A stretch of 64,000 nucleotides of DNA from Pseudomonas sp. R-28-1W-6 (GTDB lineage: Bacteria; Pseudomonadota; Gammaproteobacteria; Pseudomonadales; Pseudomonadaceae). Of this stretch, positions 1-64,000 are shown piece by piece; position 1 is the first letter of the stretch; each line of letters begins with the position of its first letter. The DNA lies in NCBI RefSeq assembly GCF_009799925.1, contig NZ_WELK01000004.1, forward strand, positions 248,001 to 312,000. Direction: 5' to 3'. Below the pieces are notes generated by a model. The model did not search any database. It was not told the DNA's origin and saw only the letters and a list, made by a program, of their open reading frames with translations. The translations under genes and the position numbers were made by a program.

Positions 1-2
1 CC

Positions 3-1700
3 TGGCTGAGTCAGGTGCGCCCGGTCGAGACCCTCGACGAGGCTCTGGTCCGGCGCAGCCAGCTGGGCGAGGGCGAAAGCCTGATCAGCCGCGACGGTTA
101 CTGGGTCGGCCGGCACTTCCTGCGTGTGCGCCGCGCCAGTGCCGCCGAGAGCGGCGTGCTGGCCCGCGGCCAGGAGCTGGAGCGCCTGGGGCTGGAGCGC
201 GAGGAGCGGGAAGCGGCGCTGGCCGACCTGGAAGAGCGCCTGCAGCAGTTGCAGGCCAGCCAGCGTCAGCAGGAAGACGCCCGCGAGCAGCAACGCCGCC
301 TGGTGCAGGAGCAGGCCCGCCGCCAAGGCGAGCTGAAGGCGCAACTGTCCGCCGGCCAGGCCAAGGCCGAACAGCTGAGCCTGCGTCGGCGCCGTCTGGA
401 TGGCGAACTGACGGAGCTGGCCGAACAGCGCGAACTGGAGCAGGAGCAGCTCGGCGAGGCCCGTCTGATCCTGCAGGAGGCCCTGGATGCCATGGCCATC
501 GACACCGAGCAGCGCGAACAGCTGCTGGCCAGTCGCGACCAGCTGCGCGAGCGCCTCGACCGCATGCGCCAGGAGGCCAGGGCGCACAAGGACCACGCCC
601 ACCAGCTGGCCGTGCGCCTGGGCTCGATCAAGGCCCAGCACGAGTCCACCCGCCAGGCCCTGGAACGCCTGGAGCTGCAGTTCGAGCGCGCCATCGAGCG
701 CCGCGAGCAGCTCAGCCTCAACCTGGAGGAGGGCGAGGCGCCGCTGGAAGAGCTGCGCATCAAGCTGGAAGAGCTGCTCGACAAGCGCATGGGCGTCGAG
801 GACGAACTCAAGCTGGCGCGCCTGGCCCTGGAAGATGCCGACCGCGAACTGCGCGACGCCGAGAAGCGCCGCACCCAGGCCGAGCAGCAGTCGCAATTGC
901 TGCGCAGCCAGCTGGAGCAGCAGCGCATGGGCTGGCAGGAGCTCAGCGTGCGGCGCAAGGCCCTGCAGGATCAGCTGCTGGAAGACGGCTACGACCTGCA
1001 CGGCGTGCTTGCCAGCCTGCCGGGCGAGGCCAGCGAGAAGGCCTGGGAGGAGGAGCTGGAGCGGCTCGCCGCGCGGATCCAGCGCCTGGGGCCGATCAAC
1101 CTGGCGGCCATCGACGAGTACCAGCAGCAGTCCGAGCGCAAGCGCTACCTGGATGCGCAGAACGCCGACCTGGTCGAGGCGCTGGACACCCTGGAAAACG
1201 TCATCCGCAAGATCGATAAGGAAACCCGCAACCGCTTCAAGGACACCTTCGATCAGATCAACGCCGGCCTGCAGGCGCTGTTCCCGAAAGTCTTCGGCGG
1301 CGGCCATGCCTACCTGGAGCTGACCGGCGAGGACCTGCTGGATACCGGCGTGGCGATCATGGCGCGGCCGCCGGGCAAGAAGAACAGCACCATCCACCTG
1401 CTCTCCGGCGGGGAAAAGGCGCTCACCGCGCTGGCCCTGGTGTTCGCCATCTTCAAGCTCAATCCGGCGCCGTTCTGCATGCTCGACGAAGTGGACGCGC
1501 CGCTGGACGACGCCAACGTCGGCCGCTACGCGCGGCTGGTCAAGGAAATGTCGGAGACCGTGCAGTTCATCTACATCACCCACAACAAGATCGCCATGGA
1601 AATGGCCGATCAGCTGATGGGGGTTACCATGCACGAGCCGGGATGCTCGCGCCTGGTGGCGGTGGACGTGGAGGAGGCGCTGTCGCTGGTCGAGGCCTAG
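3..1700 (+). CDS. smc: Chromosome partition protein SMC, C-terminal part (5' end outside window)
   Basis: This is the 3' part of the SMC ATPase that compacts and helps segregate the chromosome together with ScpA/ScpB. The reading frame is open from base 3, so the N-terminal head with Walker A and much of the coiled coil lie upstream of the window. About the first 340 residues here are Glu/Gln/Arg/Leu-rich coiled coil. The C-terminal head follows, with the ABC signature [14 protein letters not shown] (around base 1400) and Walker [14 protein letters not shown], then a terminal His-switch region (YITHNK). The gene is followed by zipA, as in P. aeruginosa. Identification is firm; only completeness is unknown. 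Confidence 0.96.
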
Positions 1701-1894
1701 TGGCGAGATTGATAGCGATATGGTCAAGATTGCCTGGCAACGGTGCACATTTACCGTTCGTCGTGCTAGCTTAGGCCTCAATTTTGTTACACGCGGAAAA
1801 TACCTGTAAGAACATACAGTTGTCCGCGTTTTTCAGGGGGCAGGAAGCCCTTTCTTCATCATCATATTTACTGGTTCAGGGGTTCGAGAAATTC

Positions 1895-5142
<3,248 letters not shown>

Positions 5143-5188
5143 TCTGCGTTTAGTGACTACGCTTGGGCGCTCCAGCGAGGGGGATGGC

Positions 5189-5809
5189 TCAGAATATGAA
5201 TGGGAAGAGCCGGTAGCGCACGTCAAGCATGTATTGACGGTATGACGAATCGAGGGCCAGGTGTTTTTCTTCCTTGAATATTCGGGCGCAAAGAAAACCC
5301 AGCGTTGTCGCATAGATGAGGAAATTCGGGAGTGTGGTGTTCGTTAATACATAACCGGTCAATGTCAGGCAATAGCTTGCATAGATAGGATGCCGCACGA
5401 TTCGGTACATCCAGGACGTTTTTATTTCGCGCTTTGCTGCAACCAGTGCGAAGCTGCGATTGAGCGAGAGCAGGGCGAGTATCTGGATACCTACGCCAGC
5501 AACAATGACAATGCCCGCTGCCGGGGCTATTCCCCAGGCGGCAGGGCGCAACAGTAAGGGAAGAAAGGTTCCTCCGATCGCCAGCAGCCAGTCCCCAGGG
5601 TTGGAAGAGATTGTCTGTGGTGTGCTACGAAAAAGGAAGAATAGGGCGGTCAAGGTTTCTGCCAGAAAAAACAGTAGAAGTGGAAGTTCTGCTGTTTTCT
5701 GGAATTTCAGGATGTGGACATAGGCAAATGCTGCCCACAGAGCTGCCAATACGAGGCTGCCGAGAAAGTTGACCTGACGCGATTGCAGTAGTTCGAGTGC
5801 CTTGCTCAT
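5189..5809 (-). CDS. Isoprenylcysteine carboxyl methyltransferase-like membrane protein
   Basis: This is a 206-residue integral membrane protein with about five hydrophobic segments. The C-terminal half carries the ICMT/PEMT-family signature VRHPIYASY (about residues 139-147) followed by a conserved acidic segment FKEEKHL. Members of this family methylate isoprenylcysteine, phospholipids or other small lipophilic substrates with S-adenosylmethionine. Bacterial substrates are usually unknown and I cannot name one here. The gene converges on ligA and follows the AraC-type regulator on the same strand with a 72-base gap, so the two might be cotranscribed. Family placement is good; function is open. 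Confidence 0.8.
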   Translation of the reverse strand: MSKALELLQSRQVNFLGSLVLAALWAAFAYVHILKFQKTAELPLLLFFLAETLTALFFLFRSTPQTISSNPGDWLLAIGGTFLPLLLRPAAWGIAPAAGIVIVAGVGIQILALLSLNRSFALVAAKREIKTSWMYRIVRHPIYASYCLTLTGYVLTNTTLPNFLIYATTLGFLCARIFKEEKHLALDSSYRQYMLDVRYRLFPFIF

Positions 5810-5881
5810 GGTGCAATCTCTTTGTGCGGTAACCGGGTGTAATATGCTCTTGCCAATCGCTCCTTGTTAGATGGCGCCACC

Positions 5882-6730
5882 TCAATAACTCTGCAACTCT
5901 TGTGATGCCAGCTTTATTTCGGGCAAGTGGCTGTTCACGCATTGCATCTGGCGGTAATCACTTGGCGTGAGACCGCTGCATTGCTTGAAGGCGCGGGCAA
6001 AATAGGATGGATCCTTGAATCCGACCTCGTAGCCGATGCTAGTGATGGGCATCTGGCTGTTGCTCAGTAGCTCCTGGGCGAAATGCATGCGTTTGTGCAG
6101 CAGGTACTCGCTGAAGCTCACTCCGAGCTCTTCCTTGAACAATCGACACAAGCGGAATGGCGTCATGCCGCAGTGCTGGGCCAGAACCTTCTGCTCGATA
6201 CTCTCGCGAAAGTGCTGTTCTATGTAGCACAAGGCTTTCTGCAAGACTTTCTGCTTCTGATAGTCGCGCGTCTGGCAGATGCTTTCCGGCAGTCGGATGC
6301 CATGCTCTATCTGCGGCTTGCTGGGATGCATGGCTTCCTGCCAGCGCAACTGGCAGAGCTGTTCCACGGCGCGGAGATAGCGCTCCTTCTCGCCACTGTG
6401 CAGTGGCAGCACCATGTACTCCCAGACCCGCGAGCGCATTGCCCAGACTGCCAGCTCCTCGGAGTGTTGCACGGTGAACATGGTGATCGGCAATGAAGGT
6501 GCCGAGCGCTTGAGCTCCAGCAGCAGATTTAGGCCCTGTGCGTCGGGCCGGTCGAAGTGCATGCACAGCATGTCGGGTTGGCGTTCGTTCGGTTGACTAG
6601 CTTGCCGTGGCTCTCTTGCCAACCGGCAGTCGCAACTGTGCACGAACTCGGCGCTGAGTGTTTCGGTTGAGCGGTCGTGTGTAAGGTCCATCCACAGTAA
6701 CAAGGGCTTCCTGTTCATGCGGGACATCAT
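5882..6730 (-). CDS. AraC-family regulator with degenerate receiver-like N-terminus
   Basis: This is a transcription factor of about 282 residues when started at the ATG preceded by AGGA (the frame is open a further 48 codons). The N-terminal 110 residues look like a response-regulator receiver (PDMLCMHFDRPDAQGLNLLLELK ends β3/α3-like; VWEYMVLPL ends β5-like). The phosphoacceptor position reads His rather than Asp, and the usual Lys before Pro is Leu, so it is probably not phosphorylated. The C-terminal 100 residues form two helix-turn-helix motifs of the AraC type (ITSIGYEVGFKDPSYFARAFK). It is divergent from flp across 289 bases, a natural position for a regulator of the Tad pilus operon. 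That link is inference. Confidence 0.85.
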   Translation of the reverse strand: MMSRMNRKPLLLWMDLTHDRSTETLSAEFVHSCDCRLAREPRQASQPNERQPDMLCMHFDRPDAQGLNLLLELKRSAPSLPITMFTVQHSEELAVWAMRSRVWEYMVLPLHSGEKERYLRAVEQLCQLRWQEAMHPSKPQIEHGIRLPESICQTRDYQKQKVLQKALCYIEQHFRESIEQKVLAQHCGMTPFRLCRLFKEELGVSFSEYLLHKRMHFAQELLSNSQMPITSIGYEVGFKDPSYFARAFKQCSGLTPSDYRQMQCVNSHLPEIKLASQELQSY

Positions 6731-7019
6731 GGGCTGATCCTGTGATACGACTCTGGATTGTCTCTGCAGTATGGCCAAGCTGGGCGTTGGCAAAAGAGTT
6801 ATTCGGAATAACCGAATTGCGTTTTGTACAGCTTGCTGCAGGGCTTGTTCTTTTTCTTTACAGGGCTGTTTCACTGCTGCAACAGAGTCCTAGTGATCGG
6901 CAAAACACTCCTAACCACAATTTTGTGACAGGGCTAGCGTTGCTTTAGGCGGTGAGGAAAGTGGTACCGCCGAGGTGGTCTTTCCGAAACTGGCAATGTG
7001 TGGAAGTGAGGTGAGCGAA
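6731..7019. promoter_or_regulatory. Divergent regulatory region between the AraC-type gene and flp
   Basis: This gap of 289 bases must hold the promoters of both the leftward regulator and the rightward Tad operon. It is locally AT-richer than its neighbours. A good Shine-Dalgarno (GAGGTG) precedes the flp ATG. I could not assign a confident -35/-10 pair or operator by eye. Confidence 0.45.
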
Positions 7020-7214
7020 ATGACTCTGCAAGATATCAAGGCTTCGGTGTTGCAGTTCGTCAGGGATGAGGACGGGCTGACGACAGTCGAGTACGCGGTG
7101 GCCGGCAGCTTGGTGGCTGCGGCGGTGGTACTGGCGTTCACTGAGTTGGGAACTCAGGTGGGCGTGGTTATCGATGGAATTACAACTGATATCGGCGGTA
7201 CTCCGACTGGTTGA
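7020..7214 (+). CDS. flp: Flp type IVb major pilin
   Basis: This 64-residue prepilin is the structural subunit of the Flp/Tad pilus. A short leader of 19 residues ends in Gly, and the mature protein would begin LTTVEYAVAG, with the Glu at +5 and Tyr at +6 typical of Flp pilins. A hydrophobic helix follows (about residues 24-42). The ATG has a good ribosome site (GAGGTGAGCGAA). It is the first gene of a rightward operon of about 12.7 kb, immediately followed by its prepilin peptidase. An upstream in-frame start would lengthen the leader and lacks a ribosome site. Confidence 0.93.
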   Translation: MTLQDIKASVLQFVRDEDGLTTVEYAVAGSLVAAAVVLAFTELGTQVGVVIDGITTDIGGTPTG

Positions 7215-7225
7215 GTGGAGGCGCA

Positions 7226-7747
7226 ATGTCTTGGAGTACAGCAGTTTTGCTGGGCTTGTTGGGAATCGCGGTGGCGAGCGATCTGTGGCGCCATCGCATT
7301 CCCAACCTTCTGGTCCTTTTGGGACTGGTCGCAGGACTGATTTTTCAGGCGTATTTGTCTGGGTTGGCTGGGGTTGGTGCAGGAGTGTTGGGTATGTTGA
7401 TCTGTGCCGTTGTCTTTCTGCCTCTCTATGCCTTCGGTGGCATGGCTGCCGGCGACGTGAAGCTGATGGCCATGGTCGGCAGCTTCATGGCTCCGCACCT
7501 GGCCCTCTTCGCCGCACTCCTCAGCTTGCTGGCCGGTGGCCTTCTCGGCTTTGGCCTGATCCTGGCGCGAGGCCAGGCCGGGCAGACCTTGCAACGCTAC
7601 TGGTTGATGGTGCGCAGTCGCCTCTACGTGGCACCGGCAGCCGATGAGGTGGCCGGCCAACCCTTTCCCTTTGCCGCAGCCATTCTGGCGGGAACGGCTG
7701 CCAGCCTGCTTTGGCAACCTTCCGCCCCGTGGTCGTTTCTCGGCTAG
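7226..7747 (+). CDS. fppA: Flp prepilin peptidase (TadV/CpaA/FppA type)
   Basis: This is a 173-residue inner-membrane aspartyl protease that removes the leader from Flp and the TadE/F pseudopilins. It shows the two expected catalytic aspartates: one after the first transmembrane segment (ASDLWRHRIPN) and one in GGMAAGDVKLM. It is short because it lacks the methylase domain of PilD, as is usual for TadV/FppA. Hydrophobic segments fill most of the rest. It starts 11 bases after the flp stop and is clearly cotranscribed. Confidence 0.9.
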   Translation: MSWSTAVLLGLLGIAVASDLWRHRIPNLLVLLGLVAGLIFQAYLSGLAGVGAGVLGMLICAVVFLPLYAFGGMAAGDVKLMAMVGSFMAPHLALFAALLSLLAGGLLGFGLILARGQAGQTLQRYWLMVRSRLYVAPAADEVAGQPFPFAAAILAGTAASLLWQPSAPWSFLG

Positions 7748-7762
7748 CAGAGGACGCGAACA

Positions 7763-9085
7763 ATGTACGCCGTCAGCGACAGCAGTACCCAAACCCTAGA
7801 CAGGGATCCCGTCCAGCATCTGGCTCCCCAGCCGAAGAGCATCGGTGAAACCGGGCTGACGGAAAACTTTCTCAGCGATCTGCTCTGCAAGCATCTGCAC
7901 GACGCTGGCGTACTCGATATGCCGCGCCTGGTCGAGCGACTGGCGCTGACCGGTGCCGTGCTGGAGGAGGTGCTGCAGTTCCTGCGCAAGGATGGCCGCG
8001 TCGAGATTCTAGGCCAGACCGGTGGCCAGGCATTGCGTTACGGGCTCACCGATCGTGGGCGCCAGGCCGCGCGCGATGCCCTGGCCCGCAGTGGCTACCT
8101 GGGGCCCGCCCCTTTTCCCGTCGAGCGCTACCGGGAGCTGCTTAAGCTGCAGACCGTGCACCATGGCCGCATCACCGCCCGCGACATGCGCAAGGCTTAC
8201 CAGGGTGTGGTTCTGGTTGAGGGCATGCTCGAGCAACTGGGCGTGTCACTCAATTCCGGGCGGGCCATCATGATCTACGGGCCGGCAGGCACCGGTAAGA
8301 CCTATATCAGTAGCCGGCTGATCCGCCTGTTCGGCGATACCATCTGGGTGCCCTGGGCCATCGCCATCAACGAGTCGGTGATCGAGATCTACGACCCGCA
8401 AGTCCATCAGTGCGTGGACGAGGAGCGCAAGCCGCGCAGCCTGCTGCTGGATGAGGGCATCGACCGGCGCCTGCTGTGCTGTCGTCGTCCGGTAGTGATC
8501 ACCGGCGGTGAGCTCAGCATGGATCAGCTGGATGTGCGCTACGACCCCTACGCGCGCCAGTACCAGGCACCGCTGCAGCTCAAGGCGAGCAACGGCATGT
8601 TCATCATCGACGACTTGGGGCGCCAGCGTATGGAGCCGGCCGAGTTGCTGAACCGCTGGATCGTGCCCATGGAGGAGAAGCGCGACCACCTCAACCTTGG
8701 TGGCGGCCGGCATTGCGATCTGCCGTTCGACCTGATCCTGGTGTTTTCCACCAACCTCAATCCGCTGCGTCTGGCCGACGAGGCCTTCCTGCGGCGGATC
8801 GGCTACAAGCTGCACTTCGATTACTTGAACCCCACCGATTACGAGCGCATCTGGCAGCAGGAGTGTGAGCGCCTCGGCGTTGCCTTCGATCCGCTGCTGC
8901 TGCGCTACGTGCTGCAAGGACTCTACGAGGCCGAGGGCAGGCCTCTGACCGCCTGTCATCCGCGCGACCTGCTGGGTATGGCGCAGGATCGGCAGCGCTA
9001 TCTGGAGGGTGACGGGCCGCTGGCGCCCGCCGAACTGGAATGGGCCTGGCGAAACTACTTCGTTCAGCTCGAGGCAAACGACTGA
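7763..9085 (+). CDS. AAA+ ATPase of unknown role embedded in the Tad pilus operon
   Basis: This is a 440-residue soluble protein. Residues about 30-125 look like a winged-helix module (FLSDLLCKHL ... LRYGLTDRGRQAARDAL), followed by an AAA+ core with Walker A GPAGTGKT (173-180), Walker B MFIIDD (279-284), a sensor-1-like Asn (VFSTNLN) and a possible arginine finger FLRRIGYK (342-349). It is distinct from the secretion ATPase TadA and from TadZ, both encoded downstream. It sits between fppA and rcpC with short spacers, so it is part of the pilus transcription unit. The P. aeruginosa Tad cluster as I remember it has no equivalent. Possible roles are remodelling of the secretion platform or regulation; neither is shown by the sequence. 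Confidence 0.85.
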   Translation: MYAVSDSSTQTLDRDPVQHLAPQPKSIGETGLTENFLSDLLCKHLHDAGVLDMPRLVERLALTGAVLEEVLQFLRKDGRVEILGQTGGQALRYGLTDRGRQAARDALARSGYLGPAPFPVERYRELLKLQTVHHGRITARDMRKAYQGVVLVEGMLEQLGVSLNSGRAIMIYGPAGTGKTYISSRLIRLFGDTIWVPWAIAINESVIEIYDPQVHQCVDEERKPRSLLLDEGIDRRLLCCRRPVVITGGELSMDQLDVRYDPYARQYQAPLQLKASNGMFIIDDLGRQRMEPAELLNRWIVPMEEKRDHLNLGGGRHCDLPFDLILVFSTNLNPLRLADEAFLRRIGYKLHFDYLNPTDYERIWQQECERLGVAFDPLLLRYVLQGLYEAEGRPLTACHPRDLLGMAQDRQRYLEGDGPLAPAELEWAWRNYFVQLEAND

Positions 9086-9097
9086 GGAGATACGGCT

Positions 9098-9895
9098 ATG
9101 GGCGGTCGAACATTCACACTGATCGCGCTCTCTCTGATTTTAGGGTTGGGGGCGGCTTGGATGGCCAACAGTTGGTTGAGCGGACGGCTCAATGCCCAGT
9201 CCGATGACGGCATGCAGAGCGTCATGGTGGCGGCGGTTGAAATCCCCTTCGGCACCATGATCGAGCCCCAGCATGTGACCATGGTGCGGATGACCAAGGG
9301 CAGTGCACCCGACGATGCCTTCGATTCAGCGGAAAAGGTTCAGGGCAGGATCGCCACTTTTCCCATCCTGCGGGGCGACATCCTGCGTGCTGCTCGCCTG
9401 GCCGAGCATCTGGGTGGCAGCACCCTGGCGTCTCTGATCGAAACGGATAAGCGTGCGGTGTCGGTGCGGGTTGACGATGTGGTTGGCGTCGCGGGCTTCC
9501 TGTTGCCGGGCAACCGGGTCGATGTGCTGGCCACCAAGAAGGTCGGCAACAGCAATAACGCCGAGTCGAAGACCATCATCGAGGATCTGCGTGTGCTGGC
9601 GGTGGATCAGACCGCCAGTACCGACAAGACCCAACCTGTGGTGGTCCGCGCCGTGACCCTGGAAATGACGCCCAAGGAGGCGGAAACCCTGGTCAAGGCT
9701 ATGACCGAGGGGCGCCTGCAACTGGCGCTGCGCAACCCGCTGGATAACCAGAAGAAACCCGAGCTGCAACCGGTTGCTGCCCAACCGGCCGCCCCGGCGC
9801 CAGCACCGAAGCCTGTTGTTCGGCAGGGCTCGGCGGGCGCTGGCGTGACCATCATCCGTGGCACTCAGGTGAATGTAGCCAAGGTACAGCTCTAG
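9098..9895 (+). CDS. rcpC: Flp pilus assembly protein RcpC/CpaB
   Basis: This is a 265-residue inner-membrane/periplasmic protein of the Tad apparatus, thought to support secretin assembly or gating. An N-terminal membrane anchor (LIALSLILGLGAAWMAN) precedes a SAF/β-clip domain (about 45-120, including IPFGTMIEPQHVTMVRM) and a second conserved domain with DVVGVAGFLLPGNRVDVLA. The C-terminal tail is Pro/Ala-rich. It starts 12 bases after the AAA+ ATPase gene and is followed by the secretin gene, the standard order of Tad loci. Confidence 0.92.
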   Translation: MGGRTFTLIALSLILGLGAAWMANSWLSGRLNAQSDDGMQSVMVAAVEIPFGTMIEPQHVTMVRMTKGSAPDDAFDSAEKVQGRIATFPILRGDILRAARLAEHLGGSTLASLIETDKRAVSVRVDDVVGVAGFLLPGNRVDVLATKKVGNSNNAESKTIIEDLRVLAVDQTASTDKTQPVVVRAVTLEMTPKEAETLVKAMTEGRLQLALRNPLDNQKKPELQPVAAQPAAPAPAPKPVVRQGSAGAGVTIIRGTQVNVAKVQL

Positions 9896-9964
9896 ACGGT
9901 TGTAGGGCAAAGCGACGGAGACCGTCGAGCCGCACGTGGACGACCTTCCAATAAGGAGAGGGAC

Positions 9965-11440
9965 ATGCGAAGCATTCGAGTACTTAGTTCGATGTTGGCA
10001 ATGCTGGGTGCCTGCCTCTGGTGGTCGGCTTTGCCGGCCGCCGAGCTACAGTCGTCGACGGTAAGTGCGCTGCCGGCAGATAGCGTGAGCGAGGTGCAGG
10101 TGCCGATCTACAAGTCGCGCATTCTGCGTACCCAACGGCCGGTCAAGCGGGTGTCGGTAGGCAACCCGGAAATTGCCGACATCCTCATCACCAGTCCGAA
10201 TCAGCTGTACCTGCTGGGGCGTTCCCTGGGCAGCACCAATGTGCTGCTGTGGGATGGCGGCAACAAGCTGATCGACAGCCTCGACCTGGAGGTGGTGCAT
10301 GACCTCGGTGGGTTGAAGGGCAAGCTGCATCAATTGCTGCCCAACGAAACCATCGAGGTGTTCAGTGCCCAGGGCGGCTTGGTGCTGCGTGGCCAGGTAA
10401 GCAGTGCGGCTGCCATGGACACCGCGGTCAAGGTGGCCAAGACATATGCGGCGCAGACCTCCAGCATCGTCCAGGGTGAGGGTGAGGCGGCCGAGGCCAG
10501 GCCAACCGAGTCGCTGGAGGTGATCAACCTGCTGACCGTCGGCGGTAGCCAGCAAGTGATGCTAGAGGTGAAGGTGGCGGAAATGCAGCGCAACCTGGTC
10601 AAGCGCCTCGGTGTCCGTTTTCTCGCCATTGGCTCGGCCGGCAACTGGGACATCGGTACCTTCAATGGTGGCAGCTCACTGACTGATGGGCTGTTGACCA
10701 ACGGCAAGGGCTTCCTCGCTCAGTTCGCTTCGGGCAGCTTCCTCTTCGATGTGGTGCTGGAGGCGGCCAGGGATGATGGCTCGGCCAAGGTGTTGGCCGA
10801 ACCGACACTGGTGACCCTGACCGGGCAACAGGCAGAGTTCATTTCCGGCGGCGAGTTTCCGGTGCCGATCACCGAAGACGACGGCATCACCGTCGAATAC
10901 AAGGAGTTCGGCGTCGGGGTCAAATTCCTTCCGACCGTGCTGGATTCGCAGCGGATCAACCTCAATCTGAACGTCTCGGTCAGTGAAATCTCCAACGCCA
11001 ACTCGCTGGTACTCGATACCGGTCTGGACAGTGTGTTGGGCGATGGCATAGGCCAGGTGATTCCCTCGCTGACCAAACGCAGTGCGCAATCGACAGTGGA
11101 GTTGGCCGACGGCCAGACCATCGCCATTGCCGGCCTGATCAACGAGAGCACGCGCGATCTGGTCAGCCGCTTCCCAGGATTGGGTGACATAGCGGTGATT
11201 GGCCATCTGTTTCGCAGCCAGGAGTTCATCAAGGGTGAGACCGAATTGGTGATCCTGGTAACACCGCATATTGCCAAGCCGGTGGACGCCAAGTTAGTGC
11301 GCCTGCCGACGGAAAATTTCGTCGAGCCTGGTGACATGGACTTCTATCTGCTGGGCAAGACCAAGGGTGATGGACCGGGGCGCGTGGTGCCGGTCAGCCT
11401 CGGAGTGACCGGCAGCAGCTTCGGTCATGACCTCAAGTGA
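9965..11440 (+). CDS. rcpA: Flp pilus outer-membrane secretin RcpA/CpaC
   Basis: This is a 491-residue secretin that forms the outer-membrane channel for the Flp pilus. It begins with a cleavable signal peptide ending near LPAAE. The N-terminal pilus/BON-like domains (about 45-200, KSRILRTQRPVKRVSVGNPEIADI) precede the secretin β-domain (about 230-430) with VLAEPTLVTLTGQQAEFISGGEFPVP and the terminal LVILVTPHI motif. An AAGGAGAG ribosome site precedes the ATG. It lies between rcpC and a small lipoprotein gene. Confidence 0.93.
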   Translation: MRSIRVLSSMLAMLGACLWWSALPAAELQSSTVSALPADSVSEVQVPIYKSRILRTQRPVKRVSVGNPEIADILITSPNQLYLLGRSLGSTNVLLWDGGNKLIDSLDLEVVHDLGGLKGKLHQLLPNETIEVFSAQGGLVLRGQVSSAAAMDTAVKVAKTYAAQTSSIVQGEGEAAEARPTESLEVINLLTVGGSQQVMLEVKVAEMQRNLVKRLGVRFLAIGSAGNWDIGTFNGGSSLTDGLLTNGKGFLAQFASGSFLFDVVLEAARDDGSAKVLAEPTLVTLTGQQAEFISGGEFPVPITEDDGITVEYKEFGVGVKFLPTVLDSQRINLNLNVSVSEISNANSLVLDTGLDSVLGDGIGQVIPSLTKRSAQSTVELADGQTIAIAGLINESTRDLVSRFPGLGDIAVIGHLFRSQEFIKGETELVILVTPHIAKPVDAKLVRLPTENFVEPGDMDFYLLGKTKGDGPGRVVPVSLGVTGSSFGHDLK

Positions 11441-11451
11441 GGGATAAGACA

Positions 11452-11724
11452 ATGAATATGCAGATGCTGTTGGTTTTGCTGTGCACCGCCCTCGGTGGTT
11501 GCATGAGCTACGAGGAAGGGCGTGTGGGTTCGCTGGGACAGACCGTATACGCCACCACCTATGAACAGATCGCAGACAAGGAGTTGGCGGCCAACCCGGG
11601 CACAGAGGTATCGCCGGTCGGCACCGATGGCCCGTTGACCGAAAAGGTATTGGACGGTTATCGCGGCAAGACCGGCGACGCCCAGCAGATCGGTCAGCCC
11701 ATTCAGATCAACATCGGTCAATAG
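11452..11724 (+). CDS. Small lipoprotein of the Tad locus
   Basis: This is a 90-residue protein with a lipoprotein signal peptide: a short hydrophobic run then LGGC, giving Cys17 as the lipidated residue. The mature part is polar and has no motif I recognise. It lies 11 bases after the secretin gene and 12 bases before the TadG-like gene, with its own GAGG ribosome site. Small lipoproteins in this position can act as secretin pilots or assembly factors (RcpB-like), but that is inference from location. Confidence 0.75.
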   Translation: MNMQMLLVLLCTALGGCMSYEEGRVGSLGQTVYATTYEQIADKELAANPGTEVSPVGTDGPLTEKVLDGYRGKTGDAQQIGQPIQINIGQ

Positions 11725-11736
11725 CGGAGGCCTGGC

Positions 11737-13089
11737 ATGAATCTCCGTAAGTCACGTCGCTCCCGGGTGCTGCCGAAGCAGCAACGGGGAGCGGTCATCG
11801 TCCTGGTTGCGGTGGCCTTGGCCGCGATGTTGCTGATGGCAGCCCTGGCCCTGGACGGTAGCCACATGCTGCTCAACAAGTCACGCCTGCAGAATGCCGT
11901 GGATGCTGCGGCCCTGAGCGGGGCGAAAACCTTGCATCAGGTGTTCGGTAACGGCAATGCATCCAGCGTGGCTCGCGATGCGGCGTGGGACACCTTCGGC
12001 CGTAACGCCTCGGCGCCCGGCAATGCCGAGCTTCTGGAGGCCATAGGGCAGGACGGCGTCAGTGCCTTCGCCGTGGTCGAAATGGCCAACAGCGTCTACG
12101 GCCCCTTCTCCTTTCCGGGGCCTGCGGATGCCCGCTATGTGCGGGTGTCGGTGCCGGAATACCCGCTGACAGGTTTTTTCTGGAGTGTGGCTCAGGCCTT
12201 CTCTTCCGATGAACTGGGCGACAAGTCGGTGGCGGCTATTGCCACAGCGGGACCGAGCCCGTCCATGAGTCCCTGCAAGATCGAACCGATCATGGTCTGT
12301 GGCGACCCCGGCGATGACCCGGCCGACAATGGCGGCACCTCCTACTGGGGCTATGGCTTCGGCGACCTGGAAGTGCTCAAGAGCGCCGCCGGCAATGATC
12401 CGGCGATCAGTTCAGGCAACTTCCAGATGCTGCGCCTGGACGGGGCCAACGGCGCCAACGACTTGCGTACTGCCCTGGCGGGAGGCATAGAAAAGTGCAA
12501 TGTGGTCGGTGAGGTTGTGGAGACCGAGCCGGGCAATTCGGTCGGCCCGGTGTCCCAGGGGCTCAATACCCGCCTCGGGGTGTACAACGGTCCCGGCATG
12601 AACGCTACCGACTACCCACCCGACTGGGTCACTGAGGTCAACGAACAGCGGATGACCTACAACGACAGTACCTCGCCGCCGCGGGTCGAATACCAGGGGC
12701 AGCCGGTTAGCGCCAATGGCGGGGAGCTGTTCGCGGGTGAAACCCCGTTGTACGACGTCAAGGATTGGCTCGCGGATAGTGCGGCTTGTGGAGCCTCGAA
12801 GAGCTGCGCGGGGGCTCCCGAGCGGCGCATGCTCAATATCGTCATCGGCGATTGCACCGATGTGCCCGGCGGCCAGGTCGATGTACCGGTACTGGACTTC
12901 GGCTGCTTCTTCATGCTGCAGACCGTTGCTCAGCAAGGTACCGAGGCCCAGGTGTTCGGCCAGTTCATCAAGGAGTGTGAGGGCGATGGCGTGGCCGGCG
13001 CGACGCCTGCCGATGACGTGGGGCCATTGATCATCCAGCTGTACAAGACCTACGTCGATGACAACCGCACGCCCAGCAAGGATTCCTAG
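11737..13089 (+). CDS. tadG: TadG-like minor pilin / pilus assembly protein
   Basis: This 450-residue protein has an N-terminal hydrophobic helix preceded by QRG (about residues 17-42, GAVIVLVAVALAAMLLMAALALD), followed by the segment RLQNAVDAAALSGAKTL that is diagnostic of Tad/TadG proteins. The long C-terminal region is periplasmic, with several cysteine pairs (for example CKIEPIMVCG). It is shorter than many TadG proteins with a von Willebrand domain, and I see no clear MIDAS motif. It precedes two smaller TadE-type genes. Confidence 0.85.
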   Translation: MNLRKSRRSRVLPKQQRGAVIVLVAVALAAMLLMAALALDGSHMLLNKSRLQNAVDAAALSGAKTLHQVFGNGNASSVARDAAWDTFGRNASAPGNAELLEAIGQDGVSAFAVVEMANSVYGPFSFPGPADARYVRVSVPEYPLTGFFWSVAQAFSSDELGDKSVAAIATAGPSPSMSPCKIEPIMVCGDPGDDPADNGGTSYWGYGFGDLEVLKSAAGNDPAISSGNFQMLRLDGANGANDLRTALAGGIEKCNVVGEVVETEPGNSVGPVSQGLNTRLGVYNGPGMNATDYPPDWVTEVNEQRMTYNDSTSPPRVEYQGQPVSANGGELFAGETPLYDVKDWLADSAACGASKSCAGAPERRMLNIVIGDCTDVPGGQVDVPVLDFGCFFMLQTVAQQGTEAQVFGQFIKECEGDGVAGATPADDVGPLIIQLYKTYVDDNRTPSKDS

Positions 13090-13098
13090 GAGGCAGCC

Positions 13099-13563
13099 AT
13101 GAGCAGCGCGAAGCTAGAACGGCAGCAGCAGAAGGGGGTGGCCATGGTCGAGTTCGCCATAGCCCTGCCGTTGCTGTTGCTGTTGCTGCTGGGGATAGGC
13201 GAGTTCGGGCGCATGCTGTTCCAGTACAACGTCCTGCTGCAGGCCAGCCGGGATGCGGCGCGTTATGCCGCGGGCGAGGCCTGGGACCCGACCCTGGGCC
13301 AGGTCGTGCTCGACGACGACCTGCGCAGCCGTACTCAGTTGCTCGCCGTCTATGGCGTCCCTGCAGCGGTGACTGGTGGCGAACTGGTGGGTGGGCTGAG
13401 CACCGGCGACGTGACCGTCACCCCGGCAGGGGACGAGCACGTTCAGGTGAGCATTACCTACGACTTTGTGCCGGTGATCGGCAGCGTGCTGCCGACCTTC
13501 TATGGCGCGGACATTCCCCTGGCCGTCACCCTGACGTCCAGCGTCGTGATGAGGGGCTTGTGA
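13099..13563 (+). CDS. tadE: TadE-family pseudopilin
   Basis: This is a 154-residue TadE-like pseudopilin. The N-terminus has the KGVAMVEFAIALPLLLLLLLG helix and the following EFGRMLFQYNVLLQASRDAARYA block typical of PF07811. FppA-type peptidases process these proteins, which are needed for pilus biogenesis. The TGA stop overlaps the ATG of the next gene by one base (ATGA-type junction), indicating translational coupling. Confidence 0.88.
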   Translation: MSSAKLERQQQKGVAMVEFAIALPLLLLLLLGIGEFGRMLFQYNVLLQASRDAARYAAGEAWDPTLGQVVLDDDLRSRTQLLAVYGVPAAVTGGELVGGLSTGDVTVTPAGDEHVQVSITYDFVPVIGSVLPTFYGADIPLAVTLTSSVVMRGL

Positions 13564-14066
13564 TGAACAGACGCCAGATGCGAGGAGTCTATGTGGTCGA
13601 GTTCGCCATCATCGGCCTGCTGTTGTTCATCGTGCTGATCGGCGTACTGGAAATGGGACGCTTGTTCTTCACGGTCAATGCGCTCAACGAGAGCGCCCGG
13701 CGCGGCGCCCGCCTGGCTTCGGTCTGCGATATCCAGGACGTGCGCATTCTGCGGCGGGCCATCTTCAATGCCGCCGAGGAAGAGGGGGACAGCAGCCTGC
13801 TCACCAATCTGCAGACGGCGGATCTCACCCTGACGTATCTCAATGCCGATGGCGGCCAAGTACCGGCGCCTTCGGATTTCAGCGGGGCGGATGGATTCGG
13901 CGCCATCCGCTATGTGCAATTACGCATCGAAAACTTCACCTTCGATCTCATGATTCCCGTGGTGGGAGGAGCGATCACGCTGCCGGACTTCCGGGCCACG
14001 TTGCCACGCGAAAGCCTGGGCCGCCATGCGGAGACGGGGGTTGTACCGGAGATCACACCATGTTGA
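13563..14066 (+). CDS. tadF: TadE/TadF-family pseudopilin
   Basis: This is a 167-residue second TadE/F-type pseudopilin, with N-terminal RGVYVVEFAIIGLLLFIVLIG and the following LEMGRLFFTVNALNESARRGARLA. It starts on the ATG that overlaps the upstream TGA by one base; a GTG three bases earlier is less likely. Its end overlaps the tadZ start by seven bases. Assignment as TadF rather than a second TadE rests on order and is tentative. Confidence 0.83.
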   Translation: MNRRQMRGVYVVEFAIIGLLLFIVLIGVLEMGRLFFTVNALNESARRGARLASVCDIQDVRILRRAIFNAAEEEGDSSLLTNLQTADLTLTYLNADGGQVPAPSDFSGADGFGAIRYVQLRIENFTFDLMIPVVGGAITLPDFRATLPRESLGRHAETGVVPEITPC

Positions 14067-15277
14067 CGACACGAGAAGGCGGCAGCAGCCTCCGGCCGAA
14101 GAAACAGGGGCCGCAGTTACTGATCAGTAGCCGCGATGGGCTGGCTTTAAATCGACTGCAGGGCTACTGCCAGGCGCTGGGCGGTGTGGATGTGGCGACC
14201 AGGCTGGTGAGCAATGGGCATACCGACCCGTTGTACGGTCTGGAACAACGTCCGGACTTCCTGTTGCTGCGGGTTAGCCACCTGTGGCGCGACGAGCTAG
14301 AAGCCTTGCTCGAACGTCCGGCTCAGGAACGGCCACCGCTGGTGGTCTGTGGTCCGCTGGATGAGCGCGAAGGTATGCGCTTGGCGATGCGGGCCGGTGC
14401 CCGTGACTTCCTGCCCGAGCCTGTGGAGCCGGGAGAACTGCTCGCTGCCGTGCAGCGCATGTTGCAGGAGAGCCACGCGCTACCCTCTGGAGGTGGCAAG
14501 CTTGTGGCTGTGATGAACGCCAAGGGAGGCTCCGGCGCCTCTATGCTGGCCTGCAATCTGGCCCATCAGTTGAGCTTGAGCGGAGCCAGCACGCTGCTGC
14601 TCGATTTGGATCTGCAGTTTGGCAGTGCTGCCCATTGTCTGGATATCAGTCCCACGCACAGTCATGTCGAGGTGATGCAGCAGGCCGGATCCCTGGATGC
14701 GGTGGCCTTGCGTGGGTTCTGTGGGCACTTCAGCCCGATGCTGCACGTGCTTGGCGGGCGCCAGGGGGACCTGTGCCTGGCTCAAGACGTCCAGCTTGAA
14801 CAGCTGGAAGCCCTGTTGCACCTGGCGCGCAGCAGTTATGACTGGGTGGTGGTCGATTTGCCGCGGCAAATCGACCACCTCACCGGCATCACGCTGGAAC
14901 AGGCCGATCACAGTTACATCGTACTGCAGCAGAGCCTCAGCCATCTCAAGGATGCCAGCCGCCTACTGCATATCTTGCGCAATGATTTGGGCGTACAGGG
15001 CAAACGCTTGCATCTGGTGGTCAACCGCTTCAACAAGGGCGCGTCGATCAGCTTGCAGGATATTGGCGAGGCCCTGCACTGCACGAACCTTCAGTCACTG
15101 CCGAATGACTACTCGGTGGTCAGTGAAAGCCAGAACAGCGGCGTGCCGCTGGAAATTCATGCACCGCGAGCGCCCATCACCTTGGCTCTGCAGCAACTGC
15201 GCAAAGAGTTGACCGGGGTGGAGCGTGTCGATCAGGGACTGTTCAGGCGAACCTTGGGACGCCTGTTGCGGGGGTGA
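14060..15277 (+). CDS. tadZ: TadZ/CpaE, ParA-like localisation ATPase of the Tad pilus
   Basis: This is a 405-residue protein with a receiver-like N-terminal domain (about 15-140) lacking obvious phosphorylation residues, followed by a MinD/ParA-type ATPase. The deviant Walker A reads NAKGGSGASM and the A' motif LLLDLDLQFG (about residues 153-195), with DWVVVDLPRQIDHLT as a Walker B equivalent. TadZ proteins recruit the pilus machine to a cell pole. The start overlaps the previous gene by seven bases, and tadA follows after three bases. Confidence 0.9.
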   Translation: MLTTREGGSSLRPKKQGPQLLISSRDGLALNRLQGYCQALGGVDVATRLVSNGHTDPLYGLEQRPDFLLLRVSHLWRDELEALLERPAQERPPLVVCGPLDEREGMRLAMRAGARDFLPEPVEPGELLAAVQRMLQESHALPSGGGKLVAVMNAKGGSGASMLACNLAHQLSLSGASTLLLDLDLQFGSAAHCLDISPTHSHVEVMQQAGSLDAVALRGFCGHFSPMLHVLGGRQGDLCLAQDVQLEQLEALLHLARSSYDWVVVDLPRQIDHLTGITLEQADHSYIVLQQSLSHLKDASRLLHILRNDLGVQGKRLHLVVNRFNKGASISLQDIGEALHCTNLQSLPNDYSVVSESQNSGVPLEIHAPRAPITLALQQLRKELTGVERVDQGLFRRTLGRLLRG

Positions 15278-15280
15278 ATC

Positions 15281-16711
15281 ATGTTAAGTGGATTCCGCAA
15301 TCGTTTGCGTCAACAGTCGGCTCATGTAGCCGAGATGCCACAGCAGGCTGGCGATACGCCGGCAGCAGAGGGGCTCGCTTGGGAAACCTCGGTGCCCTCG
15401 GAGCTCTACGAGACACGCACAAACCTCTCCCCGGTGGAGAGTGAGTGGCGCGAGCGGGTCTACCAGCAGTTGCTCAAGGTCATGGATCTGTCACTGCTCG
15501 ACTCGCTGGAACCGGGCGAGGCGGCACGACAGATCAAGGAAATCTGTCAGCGTCTGATGGACGAGCATTCGGCCCCCGTGTCGGCGACAGCACGACAATT
15601 GATCATCAAGCAGATCGGTGACGAAGTGCTTGGCCTTGGGCCGCTCGAACCGCTGCTGGCGGATCACAGCGTGTCGGACATCCTGATCAATGGCCATGCC
15701 TCGGTCTACGTAGAGCGACATGGCAAGCTGCAAAGAACCGATGTGCGCTTTCGCGATGACCAGCACCTGCTGAACATCATCGACCGCATCGTCTCCAATC
15801 TGGGGCGGCGTATCGATGAGTCTTCGCCGCTGGTGGATGCCCGACTCAAGGATGGCTCGCGGGTCAATGCGATCATTCCGCCACTGGCCATCGATGGTCC
15901 CAGTATGTCGATCCGCCGCTTCGCCGTGGACCTGCTGAGCTCCGAGAGTCTGGTGCAGATGGGCACTCTGACCCCGGCCATTGCCCTGGTGCTCAAGGCC
16001 ATTGTGCGTGGGCGCCTGAATGTACTGGTTTCCGGGGGTACCGGCACCGGCAAGACCACCATGCTCAATGTGTTGTCGAGCTTCATTCCGGACAACGAGC
16101 GCATCGTCACCATCGAGGACTCGGCCGAGTTGCAATTGCAGCAGCCGCATGTGGTGCGCTTGGAAACCCGTCCGCCGAACATCGAAGGGCGCGGTGAGGT
16201 CAATCAACGTGAGCTGGTGCGCAACAGCCTGCGCATGCGTCCGGATCGTATCGTCATCGGCGAGGTCCGGGGCACCGAAGCGCTGGACATGCTCACGGCA
16301 ATGAACACCGGCCATGATGGTTCGTTGACCACCATCCATGCCAACACCCCGCGCGATGCCTTGGGCCGAGTGGAAAATATGGTTTCCATGACCGGTGCAA
16401 CCTTCCCGATCAAGGCCCTTAGGCAACAGATCGCTTCGGCCATCGACGTGGTGATCCAGCTTGAGCGTCAGGAGGATGGCAAGCGCCGCCTGGTCAGTGT
16501 GCAGGAAATCAACGGCATGGAAGGCGAGATCATCACCATGACCGAGATATTCACCTTTGAGCGGCGTGGCATTGGCGAGCACGGCGAAGTGCTCGGCGAG
16601 TATCGCCCGACCGGCATGGTGCCGGCTTTCCGCGATGTGCTGGCCAAGCGTGGCATCGACCTGCCAGTCAATCTGTTCCGCCCTGACTGGATGGAGGCCG
16701 TACAGTCATGA
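15281..16711 (+). CDS. tadA: Tad pilus secretion ATPase TadA/CpaF
   Basis: This 476-residue type II/IV secretion ATPase drives Flp assembly. Visible motifs are Walker [11 protein letters not shown] (about 251-260), the Asp box [12 protein letters not shown], Walker [15 protein letters not shown] and the His box [17 protein letters not shown]. The N-terminal region of about 110 residues is typical of the CpaF subfamily. Its stop overlaps the tadB start by four bases. Confidence 0.95.
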
Positions 16712-17694
16712 GCCAGATTCCCAGTGAGTATATTTTCGCCTTTCTGGGCATGATCTTCGCCGCTGTCTTCCTGCTCAGTCAGGGGTTGGTGGTGCCGGTG
16801 TTCGGCGAGGCGGGCAAGATGCGCAAACGCATCCGCTCACGCCTGAATCTGCTGGAGAGTGCCAACCAGCTGCCGAACATGCAGATGGTGCTGCGGCAGA
16901 AATATCTCAAGCACCTGTCGCCGCTGGAGGCCCGCCTGGAGCAGTTGCCCTTCTGTGAGAGCCTGGCGCCGCTGATCGAGCAAGCCGGGCATGGCTATCG
17001 CAGCTACCGCGTGGTGCTGCTGGCGCTGCTGCTGGCGGCCGCTGCCGGCATTGGCTTGTGGCTGCTGCTCAAGCTCTGGTGGGCATCTTTGATCCTGGCT
17101 GTGGTGGCTTTCTGTATCCCCTTCGCGAAGATTTCCAGTGATCGCAGCCAACGCTTCGCCGCCTTCGAAGAGGGCTTGCCGGATGCCCTGGATGCCATCT
17201 GCCGGGCACTACGCGCTGGCCATCCGTTCGGGGAAACCTTGCACCTGGTCGCCGAAGAGCATAAGGGCCCGGTGGCTCACGAATTCGGGCTGACATTCGC
17301 CGACATCAACTACGGCAACGATGTGCGTCGTGCCATGCTCGGCCTGCTTGAGCGCATGCCGAGCATGACGGTGATGATGCTGGTTACCTCCATCCTTATC
17401 CACCGGGAAACCGGCGGCAATCTTACCGAGGTGCTGGGGCGCTTGAGCAGCCTGATTCGTGGGCGTTTCCGCTTCCAGCGCAAGGTCAAGACCTTGTCCG
17501 CCGAGGGACGTATGTCGGCGTGGGTTCTTATGGCGGTGCCTTTCGTGCTGACAGTGGTCATTGCGGTGACGACGCCGAGTTATCTGCCGGTTCTGATCAA
17601 GGATCCGTTCGGGCAGAAGCTGATCGTGACCTCCTTCGTCGCCATGCTGCTGGGTATTTTCTGGATCCGTAAAATCATTCGGATCGATGTCTAG
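16708..17694 (+). CDS. tadB: Tad pilus inner-membrane platform protein TadB
   Basis: This is a 328-residue polytopic protein with an N-terminal membrane helix, a pair of helices near residues 105-145, a T2SSF (GspF-like) cytoplasmic domain (about 165-290, [24 protein letters not shown]) and two C-terminal helices. With TadC it forms the inner-membrane platform of the pilus. It overlaps tadA by four bases and is followed by tadC after nine. Confidence 0.93.
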
Positions 17695-17703
17695 GAGGTT
17701 GTC

Positions 17704-18672
17704 ATGGACTATCTGCTCGGTGTGTTCAACAGCCTGGTCGGAAACGAGGAGCTGGCTCGGGTGTTGTTCGTGGGTGCCATAGGAGTGAGTGTGCTGCTGC
17801 TGACCGCAACCGTGGCCGTGCTGGTGTGGAGTCTGCAGGATCCGCTGCATCGGCGGTTGGCCGGCCTCAAACATGCGCAAGGGGGCGGCGCTCCAGGTCT
17901 AACTCCACCGGGTAATCTACAGTTGCTGCTTTCCCAGGTGGGGCAGCATCTGGTCAGTACTGAGGACGAAAAACTGTCGGCGACACGCCAACTGCTCATG
18001 CATGCAGGTTATCGCTCCAGTTCGGCGTTGCAAGTCTACTGGGCTATCCGCCTGTTGCTTCCGTTGCTCCTGCTGGTGTGCGTGCTTTTAGTGTTGCCTC
18101 TGGTGCCGAAGCTCACGTTGAACATCGGGGGCATGGCCGCCGGTGCAGCTCTAGGTCTTGGCTGGCTGGCACCGTCCATCTATGTGGAAAAACGCAAGGA
18201 AGGGCGCTTGCGGCGTCTGCGCAGGGGGTTCCCTGACGCACTTGACCTGATGGTGGTGTGCGTGGAATCGGGGCTTGCCCTGCCGCAGGCGATGGAGCGG
18301 GTGGCCGAGGAGATGCTGGTCAGCCAACCCGAACTGGCCATGGAGTTGGCCTTGGTCAACATGGAGATCCGAGCAGGCATCCCCAGTACGCAGGCCCTGA
18401 AAAATCTGGCTGAACGTACTGGGCTGGATGATGTGCGAGGGTTGGTGAGTCTATTGGCGCAGAGCATCCGCTTTGGCACCAGCGTGGCCGACACCCTGCG
18501 GATCTATGCGGAAGAATTTAGGGATAGGCGCACTCAGGCGGCAGAAGAATCGGCAGCGAAAATCGGCACCAAACTGATATTTCCTCTAACCTTTTTCATG
18601 TGGCCTAGTTTTTTCTTGATTGCCATTGGCCCGGCAATTATCAAGGTACTCAAAGCTACCGGGAAGCTATAA
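17704..18672 (+). CDS. tadC: Tad pilus inner-membrane platform protein TadC
   Basis: This is a 322-residue paralogue of TadB with the same layout: an N-terminal helix, paired helices around 105-155, a T2SSF domain (about 165-290, FPDALDLMVVCVESGLALPQAMERVAEEM) and a C-terminal helix. An AGGAGG ribosome site precedes the ATG. tadD follows after two bases. Confidence 0.93.
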   Translation: MDYLLGVFNSLVGNEELARVLFVGAIGVSVLLLTATVAVLVWSLQDPLHRRLAGLKHAQGGGAPGLTPPGNLQLLLSQVGQHLVSTEDEKLSATRQLLMHAGYRSSSALQVYWAIRLLLPLLLLVCVLLVLPLVPKLTLNIGGMAAGAALGLGWLAPSIYVEKRKEGRLRRLRRGFPDALDLMVVCVESGLALPQAMERVAEEMLVSQPELAMELALVNMEIRAGIPSTQALKNLAERTGLDDVRGLVSLLAQSIRFGTSVADTLRIYAEEFRDRRTQAAEESAAKIGTKLIFPLTFFMWPSFFLIAIGPAIIKVLKATGKL

Positions 18673-18674
18673 CC

Positions 18675-19715
18675 ATGAACAGGAATCTGCTGCTGTTAGC
18701 TATACTGGGCGCGCTGGCCGGTTGCCAGACTCAGGGCGTAGGGTCGGGCAATGTCGATCGCTCTTCCATGTACGGTGGCAAGAACGCGTTGCTGTACCAG
18801 GTGCAGGATCAGGCGGAGTCATCCGACCAAGCCATGGGTATGGCGGATGTGGCCTACCGCGCTGGTGCGCTGGATCAGGCGCTTTACCAGTACCTGCGCG
18901 CAGTGGAACTGGACCCTAAGCGCTATGAGGCGTTGGTCTGGGTTGGCCGTATCCATCGCGAACGTGGCAACAACCACCTGGCTGAAATGGCCTTCGCCGA
19001 TGTTTTGCAGAACGATCCTGATAACCTCTCGGCGCTCACCGAAATGGGGCTGGTGCAATTGGCCATGCGACGTCCCGATTCAGCTCGCGAGTCGCTGGAC
19101 AAGGCCGTACTGGTGGATCAGAAGCGGTTGGGCGGTGGAGGCAGTAGCGAACCTGGCACTCTCAAGGTGGATAGCGCCTCGCCGCTCAAATTGTACAACG
19201 GCCTAGGTGTGCTGGCCGATCTGGAGGATGATTTCGACAAGGCGGCGCTCTACTATCGCCTGGCTTCGCAGATAGATCCACGCTCGGCACTGGTGGCCAA
19301 CAGCCAGGCCTATTCGCTGTACCTAGCCGGCAAGTGGCCAGAGGCTGAGCAGTCCTACAAGCGGGGCATCAGCTTCGATGCCCGTTATGCGCCACTATGG
19401 CGAAATTATGCATTGCTGCTGGCTCGTCAGGGGCGGTATGAACAGGCCTTGTCGGCTTTCGAGCAGGTCGAGAGCCGGGCGGAGGCGAGCAATGATGTGG
19501 GCTATATCTGCCTGGTCGAAGGCAAGCTGGATGTCGCCGAGCAGTTCTTCCGCAGTGCGATCGAACAGTCGCCCGCGCACTATGAAATGGCCTCGGAGAA
19601 CCTGCGTCGTGTTGAGCAGATCCGCAGCATTCGCGAGCATGGTGTCAATCAGGGTGGCGCAGCGGTCGAAGCGTTCGCGGTAGTGCCAGCCGGCGAAGTG
19701 ACGGTGGGGCCCTGA
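18675..19715 (+). CDS. tadD: Tad pilus lipoprotein TadD with TPR repeats
   Basis: This is a 346-residue lipoprotein. The signal peptide ends at LAGC (Cys17). The rest is a series of tetratricopeptide-type helical repeats, for example around residues 55-150 (AYRAGALDQALYQYLRAVELDPKRYEALVWVGRIHRERG) and again at 170-300. TadD is needed for secretin stability or assembly in Tad systems. It is the last gene of the operon; its stop codon abuts the edge of a MITE-like repeat. Confidence 0.91.
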   Translation: MNRNLLLLAILGALAGCQTQGVGSGNVDRSSMYGGKNALLYQVQDQAESSDQAMGMADVAYRAGALDQALYQYLRAVELDPKRYEALVWVGRIHRERGNNHLAEMAFADVLQNDPDNLSALTEMGLVQLAMRRPDSARESLDKAVLVDQKRLGGGGSSEPGTLKVDSASPLKLYNGLGVLADLEDDFDKAALYYRLASQIDPRSALVANSQAYSLYLAGKWPEAEQSYKRGISFDARYAPLWRNYALLLARQGRYEQALSAFEQVESRAEASNDVGYICLVEGKLDVAEQFFRSAIEQSPAHYEMASENLRRVEQIRSIREHGVNQGGAAVEAFAVVPAGEVTVGP

Positions 19716-19878
19716 GAACCTGTTCAGAGGCTGCTGCGCGTCGGCCATGCTGTGTTGAACTCGTGCTCAGAATGCTCATTTATCGCGCGTAAATTGCACT
19801 CTTCGCCCGATTGACCAGCGGAGCTGTTATTTCGTTGCGTCTTGCCTGGCTCTAGCTCGTGAGACTTTGCACAGGTGC
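19716..19878. repeat. MITE-like element with imperfect terminal inverted repeats
   Basis: The left end GAACCTGTTCAGAGGCT and the right end AGACTTTGCACAGGTGC are imperfect inverted copies of each other (reverse complement of the right end: GCACCTGTGCAAAGTCT). The interior contains ATGCTCATTTA-N7-TAAA, a core I recognise from short non-coding repeats common in Pseudomonas. There is no coding potential. The element starts exactly at the end of the tadD stop codon. Confidence 0.6.
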
Positions 19879-19885
19879 TGAGCAA

Positions 19886-19911
19886 CCCCGGAGTGCCTAG
19901 CGACTCCGGGG
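19886..19911. terminator. Bidirectional hairpin between tadD and the HU gene
   Basis: A perfect 9-bp stem (CCCCGGAGT / ACTCCGGGG) with an 8-base loop lies between the convergent tadD and HU genes. There is no strong T-tract on the + strand, so it may mainly be a Rho-independent-like pause or serve the HU transcript. Confidence 0.5.
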
Positions 19912-19920
19912 CGTGACGCA

Positions 19921-20205
19921 TTAAGCCTGGTTGAGTGCGTCGGTCAGGCCCTTGGCGGGCACCAGTTTGACCACTTTCTTCGCGGCGATCTGAATCGCCT
20001 TGCCCGTTTGCGGGTTGCGCCCGGTGCGTGCCGGCCGCTCGCTGACTTTCAGCTTGCCGATACCCGGCAGGCTGATTTCTCCGTCGTTCTCCAGGGCATC
20101 GGCGACGATCTCGCCTAGCTGCTCGAGCAGGGCGCGCACGTCGTTTTTCTGCAGGTCAATGGCTTCGGCAAGATCGCCGATCAGCTGGTCTTTGGTAATG
20201 GCCAT
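19921..20205 (-). CDS. HU-family DNA-binding protein
   Basis: This 94-residue protein has a full HU/IHF fold: an N-terminal helical dimerisation part and the arm motif ARTGRNPQTGKAIQIAAKK at residues 59-77. It is a divergent HU paralogue; its start MAITKDQLIGDLAEAI differs from the usual HupA/HupB starts, so I give no symbol. The ATG is preceded by GGAG. Such proteins bend DNA non-specifically and shape the nucleoid. Confidence 0.92.
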   Translation of the reverse strand: MAITKDQLIGDLAEAIDLQKNDVRALLEQLGEIVADALENDGEISLPGIGKLKVSERPARTGRNPQTGKAIQIAAKKVVKLVPAKGLTDALNQA

Positions 20206-20338
20206 GGGGCACTCCATGCAAAGGGGAAATGGCCGCCAGCACCGCTTGGCTGACGGGTGACTCGCCGGGCACGCTACCACAAAGCGTCTTCGCGTCGGCA
20301 TTGGCCGATTGCCGCAGGGGCAGGGGGGTATCCTGGCT

Positions 20339-20921
20339 TCAGTCGATCAGGATGCGCGGTTCATCATCCAGGCAGATGGTCAACTGCTGACCGCTGTCGG
20401 CATCGAATGCGCAATGGGGCAGGTTGCTCGACTGAACCTGGTCGAGCAACAGCAGCAGGCTGTACAGGCGGCTCAGTGCCAGGCCCGCGCCCAGCGTCCA
20501 GCGTCCAGCGCAGCCGGCCCGGTGTTGCGAGCCGTCGCCTGGGGCACGGCAAGGCGGCGAGCAGGGCGATCGCACAGATCAGCGCATAGCCACTGAGTTC
20601 ATCACGGCTCGGCGAGAGTATGAGGTTGCCGTCATGCTCAGCCGGGTAACCCAGCCATTGGTAGAGTGCCAGGCCGCCGAGCAGCAGGAAGGTCAGTACC
20701 CAGGTTCGGCGAGCCCCGCTCATGTCGGGCAGCCAGGCTAGACCGAGGCCGGCCAGAGCCGCGAGCAAGGTCATCAGCGCCAGGGCGTCGCCGATTCCGC
20801 CGAGCAGGGTGCCGCCGACATCCTGCACCTGCAGTGCGTGGGAACCACTAGCCAGCGCCCAGCCGGCACAGCTCAGCAGGCTGAACAGGCTGAGCCCATG
20901 CCAGTGCCAGGTGTTGGGCAT
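20339..20921 (-). pseudogene. Frameshifted membrane protein of unknown function
   Basis: Reading leftward, the frame begins MPNTWHWHGLSLFSLL and encodes about four hydrophobic segments, then runs out of sense near base 20500. A second frame continues with ALSRLYSLLLLLDQVQ and ends DDEPRILID. At the switch point the sequence CCAGCGT is repeated in tandem (20491-20510). Removing one 7-base copy restores a single frame of about 191 codons reading RWTLGAGLALSRLYS. So this is a gene broken by a 7-bp duplication, or a sequencing error. I do not recognise the family. Confidence 0.7.
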
Positions 20922-21115
20922 TGGGCGTTCAGCGCCGCAGGTGTTTGCGAAGGTTGATATAGAGGGCACGTGACGCATACGAGTCCATTCCTGTGCTGGG
21001 GTGCGCAGGCTGGCAGAGCCGCTCGGTCGCGGCCAGGCAGGTCGCCGGGGCGCTCAAGAAACTGACTATGCTTACCGACATAACAACGAGCTGTCGTCAT
21101 ATCTGGAGTATCCCC

Positions 21116-22750
21116 ATGCTGCGTTTCTTCGCCGATCTTGGTTTTCGCTGGAAGATTGCCCTGCCGATACTCCTGCTGGCGGTGCTGCTGGTGCTCATGG
21201 GGTTTCTGGGGATGCGTGGTATCAGCCAGGTGGCCGATTCCAGTACGCGCCTTAGCCATCGCTCCCTGCCGGCCATCAGCCTGCTGCTGAATGCCGATCG
21301 CGACCTGTACCAGGCATTCGTCGCCGAGCGCAGCCTGCTCGATGAGGGCGCTGGCGAGCATACGACCGCGCTGCGCGACGCCCATGCCGAGAATACCCAG
21401 CAGGCCTACGAGCGCGTGCACAAGTACGCCGAAATGCAGCCCAGCGCCGAGGCGCTCAAATTGGTGGCCGCTTTCGACCGTGACTTTAGCCAGTGGCAGG
21501 CGACCTCCAAGCGGGTTCTGCAGTTGCTGGCCAGTGATCCTGTCGCAGCCTCGGCGCTCAGCTATGGTGACAGCGAGGCGCAATTCGAAGCCATGCGCGA
21601 CTCGATCGACAAGCTGGGCGAACTGGAAGATGGTGCGGCCAATGCCGAAGGTGCCGCGGCGATTGCCCTGGGCGAGGAGCTGCGCTGGCAGCAGGGGCTG
21701 ACCATCGCCATCGGCCTGGCGGTCTGTGTCGTGCTGGTGCTGGGTTTCCCGATTCTGGTAACGCGTCCCTTGCACAACCTGTTGCAGCGCATCGAGCAGA
21801 TCGCCGACGGCGACGGCGACCTGCGGGTGCGCCTGGATGTGCTGTCGCGCGATGAACTGGGCAAGCTCAGCCATGCCTTCAACCGCTTCCTCGACAAGCT
21901 GCAGCCACTGATCAAGGAGGTCGGCCGGGTCACCGGCGAGGTGGCCGATTCGGCGCAGACCTTGGCCGGCATGGCTGCCGCCAATGACCGCCTGATCAGC
22001 AGCGAGCACGCGGCGGTGGATCAGGTCAGCACTGCGGCAACCGAGATGAGCAGTGCCGTGCATGAGGTGGCGCGCAATGCGCAGCATGCCGCGGATGCGG
22101 CGCGCTCGGCCGAAACCCAGTCACGTGAAGGGGCGCAAGTGGTCGGCGCGACCATCCATGCCATCCGCCAACTGGCCCATGAGGTGGAGAGTGCCTCCAG
22201 CACCATCCAGACCCTCGAACAGGAAACGGCCAACATCGGTGCCGTGCTTGCGGTGATCAAGGGCATTGCCGAGCAGACCAACCTGCTGGCCTTGAATGCG
22301 GCGATCGAGGCGGCCCGCGCGGGCGAGCAGGGGCGTGGCTTTGCCGTGGTCGCTGACGAGGTGCGGGCGCTGGCCGCGCGCACCCAGGACTCGACCAAGG
22401 ACATCCAGCAGATGATCGAGCGCCTGCAGATTGGCGTGCAGAATGCGGTCAAGGCCATGCACTCGGGCAGCGAGAAGGCCCGTGACAGTGTCGAGCGTGC
22501 CGCCGGTGTCGATGGCGCCTTGTCGGCCACCGGCGACTCGGTGGCGCGGATCAACGACATGGCGGCGCAGATCGCCACTGCCTGTGAGGAGCAGAGCAGC
22601 GTGACCGAGGAAATCGCGCGCAACATCAACGATATCCGCGACCTGTCCAATGAGGCGGCGCTGACCTCGGAGCAGAGCACCCAGGCCAGTGCGCGGCTGT
22701 CCGAGTTGTCCAACGGCCTGGCGCAACTGGTCGGACGTTTCCGGGTTTAG
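21116..22750 (+). CDS. Methyl-accepting chemotaxis protein
   Basis: This is a 544-residue chemoreceptor. Membrane segment 1 is at about residues 12-32, a periplasmic helical sensor domain at about 33-200, segment 2 at about 202-225 ([21 protein letters not shown]), then HAMP (about 226-280) and the cytoplasmic signalling domain with the hairpin tip [32 protein letters not shown]. There is no C-terminal CheR-tethering pentapeptide; it ends VGRFRV. The ATG is preceded by GGAG; the frame is open further upstream but without a comparable site. The ligand cannot be deduced. Confidence 0.92.
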
Positions 22751-22771
22751 CCCTCTAAGTGTTTGAAGCAG

Positions 22772-22799
22772 TTGTAAGTTTGTTCTTAACCAGTACAAT
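22772..22799 (+). promoter_or_regulatory. Sigma-70 promoter of ffs
   Basis: TTGTAA and TACAAT are separated by 16 bases. Transcription would start near 22806, at a small GC hairpin (GCCCGTC / GACGGGC) that would form the 5' leader removed from the 4.5S RNA precursor. Confidence 0.6.
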
Positions 22800-22829
22800 G
22801 GCGCGGCCCGTCGCCTGACGGGCTTCGTT

Positions 22830-22946
22830 ATGGTGGTTCCGTCGGTCCCCCCGCAACGATCAGCCGTGAACCCGGTCAGGCCCGGAAGGGAGCAGCCGCA
22901 GCGGTGACATCGTGTGCCGGGGTGTGGCTGGCGGGGCCGCCTCCAT
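22830..22946 (+). ncRNA. ffs: 4.5S RNA of the signal recognition particle
   Basis: The conserved SRP domain IV is present: GGTCAGGCCC-GGAA-GGGAGCAGCC, with the GGAA tetraloop and the asymmetric CAG/AGCAG loop that binds Ffh. The 5' strand (GGTGGTTCCGTCGGTCCC) can pair with the 3' strand (GGGGCCGCC), giving the usual single long hairpin of about 115 nt. A promoter and an intrinsic terminator flank it. The 3' part is duplicated at 30017-30096, marking an integration event; this left copy is the complete one. Confidence 0.92.
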
Positions 22947-22950
22947 AACC
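22871..22950 (+). repeat. Left attachment repeat (attL, 3' part of intact ffs)
   Basis: This is one of two 80-base copies of the ffs 3' region. It is contiguous with the ffs 5' half and promoter, so the RNA gene remains complete after integration. Confidence 0.8.
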
Positions 22951-22951
22951 T

Positions 22952-22978
22952 AAGTCTTTAATTCTAAAAGACTTTTTT
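22952..22978 (+). terminator. Intrinsic terminator of ffs
   Basis: An 8-bp stem (AAGTCTTT / AAAGACTT) with a 7-base loop is followed by a run of T. It lies just outside the left direct repeat, so it belongs to the island rather than to the ancestral locus; the ancestral terminator appears to be at 30094-30115. Confidence 0.85.
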
Positions 22979-23134
22979 CGCCAAAAATCGAAGAGTGGAA
23001 CAGCGTGTAGGTACACCTGAGTGGTGCGCCGTGCTGAGTATTCTAGTTGGCGGAATTTCCCCGTAACAAGCTCTCTCCTGTAGCGCATCAATGCCGGCGG
23101 CCTGCTGTCGATGCATGCTTATGCCTTTGAATGC

Positions 23135-23162
23135 TTGGTATTAGATCTGCTCGTTGTATAGT
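23135..23162 (+). promoter_or_regulatory. Candidate promoter of the AIPR gene
   Basis: TTGGTA and TATAGT with a 16-base spacer lie about 45 bases upstream of the proposed GTG start. The rest of the region from 22979 to 23208 shows no coding sequence that I can support. Confidence 0.45.
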
Positions 23163-23208
23163 GCCGTTCTAGTGGCGGTTGGCATATCACGAATCAAGGG
23201 GAAATGCG

Positions 23209-24876
23209 GTGTCTAAGCTTCATGTCACGCAAATCGGCGGTTACTTGAAGTCCGAGCTCTCGGCAGCGGTGAACATGGATGACTATGCCAAGCATCCAGA
23301 TCAGGATAAGGCTGAAAAGGCGTTTCTGACTCGGGCTCTCGGAGTGCTAGCGGTTTCCCAGCTTACTGATGTGCGGATGGAGGAGTTGTGTCCTTACATC
23401 ACCGATGGATTCAAGGATGGCGGCATAGATCTCATCTTCTTTGACGCGAAAGAGCGGACACTATATCTAGTCCAGACCAAATGGCACGCGGATGGTCATG
23501 GCAGCATCGATTTAGGGGATACCCTCAAGTTTCTTGAAGGTGTGCGCAAGGTTCTCGAAAACGATATCGATCAGTTAAATGATCGCATTAAATCTCGCAA
23601 GTTTGATATCGAGCGGGCGCTGTTCGACGCTAACGCCAAATTTTTGCTGGTGTTGGCTCATACAGGTCAAGAAGCTCTTGGCGCCGAGGTTGAGGCAGCA
23701 ATCAACGCTTATGTGGATTCTCAGAACGATACGTCCGAATTAATGTCGGTTCGAGTTCTTAACCAGCGAGACCTACATAAGGCGGTGGCCGCAGGCGTGG
23801 CTGGTGCTCCGATTTCCGTTGAGGTGCAACTCTCCTCTTGGGGGCAGATACGCGAGCCTCACCATGCGATTTATGGGCAAGTGTGTGCAGCGGACGTAGC
23901 TGTTTGGCTGGACAGTCATGGCCCAAGGCTTTTTGAGAGCAATCTAAGGCACTTTCTATCAGGCAGCTCCGTGAATCAAGATATTGTTAATACCTTGATT
24001 CAGCACCCCGAGGAGTTCTGGTACTACAACAACGGAGTCACGGCTGTGGCTACGGCGGTCGCCAAGAAGCCTATTGGCGGTAACTCTACAGAATCTGGGA
24101 TTTTCGAGTGCACGGGGTTCTGTGTTGTTAATGGAGCACAGACCGTGGGTTCAATCCATGCTGCGGCTGCACAGAATCCAGAAGCAGTTTCGAAGGCGAT
24201 GGTTTCTGTTCGCATCATTTCAAGTGCAAACAGCGAGAAAGGATTCTCTGCTGAGGTGACTCGATGCACTAACACGCAGAACGCTATTGAAAAGCGGGAC
24301 TTTGTTGCGCTGGATCCAGAGCAGGAGCGTATTCGGCAGGAGCTTCAAATTGAAGGCGTCGAGTACGCATACAAGGCCGGTGCAGCTTCAGGTGGTGTTG
24401 GGGACCGATTTGAGCTTACTGAAGCCACAGTTGCGCTTGCTTGCGCATATCACGATGTGGCGGTTGCAGTTCAAGCTAAGCGCGAGATCAGTAAGCTATG
24501 GGAAGACATCACTAAAGCGCCCTACAAGCAGCTGTTCAACACAGGTGTTACGGGACCCTCCGTCTGGCAGATGGTTAGGGTTTTGAGAGCAGTAGACTTT
24601 CACTTGCAGGTCGAATCTCAGAAATATACCGGGCGCGATGCTCTAGTGTGTGTTCATGGCAATCGATTTATACAGTGGGCGGTGCTCCGAGCTTTGGGGG
24701 TGAAGCCGGATACGCAGTTCAACGATGTTTCTGCCAAGGTGCCTCAGATGGTTGCAGAGACTGTTCGGAACTTGATTGCGAGCGTGAAAGCTAACTACTC
24801 AGACTCCTATCCTGCCAGCCTTTTCAAGAATCTCGGGAAGTGTAGGGTGCTGGCTAAAGAGTTTCGTCCTGAATAG
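23209..24876 (+). CDS. AIPR (abortive infection phage resistance) family protein with nuclease-like N-terminus
   Basis: This is a protein of about 555 residues. I recognise the AIPR family from the central part, including the NNGVTAV and NGAQTVGSIH segments near residues 280 and 312. The first 120 residues contain DGGIDLIFFD ... LYLVQTKWH, which fits the D...QxK core of PD-(D/E)xK (Mrr-like) nucleases. A GTG start is chosen because AAGGGGAA sits just before it; the frame is open 10 codons further. AIPR proteins are linked to abortive phage defence. It is the only rightward gene of the island and has its own promoter and terminator. A defence role is inference from the family and island context. 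Confidence 0.82.
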   Translation: MSKLHVTQIGGYLKSELSAAVNMDDYAKHPDQDKAEKAFLTRALGVLAVSQLTDVRMEELCPYITDGFKDGGIDLIFFDAKERTLYLVQTKWHADGHGSIDLGDTLKFLEGVRKVLENDIDQLNDRIKSRKFDIERALFDANAKFLLVLAHTGQEALGAEVEAAINAYVDSQNDTSELMSVRVLNQRDLHKAVAAGVAGAPISVEVQLSSWGQIREPHHAIYGQVCAADVAVWLDSHGPRLFESNLRHFLSGSSVNQDIVNTLIQHPEEFWYYNNGVTAVATAVAKKPIGGNSTESGIFECTGFCVVNGAQTVGSIHAAAAQNPEAVSKAMVSVRIISSANSEKGFSAEVTRCTNTQNAIEKRDFVALDPEQERIRQELQIEGVEYAYKAGAASGGVGDRFELTEATVALACAYHDVAVAVQAKREISKLWEDITKAPYKQLFNTGVTGPSVWQMVRVLRAVDFHLQVESQKYTGRDALVCVHGNRFIQWAVLRALGVKPDTQFNDVSAKVPQMVAETVRNLIASVKANYSDSYPASLFKNLGKCRVLAKEFRPE

Positions 24877-24893
24877 AGGACTATCCGAGCGAC

Positions 24894-24923
24894 TTAGCAC
24901 AGGAGCAGGGGGGGCTGTGCTGA
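24894..24923. terminator. Hairpin after the AIPR gene
   Basis: An inverted repeat AGCACAG / CTGTGCT with a G-rich loop lies 19 bases after the stop codon. No strong T-tract follows, so it is only a probable terminator. Confidence 0.4.
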
Positions 24924-25026
24924 GCGCTAGCTTCTGCCAAATATCGTCAGCACTAACCGAGTAAGAGGACGCTACAGAGGCTTTATAATCGTAATCACAG
25001 CTGGTTGTGGATGTCCCCTGTGAACG

Positions 25027-25596
25027 TCAAACCTGAGCGTTCCAGAGGCGCTTAACAGTGCTCAAACTAATGTCCAGCTCCTTGGCTACAGCAGACTGGC
25101 TCAGACCATTAGCCTTGTGAGTCTGCACCGCCTCCACACTGGTAGCAGCAGGGCGACCGAGTGTCTTCCCCTCACTCTTGGCACGGCTCAGGCCGGCTTG
25201 GGTGCGCTCGATCAGCAAGTCACGTTCGAACTGAGCAACAGCAGCTAATACACCCATGGTCATTTTGCCGGCTGCACTGGTCAGGTCTACGCCACCCAAG
25301 GCGAGGCAGTGAACCCGGATGCCTTTACCTTCCAGCATCTGCACAGTGCTTTGCACATCAATGGCGTTACGGCCAAGGCGGTCTAGTTTGGTAACGACCA
25401 GTAGGTCACCAGACTCCATACGATCAAGCAGCAGGTTGAAGCCTTTACGTTCGCTGGCACTGGTGCTGCCAGATATGGTTTCTTCAATGACTCGCTGAGG
25501 CTGAATGTCGAAGCCTGCAGCTTTCACTTCCTGCACTTGGTTTTGGGTGTGCTGGTCAGCAGTGCTGCAGCGTGCATACAGGAAGGTGCGTGACAT
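25027..25596 (-). CDS. Serine recombinase (resolvase/invertase family)
   Basis: This is a 189-residue protein with a complete resolvase N-terminal domain: YARCSTADQHTQNQ with the nucleophilic serine at about residue 11, then VTKLDRLGRNAIDV and AQFERDLLIERTQAGL. A C-terminal helix-turn-helix follows (about 150-187, SQSAVAKELDISLSTVKRLW), as in Tn3-type resolvases and DNA invertases. It is leftward-facing and convergent with the AIPR gene. Possible res-like half-sites lie upstream. It may be a relic of a transposon captured by the island, or the island's own dimer-resolution enzyme. Confidence 0.93.
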   Translation of the reverse strand: MSRTFLYARCSTADQHTQNQVQEVKAAGFDIQPQRVIEETISGSTSASERKGFNLLLDRMESGDLLVVTKLDRLGRNAIDVQSTVQMLEGKGIRVHCLALGGVDLTSAAGKMTMGVLAAVAQFERDLLIERTQAGLSRAKSEGKTLGRPAATSVEAVQTHKANGLSQSAVAKELDISLSTVKRLWNAQV

Positions 25597-25911
25597 TGTG
25601 AGGGCTCCAGATGGGTGTCAATAACGTGGTGTCATTATAGGTGTTGGGTTCATAAGTTCAACCTCTATTTTGTGATACCAGTGATCGGCACTAGGTAGAG
25701 TGGGTTCACAAACGCTCGTTTATGACACGTGGGGGATGTGGTGCTGAGCCGACTGAAAGAACAGGGTTAGGAAGGGGTTTGCTTAGCTGTAGGGCTCGAA
25801 GCCCTCGGTTTCACTGGGCTGGCCAGATGAGGGCAGGGTCAGATTGTTCTTCCGGTGTCTGTAATTCCCCTGTTCCAGCTTGTTTTCTGATGCGCGTAGC
25901 TCAGTGGATAA
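25597..25911. other. Non-coding region upstream of the recombinase gene
   Basis: It contains three TGTCA-type half-sites (around 25615, 25630 and, inverted, 25721-25728) that could form a res site. It also has a perfect hairpin AGGGCT-CGA-AGCCCT (25791-25805). No convincing gene is present; open frames here have no start context. Confidence 0.35.
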
Positions 25912-25951
25912 GGGATACCAATCCTAAAAAGCTTCTTAGGAAAGGTATCCC
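25912..25951. terminator. Long hairpin at the end of the helicase-like gene
   Basis: An outer 8-bp stem (GGGATACC / GGTATCCC) and an inner 5-bp stem (CCTAA / TTAGG) are separated by A-rich internal loops. The outer arm ends 9 bases downstream of the helicase stop (leftward), a position suiting a terminator. It is embedded in a tRNA-like context, described in the findings. Confidence 0.45.
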
Positions 25952-25959
25952 CCTGTGCA

Positions 25960-27399
25960 TCAAGCAGCATCAACCCCGTCACGCCATCGGCGGATGGTTT
26001 TGGCCGTGACATTGCTAAGCCGAGCAATGCTTTTGATTGCCACTCCATCCTCTAAGAGGCGATTAACCATCTCGCGTTGAGGGTGCTCTGCCCTGCGACC
26101 ATCTGGCTTGACTGGCATCAGTTTGGATAGCGACCAGTCAATCTCTGCATCAGGCAGGTAGGTCTGAACCAGATACTGTGCAACACGCTCATCTTGCACG
26201 AATAGCCGTATATGCTCCGTGTTGCCTTTGCAGCGGATAGCGGTTCGAGTCACCGCTTGCAGTGAGGGCTCCAGCAGTCGAGTCGTTACGAACGCCGCAC
26301 GGAAGTCCTCGCCGTACTGCTCTCGAAGAAACTCTAATCCCAGAGCATCCGCCGGGCTGGGGTTACCCCCAAAAAGCAGAATGGCTTCAGTTGCTGTGTC
26401 GTAGCTATTAAGTCCACGGCAGTCCTTGGGGACATACTGAACATTGCGGGTGCGCTCAAGACCAGCCCACTTGGATGCAAAGAGTAGTGGCCTCGTTTGG
26501 GTTTGCTCTAGGGTGGTTCGCAGGACCAAATCGATTAGCCGCTCATTGCCATGCCTTGTCAGCATTCTCGCCCGACTAAAGGTTTGCCCCTTTGGCATCA
26601 GCGGATAAATGGTGACGGTGCTCGTGTATCTGCTCTGTTCGGGTGTAAACATCGAGTCGCAGAATGTGAAGCCATGGGCATGTGCAAGCTTCTCAAACTC
26701 ACTCCCGGCAACGTTGGCAGCCAGCACATGTACTTCATCGCTGGTCGCGAAGATTTTCCACCAATCCAAGTGTTCTTCCACGGCGCGGATGTGGCGCTTA
26801 CCGTTCTCTTGAGGCTGGTCAATGAACACGTCTACGCCACACAGCAGCAGCCGGAAAATGTGGGCTGCTGAAGAGCCAAGTGTGGAGCAGTCTGTGCCGG
26901 ATGCATCTGCGCGGTTAGTAGTGATTTGATCTCGAACCGCTTCATCAAGGCCGTCCTTGATCCAGAGCTGACCACTTCGCTCCTCTGTGTAGTCGAGCAC
27001 ACGCTCCAGTTCTATCGGCTTGAGTGAGTAGTCCGGGTAGTCCACGACCTTAGGTAGCTCATCGACAATGAGCATCCAGCCCCGAAACAAGGAGGGGTGT
27101 ACACGCCGGATAGCTTCCTGAGTGCAGATGAGAAACGAGTCTTGCTTGAGTCGAAGAGCTGCTGTCAGTTCTGGGGCTACGAGTTCACCACTGCGATGGT
27201 CGATGGTGCGAGGAGTAATCCCCATCGCTGATGCGCGCTTGGTGATGGCATCACTCAGAACGATGGTTGGTAGTGCAAGGACGATGCGTTTCCCCTCAGC
27301 AACAAGGAAGGGGATTTGGGTCAGAAGCGCTTCTGTTTTTCCAGCTCCGGGCTGGGCGATGGCGGTGTGAATGGGTTTGATACGGGTAACATTTGTCAT
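25960..27399 (-). CDS. Helicase-like P-loop ATPase with C-terminal helix-turn-helix
   Basis: This is a 479-residue protein when started at the ATG preceded by AAGGAGGACTTC, a very strong ribosome site. Walker A is AQPGAGKTEALL (about 15-26). IVLALPTIVLS resembles helicase motif Ia, and Walker B MLIVDELPKVV (about 110-120) resembles a DEAH box with DELP. The C-terminal 45 residues form a helix-turn-helix (MVNRLLEDGVAIKSIARLSNVTAKTIRRW). It resembles SF2-type helicase/replication proteins of small mobile elements more than chromosomal helicases. I do not recognise a named family. Confidence 0.7.
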   Translation of the reverse strand: MTNVTRIKPIHTAIAQPGAGKTEALLTQIPFLVAEGKRIVLALPTIVLSDAITKRASAMGITPRTIDHRSGELVAPELTAALRLKQDSFLICTQEAIRRVHPSLFRGWMLIVDELPKVVDYPDYSLKPIELERVLDYTEERSGQLWIKDGLDEAVRDQITTNRADASGTDCSTLGSSAAHIFRLLLCGVDVFIDQPQENGKRHIRAVEEHLDWWKIFATSDEVHVLAANVAGSEFEKLAHAHGFTFCDSMFTPEQSRYTSTVTIYPLMPKGQTFSRARMLTRHGNERLIDLVLRTTLEQTQTRPLLFASKWAGLERTRNVQYVPKDCRGLNSYDTATEAILLFGGNPSPADALGLEFLREQYGEDFRAAFVTTRLLEPSLQAVTRTAIRCKGNTEHIRLFVQDERVAQYLVQTYLPDAEIDWSLSKLMPVKPDGRRAEHPQREMVNRLLEDGVAIKSIARLSNVTAKTIRRWRDGVDAA

Positions 27400-27443
27400 G
27401 AAGTCCTCCTTCAGTTTCAGTTCATAAGCATTTCCTCTGGAAA

Positions 27444-27466
27444 GCCGCGAGCGGTTTACTCGCGGC
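27444..27466 (-). terminator. Hairpin between the AP2-like and helicase-like genes
   Basis: A perfect 8-bp stem GCCGCGAG / CTCGCGGC with a 7-base loop, followed leftward by CTTTCC, lies 10 bases after the upstream gene's stop. It could terminate or attenuate transcription into the helicase-like gene. Confidence 0.4.
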
Positions 27467-27475
27467 ACATTCAAG

Positions 27476-28177
27476 TCAGTCTCTGATGTGAGCTGATAGC
27501 CGTCGAAGAGCATCGACAGCTTGTGGGGCGATCAATCCATCGAAAAGCTGGGCAAGCTCCAGCCCGTACTTTTGACGCGCTTGCTTGTAGGCATCAAAAG
27601 CCTCGTGGATGCAGTAAAAACGCCCAAGTGGCTGCGATTTCCCATATTTCGAAATGGCTGCTACGAAACCTACCTTGCTCGGGTGCTCACTGACGCCTAT
27701 AGGGAGTTTTCCTCGGATTTTTCGTGAGTCTTTGAAGATCAGGTTGACGAGCTTAGGTACGACGCAGCAGTACTCTGGTGAGTAAACGGTGTTCAGTGGG
27801 TCAATGATGTCCTTGTCTAGCTCTGCATCAGGCATTCCTGCATAAGGCTGCGAGACATGCCAAGCTGCAAACTCTTGGTAGTCGTGCCACTTCAGGCAAA
27901 CACGGACCCCTTGATAGGTTGGGGCCGTGGATGAGTAGGCGCGCTGCATCATGTTGTGCCAAGTCTTATATGGCGTGCCTTTCCCTGCTTTGACGTAGGG
28001 CATGCCCATGGCTTTACGCCGGCTACCAGAGTTGTAGCCAACACCATAGGTAAGAGGCTTATCTGCAGTAGGTCCAAAGAGTGGAAGCTCTTCACCGAGA
28101 CTGTAGTCAAGGTGGAGTCCGGCTACGCAAGGCGCTACGTAAATGGTTCGAGGGGTGGTGCTGCTGTGTTGGTGCAT
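27476..28177 (-). CDS. Phage-type AP2-like DNA-binding protein
   Basis: This is a 233-residue protein. The middle (YKTWHNMMQRAY ... GVRVCLKWHDYQEFAAW) matches a layout common in phage-encoded proteins annotated near HNH endonucleases. The C-terminal part (GVSEHPSKVGFVAAI ... LGRFYCIHEAFDAYKQA) looks like an AP2 DNA-binding domain. I see no complete HNH catalytic motif. The ATG has a GGAGG ribosome site 9 bases upstream. It precedes the helicase-like gene on the same strand. Relation to homing endonucleases is inference. Confidence 0.65.
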   Translation of the reverse strand: MHQHSSTTPRTIYVAPCVAGLHLDYSLGEELPLFGPTADKPLTYGVGYNSGSRRKAMGMPYVKAGKGTPYKTWHNMMQRAYSSTAPTYQGVRVCLKWHDYQEFAAWHVSQPYAGMPDAELDKDIIDPLNTVYSPEYCCVVPKLVNLIFKDSRKIRGKLPIGVSEHPSKVGFVAAISKYGKSQPLGRFYCIHEAFDAYKQARQKYGLELAQLFDGLIAPQAVDALRRLSAHIRD

Positions 28178-28210
28178 TGTTGTTACCTCCGTGCTGTTGA
28201 AAAAAAGGCG

Positions 28211-28233
28211 AAAAAAACCGACACAGTGGTCGG
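28211..28233 (-). terminator. Intrinsic terminator upstream of the AP2-like gene
   Basis: Read leftward, the stem CCGAC / GTCGG is followed by seven T residues. It lies between a promoter candidate (28478-28507) and the AP2-like start (28177), so it would end or attenuate the leader transcript. Confidence 0.7.
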
Positions 28234-28470
28234 CATTGGGCTCGTCATTCTTCTCGCTGCGGAGTAGGGGACTTAGCTATTCGATGTCGTTGACCTCAGT
28301 GTTGGTGTTGCTTCGATTGCGTATGTCATGTGATTTCTCATGATCTGCGTTGACCGTCAGGTGGTGGTCAGCCAAAAGGTAGGCACTAAAAAGCCTCCTG
28401 CGATTTTCGGTCGATTTGTCGAACCGTAGTCGCGTAGAGGCTTCCAAGTTGTATGTCTGCTTACTGGGCA
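28234..28470 (-). ncRNA. Candidate structured leader or small RNA of the island
   Basis: About 240 bases lie between a promoter-like sequence and an intrinsic terminator, with no substantial gene. The sequence can form a hairpin CGGTTCGA-CAAA-TCGACCG and a longer-range pairing AAGCCTC / GAGGCTT. A GTG preceded by AGGAGG could start a 9-codon peptide (PTFWLTTT after the start). It could be an attenuator leader for the AP2-like/helicase genes or an independent RNA. Confidence 0.3.
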
Positions 28471-28477
28471 GATTCGT

Positions 28478-28520
28478 ATATTCTCACAATGGCTGACCGG
28501 CTGTCAAGTACTTGTTGACA
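28478..28520 (-). promoter_or_regulatory. Candidate leftward promoter with operator-like palindrome
   Basis: On the minus strand TTGACA (28502-28507) and GAATAT (28478-28483) are 18 bases apart. The -35 element is part of the inverted repeat TGTCAA-N7-TTGACA (28502-28520), which also contains the palindrome CAAGTACTTG. This could be a repressor site controlling the leftward genes. Confidence 0.45.
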
Positions 28521-28544
28521 GGGCCGGGTGAAGGTGTTTAGGCG

Positions 28545-29873
28545 TCATGTAACGTGCCTCAATGCTTCTGCCATCGCTCTGATTGGTGTCCTGCTGCCGT
28601 AGACGCTGAATGTAACGGAGCTTTCTTCATGGCCCGCCATCCGTTTAATCAGCGAGTCTTGGACGCCAGCCTCCCTCAGTTCATCGATGAAGGTGTGACG
28701 AAAGCTATGGAAGGTTTTGCGTGGGTCGCTGATTCCTTGTTTCGCCTTGTAGCGACTGAACCATTTTGATGGAGCATGACCAAGCTTTCCCCTTGTCGGG
28801 ACAAGATCGGGAAAGAGTCTGGAGTAATTTTTATCCCCGATGGATTCGGCATGCTCAAGTAGACCAAGCTCCAGCAGTTTGGGGTGAATAGGAAGCACCC
28901 GGCGGCTGCTCTGATTCTTGAGTTTTTGGTCACTATGCCTGTCATCGATACGAATGCACGGGATGCCTTGATAGCTAGTGATGTCATCGATGTGCAATTG
29001 GCAAAGCTCCTCTAAACGGGCGCCAGTGAAACGGGCGAGGAGGGGTAGCCAGTACCGCCATGGATGCTTTCGTGCCTCATGGGCCAGTGCGTCATGTTTG
29101 AGCAAGGCGTCGAGGTCAAACGGCTCAAGGGAGAGGCGAGCCTCTTTTGCAGCACCAGCCATCACTTTCATTCCCGCTAGCGGGTTTTGTCCGATGTAGC
29201 CGTTTGCCTTGCACCAGTTGAAGAAGGCCGTCAACTTCCGTAGCCGGTTGTTGATCGTTACGGCAGTGATGGTCTGGTAGGGCATGGACGAGTTTACGAC
29301 TTGCCGCAGTGTCATTCCCTTGAACTCGGTTCGCTGAGCGAAGTACTGCGGGCACCGTGCCAAGCGTTCCTTGAGGGTGCGAGCTTGTTCGACTCCGAAG
29401 GCAGAGGCAGGCATGTCGTCCATCAGTTCGAAGAAGTCCCGCAAGGCACGTTCCACGTCCAGAGCACTGACCGTTCGCCAAGCGCCGCTCCGAGTCCCTT
29501 CATCTATGTAGAGCTTCGCCAGACTTGCCAGCGTTGGGCCCTCCGCTACGGTGCTGATCGACTTGGTTGAAGTCTTTGCAGTGCTAACTGTGATCGTGGG
29601 AATTGACGTTTTGGTTCGCCATTCCGTACACAAGGCGAGGAGCTTCCGAGGTTCAATAAGGGGGTGGCTGCTGATGTGCTCGTGTACTCGACGAGCAAGC
29701 TCAGATGCGATGAATACGGCGGTTTTACGGTCCCTGACACTGAGACTCAAACGGAGAGTGGTACGGTCGGGATAGAGGTGCTTAGGCAGCCGTAAGTTCA
29801 GGTAGTACACGGCTCCGCGTCGAGTGATGTAAGTCAAAGTGGTACACCAGAGTGGTACAGCAAAGTGGAACAA
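28545..29873 (-). CDS. Tyrosine recombinase / integrase of the ffs island
   Basis: This is a 442-residue phage-type integrase. The N-terminal 100 residues form an arm-binding region (TYITRRGAVYYLNLRLPKHLY), followed by a core-binding SAM-like domain (about 125-240) and the catalytic domain with Arg in FTGARLEELCQL, HSFRHTF (His-x-x-Arg) and the nucleophile Tyr in FSVYGSRTP. It lies at the right end of the island, about 140 bases from the right ffs repeat, the usual place for an integrase next to its att site. The start may lie a few codons downstream. It ends about 40 bases from the leftward promoter candidate. Confidence 0.92.
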   Translation of the reverse strand: MFHFAVPLWCTTLTYITRRGAVYYLNLRLPKHLYPDRTTLRLSLSVRDRKTAVFIASELARRVHEHISSHPLIEPRKLLALCTEWRTKTSIPTITVSTAKTSTKSISTVAEGPTLASLAKLYIDEGTRSGAWRTVSALDVERALRDFFELMDDMPASAFGVEQARTLKERLARCPQYFAQRTEFKGMTLRQVVNSSMPYQTITAVTINNRLRKLTAFFNWCKANGYIGQNPLAGMKVMAGAAKEARLSLEPFDLDALLKHDALAHEARKHPWRYWLPLLARFTGARLEELCQLHIDDITSYQGIPCIRIDDRHSDQKLKNQSSRRVLPIHPKLLELGLLEHAESIGDKNYSRLFPDLVPTRGKLGHAPSKWFSRYKAKQGISDPRKTFHSFRHTFIDELREAGVQDSLIKRMAGHEESSVTFSVYGSRTPIRAMAEALRHVT

Positions 29874-30016
29874 TGCTGGTCACACCCCAGATTTTTGGCC
29901 TTGGCTCAGGCGTACTCGCCCGTTCGAAATGAATGTTGGCGAATCACCCATCAACCCCCCACCAGCCCAGACGCAGTGCAGCTTTCAGCAAACTGCGAGG
30001 AGTGCTTGCACTCCAC

Positions 30017-30096
30017 CCCGGTCAGGTCCGGAAGGAAGCAGCCACAGCGGGAACATCGTGTGCCGGGGTGTGGCTGGTGGGACCGCCTCCATAACC
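30017..30096 (+). repeat. Right attachment repeat (attR, truncated ffs 3' part)
   Basis: This is an 80-base copy of the ffs 3' region carrying the SRP loop (GTCCGGAAGGAAGCAG). Upstream of it there is no matching 5' strand, so it cannot fold into a full 4.5S RNA. It differs from the left copy at seven positions, two of which keep a base pair (C-G versus T-A) in the apical stem. Confidence 0.8.
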
Positions 30097-30115
30097 CGCT
30101 CCGGGTTGTCTGTTT
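30094..30115 (+). terminator. Displaced original ffs terminator
   Basis: A 6-bp stem AACCCG-CTC-CGGGTT is followed by GTCTGTTTT. It directly follows the right ffs repeat and is most simply the terminator that served ffs before the island inserted. Confidence 0.55.
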
Positions 30116-30312
30116 TCCGAAATCTTCCCCTTCGTCTTATCTGCTGCTCATGGCCTGGCCTGGCAGGGCGAAAGCACGCCTCTTTCACGCTCCTTGCGGC
30201 GCCGGCCCTCGTCCGTGGCAGTTCCAGGCCGGCCAATCCGCCGGCGCGGATGCAATTTACCCGGTGCTCCGCTAGGATTAGCCCCTCTGTTATCCAGACG
30301 CGACGGTTTTCG

Positions 30313-32400
30313 ATGAGTTATCAGGTTCTTGCACGTAAATGGCGTCCGCGCTCGTTCCGCGAAATGGTCGGCCAGACCCATGTGCTCAAGGCCCTGATCA
30401 ATGCCCTGGACAGCCAGCGCCTGCACCATGCGTACCTGTTCACCGGCACCCGCGGGGTGGGCAAGACCACCATCGCGCGGATCATCGCCAAGTGCCTGAA
30501 CTGCGAGACCGGCATCAGCTCCACGCCGTGCGGTGAGTGTTCGGTGTGCCGCGAGATCGACGAGGGCCGCTTCGTCGACCTGATCGAAGTCGACGCCGCC
30601 AGCCGCACCAAGGTCGAGGACACCCGCGAACTGCTGGAAAACGTGCAGTACGCGCCGAGCCGCGGGCGTTACAAGGTCTACCTGATCGACGAAGTGCACA
30701 TGCTCTCCACGCACTCGTTCAACGCGCTGCTCAAGACCCTCGAAGAGCCGCCACCCCACGTCAAGTTCCTGCTGGCCACCACCGACCCGCAGAAACTGCC
30801 GGTCACCATTCTCTCCCGTTGCCTGCAGTTCTCCCTGAAGAACATGCCGCCGGAGCGGGTGGTCGAGCACCTGACCCATGTATTGACCGCCGAGAGCGTG
30901 CCGTTCGAGGACGACGCCCTGTGGCTGCTCGGCCGTGCCGCCGATGGTTCGATGCGCGATGCCATGAGCCTGACCGACCAGGCCATCGCCTTTGGCGAGG
31001 GCAAGGTGCTGGCCGCCGATGTGCGCGCGATGCTCGGCACCCTCGACCACGGTCAGGTCTACGGCGTGCTGCATGCGCTGCTCGAAGGCGATGCGCGGGC
31101 GCTGCTCGAGGCCGTGCGCCATCTGGCCGAGCAAGGCCCGGACTGGAACGGCGTGCTCTCCGAGATGCTCAACGTGCTGCACCGGGTGGCGGTGGCCCAG
31201 GCCCTGCCCGAAGCGGTGGACAACGGCCAGGGGGATCGCGACAAGGTCCTGGCGCTGGCCCAGGCCTTGCCAGCCGAGGATGTGCAGTTCTACTACCAGA
31301 TGGGCCTGATCGGCCGCCGCGACCTGCCGCTGGCGCCGGACCCGCGCAGCGGTTTCGAGATGGTCCTGCTGCGCATGTTGGCGTTCCGCCCGGCGGATGC
31401 CGACGGGGCGCCCCGCTCACCTTTAAAGGATCTGGGAATCAGCAAGGCCACAGCTGATTCCACGACCAACCCAGTGGCCGGCGCAGCCCTTGCTGCCCAG
31501 CCGGCTTCTATCGCATCCCCCGTCGTTGCCGCGCCCGTAGTTCCGGCTCCGCCTCCTGTCGTCGCGCCGGTTGCTGCGGTCGAGTCGGTGCCTGCCCCGG
31601 TTGCGCCGGCAGCGGTGCCGGCGGCTACCCTTGCGGCGGCTCCGGCCAGCGTGCCGAGCGTGGTCGCAGCACCGGTTGTCGACCTGCCCTGGGAGGCGGC
31701 GAGCCCGTCCGCGTTGGCAGTTGCCGAGCCCGTGCTGGCGCCGCTTGCCAGCGAGCCTGCGGTGATCGAGGCGGCTCCGGCGCTGCAATCGGTTGTTGCC
31801 GAAGCCGAGCCGCCGGCTGTTGCCGCTGTACCGGCTCCGCCCGCCGTGGTGCCAGCCGTTGCGCAAGCCGAGGAGGGCGATGACGACGAACCGCCGCCCG
31901 GCGACTACGACTATGCCGAAGTGGATGGCGACAGCCTCGACTACGACTTCGACGTGTCGGCCGCCGAGCCGCAAGCCGAGCCCGAGCCGTTGCCGGCCGC
32001 CAAGCCGGCCACCGGCCTGGCCGCCGAGTGGCTGGACCTGTTCCCGCACCTGGGCCTGTCCGGTATGACCGGCAGCATCGGCGCCAACTGCACCTTGATC
32101 GAAGCCGATGGCGACGCCTGGCTGCTACACCTGGACCCGGGCCACAGCGCGCTGTTCAATGCCACCCAGCAACGTCGTCTGAATGACGCGCTGAACCAGC
32201 ACCTGGGGCGTAACATCGAGCTGCGCATCGAGCTGATCCTGCCCGAGCAGGAGACTCCGGCCCAGGCTGCTGCGCGCAAGCGCGCCGAGCGCCAGCGCCT
32301 GGCCGAGCAGTCGATTCAGGACGACCCGCTGGTGCAGCAGATGATTCAACAATTCGGAGCGGTGATCCGCGCCGAGTCCATCGAACCCCTGACCCATTAA
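30313..32400 (+). CDS. dnaX: DNA polymerase III tau/gamma subunit
   Basis: This 695-residue clamp-loader ATPase starts MSYQVLARKWRPRSF. Walker A is GTRGVGKTT (about 44-52), a zinc site of four cysteines follows (CLNCETG ... CGECSVC), and the SRC motif lies in ILSRCLQFSLK. A Pro/Ala/Val-rich linker (about 375-515) and an acidic stretch (DDDEPPPGDYDYAEVD) precede the tau C-terminal domain that binds the polymerase. I see no A-rich slippery heptamer like that of E. coli. ybaB and recR follow, as is standard. Confidence 0.96.
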   Translation: MSYQVLARKWRPRSFREMVGQTHVLKALINALDSQRLHHAYLFTGTRGVGKTTIARIIAKCLNCETGISSTPCGECSVCREIDEGRFVDLIEVDAASRTKVEDTRELLENVQYAPSRGRYKVYLIDEVHMLSTHSFNALLKTLEEPPPHVKFLLATTDPQKLPVTILSRCLQFSLKNMPPERVVEHLTHVLTAESVPFEDDALWLLGRAADGSMRDAMSLTDQAIAFGEGKVLAADVRAMLGTLDHGQVYGVLHALLEGDARALLEAVRHLAEQGPDWNGVLSEMLNVLHRVAVAQALPEAVDNGQGDRDKVLALAQALPAEDVQFYYQMGLIGRRDLPLAPDPRSGFEMVLLRMLAFRPADADGAPRSPLKDLGISKATADSTTNPVAGAALAAQPASIASPVVAAPVVPAPPPVVAPVAAVESVPAPVAPAAVPAATLAAAPASVPSVVAAPVVDLPWEAASPSALAVAEPVLAPLASEPAVIEAAPALQSVVAEAEPPAVAAVPAPPAVVPAVAQAEEGDDDEPPPGDYDYAEVDGDSLDYDFDVSAAEPQAEPEPLPAAKPATGLAAEWLDLFPHLGLSGMTGSIGANCTLIEADGDAWLLHLDPGHSALFNATQQRRLNDALNQHLGRNIELRIELILPEQETPAQAAARKRAERQRLAEQSIQDDPLVQQMIQQFGAVIRAESIEPLTH

Positions 32401-32422
32401 TTGATTCGCCGAGGAACCCATC

Positions 32423-32749
32423 ATGATGAAAGGTGGCATGGCAGGCCTGATGAAGCAGGCTCAGCAGATGCAAGAAAAAATGGCCAAGATGCAGGAAGAA
32501 CTGGCCAATGCCGAAGTCACCGGCCAGTCCGGCGCCGGCCTGGTCAGCGTGGTGATGACAGGTCGTCACGACGTCAAGCGCATCACCCTCGACGACAGCC
32601 TGATGCAGGAAGACAAGGAAGTGCTGGAGGACCTGATCGCCGCGGCGGTCAACGATGCCGTGCGCAAGGTCGAGCAGAACAGCCAGGACAAGATGTCCGG
32701 CATGACCGCAGGTATGCAGCTTCCCCCCGGCTTCAAAATGCCCTTCTAA
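32423..32749 (+). CDS. YbaB/EbfC nucleoid-associated protein
   Basis: This 108-residue member of the YbaB/EbfC family begins [28 protein letters not shown] and ends [11 protein letters not shown], both characteristic. It is a small dimeric DNA-binding protein found between dnaX and recR in most proteobacteria. It starts 22 bases after dnaX and is probably cotranscribed with it. Confidence 0.94.
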
Positions 32750-32787
32750 GACGCGACGTCCAGCCGCAGCACATAGCAGCGTTGCAC

Positions 32788-32840
32788 TTCGGCCCGGGCA
32801 TGCTCATTTACGGTCAGTAAACTCCGCTGGCCGGGCCGAA
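32788..32840. repeat. Palindromic repeat with ATGCTCATTTA core
   Basis: A perfect 10-bp stem TTCGGCCCGG / CCGGGCCGAA encloses a 33-base loop containing ATGCTCATTTA-N7-TAAA. The same core is inside the MITE-like element after tadD, so this is probably a member of a dispersed repeat family. It lies between ybaB and recR. Confidence 0.5.
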
Positions 32841-32924
32841 ACGCGCCTTGCTCTGCACCGCGTCTGAACGCCCCTCACTGCGTGCCCATCATTCAAAGCA
32901 TCGCCTTTTTCACGGTACCCCTCC

Positions 32925-33524
32925 ATGAGCTTCAGCCCACTGATCCGCCAACTGGTCGACGCCTTGCGTATCCTGCCTGGAGTCGGGCAGAAGACTGCCC
33001 AGCGCATGGCCCTGCAGATGCTCGAGCGTGATCGCGCTGGCGGTTTGCGCCTGGCCCAGGCGCTGACTGCGGCGATGGAGGGGGTAGGGCACTGCACGCG
33101 CTGCCGTACCCTGAGCGAGGACGAGCTGTGCCCGCAGTGCGCCGATCCGCGCCGGGACGACAGCCTGCTGTGCGTGGTCGAGGGGCCGCTGGATGTGTTC
33201 GCCGTCGAGCAGACCGGCTATCGCGGGCGCTACTTCGTGCTCAAGGGCCATCTGTCGCCACTCGACGGCCTGGGCCCGGAGGCTATCGGCATCCCCGAGC
33301 TGCTGGCGCGGATCGAGGCAGGCAGCTTCGGCGAAGTGATCCTGGCCACCAACCCGACGGTAGAGGGGGAGGCCACCGCCCACTACATTGCCCAGCTGCT
33401 CGACGGCAAGGGCATCATTCTGTCGCGTATCGCCCATGGCGTACCGCTGGGAGGCGAGCTGGAACTGGTGGACGGCGGCACCCTGGCCCATGCCTTTGCC
33501 GGACGGCGGCCGATCGCCCACTGA
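32925..33524 (+). CDS. recR: Recombination protein RecR
   Basis: This is a 199-residue RecR of the RecFOR pathway, which loads RecA at gaps. It has an N-terminal helix-hairpin-helix ([18 protein letters not shown]), a four-cysteine zinc finger ([16 protein letters not shown]) and a Toprim domain ([16 protein letters not shown]). Length is normal. It lies downstream of dnaX-ybaB. Confidence 0.97.
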
Positions 33525-33551
33525 GCCTCCGCCGGGGTACCGCACCGGCCA

Positions 33552-33598
33552 CGTGGGAGCGGCTTCCGCCGCGAATGGCGCGGCGCAAAGCGCTCCCG
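33552..33598. repeat. REP-like palindromic element
   Basis: GTGGGAGCGGCTTCCGCCGC starts a typical Pseudomonas REP sequence (GTGGGAGCGGCTT...GCCGCGAA). An outer inverted repeat GGGAGCG / CGCTCCC closes it. It lies in the gap after recR. Confidence 0.6.
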
Positions 33599-33625
33599 TC
33601 AGCGCGGACTCTGTGCACCGGGGCG

Positions 33626-33888
33626 ATGACGCTGGCATACATAGCCTGGGTCTTCGTGGATGGCGAGGATGGCCGTGTGCTCGGTCGCGAGATACCCGGC
33701 GTCGGCACTGCGGGCGAGCGTTTCTATCAGCTGCAGCTACCGATCCATGGCGGGCGTATCCTCGGTTCCCCCGGGTGGATGCCGATTGCCGTGCTCAGCG
33801 TCACCGGCGCAAGCAACGGGCGCGGCGCTTCGCCACCCGGCAGCGGGCAACGCAATCGTCGCCTGGCTTGGCCGATACGTCTTCTTGA
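33626..33888 (+). pseudogene. 3' remnant of a PepSY-associated membrane protein gene
   Basis: The first frame reads VFVDGEDGRVLGREIPGVG, then QLQLPIHGGRILGSPG and VLSVTG, which resembles the C-terminal end of PepSY-TM proteins. After VLSVTG the matching tail RRKQRARRF continues in another frame, and the expected membrane helix (VVVWW-like) between them is missing. The N-terminal bulk of the gene is absent. This is a decayed remnant, not a functional gene. Confidence 0.55.
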
Positions 33889-33940
33889 AACCAAGCAAGC
33901 GCTCGGTTAAGGTCGATGCAACCTTATCCGGAGCTGCCTC

Positions 33941-35089
33941 ATGACCGCCTTCCAGGACTATTTCGACGACTCCCATCAACTGGTTCGCGATTCGGTGCGC
34001 CGTTTCGTCGAGCGCGAAGTGCTGCCCCACGTGGCGGACTGGGAGGAGGCCGAGGAGTTTCCCCGCGAGCTGTACCGCAAAGCCGGTGCCGCCGGCATCC
34101 TCGGCATCGGCTACCCGGAACAGTTCGGCGGCAGCCACGAGGGCGACCTGTTCGCCAAGGTGGCGGTCAGCGAGGAGCTGATGCGCTGTGGCTCCGGCGG
34201 CCTGGTGGCCGGGCTCGGCTCGCTGGATATCGGCCTGCCGCCGGTGCTCAAATGGGCTTGCCCGCAAGTGCGCGAGCGCGTGGTGCCGCAGGTGCTGGCC
34301 GGCGAGAAGATCATGGCCCTGGCGGTGACCGAGCCGTCCGGTGGTTCTGATGTGGCCAATCTCAAGACCCGCGCCGTACGTGATGGCGATTTCTATCGTG
34401 TCACCGGCAGCAAGACCTTCATCACCAGCGGCGTGCGCGCCGACTACTACACGGTGGCGGTGCGCACCGGTGGCGAGGGGTTCGGCGGCGTCAGCCTGCT
34501 GCTGATCGAGAAGGGCACGCCGGGTTTCACCGTCGGCCGCTCGCTGAAGAAGATGGGCTGGTGGGCGTCCGATACCGCCGAGCTGTTCTTCGACGACTGC
34601 AAGGTGCCGCTGGGTAACCTGATCGGCGCCGAGAACATGGGCTTTGCCGGGATCATGGCCAACTTCCAGAGCGAGCGCCTGTCGCTGGCGATCATGGCCA
34701 ACATGACCTCGCAGCTGGCCCTGGAGGAGACGCTGAAATGGGCTAATGATCGCCAGGCCTTCGGCAAGCCGATCGGCAAGTTCCAGGTGCTCAAGCACCG
34801 CCTGGCCGAGATGGCCACCCAGCTGGAGGTGTCACGCGAGTTCACCTACCGCCAGGCCGCCAAGATGGCCGCCGGCAAGAGCGTGATCAAGGAGATCTCC
34901 ATGGCCAAGAACTTCGCCACCGACGTCTCCGACCGCATCACCTACGACGCCACGCAGATCCTCGGCGGCATGGGTTTCATGCGCGAGTCGCTGGTCGAGC
35001 GCCTGTACCGCGACAACCGCATCCTCTCGATCGGCGGTGGCACGCGCGAAGTGATGAACGAGATCATCAGCAAGCAGATGGGGCTCTGA
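33941..35089 (+). CDS. Acyl-CoA dehydrogenase
   Basis: This is a 382-residue FAD-dependent acyl-CoA dehydrogenase with N-terminal, middle (ALAVTEPSGGSDVANLKTRA; FITSGVRADYY) and C-terminal domains (QAFGKPIGKFQVLKHRLAEM; ATQILGGMGFMRES). The position used as catalytic Glu in medium-chain enzymes reads Gly here (SIGGGTREV). The base is probably the Glu in FQSERLSLA, as in long-chain and isovaleryl enzymes; this is inference. Substrate is unknown. In P. aeruginosa a homologue also follows recR. Confidence 0.93.
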   Translation: MTAFQDYFDDSHQLVRDSVRRFVEREVLPHVADWEEAEEFPRELYRKAGAAGILGIGYPEQFGGSHEGDLFAKVAVSEELMRCGSGGLVAGLGSLDIGLPPVLKWACPQVRERVVPQVLAGEKIMALAVTEPSGGSDVANLKTRAVRDGDFYRVTGSKTFITSGVRADYYTVAVRTGGEGFGGVSLLLIEKGTPGFTVGRSLKKMGWWASDTAELFFDDCKVPLGNLIGAENMGFAGIMANFQSERLSLAIMANMTSQLALEETLKWANDRQAFGKPIGKFQVLKHRLAEMATQLEVSREFTYRQAAKMAAGKSVIKEISMAKNFATDVSDRITYDATQILGGMGFMRESLVERLYRDNRILSIGGGTREVMNEIISKQMGL

Positions 35090-35131
35090 GCCCCAGCCAG
35101 GCTGGCGCTTGTCGGCGAGTGGTCGTGCTGC

Positions 35132-35177
35132 TCTGCCGGCAGCTCCCGGCAGATGGGCACCGCGGCGGGTGCCTTTG
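35132..35177. terminator. Paired hairpins between convergent genes
   Basis: Two adjacent hairpins, CTGCCGG / CCGGCAG and GGCACC / GGTGCC followed by TTTG, lie between the acyl-CoA dehydrogenase gene and the convergent apt gene. Confidence 0.4.
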
Positions 35178-35213
35178 CGTCGGTCGGTCTACGGGGCCTG
35201 GTGAAGGGGCGGC

Positions 35214-35762
35214 TTAACCTTCGTCGAGCTCGAAGGCGGTCAGGCAGAATACGGCGATGCCGCTGTCTTGCAGCTTCTGCGAGCCGCCCAGTTCGGGCAG
35301 GTCGATGATCGCCGCGGCTTCGTGAACCCTGGCGCCCATGCGCCGGACCAGGCGGGCGGCGGCGAGCAGGGTGCCGCCGGTGGCGATCAGGTCATCGAAG
35401 ATCAGCACCGAGTCGCCTTCGCACAGGCTGTCGGCCTGCACTTCCAGCAGCGCCTCGCCGTACTCGGTCTGGTAGCTCTCGCTCAGTACCTCGGTCGGCA
35501 GCTTGCCCTGCTTGCGAAACAGGATCAGCGGCTTGTTCAGTTCGTAGGCGATGATCGAGCCGATCAGGAAGCCGCGCGCATCCATGGCCGCGATGTGGCT
35601 GAAGTCGTTTTCCACATAGCGCTGGATGAAGCTGTCGGCGACCATGCGCAGGGCGCGCGGCGACTGGAAAATCGGGGTGATGTCGCGAAACACCACGCCC
35701 GGCTTGGGGAAGTCCGGCACCGGACGGATCAGGGATTTGATAGTGAATTCGTCGAAGATCAT
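35214..35762 (-). CDS. apt: Adenine phosphoribosyltransferase
   Basis: This 182-residue purine-salvage enzyme converts adenine and PRPP to AMP. The PRPP-binding loop is [17 protein letters not shown] (about residues 120-136). The start [27 protein letters not shown] matches the family; an upstream in-frame start is rejected. It follows anr on the same strand with a 35-base gap. Confidence 0.95.
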
Positions 35763-35797
35763 CGTCAGATTCCTGTCGGCCGGTTCTGTGCAGGCTG

Positions 35798-36532
35798 TCA
35801 GCTGTCCACGTTGCCGCCCGCCAGGGCGCACAGCTCGATCGGGTCGAGGATGTGCACTTCCTTGCCTTCGGCGGCGAGCAGGCCGTTCTGCTGGAAGCGG
35901 GTGAACACCCGCGAGACGGTTTCCACCGCCAGGCCCAGGTAGTTGCCGACCTCGTTGCGCGACATGGCCAGGCGGAACTGGTTGGGCGAGAAGCCGCGGG
36001 CGCGGAAGCGAGCAGAGAGGTTGACCAGGAAGGTGGCGATGCGCTCGTCGGCGGTCTTCTTCGACAGCAGCATCATCATCTGCTGGTCGTCGCGGATTTC
36101 CCGGCTCATCACCCGCATCAGCTGGCGGCGCAGTTGCGGCAGCTGCACGGACAGTTCGTCCAGGCGCTCGAAGGGGATTTCACAGACCGAGGTGGTTTCC
36201 AGCGCCTGGGCGGAGACCGGGTACAGCTCGGTGTCCATGCCGGACAGGCCGACCAGCTCGCTGGGCAGGTGGAAGCCGGTGATCTGCTCCTCGCCGCCGT
36301 CGCTCAGGCTGAAGGTCTTCAGCGCACCGGCGCGCACCGCGAATACCGAGGCGAAGGCATCGCCCTGGCGGAACAGGAACTCGCCCTTCTTCAGCGGGCG
36401 GCCGCGTTTGACGATCTCGTCGAGGGCATCCATGTCCTCCAGGTTCAGTGACAGCGGGAGGCACAGCGCCGCCAGACTGCAATCCTTGCAATGGGCCTGG
36501 TGCGGGGTGTGCACCTTGATGGTCTCGGGCAT
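35798..36532 (-). CDS. anr: Oxygen-sensing transcriptional regulator Anr (FNR type)
   Basis: This 244-residue homologue of FNR is the global anaerobic/microaerobic regulator of Pseudomonas. The N-terminal iron-sulfur ligands are in [11 protein letters not shown], with the fourth Cys in [10 protein letters not shown] cyclic-nucleotide-fold domain follows, then the DNA-recognition helix [21 protein letters not shown], whose E--SR pattern reads TTGAT-N4-ATCAA sites. The ATG start is preferred over the GTG one codon upstream. Boxes matching its recognition site are seen upstream of hemN and ccoN of the distal oxidase operon. Confidence 0.96.
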
Positions 36533-36806
36533 CACGGGGGTTCCTGCTGGCTAAACACGCATAGGTGGCAAGGGTAACGCATGCCCGGTCCATCTAGCCA
36601 GCCTAGAACGGTGGCCTGACAGTTCGTTCAGGTTTCGACCGCTAAGGCCGTCGGACCCGGTCCGGCGAGAGCGACGGCGGTTGGCGTGCAGTACGAGGCC
36701 GCGCGTGCCGGTTGCACCCAGGCCGCGGCGGGTGAAAGATGGGCGCACCGTTGTGCGCTTTAGCCGCAGCGGCATTTTGCCCACCCCGCACAGGCCAAGG
36801 ATCGGC

Positions 36807-37208
36807 ATGCCCCAGAAACTCTTCGCGTTACTCGGTTGTACCCTGCTGCTGGCAGGTTGTGAGGTACTGTTCGTGGCCAACACCCTGGTCGGCTGCGCCA
36901 TGCGCCCGGAGATGGATATCCTGCCGCGGGAGCTGCCGGCGGCGCGAGCGGGTGAGCCTTATTGGGTGCGCATCGAGGTGGTCGACACCAGCTCGCCGCT
37001 GACCGGCATCCATGTCAGCCCCAGGCAGCCGCTGCCGGCCGGCCTGACGCTGGAGCATGCGGAGCGTGCCGCGCATGGCGTGATTGCCGGTACGCCACTG
37101 ACCCCCGGGGTGTATCCGCTGCGGGTCTATGCCGGTAGCTACGGTACCCAATGCGTGGGCAAGAAAGCCGAGCGGTCGTACCGGCTGGAGGTGCTGGCGG
37201 CGCATTGA
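36807..37208 (+). CDS. Putative lipoprotein with Ig-like fold
   Basis: This is a 133-residue protein with a lipoprotein signal peptide ending LLLAGC (Cys17). The mature part includes RAGEPYWVRIEVVD and TPLTPGVYPLRVYAG, which resemble the putative Ig (He_PIG-like) fold. P. aeruginosa has a short gene at the same place between anr and hemN. Function is unknown. Confidence 0.8.
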   Translation: MPQKLFALLGCTLLLAGCEVLFVANTLVGCAMRPEMDILPRELPAARAGEPYWVRIEVVDTSSPLTGIHVSPRQPLPAGLTLEHAERAAHGVIAGTPLTPGVYPLRVYAGSYGTQCVGKKAERSYRLEVLAAH

Positions 37209-37261
37209 ACCTGCTCGGCGGCTGGCCTGGCGCGCCCCCCGCGCACCGGGCCTGCCGCCGC

Positions 37262-38644
37262 TCAGATTACCCGGGAGAAACGCTGCTGGTTCTGTTGTTC
37301 CAGGTAGCGATCGAACAGCATGCACACCGAGCGCACCAGCAGGCGGCCGGCCGGGCGCACATCGATGCCCTTGTCGCTCAGCTCGATCAGGCCGTCGCGC
37401 GCCAGCTGTTGCAGCTGCGGCCAGAGGCTGGAGAAGTAGCCGCGGAAATCGATGTTGAAGCGGTCTTCGATCTGCTGGAAGTCCAGCTGGAATTCGCAGA
37501 TCAACTGCTGGATCACCGCGCGGCGGATGCGGTCGTCTGCATTGCACACCAGGCCGCGCAGGGTGGCGAGCTGGCCGTTGTCGATGCTCTGCTGGTAGTT
37601 GCCCAGGTCGCTGCTGTTCTGGCAGTAGAGGTCGCCGATCTGGCTGATGGAGGACACGCCGAGGCCGATCAGGTCGCAGTGGCCGTGGGTGGTGTAGCCC
37701 TGGAAGTTGCGCTGCAGGGTGCCGTCTTCCTGGGCCGTGGCCAGCTCGTCGTCGGGCAGGGCGAAGTGGTCCATGCCGATGTAGCGGTAACCGGCGGCGG
37801 TCAGCTGCTCGATGCTGCCTTGCAGCATGGCCAGCTTGTCGGCCGGGCAGGGCAGCTCTTCGCTGTTGATCCGCCGCTGCGGCAGGAAGCGTTCCGGCAG
37901 GTGCGCGTAGTTGAACACCGACAGGCGATCCGGTTGCAGGGCGATGACTTCGGCCACGGTGCGGGCGAAGCTTTCCGGGGTCTGCTTGGGCAGGCCGTAG
38001 ATCAGGTCGATGTTCACCGAGCGGAATTGCAGGGTCCGCGCCGCTTCGACGATGGCACGGGTCTCTTCCAGGCTCTGCAGGCGGTTGATCGCCCGCTGCA
38101 CGGCCGGATCGAGGTCCTGTACGCCGAGGCTGACGCGGTTGAAGCCCAGCTCGCGGAGCAGGCCCATGGTCGACCAGTCGGCCTCGCGCGGGTCGATCTC
38201 GATGCCGTAGTCGCCGGAGTCGTCGTCCAGCAGGCTGAAGTGCTCGCGCAGATGGGCCATCAGCCGGCGCAGTTCGTCATGGCTGAGGAAGGTCGGGGTG
38301 CCGCCGCCGAAGTGCAGCTGCTCGACCACCTGCTGGCGGTCCAGGTGGCAGGCGATGCTGGCGATTTCCTTTTCCAGGCGCTCGACATAGGGCAGGGCGC
38401 GGCCGCGATCCTTGGTGATCACCTTGTTGCAGGCGCAGTAGTAGCAGATGTTGGCGCAGAACGGCACGTGCACGTACAGGGACAGCGGACGCAGGGCCTT
38501 GCGGCTGTCGCGCAGGGCATGCAGCAGGTCGAAAGAGCCGACATCGCTGTGGAACTGCACGGCGGTCGGGTAGGAGGTGTAGCGCGGGCCCGGCAGATCG
38601 TAGCGGCGAATCAGGTCGGTGTCCCAGCGGATGGCGTCGAGCAT
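37262..38644 (-). CDS. hemN: Oxygen-independent coproporphyrinogen III oxidase
   Basis: This is a 460-residue radical-SAM enzyme of haem synthesis used at low oxygen. The cluster motif is CANICYYCAC near residue 62, the glycine-rich SAM site is GGGTPTF, and YASYPT-like RYTSYPTA lies near the start. Length and both domains are normal for HemN rather than a truncated HemW-like protein. An Anr-like box lies 63-76 bases upstream, fitting microaerobic induction. Confidence 0.96.
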   Translation of the reverse strand: MLDAIRWDTDLIRRYDLPGPRYTSYPTAVQFHSDVGSFDLLHALRDSRKALRPLSLYVHVPFCANICYYCACNKVITKDRGRALPYVERLEKEIASIACHLDRQQVVEQLHFGGGTPTFLSHDELRRLMAHLREHFSLLDDDSGDYGIEIDPREADWSTMGLLRELGFNRVSLGVQDLDPAVQRAINRLQSLEETRAIVEAARTLQFRSVNIDLIYGLPKQTPESFARTVAEVIALQPDRLSVFNYAHLPERFLPQRRINSEELPCPADKLAMLQGSIEQLTAAGYRYIGMDHFALPDDELATAQEDGTLQRNFQGYTTHGHCDLIGLGVSSISQIGDLYCQNSSDLGNYQQSIDNGQLATLRGLVCNADDRIRRAVIQQLICEFQLDFQQIEDRFNIDFRGYFSSLWPQLQQLARDGLIELSDKGIDVRPAGRLLVRSVCMLFDRYLEQQNQQRFSRVI

Positions 38645-38706
38645 GCGGTTGTCCCTGCAAAGGCAAGCAATGGTTGCGAGTCTAGGCAGCGCGCGGCAGA
38701 AGGGTC

Positions 38707-38720
38707 TTGACCTGGATCAG
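38707..38720 (-). promoter_or_regulatory. Anr box upstream of hemN
   Basis: TTGAC-CTGG-ATCAG matches the FNR/Anr consensus TTGAT-N4-ATCAA at eight of ten defined positions. It is about 70 bases upstream of the hemN start. Confidence 0.65.
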
Positions 38721-38794
38721 GGTGGCGGTGGCTGACGGCTTCGGCGGCTCGGCGCGCTGCGCAACTGTGCGCTGTTTAACGCCGGGGTCGCCGC

Positions 38795-39478
38795 TCAGTG
38801 CCCCATCAGCCAGTGCTGGTGAGGGCCGGGCAGGGTCCACAGGCCGAACAGGATGACCACCAGGCCGCCGGCCATGCGTACGCCGCGCCGGCGCAGCAGG
38901 GCGGTCAGGCGTTCGGCGGCCATGCCGGTGGCCAGCAGCACCGGCCAGGTGCCGAGGCCGAAGGCCAGCATCAGCAGGCCGCTGTCCAGGGCCGAGCCCT
39001 GGCTGGCCGCCCACAGCAGGGTGCTGTAGACCAGGCCGCAGGGCAGCCAGCCCCAGATCGCGCCGAGCAGCAGGGCGCGCGGCACGCTGCTGATCGGCAT
39101 CAGGCGGCTGGCGATCGGCTGCAGATGGCGCCAGAGATGGCGGCCGAGGCCTTCGATGCGGGTCAGGCCGCTCCACCAGCCGGCCAGGTACAGGCCCATG
39201 GCGATCAGCAGCCCGGCGGCGATGACCCGCAGGACCATGGCCGCCGGACTGCTGGCCACGGCCCAGCCGGCCAGGCCGATCAGCACGCCGGCAGCCGCGT
39301 AGCTGAGGATGCGGCCGAGGTTGTAGGCCAGCAGCAGGCGCAGGCGCCGGGCGCGCTGCTCGGCGGGGATGGCCAGGGTCAGGGCACCCATCAGGCCGCC
39401 GCACATGCCCAGGCAATGGCCGCCGCCGAGCAGGCCGAGGATCAGCGCGGAAACCAGCAGCGGCGCCAGTTCAAGCAC
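38795..39478 (-). CDS. SafE/TauE-like membrane protein of the cco maturation cluster
   Basis: This is a 227-residue membrane protein with about six helices, starting at the GTG of LELAPLLVSALILGLLGGGHCLGMCGG. The GHCLGMCGGLMGAL motif is typical of the DUF2189/urease-accessory-like SafE proteins found after ccoS. Its start overlaps the ccoS end by eight bases. A role in copper handling or cbb3 biogenesis is likely from context only. Confidence 0.83.
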   Translation of the reverse strand: MLELAPLLVSALILGLLGGGHCLGMCGGLMGALTLAIPAEQRARRLRLLLAYNLGRILSYAAAGVLIGLAGWAVASSPAAMVLRVIAAGLLIAMGLYLAGWWSGLTRIEGLGRHLWRHLQPIASRLMPISSVPRALLLGAIWGWLPCGLVYSTLLWAASQGSALDSGLLMLAFGLGTWPVLLATGMAAERLTALLRRRGVRMAGGLVVILFGLWTLPGPHQHWLMGH

Positions 39479-39677
39479 GGGGCTCGTCCTGCTCCGCGGG
39501 CTTGTCGGCTTCGGCGATGCCGGCCTTGTGCTGCGGGTCTTCGTCGTCGAACAGGATGCTGTGCGCCGGGCTGTCGAGGTCGTCGTACTGGCCGTTGTCC
39601 ACGGCCCAGACGAACAGCCAGATGGCGAAACCGACCAGGGCCACGGCAACCGGAATCAGGATATACAGCGCGGACAT
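39471..39677 (-). CDS. ccoS: cbb3 oxidase maturation protein CcoS
   Basis: This 68-residue single-span membrane protein begins MSALYILIPVAVALVGFAIWLFVWAV, followed by NGQYDDLDSPAHSILFDDE, the conserved CcoS signature. It is needed for cofactor insertion into cbb3 oxidase. It lies directly after ccoI. Confidence 0.94.
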   Translation of the reverse strand: MSALYILIPVAVALVGFAIWLFVWAVDNGQYDDLDSPAHSILFDDEDPQHKAGIAEADKPAEQDEPRA

Positions 39678-39693
39678 GGTGGCTCCGATGGGC

Positions 39694-42108
<2,415 letters not shown>

Positions 42109-42121
42109 GGGCGCGGATCGG

Positions 42122-42622
42122 TTACTCGCCGAGCTGGACCGACTGGCCGCTGGCCAATTGCTCTTCCTCGAACAGGCGCCAGTCCTGGCCGCCTTCCTGG
42201 CCGATCAGCTCGACGAAGCGGCGGCCCTCGACCAGATCCGGCATCTGCCCGAAGTAGCTGCCATCGCCCTGCAGTTGCAGGATCACCCGGCGATCACGCT
42301 CGGGCTGGGTCGGCGAGATCAGGTTGAGCACCAGCTGCGGCGGGTTGCTGTAGCCCTGCAGCTGCAGGTTGGCGGTACCCTTGTCGTTGTCCAGTACCAG
42401 GCTGGCCTTGAGCTTGAGGCGGCTGGCCAGGTTCTCGCGTTCCAGCGAGGTGTTGATGCCCTTGCCGACGTCGTAATAGTTGTCGGCGATCAGGCCCGGC
42501 GGGTTCTTGGTCGCGATCACCAGCATGGTGGTGCCGAGAATCACGGACATGCCGAGAATGCCGAGGATGAACCAGACCCAGAATTCTTTGTACCAGGGTC
42601 TGACGAGGCTATCGGGTTGCAT
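42122..42622 (-). CDS. ccoH: cbb3 oxidase assembly protein CcoH (FixH)
   Basis: This 166-residue protein has one N-terminal membrane helix (VWFILGILGMSVILGTTMLV) and a FixH periplasmic domain (NYYDVGKGINTSLERE). CcoH stabilises the assembling oxidase. It lies between ccoG and ccoI with short gaps. Confidence 0.93.
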   Translation of the reverse strand: MQPDSLVRPWYKEFWVWFILGILGMSVILGTTMLVIATKNPPGLIADNYYDVGKGINTSLERENLASRLKLKASLVLDNDKGTANLQLQGYSNPPQLVLNLISPTQPERDRRVILQLQGDGSYFGQMPDLVEGRRFVELIGQEGGQDWRLFEEEQLASGQSVQLGE

Positions 42623-42635
42623 GCAATTTCCTTGG

Positions 42636-44045
42636 TTAGCGGACGCTGGGGCCGATAAAGCGGCTGACAGAGTCGCTCTGGATGGTCGGGTCTTCGACCG
42701 CCTGGATCTTGAAGCGGATCTCGTTGGTGCTCGACGGCAGTTTCTCCGGCGGGATGGACAGCTCCACGGGTACCGAGAGTACCTCGCCTTCGGCGGCCTT
42801 GAGTTCGCGCTTGCCTTCGTAGACCAGGCCGTCGAGGCCTTCGGCGCTGACCATGAAGGTCAGGTCGCGCTGGGCCTTGTTCATCAGCTTGAGGGTGTAG
42901 ACGTTCTCGATGAAGCCCTGTTCGTTCTCGCGGAACAGCACGCGGTCCTTGAGCACGTCGAGCTCGACCAGCGAGCGGTGGGCGACGGTCCAGCCGAACA
43001 GGCCGATCATCGCGATCAGGGCGATGGCGTAGCCGATCAGGCGCGGGCGCAGCAGGTGGGTCTGCTGGCCGGACAGGTTGTGCTCGGTGGTGTAGCTGAT
43101 CAGGCCTTTCGGGTAGTTCATCTTCTCCATGATGCTGTCGCAGGCGTCGACGCAGGCGGCGCAACCGATGCACTCGATCTGCAGGCCGTCACGGATGTCG
43201 ATGCCGGTCGGGCAGACCTGCACGCACAGGGTGCAGTCGATGCAGTCGCCGAGGCCTTCGGCCTTGTAGTCGGCGGTCTTCTTGCGCGGGCCACGGGTTT
43301 CGCCACGGCGCGGGTCGTAGGAGACGATCAGGGTGTCCTTGTCGAACATCACGCTCTGGAAGCGTGCATAGGGGCACATGTAGATGCACACCTGCTCGCG
43401 CAGCCAGCCGGCGTTGCCGTAGGTGGCCAGGGTGAAGAAACCGACCCAGAAATAGGCCCAGCCGTCGGCGCTGCCGTCGAGCAGGCCCGGCACCAGGTCG
43501 CGGATCGGCGAGAAGTAGCCGACGAAGGTCAGACCGGTGACCAGGCCGATCAGAATCCACAGCGAGTGCTTGGCGGCCTTGCGCAGGAATTTCTGGCCGC
43601 TCATGGGCTGCTTGTCCAGCTTCATGCGCTGGTTGCGGTCGCCTTCGGTGACCTTCTCGCACCACATGAAGACCCAGGTCCATACGCTCTGCGGGCAGGT
43701 GTAGCCGCACCAGACTCGCCCGGCGAACACGGTGATGAAGAACAGGCCGAAGGCGCAGATGATCAGCAGCCAGGACAGCAGGGCGAAGTCCTGCGGCCAG
43801 AAGGTGGCGCCAAAGATGTAGAACTTGCGCTCGGGCAGATCCCACCAGACTGCTTGCCGGTCATTCCAGCTGAGCCAGGCGGTACCGAAATAGAGGATGA
43901 AGAGGAGGGCCCCGCCACCTACTCGAAGGTTGCGGAACAGGCCGGTAAAGGCGCGGGTGTAGATTTTCTCACGGCTGGCGTACAGGTCGACGCTGCCTTT
44001 GGCATGTTGCGGGGTGAGATTCTTGACGGGAATTTGTTCGCTCAT
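42636..44045 (-). CDS. ccoG: cbb3 oxidase accessory protein CcoG (FixG)
   Basis: This is a 469-residue membrane iron-sulfur protein with five membrane segments, two ferredoxin-like clusters (CIDCTLCVQVCPTG and CIGCAACVDACD) and a C-terminal Ig-like domain. CcoG reduces Cu(II) for cbb3 assembly. It is the first gene of the ccoGHIS cluster, 141 bases downstream of the proximal oxidase operon. Confidence 0.95.
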   Translation of the reverse strand: MSEQIPVKNLTPQHAKGSVDLYASREKIYTRAFTGLFRNLRVGGGALLFILYFGTAWLSWNDRQAVWWDLPERKFYIFGATFWPQDFALLSWLLIICAFGLFFITVFAGRVWCGYTCPQSVWTWVFMWCEKVTEGDRNQRMKLDKQPMSGQKFLRKAAKHSLWILIGLVTGLTFVGYFSPIRDLVPGLLDGSADGWAYFWVGFFTLATYGNAGWLREQVCIYMCPYARFQSVMFDKDTLIVSYDPRRGETRGPRKKTADYKAEGLGDCIDCTLCVQVCPTGIDIRDGLQIECIGCAACVDACDSIMEKMNYPKGLISYTTEHNLSGQQTHLLRPRLIGYAIALIAMIGLFGWTVAHRSLVELDVLKDRVLFRENEQGFIENVYTLKLMNKAQRDLTFMVSAEGLDGLVYEGKRELKAAEGEVLSVPVELSIPPEKLPSSTNEIRFKIQAVEDPTIQSDSVSRFIGPSVR

Positions 44046-44140
44046 CGGCTCGTACCACGGCGGTAGGTGATTGCTCCGGTCAGTACCTGCCGACTGGAGT
44101 CAGGGCGTCACGCATGCCTATATAGTACGCCGAAACGAGC

Positions 44141-44179
44141 TTTGTCCGGGTGCGACCTTGGGTCGCGCACCCGGACAAA
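44141..44179 (-). terminator. Hairpin after the ccoNOQP operon
   Basis: A near-perfect inverted repeat, TTTGTCCGGGTGC ... GCACCCGGACAAA, follows the ccoP stop (leftward) by eight bases. There is no long T-tract. Confidence 0.6.
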
Positions 44180-44186
44180 TGGCGGT

Positions 44187-45164
44187 TTACTTCTCGACTG
44201 TTTCCGGCTTTGCGCCGTGCGACAGGCTGTACACGTAAGCGGCCAACAGGTGCACCTTGTCTTCGCTACCCACGTACTGCAGCTGCGCCGGCATGTTGCC
44301 GTTGCGGCCGTAGCGGATGGTCTGCTGCAGCTGGGCATAGCTGCTGCCGTAGATGAAGGCGCTCGGGTTGGTCAGGTTCGGTGCACCCATGCTCGGGGTG
44401 CCCTTGCCGTCCGCGCCGTGGCAGGCGAAGCAGGTGCTGGAGAAGATCTTGCGACCGGCTTCGATGTCGGCGGTCACGCCTTCCGGCAGCTTGCGCCCGG
44501 CCAGTTCGGTGAGCACATAGGCAGCGGCGTTGCGCACGCCATCTTCGCCGATGGTCGGAGCCTGGGCAGGCATCATGCCGTGACGGCCGGCAGTGATGGT
44601 CTGCTTGATGTCGGCCGGAGTACCGCCCCAGCGCCACTCGTTGTCGGTCAGGTTGGGGAAGCCGTAGGCCCCCTTGGCGTCGGAGCCGTGGCAGACCGAG
44701 CAGTTGGAGGCGAACAGGCGGCCCCCCATCTTCAGGGCTTTCTCGTCCTTGGCCACTTCCTCGATCGGCATCTTGGCGTACTGGGCGTAGATCGGCGCGT
44801 ACTGCTTGTCAGCGCGCAGCATCTCCTTTTCCCACTGGTGCACGCCGGTCCAGCCTGGCTCGCCGTTGGCGAACGGCTTGCCGTCGCCCACTTCGTTGTA
44901 GCCCGGCAGCAGGCCTTTCCAGGTACCCAGGCCCGGGTAGAGCACCAGGTAGCCGAGGGCGAAGACGATGGTGCCGATGAACAGCATGAACCACCACTTC
45001 GGCAACGGGTTGTCGTATTCGGCGATGCCGTCGAACTCGTGGCCGAGGGTTTCTTCCGTGGCTTCCTGGCGTTGCCCCTTGCGCACGCTGAAGATCAGCA
45101 CGGTAAGGGCGACGATGGTGCCCAGGCTCAGCACGGTGATGTACAGACTCCAGAAGGTAGTCAT
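44187..45164 (-). CDS. ccoP: cbb3 oxidase di-haem subunit CcoP (ccoG-proximal operon)
   Basis: This 325-residue di-haem cytochrome c has two N-terminal membrane helices (the second in [23 protein letters not shown]) and two haem c sites, CSVCHGSD and CFACHGAD. Its last third is nearly identical in DNA to the ccoP of the distal operon (44247-44516 equals 47860-48129). It overlaps ccoQ by four bases. Confidence 0.95.
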
Positions 45165-45349
45165 TCTTTATTGCTCCCAGAAGCTTGTTCGTCACGCTTT
45201 TTGGCGGGGGCGTCGTCGGCGAAGGGCAGGTTGGCGGCTTCGTCGAAGCTGTCCTTGCGTCTGCTGCTGTAAGCCCAGAGCACCACGCCAATGAAAGCGA
45301 TGAAAACCACGGCGGTGCCAATACCGCGAAGCGTCCCGATATCCATCAT
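45161..45349 (-). CDS. ccoQ: cbb3 oxidase subunit CcoQ
   Basis: This is a 62-residue single-span protein ([35 protein letters not shown]), the small CcoQ/FixQ subunit that stabilises the core complex. Only the proximal operon has it; the equivalent place in the distal operon is a 47-base gap. Confidence 0.94.
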
Positions 45350-45352
45350 GCG

Positions 45353-45963
45353 TTACCGTTTGTTCTTGATTGAGGTGCCCAGACCTTGCAGGTAGGCGAC
45401 CAGCGCCTCCATCTCGGTCTTGCCTTTCACGGCTTCTGCCGCACCGGCGATATCGGCGTCGGTGTAGGGCACGCCCATGGAGCGCATGGCTTCGAGCTTG
45501 GTGGCGGTGTTTTTGCCATCCAGCTTGTTCTCGACCAGCCATGGGTAAGCCGGCATCTTCGACTCCGGTACCACGTTGCGCGGGTTGTACAGGTGCGCAC
45601 GGTGCCATTCATCGGAGTAGCGGCCGCCGACGCGGGCCAGGTCCGGGCCGGTACGCTTGGAACCCCACAGGAACGGGTGGTCCCAGACGCTTTCACCGGC
45701 GACCGAGTAGTGGCCGTAGCGTTCGGTTTCGGCGCGGAACGGACGGATCATCTGCGAGTGGCAGCCGACGCAGCCTTCGCGGATGTAGATGTCGCGACCT
45801 TCGAGTTCCAGGGCGGTACGCGGCTTCATGCCCTCGACCGGGGTGTTGGTGACATCCTGGAAGAACAGCGGAACGATCTGGGTCAGGCCGCCGATGCTGA
45901 CGGCGATGACCATGAACAGAGCCAGCAGGCCGATGTTCTTCTCGACTATTTCGTGGCTTTTCA

Positions 45964-45964
<1 letters not shown>
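45353..45964 (-). CDS. ccoO: cbb3 oxidase mono-haem subunit CcoO (proximal operon)
   Basis: This 203-residue membrane-anchored cytochrome c begins [24 protein letters not shown] and carries one haem c site, [12 protein letters not shown]. Its start overlaps the ccoN stop by one base. Confidence 0.95.
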
Positions 45965-47802
<1,838 letters not shown>

Positions 47803-48741
47803 TTACTTGGCCGCGGTTTTCTCGACCTGGGCGGACAGGCTGTACACGTAGGCGGCCAGCAGGTGCACCTTGTCTTCGCTACCCACGTACTGCAGCTGCG
47901 CCGGCATGTTGCCGTTGCGGCCGTAGCGGATGGTCTGCTGCAGCTGGGCATAGCTGCTGCCGTAGATGAAGGCGCTCGGGTTGGTCAGGTTCGGTGCACC
48001 CATGCTCGGGGTGCCCTTGCCGTCCGCGCCGTGGCAGGCGAAGCAGGTGCTGGAGAAGATCTTGCGACCGGCTTCGATGTCGGCGGTCACGCCTTCCGGC
48101 AGCTTGCGCCCGGCCAGTTCGGTGAGCACGTAGGCGGCGGCGTTGCGCACGCCATCTTCGCCGATCATCGGAGCCTGGGCCGGCATCATGCCGTGACGGC
48201 CGGCGATGATGGTCTGCTTGATGTCGGCCGGAGTGCCGCCCCAGCGCCACTGATTGTCGGTCAGGTTGGGGAAGCCGTAGGCGCCCTTGGCGTCGGAGCC
48301 GTGGCAGACCGAGCAGTTGGAGGCGAACAGGCGCCCCCCCATCTTCACGGCTTGCGGGTCCTTGGCCACCTCCTCGATGGGCATGGCGGCGAACTTGGCG
48401 TAGATCGGCCCATACTGCTGCTCGGCCTTGTCCATTTCGCGCTGCCACTGGCCGACCTGGGTCCAGCCGTTCTCGTAGCCCGGCAGCCAGCCTTTCCAGT
48501 TGCCCAGGCCCGGGTAGATGGCCAGGTAGCCGGCGGCGAAGATGATGGTGCCGATGAACAGCATGAACCACCACTTGGGCAGCGGGTTGTCATACTCCTC
48601 GATGCCGTCGAAGGCATGGCCCATGGTCTGCTCGGTGGTGCCTTTGTTCTCGCCGCTGCGGGTGGCGAATACCAGCCACAGCAGGGCGACCAGGCTGCCG
48701 AGGGTGAGCAGGGTGATGTAGCCACTCCAGAAAGAGGTCAT
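47803..48741 (-). CDS. ccoP: cbb3 oxidase di-haem subunit CcoP (distal operon)
   Basis: This is the 312-residue second CcoP, with two N-terminal helices and haem sites CSVCHGSD and CFACHGAD. It is shorter than its paralogue in the linker before the first haem domain. The last 270 bases before the divergent C-terminus match the paralogue exactly, which suggests gene conversion. It follows ccoO directly; no ccoQ intervenes. Confidence 0.95.
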
Positions 48742-48788
48742 GGCTGTGTACTCCGTGACAGAAACAGGAAGGGGTGAATGACCATGAC

Positions 48789-49402
48789 TTACCTCTTGTT
48801 CTTCAGGCTGGTGCCGAGGGCCTGCAGGTAGGCGACCAGCGCCTCCATCTCGGTCTTGCCGCTGACGGCCTCGGCGGCGCCGGCGATGTCCGCATCGCTG
48901 TAGGGCACGCCGAGGGTGCGCATGGCTTCAAGCTTGGCGGCGGTGTCCTTGCCGTCCAGCTTGTTCTCGACCAGCCAGGGGTAGGCCGGCATCTTCGACT
49001 CCGGCACCACGTTGCGCGGGTTGTACAGGTGCGCGCGGTGCCAGTCGTCGGAGTAGCGGCCGCCGACGCGGGCCAGGTCCGGGCCGGTACGCTTGGAGCC
49101 CCAGAGGAACGGGTGGTCCCAGACGCTTTCACCGGCCACCGAGTAGTGGCCGTAGCGCTCGGTTTCGGCGCGGAACGGACGGATCATCTGCGAGTGGCAG
49201 CCGACGCAGCCTTCCTTGATATAGATGTCGCGGCCTTCCAGCTGCAGCGCGGTGTAGGGCTTCATGCCCTGTACCGGCTCGTTGACCACGTCCTGGAAGA
49301 ACAGCGGGACGATCTGGGTCAGGCCGCCGATGCTCACGGCCAGGACCATGCACAGGGCCAGCAGGCCGACGTTCTTCTCGAGTATTTCGTGTTTGCTGCT
49401 CA

Positions 49403-49403
<1 letters not shown>
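48789..49403 (-). CDS. ccoO: cbb3 oxidase mono-haem subunit CcoO (distal operon)
   Basis: This is the 204-residue second CcoO, with an N-terminal membrane anchor and haem site [12 protein letters not shown]. Its start overlaps the ccoN stop by one base. Only 47 bases separate it from ccoP, where ccoQ would be expected. Confidence 0.95.
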
Positions 49404-50839
<1,436 letters not shown>

Positions 50840-50881
50840 GTGTTGGGCTTCCATCCACGGTTTATGAAAAGCAGGGCAAGC

Positions 50882-51556
50882 ATGGGTAATGGCACGGTGA
50901 CAGTTATTGACGGAGGTCAATGCACAGTGGGTGAGTGGCTCCTGGACGGGTGTGACAGGCTGTCGCAAGTCGATCTGATCCTGGCCCACGGCGCCGGCGC
51001 GCCGATGGACAGCGCGTTCATGGCCGGCATGGCGGGGTTGTTGGCGGCGCGCGGCATCGCGGTGCTGCGCTTCGAATTCCCCTATATGACGGCGCGCCGC
51101 GAGGATGGACGCAAGCGCCCGCCCAATCCCCAGGCGCAGCTGCTGGAGAGCTGGCGCCAGGTCTATGCCTCCGTGCGCGAGCAGGTGCCGGGGCGGCTGG
51201 CGATCGGCGGCAAATCCATGGGCGGGCGCATGGCCAGCCTGCTGGCCGACGAGCTGGGCGCCGACGCGCTGGTGTGCCTGGGCTATCCCTTCCATGCCGT
51301 GGGCAAGCAGGACAAGCCGCGGGTCGCCCACCTGGCCGGCTTGCGCACGCCGACCTTGATTGTCCAGGGCGAGCGCGACGCCATGGGCGCGCGGGCCACT
51401 GTGGCGGGTTATGCCTTGTCGACAGCGGTCGAGCTGCACTGGCTGGCGGCCGGCGATCATGACCTGAAGCCGCTTAAGGCGAGTGGCTTCAGCCACGAGC
51501 AGCATCTGCAGGCGGCGGCGGATGCGGTGGCGGCATTTCTGCGGCGCCTCGGCTAG
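50882..51556 (+). CDS. Alpha/beta hydrolase (Tex30/KANL3-like)
   Basis: This protein of about 224 residues has the α/β-hydrolase nucleophile elbow [11 protein letters not shown] (about residues 100-110), preceded by [16 protein letters not shown] and followed by [13 protein letters not shown] and a C-terminal His (SHEQH). The start is uncertain: the ATG used here lies upstream of the Anr box, while a GTG at 50927 has GGAGG before it and would leave the box non-coding. P. aeruginosa has a similar gene near this position. Substrate is unknown. Confidence 0.85.
50907..50920 (-). promoter_or_regulatory. Anr box of the distal cbb3 operon
   Basis: TTGAC-GGAG-GTCAA is a perfect FNR/Anr-type palindrome (extended A...T on both sides). 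Its centre is about 75 bases from the ccoN start, leaving room for a promoter with the box near -41. It lies inside the first codons of the divergent hydrolase gene as annotated. Confidence 0.8.
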
Positions 51557-51679
51557 ACGCGGGCTCCGCGCGCCAATGGCGATGTTTCGCCAGCGAAGCC
51601 CGCTGCTGCGCATCCCTGGGGAAATCAGCAGTCTGGTTTTAGTGGCAGCGGTGACCGGCTTCGGGGTGTGCAAGACATG

Positions 51680-51715
51680 AAAAAGGCCGGCACCCGCGAG
51701 GGTGCCGGCCTTTTT
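51680..51715. terminator. Bidirectional terminator between the hydrolase gene and aer
   Basis: A 16-bp stem, AAAAAGGCCGGCACCC with its complement, encloses a GCGA loop and gives a T-run on both strands. It lies between convergent genes. Confidence 0.9.
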
Positions 51716-51729
51716 GGGGGGCGCGTGGC

Positions 51730-53295
51730 TCAGCGGTTGAAGCGCTCCACCAGGGAGTACTGGTCCTGCGCGGTGGTGGTCAGCTCCTCGCTGAGGTTCG
51801 CCGTGTTCTGCGCTTCGCCGGCGGTCTGGTCGGCCAGCTGGGCAATGGTGGTGATGTTCTGGTTGATTTCGTCCGCCACGGCGCTCTGCTCCTCGGCGGC
51901 GGCGGCGATCTGGTTGGCCATGTCGGCGATATTCGCCACGGCCTCGCTGATGCCCAGCAGGGCCTGGTCGGCCTGCTGCACACGTTCGACGCCTTCGTCG
52001 GCCTGCTTGCGGCCGATCTCCATGGTCATCACCGCCTCTTCGGCGGTGCGCTGCAGCTTGGCGATCAGGGCGTGGATCTGCCCGGTGGATTCGGCGGTGC
52101 GCTGGGCCAGCGAACGCACCTCGTCGGCCACCACGGCAAAGCCGCGGCCCATCTCGCCGGCGCGGGCGGCTTCGATGGCGGCGTTGAGCGCCAGCAGGTT
52201 GGTCTGGTCGGCAATGCCCTTGATCACGTCGACCACGCCGCCGATCTCGTTGCTGTCCTGGGCCAGGCGCGACACGGTTTCGCCGGTTTCGCCCACCGAC
52301 AGCGACAGGCGCTGGATGGCGTCGCGGGTTTCCGCGGTGACATTGCGCCCTTCGCCGGTCAGGCGGTTGGCTTCCTGGGTGGCGATGGCGGTGCGCGCCA
52401 CATTGCTGGCGACCTCAAGCGTGGTTGCGGCCATCTCGTTGACCGCGGTGGCAACCTGTTCGGTTTCCACGCGCTGGCGCTCCAGGCCGGCGGAGCTGTT
52501 GTGGGCCAGCTGGTCGGCTTGGCGGGCCTGCTGGGTCAGGCGCTCGGCGGTATCCTGCAGGCGGGTCAGGCAGGTCTTCAGGCGGGCTTCCTGGCTGAGC
52601 ATGGCCATTTCCAGGCGCGCCTCGGCGCCATGGCTGTCGGTGTACATCTGGGCGATCAGCGGGTCCGAGGTGGTCTGCTCGGCCAGGCGCAGCAGGCGCT
52701 TGATCCCGCGGTTCTGCCAGGCCAGGCCGGTCAGGCCCAGCGGCACCGAGAACAGGGCGGCGAGCAGGAAGCCCCAGGTCGAGCCCATCCAGTGACCGAT
52801 CAGGAAACCGATCTGGCTGATCAGGATGAATGGCAGCCAGGCCTGCAGCAGCGGCAGCCAGCTGTCGCGGCTGGGGATCGCCGCTTTACCGGCGTTGATC
52901 CGTGCGTACAGGGCCTGGGCGCGGCTCACCTGCTCGGCGGTCGGCTTGATCCGTACCGATTCGTAGCCCACCACCTGGCCGCCCTCGAGCATCGGGGTCA
53001 CGTAGGCATTGACCCAGTAGTGGTCGCCGTTCTTGCTGCGGTTCTTGACGATGCCCATCCACGGGCGGCCCTTCTTCAGGGTGGTCCACATGTGCTCGAA
53101 CACCGCCGGCGGAACATCCGGGTGGCGCACCAGGTTGTGCGGCGCCCGGATCAGTTCGTCGCGCGTGAAACCGCTGATCTCGATGAAGGCCTGGTTGCAG
53201 TAGGTGATCTGACCTTTTGCATCGGTGGTGGAGATCAGGCGCTGCTGGGCAGGGAAGGTGCGCTCGCGCTGGGTGATGGGCTGGTTGTTTCGCAT
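51730..53295 (-). CDS. aer: Aerotaxis receptor Aer
   Basis: This is a 521-residue chemoreceptor with an N-terminal PAS domain (about 20-120, [19 protein letters not shown] ... [12 protein letters not shown]) that binds FAD in homologues, a hydrophobic anchor (about 150-200), and an MCP signalling domain with [17 protein letters not shown]-type tip ([21 protein letters not shown]). It has no periplasmic sensor domain, as expected for Aer. It lies near anr and the cbb3 genes as in P. aeruginosa. Confidence 0.94.
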
Positions 53296-53981
53296 GCGTG
53301 TCGATTCTTCGGCGAGGGGCTTGTCAGAGTGGATCGGCCGTGAACTGTGAAAATTGAGCGGTCGATCCTAACGTTCGTAACCGATTGTAACCTGTCCGGA
53401 TAGATAAGAATAATTTGGCGCCAACTTTTTATTTGGGCTGGCTGTTTATATATGCAGTCAATGGAAAATAGCTGAAGTATTCGGTGGATATTAATGTCTC
53501 GTTCATCTGGCGTGGCTAATGGTGTCCTATATATCGCTGCTTTTGTCATTATATATGGCGTCAGAAAAATGGCATTAGCCTGTTTTCAATATGCTTTACG
53601 TCGCGCGTATTACCTTGCGTAATGCCTGTTTTTTAGGTGTTACTTTCTAATCCGCCTTCTGTATGATCCATTCCAGAGCGCTTGCATCATGTTGGTGCCA
53701 GAAAAATGGCATCTGTGAAGTGCTTCACGCGTTACTCTTGGTAACTAGGTTACTGTTTTAAAAAGGAATAACTTAACAACTGTCACACGAGGAACTTAGT
53801 GTCTTCGTGTGGCATTGGTTTTGCTCTGATCAAGTTGAACTTTCTCTGCCTCGGATAAGGCAGAAGTCGACTGGTTGGTGAAGGGACTCGAGGGTTTTGT
53901 CGTACCTGTAGTCGGTCTCGCGAGATAGGCGGATCAGCCGTGTGGCTGCCGCATCGATCAACGCAAGGAGGAGATCGCCAA
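53296..53981 (+). promoter_or_regulatory. Alginate operon control region
   Basis: This is an AT-rich non-coding region of 686 bases upstream of algD. It contains two direct copies of CAGAAAAATGGCAT (53562-53575 and 53699-53712, 137 bases apart); the second is part of the palindrome TGCCA-N6-TGGCA. GAACTT occurs at 53792-53797 and 53837-53842, the -35 type used by the sigma factor AlgU, though I cannot fit a convincing -10 at 16-17 bases. CACACGA / TCGTGTG flanks the first GAACTT. A leader hairpin CTGCCT / AGGCAG follows. The left 100 bases also serve aer. Confidence 0.65.
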
Positions 53982-55292
53982 ATGCGCATCAGCATTTTTG
54001 GGCTTGGCTATGTAGGAGCTGTGTGTGCCGGTTGCCTGTCGGCCCGGGGGCATCAGATCATTGGTGTGGATATTTCGGCGCTGAAGATCGACCTGATCAA
54101 CAGCGGTAAGGCGCCAATCGTCGAGCCGGGGCTCGAGGAGCTGCTGCAGCAGGGCATCAAGAGCGGCAAGCTGCGCGGTACGCTGGACATGCGCGAGGCG
54201 GTACTGGAGACGGATATCTCCTTCCTCGCCCCGCCGACGCCGAGCAAGCGCAATGGCGACCTGGATGTGTCCTACATCGAGGAAGTCTGCCAGCAGATCG
54301 GCCGGGTTCTCCCGGAAAAGAGCACTCGCCACACCGTGGTGGTACGCAGCACCGTGCTGCCAGGCACGCTGCGCAACGTGGTCATCCCGACCCTGGAGAA
54401 GTACTCGGGCCTCAAGGCCGGCGAGGACTTCGGCGTGGCGGTCAACCCGGAGTTCCTGCGCGAGAGCACCGCGATCAAGGACTACGACTTCCCGGCCATG
54501 ACCGTGATCGGCGAGCTGGACAAGACCTCGGGCGACCTGCTCGAAGCGATCTACAGCGAGCTGGACGCGCCGATCATCCGCAAGACCATCGAGGTCGCGG
54601 AGATGATCAAGTACACCTGCAACGTCTGGCACGCGGCCAAGATCACCTTCGCCAACGAGATCGGCAACATCTCCAAGGCGGTCGGCGTCGACGGTCGCGA
54701 GGTGATGGATGTGATCTGCCAGGACCACAAACTCAACCTGTCCAAGTACTACATGAAGCCCGGCTTCGCCTTCGGCGGCTCCTGCCTGCCCAAGGACGTG
54801 CGCGCCCTCAACTACCGCGCCACCCAGCTCGACATCGAGTCGCCGCTGATCAACTCGCTGATGCCGAGCAACGAAGCCCAGGTGCGCAACGCCTACAACC
54901 TGATCGCCAGCCAGGACAAGCGCAAGATCGCGCTGCTCGGCCTGAGCTTCAAGGCCGGCACCGACGACCTGCGCGAGAGTCCGCTGGTGGAACTGGCCGA
55001 GCAGCTGATCGGCAAGGGTTTCGACCTGAAGATCTTCGACCGCAACGTCGAATATGCCCGCGTCCACGGCGCCAACCGCGAATACATCGAGTCGAAGATT
55101 CCCCATGTCTCATCGCTGCTGCGCTCCGACCTGCAGCAGGTCGTGGCCGATGCCGACGTGATCGTGCTGGGCAACAGCGACGAACTGTTCGAGACCGTGG
55201 TGCAGAACCTGCCGGCGGGCAAGAAGCTGATCGATCTGGTCGGTTTCATGCGCCACTGCAGTGACGACGTCAAGGAAGGCCTCTGCTGGTAG
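53982..55292 (+). CDS. algD: GDP-mannose 6-dehydrogenase
   Basis: This 436-residue enzyme oxidises GDP-mannose to GDP-mannuronate, the committed step of alginate synthesis. The NAD-binding motif [13 protein letters not shown] is at residues 7-19. The catalytic Cys is in [17 protein letters not shown]. Length matches AlgD exactly. The ATG has AAGGAGGAG upstream. It is the first gene of the alginate operon behind a long regulatory region. Confidence 0.97.
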
Positions 55293-55383
55293 CGACTGCT
55301 GCAGCGTTGAACATGCACAGGGCGTTACAACAAGAATAAGAACGCCCCCGTTGCAGAGTCGAAACTCAAACGGGGTTGGTTAC

Positions 55384-56865
55384 ATGGAAGATACTCGGGG
55401 GCGCCTGCGCAATGCCGCGGGTTGGCTGTTCTATCTCAGCGCGTTGGGTGGCATGGCGTTACTGCTGCCGCACAGCGTGTTCGATCCGCAATCCACCGAT
55501 TTCCTCCTGCTGCTGGGTGCAGTGGGGATTTGGCGCTATTCGGTGGGCATCACCCACTATGTGCGCGGGATGATTTTTCTCTACCTGATGTTCCCCTACT
55601 ACCGGCGCAAGGCGCGCAAGCAGGGGGCGGATGCCGATCCGTCGCACGTGTTCCTGATGGTCACCAGCTTCCGCATCGATGCCTTGACCACCGCCGAGGT
55701 CTATCGCTCGGTGATCGAGGAAGCGATCAACTGCGACTACCCGTGCACGGTGGTCTGCTCGATCGTCGAGCTGTCCGATGAACTGCTGGTCAAGAACCTG
55801 TGGCATCGCCTGAATCCGCCAGAGCGGGTCAAGCTGACCTTCGTGCGGATTCCCGGCACCGGCAAGCGCGACGGCCTGGCCCAGGGCTTCCGCGCCATCT
55901 CGCGGGCGCAGCCGGACGACCGGGCCGTAGTGGCCGTGGTCGATGGCGACACCGTGCTGAGTGCCGGCGTGGTGCGCAAGACCGTGCCGTACTTCGGCCT
56001 GTTCGAAAACCTGGGTGGCCTGACCACCAACGAGTTCTGCGAAGTGCGCGGCGGCTACATCATGCACGAGTGGCACAAGCTGCGCTTCGCCCAGCGCCAC
56101 ATCAACATGTGCTCGATGGCCCTGTCCAAGCGCGTGCTGACCCTGACCGGGCGCATGTCGGTGTTCCGCGCCGAGGTGGTGACCAGCCCCGGCTTCATCG
56201 CCGACGTGGAAAACGACCACCTGCAGCACTGGCGTCTTGGCCGCTTCAAGTTCCTCACCGGCGACGACAAGTCCAGTTGGTACAGCCTGATGCGTTTGGG
56301 CTACGACACCTTCTACGTGCCGGATGCGACGATCAATACGGTCGAGCACCCGCCGGAGAAGAGCTTCATCAAGGCCAGTCGCAAGCTGATGTTCCGCTGG
56401 TACGGCAACAACCTGCGGCAGAACTCGCGCGCCCTCGGCCTGGGTCCGTCGCGCCTGGGCTGGTTCACCAGCCTGGTGCTGCTGGATCAGCGCATCTCGA
56501 TGTGGACCAGCCTGCTGGGGCCGAGCGTGGCGATCATCGCCAGCATCAAGTACGGCTTCGCCTACCTGCTCATCTACCTGCTGTGGATCGGCCTGACGCG
56601 GCTGGTGCTTACCCTGCTGTTGCTGGCCTCCGGGCATGAGATCGGGCCGGCCTACCCGTTGATCCTCTATTACAACCAGATCGTCGGGGCCCTGGTGAAG
56701 GTGTACGTGTTTTTCCGCCTCGACCAGCAGTCCTGGACCCGCCAGAAGACCAAGCTCAATCGCGACCTGGCCAGCTTCCAGCGCTGGTTCAACACCTGGT
56801 CGTCGCGGGCCATGACCTTTTCGGCGGGCAGTATTTTCGTCGCTGCCTTGATGTGGGTGGTGTAA
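55384..56865 (+). CDS. alg8: Alginate polymerase Alg8
   Basis: This is a 493-residue family 2 glycosyltransferase in the inner membrane. It has two N-terminal helices, a cytoplasmic GT domain with VVDGDT, ENDHLQ and HWRLGRF motifs (the QxxRW-type region), and C-terminal helices (about 385-450). With Alg44 it polymerises mannuronate. The start [14 protein letters not shown] is chosen over an upstream frame lacking a ribosome site. Confidence 0.96.
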
Positions 56866-56931
56866 GCGGCAACGGATGGCCGAAGGCCACTTGATGCCCG
56901 AGTTAACTCATTAATTTAAAAGGGAAAAGCC

Positions 56932-58098
56932 ATGAGTGCAGTGATGAGTCCAAGCAGCAACAGCAATGTTGTCCACGAGTCGGAGGCCCAGCGCCAGTAC
57001 GCGCGTCTGAAGCTGCCGGCGAAGATCGTCTACCGCAGCCCGCAGGGCCAGGATCTGGAAGCACCGCTGCTGGATCTGTCGGCTGGTGGTTTCAGCTTCG
57101 AGCCCAATTCCGGGCTGATCAGCGAAGGCCAGCACCTGCGCGGCAAGCTGATGTTCGAGATCGAAGGCATCGGTTTCGCCATGGACGTGGAGTTCCAGGT
57201 GCGCTCGCTGCAGGGCGGCAAGCGCGTCGGTTGCGAGTTCCACAACCTCAAGCCGCGCGAAATCTCCGCGCTGCGCTACCTGATCAGCGGCTTCCTCAGC
57301 GGCGAGCTGGTCACCGTCGGCGACCTGATCAGCACCCTGCAGCGCGAGAACTTCACCAAGGCGCGCAACAACAAGGCCGACGGCCCGGTCAGCCCGCTGG
57401 CGCGCCTGCGCGCCCTGGGCCTGAGCCTGGCGATCTTCCTGGTCGGGGTCAGCGCCTGCAGCTACGTGCTCTATCAGCTGTACGACATCTACTTCGTCAC
57501 CCATGCCGACTCGGCCCAGGTCATGGTGCCCGGGCAGCAGGTGGCCATGCCGCGCGAAGGGTCGGTACAGAGCCTGGTCAAGGTCGGCGACACGGTGGCC
57601 AAGGGCGCGCCGGTGGCGACCTTCTCCGCGACCATGCTGGATGCCCTGAAGGGCGCGCTGCCGGAGGCGGAGATGACCCCGGACAACCTCGAGCGCCTGT
57701 TCAGCAAGAGCTTCCAGGGCACCCTGACCAGCCCCTGCGACTGCCGCGTGGTGGCGCAGCTGGTCGGCGACGGGCAGATGGCGGTCAAGGGCACGGCCGT
57801 GTTCACCCTGGCCCCGGCCGACAGCGTGGCGACCGTCGAGGCGCGCTTCCCTTACCGGGCCTTCGATGAGCTGCAGCCGGGCACCCAGGTCAGCTTCCTG
57901 GTGGGCGGCGAGACCGAGCCGCGCAGCGGCGTGATCAGCAGCATGGCGCTGCAGGACGGCGGCCTGGCCTCGGACATCCGCGTGATGATCGAGCCGGCAC
58001 TGCCGCTGGCCAGCGAACTGGCCAAGCGCCCGGTGGACGTACGCATCCAGCCGCTGGGCGGGCTGTGGTCGAGCAACAGCCTGGCTGCCGGCAAATGA
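56932..58098 (+). CDS. alg44: Alginate co-polymerase Alg44 with PilZ domain
   Basis: This is a 388-residue protein with an N-terminal PilZ domain (RQYARLKLPAKI gives the RxxxR motif; DLSAGGFSF the D/NxSxxG motif) that binds cyclic di-GMP, one membrane helix (LSLAIFLVGVSACSYVLYQLY, about 163-183) and a periplasmic membrane-fusion-like domain. Cyclic di-GMP binding activates alginate polymerisation. Its stop overlaps the algK start. Confidence 0.96.
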   Translation: MSAVMSPSSNSNVVHESEAQRQYARLKLPAKIVYRSPQGQDLEAPLLDLSAGGFSFEPNSGLISEGQHLRGKLMFEIEGIGFAMDVEFQVRSLQGGKRVGCEFHNLKPREISALRYLISGFLSGELVTVGDLISTLQRENFTKARNNKADGPVSPLARLRALGLSLAIFLVGVSACSYVLYQLYDIYFVTHADSAQVMVPGQQVAMPREGSVQSLVKVGDTVAKGAPVATFSATMLDALKGALPEAEMTPDNLERLFSKSFQGTLTSPCDCRVVAQLVGDGQMAVKGTAVFTLAPADSVATVEARFPYRAFDELQPGTQVSFLVGGETEPRSGVISSMALQDGGLASDIRVMIEPALPLASELAKRPVDVRIQPLGGLWSSNSLAAGK

Positions 58099-59471
58099 AA
58101 AGGCTCAGCCTGGCACTCGGGACCCTAGGCCTCGGCCTGCTGTCGGGCTGCGTGAGCCTGCCCGACCTGCAACTGGCCAAGCAGGCGAAAAACGCCGGCG
58201 ATCTGGCGACCGCGCAGGCCAACTTCCAGGCGCTGGCGGCGCAGGGCTATGTCGACGCGGAAATCGGCCTGGCCGACATCCTCGTGCGCAGCGCCTCGGT
58301 GGCGCAGCAGGAGCAGGGCGCAGCGCTCTATCGCGGCGCTTTGGGGCGCTCGCCCCTGGCGCCGGTGCGCCTCGGCAAGTGGCTGGCCAGCCAGCCGCAG
58401 TTGAGCGTGGAGCAACGCCAGGAGGCCGAGCGCCTGCTGCGCCAGGGTCTGCAGGAGGGCGACCGCAGCGCACTGTTGCCACTGGTGCAGGTGCAGCTGC
58501 TCGACCCGCAGAAGGTCGGCAGCGGCGAGATCGACCGTGAGCTGGCGCACTGGCAGGCCCAGGGGCTGGGCGAGGCGCAGCTCGGCATGATCCAGCTGTA
58601 CCGCGTGCGCGGCGACTATGCGCAGCACCAGATGCAGATCCGGCAAACCTGCGAGGCCTGGCTGGCCCAGGTCAGCGAGTGCTACCCCGAGTTGGCGGCG
58701 ATCTACCAGCAGCAGACCGATAGCGCGGCCCTGGAAGCCCTGCTGGTGCGCCTGCGCGAGGACTATCAGGCCGGCACGGTGGTGCCCGACCGCCTGCAGG
58801 CGGTGGCCAAGGTGCTCGCCGACCCGGCCAACGGCGAGCCGGCTCCACAGACCGCCAAGGAGCTGTTCGAGCTGATCGCTCCCGTCCATGCCGACGCCTG
58901 GGTCAGCCTGGCGGAGCTGACGCAGAGCTACCCGGACCTGGGGGGCGCCAGCGAAATCCAGGCCTACCTGGAGCAGGGCGTGGCGGCGGGTTCCTCGCGC
59001 GCGGCCATGACCCTGGGGCAGCACTACATGAAGGGCCAGATCCTCCCGGGCGATCCCCTGGCCGCCGAAAAATACCTGCTGCAGGCCTTGCCGTACGAGC
59101 CCAAGGCGCACTTCTTCCTCGGCAAGATCTACAGCGAAGGGCAGCTGGGCGACATCGACCCGGACAAGGCCCTGGAGCACCTGCTGATCGCCGCCCGCAG
59201 CGGCAACGCCAGTGCCGACGTGGCCCTGGCCCAGCTGTTCGGCGCCGGCAAGGGCATCCGCATCAATGCGGTGTACGCCTACACCTTCGCCACCCTGGCC
59301 AAGCAGCAGGGCGCGCCCCAGGGCCAGGCGCTACTGGAACGCCTGGCGCCGCGCCTGCAAGCGCAGGACTACCCGCAGGTGGAAAGCCTGCTGGCCCGCG
59401 AGCTGCGTGCCCGCGGCGGCGAGCAGCTGAGCATCCGCAATTCGACCCATCCAATGCAGGGAATGCTATGA
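58095..59471 (+). CDS. algK: Alginate export lipoprotein AlgK
   Basis: This is a 458-residue outer-membrane lipoprotein with lipobox LLSGC and a series of Sel1/TPR-like helical repeats (for example RAAMTLGQHYMKGQILPGDPLAAEKYL). AlgK helps assemble the AlgE porin. Its ATG overlaps the alg44 stop (ATGA) and its own stop overlaps the algE start. Confidence 0.95.
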   Translation: MKRLSLALGTLGLGLLSGCVSLPDLQLAKQAKNAGDLATAQANFQALAAQGYVDAEIGLADILVRSASVAQQEQGAALYRGALGRSPLAPVRLGKWLASQPQLSVEQRQEAERLLRQGLQEGDRSALLPLVQVQLLDPQKVGSGEIDRELAHWQAQGLGEAQLGMIQLYRVRGDYAQHQMQIRQTCEAWLAQVSECYPELAAIYQQQTDSAALEALLVRLREDYQAGTVVPDRLQAVAKVLADPANGEPAPQTAKELFELIAPVHADAWVSLAELTQSYPDLGGASEIQAYLEQGVAAGSSRAAMTLGQHYMKGQILPGDPLAAEKYLLQALPYEPKAHFFLGKIYSEGQLGDIDPDKALEHLLIAARSGNASADVALAQLFGAGKGIRINAVYAYTFATLAKQQGAPQGQALLERLAPRLQAQDYPQVESLLARELRARGGEQLSIRNSTHPMQGML

Positions 59472-60901
59472 CTTCGACCAACCGTTGCGCCGCCGTTTTC
59501 GCGTGCACGGCCGGCCTGCTCGGCAGCCCGCTCCTGTGGGCGGCCGAGGCGCAGCCCGGGCTGTCCTACGGGGCCAATCTGAAGATCACCGCGCAGTCGC
59601 TCGACGACCGCGACCTGGGTACCCGTGATGGCGGCGACTTCAATGGCGTCGGCCTGAGCGTGCGGCCCTGGGTCTACGGCCTGCGCGGCGACTGGAGCGC
59701 CTACCTGATGGCGGAGGCCTTCGTCGCCAGCGATGTGATCGAATCCGATACCAGCGAGTCCGACACCATCGACTCCACCGATGCGCGCGAGCGCGACGAC
59801 AACTTCCTCGCCCTGCACGAGTTTTGGGTCGACTACGGCGGCCTGACCGCCTATCCCGGCGAGTCCCTGCGCCTGGGCCGGCAGAAGATCCGCAGCGTCG
59901 ACGGCCTGTGGTGGGACAGCAATATCGAGGCGCTGCGCTGGAACTTCGATACCACGCTGCTCAACGCCCATGTCGGCATCGCCGAGCGCTTCAGTGACTA
60001 CCGTACCGACCTCGACGACCTGGCGCCGCAGGACGAGGATCGCCTGCACCTGCTGGGCGATCTCTCCACCCAGTGGCGGCCGGGGCACTGGGCCGGGCTC
60101 AAGTTCCACCACAGCGACGATAACGGCAGCCTGCCGAACCCGGGCGAAGAGGTGGACCAGCTGAGCAAGACCTACAGCGGCCAGCTGACCTGGCTGGGCA
60201 TCGAGGCCAATGGCGACTTCTACAACTACCGCAGCAGCCTGCCGCTGAGCTACATGGCCAGCCTGACCTGGCTGACCGGCGACGCCGACGTGCTCAGCAC
60301 GCGCACCGTCGACGGCGTACGCCGGGCCGCCGGCGAGAGCAACCAGGATGTCGATGCCTGGGCCCTGGATCTCGGCCTGCGCTGGAACATCGATGAGCAC
60401 TGGCGGCTCGGCGCCACCTATTCGCGCGCCAGTGGCGGCGGCGATGGCGACGACTCCGAGCAGTTCGTGCAGACCGATCTGCAGAGCAACCGCGCCAACT
60501 TCACCGGCACCAACTCCACCGTCAACCGCTTCGGCGAGGCCTATCGCGGCGAGCTGAACAACCTGCAGGCGGCCAGCTTGTTTGGCGCCTGGCAGCTGAA
60601 CAAGGACTACGACGCCAGCCTGGTCTATCACCGCTTCTGGCGGGTGGATGACCAGGCCGACAGCGCCAGCGGCCTGCAGGCGGCGCTGGAGCCGGGGGAG
60701 AAGGACCTGGGCCAGGAAGTCGATCTGGTGCTGACCCGTTACTTCAACGAGGGGCAGATGCCCGCCGAACTGGGCTGGCTGGGCGCGAAGTCGGCGCTGG
60801 TGCGTTTTCGCGGCGGTTTGTTCCTGCCGGGCGACGCCTTTTCCCGCGACAGCGATTCGAACATGCACCGCGCCGTTGTCGACGTGGTCTGGCGTTACTG
60901 A
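59468..60901 (+). CDS. algE: Alginate outer-membrane porin AlgE
   Basis: This 477-residue protein begins with a signal peptide ending WAAEA and continues as a β-barrel rich in aromatic alternation (LSYGANLKITAQSLDDRDLGTRDGGDF; DVVWRY at the C-terminus with a terminal aromatic). AlgE secretes alginate. It is coupled to algK by a four-base overlap. Confidence 0.95.
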   Translation: MTSTNRCAAVFACTAGLLGSPLLWAAEAQPGLSYGANLKITAQSLDDRDLGTRDGGDFNGVGLSVRPWVYGLRGDWSAYLMAEAFVASDVIESDTSESDTIDSTDARERDDNFLALHEFWVDYGGLTAYPGESLRLGRQKIRSVDGLWWDSNIEALRWNFDTTLLNAHVGIAERFSDYRTDLDDLAPQDEDRLHLLGDLSTQWRPGHWAGLKFHHSDDNGSLPNPGEEVDQLSKTYSGQLTWLGIEANGDFYNYRSSLPLSYMASLTWLTGDADVLSTRTVDGVRRAAGESNQDVDAWALDLGLRWNIDEHWRLGATYSRASGGGDGDDSEQFVQTDLQSNRANFTGTNSTVNRFGEAYRGELNNLQAASLFGAWQLNKDYDASLVYHRFWRVDDQADSASGLQAALEPGEKDLGQEVDLVLTRYFNEGQMPAELGWLGAKSALVRFRGGLFLPGDAFSRDSDSNMHRAVVDVVWRY

Positions 60902-60933
60902 GGTGGCCTGAAGTGAACATGGAGACTGGCAAG

Positions 60934-62481
60934 ATGGATTCACCTACAGCGTTCAGGCAACTGCTGCGCCATGGCCTGCTGCTGGCGGGCGGGCTGGCTT
61001 TGGCCGTGGCTGCCGAGGCCGCCGAGGTCAAGCGCCAGGCCTATCGGGTGTCGAGCATTCCGGTCGAGTCGCTGCAGCGCGAGGCGCCCCGGCTGCCCGA
61101 CCTGAGCGGCTACACCGCCGAGGCGGTATACGCCAAGGTCCAGGCCAAGCCCGCCGGGCGCGTGGTGGTGCGCGGCATGATCGAGCAGAACCCGCTGGTG
61201 GAGTTCACCGGTGGCGACGAGCGCCTGCGCGAGTGGGTCAAGCGCCAGGGCGAGATGCCGCAGGTGGTGTTCATCGAGGGCGGCTACGTGACCCCGGCGG
61301 ACCTGGCGCGCAGCCTGCCGCAGAAGTATTTCCGCGAGACCGAGCCGGGCGTGTACCTGGCCCGCCTGCCGATCGTGGTCAGCCAGGGCGCGACCCTGCA
61401 CATCGGCAAGGAGACCAGGGATTTCCGCCTGTCCAGCGAACGCGGCGCGTTCCTGATCAACGACGGCAAGCTGTTCATCACCGACAGCCGCCTGACCGCC
61501 TGGCGCGAGGCCGAGAACCAGCAGGACTGGTTCCGCAAGAAGGGCAAGTTCCGCCCGTTCCTCAACTCCTGGGGCGGCACCGAGACCTACATCGTCAACA
61601 GCGTGGTTTCCAGCCTCGGCTACACCGCGAGCAAGTCCTATGGCGTGTCGATCTCGCAGTACAGCCCGGCGATGCACCCGATCATGCAGCGCGGTCATCC
61701 CACCGGCTGGCTGCTCAACTCGATGTTCGACGACATGTGGTACGGCTTCTACTGCTACGAGGCCTTCGACGTGGTGCTGCGCGGCAACACCTACCGCAAC
61801 AACCTGGTCTACGGCATCGACCCCCATGACCGCTCGCGACGCCTGATCATTGCCGAGAACACCGCCTACGGCACGGTGCAGAAGCACGGCATCATCATTT
61901 CGCGCGAGGTCAACGACAGCTGGATCTTCAACAACCGCTCCTACGAGAACCACCTGTCCGGCATCGTCATCGACCGCACCAGCGTCAACAACGTGATCGC
62001 CTACAACGAGATTTACCGCAACCAGTCCGACGGCATCACCATCTACGAGAGCGGCCAGAACCTGCTGTGGGGCAACAAGGCCTTCAACAACGGCCGGCAC
62101 GGCATCCGGGTGCGCAACAGCGCCGAGGTCGAGCTGTACGAGAACCTGGCGGTGGCCAACGGCCTGCTCGGCATCTACGGCCACGTCAAGGACCTCAACG
62201 GTACCGACCGCGACCTGGCGCTGGACCCCTTCGACATGAACCTGTCGATGACCGTGGTCGGCGGGCGCCTGGTGGGCAACCAGACGGGCGCCATCTCGGT
62301 GGTGGCACCGCAGAGCGTGAAGCTCTACCAGCTGGACATGCTGATGCCGAGCAAACCCACAGGTATCGGCATGTTCGGCGCGCTGGCCGACGACAAGAAC
62401 CAGATTCTCGACCTGCTCGTGCGGCAGAAGAAAGCCGTGCTGGTCCTGCCGCTGGACCAACTGGCGCAATTGCAGAAGTGA
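60934..62481 (+). CDS. algG: Alginate C5-epimerase AlgG
   Basis: This protein of about 515 residues converts mannuronate to guluronate in the periplasm. A signal peptide precedes a right-handed β-helix; the catalytic DPHD motif is in YGIDPHDRSRR. Starts at 60913 (GTG), 60919 and 60934 (ATG) are all in frame; I prefer the last because GGAG precedes it and it gives a cleaner signal peptide. Length is normal for AlgG. Confidence 0.95.
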   Translation: MDSPTAFRQLLRHGLLLAGGLALAVAAEAAEVKRQAYRVSSIPVESLQREAPRLPDLSGYTAEAVYAKVQAKPAGRVVVRGMIEQNPLVEFTGGDERLREWVKRQGEMPQVVFIEGGYVTPADLARSLPQKYFRETEPGVYLARLPIVVSQGATLHIGKETRDFRLSSERGAFLINDGKLFITDSRLTAWREAENQQDWFRKKGKFRPFLNSWGGTETYIVNSVVSSLGYTASKSYGVSISQYSPAMHPIMQRGHPTGWLLNSMFDDMWYGFYCYEAFDVVLRGNTYRNNLVYGIDPHDRSRRLIIAENTAYGTVQKHGIIISREVNDSWIFNNRSYENHLSGIVIDRTSVNNVIAYNEIYRNQSDGITIYESGQNLLWGNKAFNNGRHGIRVRNSAEVELYENLAVANGLLGIYGHVKDLNGTDRDLALDPFDMNLSMTVVGGRLVGNQTGAISVVAPQSVKLYQLDMLMPSKPTGIGMFGALADDKNQILDLLVRQKKAVLVLPLDQLAQLQK

Positions 62482-62491
62482 GGAGCGAGCG

Positions 62492-63913
62492 ATGACACGG
62501 AATTCAAGCGTGAAAGCGGCCGGCCTGCTGGCCTCGCTGGGGCTGTTCGGCCTGCTGGCCGCCACCGCCCGTGCCGAAGAGGCGCCGCAGTACAAGATCG
62601 AACGGTGCTGCGAAATCTGCCCGCAGGCGCTGCAGGACAGCACCTATACCGGTGACATGGGCGAGTTCACCAAGTTGGTGCAGGGTCGTGAAGACTGGCT
62701 GTTCCGCAGCAAGATCGACCTGATGACCGATATCGGCACCACGGCCGAGGGCTATCAGCACCTGCAGCGCCTGCGCGATGCCCTCAAGGAGCGGGGCGTG
62801 GAGCTGGTCATGGTCTACCTGCCGCCGCGCGGCCTGGTCAGCCCGGAGATGCTCAGCGCGCAGAGCCGCAGCGGCTACGATGCCGAGCTGTCGCGCAAGA
62901 ACTACCTGGCGACCACCGCGCGCCTGCGCAGCCTGGGCATCCGCGTGCCCGACCTGTCGGCGCTGCTGGAACAGCCGGCGGCGGTGCGCGAGACGCTGTT
63001 CTTCAAGCGCGACAACCACTGGACGCCCCGTGGCGCCGAACTGACGGCGCAGTTGCTGGCCGCCGAGCTGGGCAAGTCGGAGGTGTTCAAGAGCATTCCA
63101 CGCAAGGAGTTCGTCACGCGCAAGGAGGGCGTGCGGCACAAGATCGGCTCGCTCAACCAGGCCTTCGGCAAGATCTGCGGCAACGGTTACGCCAACGAAT
63201 ACTTCACCCGCGTGGCCACCGAGCCCAAGGATGAAAGCTCCGAGCTGTTCGGCGAGACCGCGGCGCCCGATGTGGTGCTGGTGGGCACCAGCTTCAGCTC
63301 CGCGCAGTACAACTTCGATGGCTTCCTCAAGCAGTACGCCAGCGTCGATGTGGACAACCGCTCGGTAACCGGCGGCGGCTTCCACAGCGCCATGCTGCAG
63401 TACCTGGGCAGCCAGGACTTCCAGAACGACCCGCCGAAGATCCTGGTCTGGGAGATCAACAGCTACTACGACCTGGCCATGTCGATCTTCTACCGGCAGA
63501 TCATGCCGATGCTCGCCAACGGCTGCCAGGCCTCGCCGGCGGCGCTGAGCCAGAAGGTGGCCCTGCACCCCGGGGTCAACCAGATTCTGGTGAACACCGC
63601 GGTCAAGCCGATCCGCAGCGAGGACTATGTCGCCGATATCCAGTTCAGCGGCGGCAATGTGCGCGACCTGCGCAGCTCGTTCCTGTACATGAGTGGCTCG
63701 CGCGACAACCTGAACATTTCCCGCGCCCCGGAAGTGGAGGCCGACGGCCGCTTCGTCTTCGGCCTGCGCGATGACCCGGAGTGGTCGGGGCAGACCCTGC
63801 TGTCCCTGGAGATCGAGATGCCGGCGGACACCCCGGCCGGCATGCAGGTCGAGGCCAGCATCTGCCCGCGTCGCGACAATTCCGGGGCGGCCTTGCAGGC
63901 CCGCGCGGACTAA
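62492..63913 (+). CDS. algX: Alginate O-acetyltransferase AlgX
   Basis: This 473-residue periplasmic protein has a signal peptide and an SGNH-like domain. Asp174 and His176 lie in KRDNHWTP and Ser269 in LVGTSFSS, the catalytic triad numbering known for P. aeruginosa AlgX. A C-terminal carbohydrate-binding domain follows (about 345-473). It is the last gene in the window; algL would be expected next. Confidence 0.96.
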   Translation: MTRNSSVKAAGLLASLGLFGLLAATARAEEAPQYKIERCCEICPQALQDSTYTGDMGEFTKLVQGREDWLFRSKIDLMTDIGTTAEGYQHLQRLRDALKERGVELVMVYLPPRGLVSPEMLSAQSRSGYDAELSRKNYLATTARLRSLGIRVPDLSALLEQPAAVRETLFFKRDNHWTPRGAELTAQLLAAELGKSEVFKSIPRKEFVTRKEGVRHKIGSLNQAFGKICGNGYANEYFTRVATEPKDESSELFGETAAPDVVLVGTSFSSAQYNFDGFLKQYASVDVDNRSVTGGGFHSAMLQYLGSQDFQNDPPKILVWEINSYYDLAMSIFYRQIMPMLANGCQASPAALSQKVALHPGVNQILVNTAVKPIRSEDYVADIQFSGGNVRDLRSSFLYMSGSRDNLNISRAPEVEADGRFVFGLRDDPEWSGQTLLSLEIEMPADTPAGMQVEASICPRRDNSGAALQARAD

Positions 63914-63926
63914 CCAAGCCGGACGC

Positions 63927-63970
63927 GCCGGTGCCCCACGGGCACCGGCTTACCCCCGAGGGATCGGGGG
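63927..63970 (+). terminator. Tandem hairpins after algX
   Basis: GCCGGTGCCC-CAC-GGGCACCGGC (10-bp stem) is followed by CCCCCGA-GGGA-TCGGGGG (7-bp stem). There is no T-tract, so they may be processing or attenuation structures between algX and the next gene, not a full stop. Confidence 0.45.
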
Positions 63971-64000
63971 GAGGGCGTGGCTTAATCGGAGAGTGAAGGC

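Follow-up and report, generated by a model that had tools for sequence, protein, structure and literature searches.

The 64,000 nucleotides of Pseudomonas DNA analysed here (the window) very probably contain a site-specific integrative island in ffs, the gene for the 4.5S SRP RNA. Comparison with relatives shows that the island occupies the stretch between ffs and dnaX, where the nearest relative has an empty site, and that the integrase end of the element has moved between species; these sequence comparisons give good support to mobility through site-specific recombination. The case would be one of 7 kb of mobile DNA inserted in an essential protein-targeting RNA gene of Pseudomonas that is left unbroken. 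Beyond the single locus, this one window defines an island family whose docking site, ffs, is fixed, in which a tyrosine integrase and a serine resolvase recur together, and whose cargo is exchangeable and rich in defence genes.

The ffs dock and the ends of the island

A repeat search identifies two direct copies of 80 nt, at 22871-22950 and 30017-30096, which are identical at 73 of 80 positions (91%) and spaced 7146 bp apart, so that the mobile unit would measure 7146 bp; the next longest direct repeat listed in 21500-32000 has 40 nt. The repeats are part of the target gene, and one copy is a complete gene. Specifically, Rfam (RF00169) detects one complete bacterial small SRP RNA at 22840-22936, with 76.5 bits against a gathering threshold of 40, while the right copy gives no Rfam match above threshold and a weak SRP-type match (27.9 bits) in a permissive scan. 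In 500-bp steps, GC content is 50-59% inside the island vs 61-73% in the flanking 3-5 kb on each side, and further to the left single steps fall to 56%. ARAGORN finds no tmRNA in the 64-kb window. An initial annotation of the sequence had described two 80-base copies of the ffs 3' region around an element of about 7.1 kb, with a tyrosine integrase at one end, integration at ffs and atypical cargo, and all of this is borne out, down to the coordinates. The features of the locus are as follows.

22840-22936, plus strand: ffs (4.5S SRP RNA), complete left copy, taken as attL (Rfam RF00169; empty-site comparison)
22907-22931, plus strand: 25-bp segment identical in both copies, candidate left crossover interval (left/right differences, relatives' ffs alleles)
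22952-22978, plus strand: hairpin with T-run at the element's left end, likely a terminator brought to ffs (read from sequence)
22994-23002, plus strand: left arm-type site AGTGGAACA, putative integrase binding (motif matches confined to island ends)
23179-24876, plus strand: AIPR protein, AbiU/MzaE-like cargo (PF10592, E 3.8e-38; PADLOC AbiU, 2e-28; phrog_1841, 9.6e-82)
25027-25596, minus strand: small serine recombinase of the resolvase/invertase family (PF00239, E 4.4e-36)
25611-25729, minus strand: res-like site, putative three subsites (upstream block conserved in 11 islands and plasmid pMPC6-4K)
25960-27513, minus strand: DinG/XPD-like SF2 helicase with C-terminal HTH (AlphaFold, Foldseek, VIA, alignment)
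27476-28177, minus strand: AP2/HNH-family-like protein (phrog_953, 3.4e-48)
28545-29873, minus strand: DUF6538-type tyrosine integrase (PF00589, 3.7e-15; PF20172, DUF6538)
29838-29872, plus strand: three right arm-type sites AGTGGWACA, 13 bp apart (motif search)
29999-30014, plus strand: palindrome GGAGTGC-TT-GCACTCC adjoining the right core (read across right copies)
30017-30096, plus strand: right ffs-like copy, taken as attR (repeat; relatives' comparison)
30053-30077, plus strand: candidate right crossover interval (left/right differences, relatives' ffs alleles)

The crossover limits are drawn from allele comparison and are thus a reading of sequence, in which attL would be host-derived as far as the crossover and element-supplied after it, and attR element-derived as far as the core and host-derived after it. 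The motif AGTGGWACA has four matches in the 64 kb, every one at the island ends, and four matches were reached in 0 of 100 shuffles, which is consistent with putative arm sites for the integrase at both ends. In its AGTGGWACA/GTGGWAC form the motif is not general, since GTGGWAC is missing from both ends in 8 of 21 complete islands. A hairpin/T-run-like motif is also present at the left ends of other islands, and a hairpin adjoins the right core in most family members (GCATGC-TT/TG-GCATGC in 26 of the 42 distinct right copies). The idea that the right copy is a decoy SRP RNA was dropped because its SRP-type match is weak and two other members of the family (L015, L107) have no SRP loop; its folding z was -0.49 against shuffles, in a weak test where the genuine ffs itself reaches only -1.07.

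Island genes and a conserved serine resolvase

In the integrase, R286, H389, R392, H415 and Y425 are invariant in 13 sequences; we take them to be the catalytic set R, H-x-x-R, H/W, Y. The AIPR protein is probably anti-phage cargo. The helicase, whose DEAD-like and HTH matches in Pfam are weak and for which a PDB sequence search gave nothing useful (two matches near E 0.45), has an AlphaFold model with a mean pLDDT of 80.5. Translation likely starts at 27399, because residues 1-43 are modelled as disordered and relatives begin later. Over residues 44-466, which the fold comparisons cover, the model aligns with DinG 8s36_M in VIA (Z 18.9, 3.9 Å over 315 residues), the best 15 VIA matches are all DinG, XPD or TFIIH-complex chains, and the XPD/DinG rows among the best 12 Foldseek matches have TM scores by query of 0.43-0.50; the predicted structure thereby has an SF2 fold of the DinG/XPD helicase type. 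The nearest collected relatives are phage proteins, presumably T4-like, at 24-27% identity in the 20 listed of 228 records, and none was found in 72,556 plasmid records. As for the neighbouring gene product, initially called AP2-like, no Pfam match exists at 0.01, and what stands is its match to the C-terminal half (residues 195-388 of 420) of phrog_953, a family of phage HNH endonucleases.

The resolvase scores above threshold for PF00239 and just below it for HTH_7 (23.7 bits vs 23.8), and its sequence contains ARCST, which we assume to be the catalytic-Ser motif. Directly upstream of the gene lies a repeat-bearing block of about 120 bp, common to 11 islands and pMPC6-4K, which on our reading would be a res-like site with three subsites, the one furthest from the gene being that of the crossover. 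Within 25597-25740, only three half-sites match with no more than one mismatch, or 20.8 per kb vs 1.58 per kb in the whole window.

The serine resolvase, initially listed as just one of the five genes, is a conserved backbone gene of the island family, present in 21 of 21 complete members, defined as loci where both ffs copies were found, excluding G-set duplicates and L109 (copies cut by contig ends). The count covers 43 loci (the window and 42 others) and uses an HMM trained iteratively on the same ORFs, with control loci scored by the trained model. Five of the 43 have no resolvase match, and all fall outside the complete members: L076 is decayed, L101 and L102 are short pieces, and the left end of L088 and L104 was not seen. 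Seven of seven type B loci over 6 kb also carry it (the short type B contig L124 does not), but only two of seven type C loci. Exclusivity to ffs islands is ruled out: among 27 related integrases for which no ffs was detected, 8 also have a resolvase gene nearby. With 72.7% identity to the enzyme on pMPC6-4K, where the same res-like layout lies upstream, the resolvase looks plasmid-like, and so do the RepL-like proteins found in relatives of the island.

An island family with signs of movement between species

Of 398 genomes sampled from the genus, 31, its own included, have the integrase. The five genes are therefore not a core set, whereas core status would have spoken against an island. Among 149 sampled genomes, two ffs-like copies are present in 14 of 14 with a close integrase vs 4 of 135 without, and three of these four are probably remnants. 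In the 13 genus relatives with at least 44% integrase identity, an ffs-like copy always lies about 100-210 bp from the integrase start. The integrase clade is almost all Pseudomonas, with an ffs copy adjoining in every full-length case examined; its tree has 41 rows (labels count 39), carries a long-branch warning that includes the window's branch, and contains the L095 integrase, which has a stop inside its stretch. Plasmid records include 66 with an integrase match, none covering 80%.

Comparisons span at least 80 loci, and the wider contig set (L) overlaps the genome set (G), as with L085 and G089. Related integrases sit at ffs elsewhere with other cargo, as had been anticipated. The left cargo is not the same from island to island, and anti-phage genes abound in it according to Pfam (30 of the 54 left-cargo proteins analysed, 12 of these 30 without a family at E 0.001) and PADLOC (run on the 54; families listed are 25 of 217). 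The defence cargo initially proposed finds its counterpart in the family and, here, probably in AIPR.

The empty site sought in close relatives was found twice. The nearest relative, G118, has an MCP gene, one ffs, 214 nt and dnaX, with 93.3% identity to the window in MCP (residues 208-585) and 97.7% in dnaX (residues 1-388); G054 likewise has MCP (90.3%), one ffs, about 137 nt and dnaX (96.8%). The left ffs of the window differs from that of G118 at 12 of 97 positions, over its entire length and not just 3' of the presumed core, which tells against the favoured reading; G054 carries nearly the window's left allele (3 differences), which may thus be a natural second allele. Import of the entire left ffs with the island is weakened, because G054 is an empty site of the same clade.

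Movement is indicated by G346, a genome of another species. Its DNA is 98.1% identical to the window in the integrase gene, 97.2% between integrase and right copy, and 97.5% in the right copy, where the similarity stops; beyond it, identity is 66.8% up to dnaX, 86.8% in dnaX and 84.1% in MCP. Only the right third of the element is common to the window and G346, whose left end is a different one (68%), so the full element was not seen twice.

Two ffs-like copies without the five genes, named initially as evidence against an island, do occur, 1.1-2.6 kb apart, in G346, G024, G130 and G139, and these loci are remnant-like. With that spacing and with an integrase fragment between the copies in G024 (2.5 kb apart) and an integrase or fragment between those in G346 (2.6 kb), these two read as island remnants, and G130 and G139 probably do as well.

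Competing explanations, mechanism and known systems

The initial annotation saw a phage-satellite-like element. A P4-, PICI- or PLE-like satellite, packaged by a helper and using AIPR for helper interference or defence, would fit the size, the integrase, the defence cargo, the phage relatives of the helicase and the phage family of the AP2/HNH protein, and one of the Pseudomonas tmRNA-site islands, which have an integrase and defence cargo but lack transfer genes, is transduced by a jumbo phage (PMC12595487). This explanation is nevertheless unlikely. Capsid, terminase, packaging, helper-interference, AlpA and primase families are all absent among the five ORFs in PHROG and Pfam, where genes lacking a described family would escape; the integrase has matches in 11 of 50,697 phage records, all at 41% identity or less and with coverage short of 80%; and the resolvase with its res-like site is of plasmid type, as are the RepL-like proteins in relatives. 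The phage links, moreover, consist of distant helicase relatives and of PHROG matches, a kind of match also obtained with integrases, recombinases and defence genes.

Equally doubtful is an integrative mobilisable element or cis-mobilisable island that a conjugative element would move via an oriT without a relaxase of the island's own. It would reconcile clear spread between species with absent transfer genes, yet Pfam finds no relaxase, coupling protein, T4SS or other transfer gene among the five ORFs, in agreement with the earlier view that this is not a conjugative element. That the island has decayed into immobility, with the two copies as fossils, is suggested by the 7 of 80 positions at which they differ and by the existence of remnants elsewhere. 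It is improbable to a similar degree, given that all five ORFs are open, catalytic motifs are present, neither the arm sites nor the 25-bp core is damaged, and the integrase end is 98% identical in another species. Chance duplication of the ffs 3' end beside unrelated strain-specific genes, for which only the repeat itself speaks, can practically be dismissed, as the two copies track the integrase across genomes and a relative has the empty site.

On the favoured reading, a site-specific integrative island, the integrase would bind the arm sites at both ends and recombine attP with ffs within ACATCGTGTGCCGGGGTGTGGCTGG. The element would bring an ffs 3' part and terminator, which would keep the SRP RNA whole at the left end, and excision would release a 7146-bp circle. 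The resolvase, acting at its res-like site, would resolve dimers or tandem arrangements into monomers in the way known from plasmids, the protein with helicase and HTH parts may serve replication of the excised circle, and AIPR would be cargo, probably for defence. Since no transfer gene was found, movement would occur by a helper (phage or conjugative element) or by natural DNA uptake.

A further and rather speculative proposal, which we consider improbable, is that the resolvase is the family's cargo-exchange machine. Because an island leaves ffs rebuilt, a second could dock beside the first, and recombination between the res-like sites of the two neighbours would fuse the cargo and resolvase half of one to the backbone and integrase half of the other, with the rest deleted; defence modules would change places and the docking machinery would be kept. 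Several pairs of islands share a discrete block of roughly 660-760 bp, made up of the resolvase and about 125-155 bp upstream, with otherwise unlike neighbours; between L070 and L071, blastn (plus strand, E 1e-10) detects the resolvase block and, to the right of it, two long blocks, but nothing to the left. Such modular limits, including the 98% (right) and 68% (left) between window and G346, would fit cargo exchange. Against it, none of 149 genomes has a tandem array (more than two ffs-like matches), and the block limits may reflect selection and not crossover.

Newly described here are the putative arm sites at both ends, the resolvase in all complete members, the res-like site shared with a free plasmid, and the right-core hairpin. 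The ffs dock offers a simple route to undescribed defence genes, namely those in the stretch from ffs to the resolvase, and with two recombinases in the design, the way in which defence islands swap cargo becomes testable. Additionally, the 3' part of an essential RNA gene would be supplied by mobile DNA.

In the open-licence PMC literature, which is weak evidence of absence, neither this island family nor an ffs island with a resolvase was found described. The SRP RNA had initially been called a known target, and ffs integration is indeed already in print. A 19.8-kb blaVIM-2 island of P. aeruginosa is flanked by identical srpRNAs (PMC6299553); by description, it resembles the present island as a Pseudomonas element bracketed by SRP RNA copies and differs in its drug-resistance cargo, and its identical flanks would fit type B, a second ffs lineage with whole-gene duplicates, better than the window's lineage. 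Pneumococcal PPH015 prophages also integrate in ffs (PMC8637289), but are described as Streptococcus prophages with a 22-bp core. The tmRNA-site islands I23, I44 and I55 share with the ffs island a small-RNA-gene target, a tyrosine integrase, a Pseudomonas host, defence cargo and the absence of transfer genes; they differ in the tmRNA target, a 14-bp repeat and AlpA, where the ffs island has no AlpA family among its five ORFs, and the main text of that paper, which describes I55 as transduced by a jumbo phage, does not contain the word resolvase (PMC12595487).

P4 and PICI phage satellites are, like the island, small and integrative and commonly carry defence cargo, and they differ in packaging, interference and AlpA families not found in the five ORFs here. 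Finally, pMPC6-4K (NZ_CP034780), which has in common with the island its resolvase and res-like upstream layout, is a free plasmid of 4.3 kb that carries a replication gene of its own and has no integrase among its three annotated genes.

An element inserted at the SRP RNA gene

The initial annotation had proposed that two direct copies derived from ffs, the SRP RNA gene, bracket five atypical genes with a tyrosine integrase, and both parts of this proposal are borne out. The copies lie at 22871-22950 (attL) and 30017-30096 (attR), each 80 bp long, 91% identical and 7146 bp apart, and the left one covers the 3' portion of a complete SRP RNA gene located at 22840-22936, which scores 76.5 bits. 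Five long open genes lie between them in DNA of low GC (50-59% vs 61-73% in the flanking 3-5 kb on each side, in 500-bp steps).

Genes between the ffs copies, in order
First, + strand: AIPR gene
Second, minus strand: small serine recombinase gene
Third, minus strand: gene for a helicase-like protein with a C-terminal HTH
Fourth, minus strand: gene for an AP2/HNH-family-like protein
Fifth, minus strand: DUF6538 tyrosine integrase gene

An unoccupied ffs-dnaX site, which the annotation had suggested seeking in relatives, is present in the genus genomes G118 and G054. In G118, the nearest relative as picked by dnaX, an MCP gene (93.3%, residues 208-585) is followed by one ffs, 214 nt and dnaX (97.7%, residues 1-388), with no other gene; in G054, the MCP gene (90.3%) is followed by a single ffs and, after about 137 nt, by dnaX. 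The right part of the element also occurs at the same chromosomal place in another species (G346), as a 2.6-kb remnant without AIPR, resolvase and helicase. Between the window and G346, the AP2 part shows 92.3% DNA identity, the AP2-integrase gap 96.5%, the integrase 98.1%, the stretch from there to the right copy 97.2% and that copy itself 97.5%; identity is 66.8% just past the copy and 86.8% in dnaX, and on the left side 84.1% in the MCP gene, 89.0% in the left ffs and 68.3% at the left end. The element is thus more conserved than the surrounding chromosome, with an edge at the repeat, which is the trace expected of horizontal transfer with site-specific insertion. At the level of sequence, comparison establishes both the empty site and the transfer of the element.

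Integrase, target and crossover

Among 149 genus genomes, the window's own included, 13 integrase relatives share at least 44% identity along most of their length, and the next match over a comparable length reaches 31%; higher identity is confined to partial matches, namely a 68-residue fragment in G024 (58%) and stretches of about 150 residues in two others (44%). All 13 relatives have an ffs-like copy ~100-210 bp from the integrase start. Two ffs-like copies (E <= 1e-10) occur in 14/14 integrase-positive genomes vs 4/135 others, and none of the 149 has three at this threshold. The second copy in G050 lies on a different contig (77%). Partial second copies, probably marking island remnants, lie 2.5 kb away in G024, which keeps the integrase fragment, and at two further places.

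G130:C187:622-2688: full ffs and partial copy 2.0 kb apart, without close integrase
G139:C1:128817-129995: full ffs and partial copy 1.1 kb apart, without close integrase

On a wider scale, the integrase is matched at E <= 1e-90 in 31 of 398 genus genomes (own included), and an order-level sample of 293 genomes gave no match at E <= 1e-60 except the own genome. A scan of named genomes yielded at least 80 loci. Among the matches listed, an ffs-like copy adjoins the integrase in 36 of the 38 loci with a best segment of at least 53% identity, the two exceptions (L114, L153) being partial integrase matches only; of the 36 ffs-linked loci, 35 carry Pseudomonas in their title, the remaining one being a contig of a Moraxellaceae MAG. 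Related integrases at ffs with other cargo, which the annotation had suggested seeking in other strains, do occur, and the tie between integrase and target is established by comparison.

All four occurrences of the motif AGTGGWACA within the 64-kb window lie at the island ends (22994; 29838, 29851 and 29864, the latter three spaced by 13 bp), and none of 100 shuffles reached that count. Across 21 complete islands, the right-end 420 bp contain 28 copies of GTGGWAC, the left-end 260 bp 4 and the remainder 33 (3.17, 0.73 and 0.17 per kb), and eight islands have it at neither end. These motifs fit putative arm-type integrase sites.

Two ffs alleles occur in the window's clade. The left ffs differs from that of G054 at 3 of 97 positions, and the right copy, in its upstream part, carries the allele seen in G118 and G346, which differs from the left copy at 12 positions. 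The crossover would fall within 22907-22931, equivalent to 30053-30077, as bounded by the nearest mismatches on either side of the shared stretch. Close relatives (window 22840-22936, L214, L224) hold two ffs alleles differing at 11-12 of 97 positions, with stem changes that, read by eye, compensate each other; in this genus, the SRP RNA gene may be exchanged as a whole.

A palindrome, GCATGC-TT/TG-GCATGC, adjoins the right core (the crossover interval) in 26 of 42 distinct right copies. Its counterparts in the window (GGAGTGC-TT-GCACTCC) and L076 (GCATCC-GT-GGATGC) differ in sequence yet pair, so pairing can survive sequence change; eight of the 42 have no such hairpin.

Left and right copies were compared in 23 pairs, from the 21 complete islands and the G024 and G346 remnants. 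A 34-nt segment, upstream of the core and including its start, is identical within the island in 16/23 pairs, with mean differences of 0.78 within vs 3.66 between islands (0/10,000 permutations as good). Mapped onto the integrase tree (39 rows), the right-copy alleles require a minimum of 16 changes; 300 shuffles gave a mean of 24.1 and no value below 20. In these sequences, the right copy tracks the host closely and the integrase lineage only loosely. The 23 attL/attR pairs also illustrate that the element's copy tends to equal the host allele, related integrases residing in hosts of differing alleles. Right copies of L009, L097, L010-L012 and L084 hold extra native ffs sequence at the hairpin's place. 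Gene conversion by the resident ffs, which would explain both the host match and the extra native sequence, is suggested; part of the match would also follow from circulation within host groups.

Resolvase, helicase and variable cargo

All 21 complete islands encode a small serine recombinase, which shares the strand of the integrase in 20 (counted with a model trained on the same ORFs), with left cargo on one side and the right backbone on the other; its conservation is established by comparison. In L094 and L098 the gene runs in the opposite direction, possibly after inversion. In 11 islands with the window's enzyme type, window included, ~120 bp upstream are conserved and carry GATACC/GGTATC half-sites, read by eye as three subsites; the window's version (25611-25729) is diverged, still recognisable. 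A free 4.3-kb plasmid, pMPC6-4K, has the same region, a 72.7% identical enzyme and a replication gene. Of the 45 best island pairs, several share gene and upstream DNA as a discrete ~660-760 bp block, with longer blocks in others (L066/L099, 956 bp; L071/L097, 1.7 kb). Since the resolvase also occurs in 8/27 related integrase loci without detected ffs, it belongs to a wider kind of island, not to ffs alone. Its putative role is multimer resolution.

For the 517-residue helicase-like protein, the predicted structure is that of a DinG/XPD-like SF2 helicase (mean pLDDT 80.5, with residues 1-43 under 50), with matches to 2vl7 in Foldseek (E 4.8e-11, TM by query 0.48) and 8s36_M in VIA (Z 18.9, 3.9 A over 315 residues). 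Distant relatives occur in 228 phage records, and the plasmid collection yielded none, which argues against a plain plasmid origin of the gene. Islands L066 (E 1.2e-4) and L082 (0.0019) encode a RepL-like protein at the corresponding place, the former match lying above the family cut-off and the latter below it, and a role in replication is putative.

Comparison establishes that left cargo varies between islands. A Pfam scan of 30 such proteins found DncV-like nucleotidyltransferase, reverse transcriptase-trypsin fusion, ABC-3C, KAP NTPase, SIR2, DprA-like and HSDR_N domains, and no family for 12. Among the 25 of 217 families listed, PADLOC assigned Hachiman, RT-protease, CBASS-type cyclase and effector, and ShosA within 54 left-cargo proteins. 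The window's single cargo protein, AIPR, resembles AbiU and MzaE and is a putative defence gene.

Other ffs-linked elements and known systems

Measured between equivalent ffs positions, the 21 complete islands are 6.6 kb (L096) to 16.6 kb (L072) long; by their coordinates, others reach ~19.5 kb (G087), ~19.8 kb (G129) and ~72 kb (G057). In G057 (L067, L188), an island of the window's integrase lineage has its second ffs copy about 72 kb off, with MerR and transposition-like ORFs inside, as read by eye. Two more integrase lineages at ffs, types B and C, share 31-38% identity with the window's. Type B (31-32%; L125, L127, L128, L131, L138) forms islands of ~7-10 kb with a resolvase close to the far end; where both ends lie within the contig (five loci), each copy is a full-length ffs gene, with the integrase placed after the upstream copy. 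Type C (33-38%; L133, L139, L145, L147, L148, L151, L156), from Pseudomonas and Stutzerimonas, has ffs ~400-720 bp ahead of the integrase. A resolvase gene is present in 7/7 type B loci over 6 kb and 2/7 type C loci. In genomes with a single ffs-like match (L158-L180, G001-G023), ffs-dnaX spacing is ~1 to 15 kb in 21/23, dnaX not being met in two stretches and the match in G007 being split by Ns; four show, by eye, an island-like left-end terminator after ffs. Old, decayed or unrelated islands seem common in this interval.

Integration at ffs is already known: PMC8637289 gives it as the target of pneumococcal PPH015 prophages, and PMC6299553 places srpRNAs on both flanks of a 19.8-kb P. aeruginosa island. 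The literature searched yielded no description of the window's island family, its arm sites or its resolvase. According to PMC12595487, tmRNA-site islands are small, defence-carrying and located at an RNA gene, one being transduced by a jumbo phage; the window's element is likewise small, with defence-type cargo, at an RNA gene.
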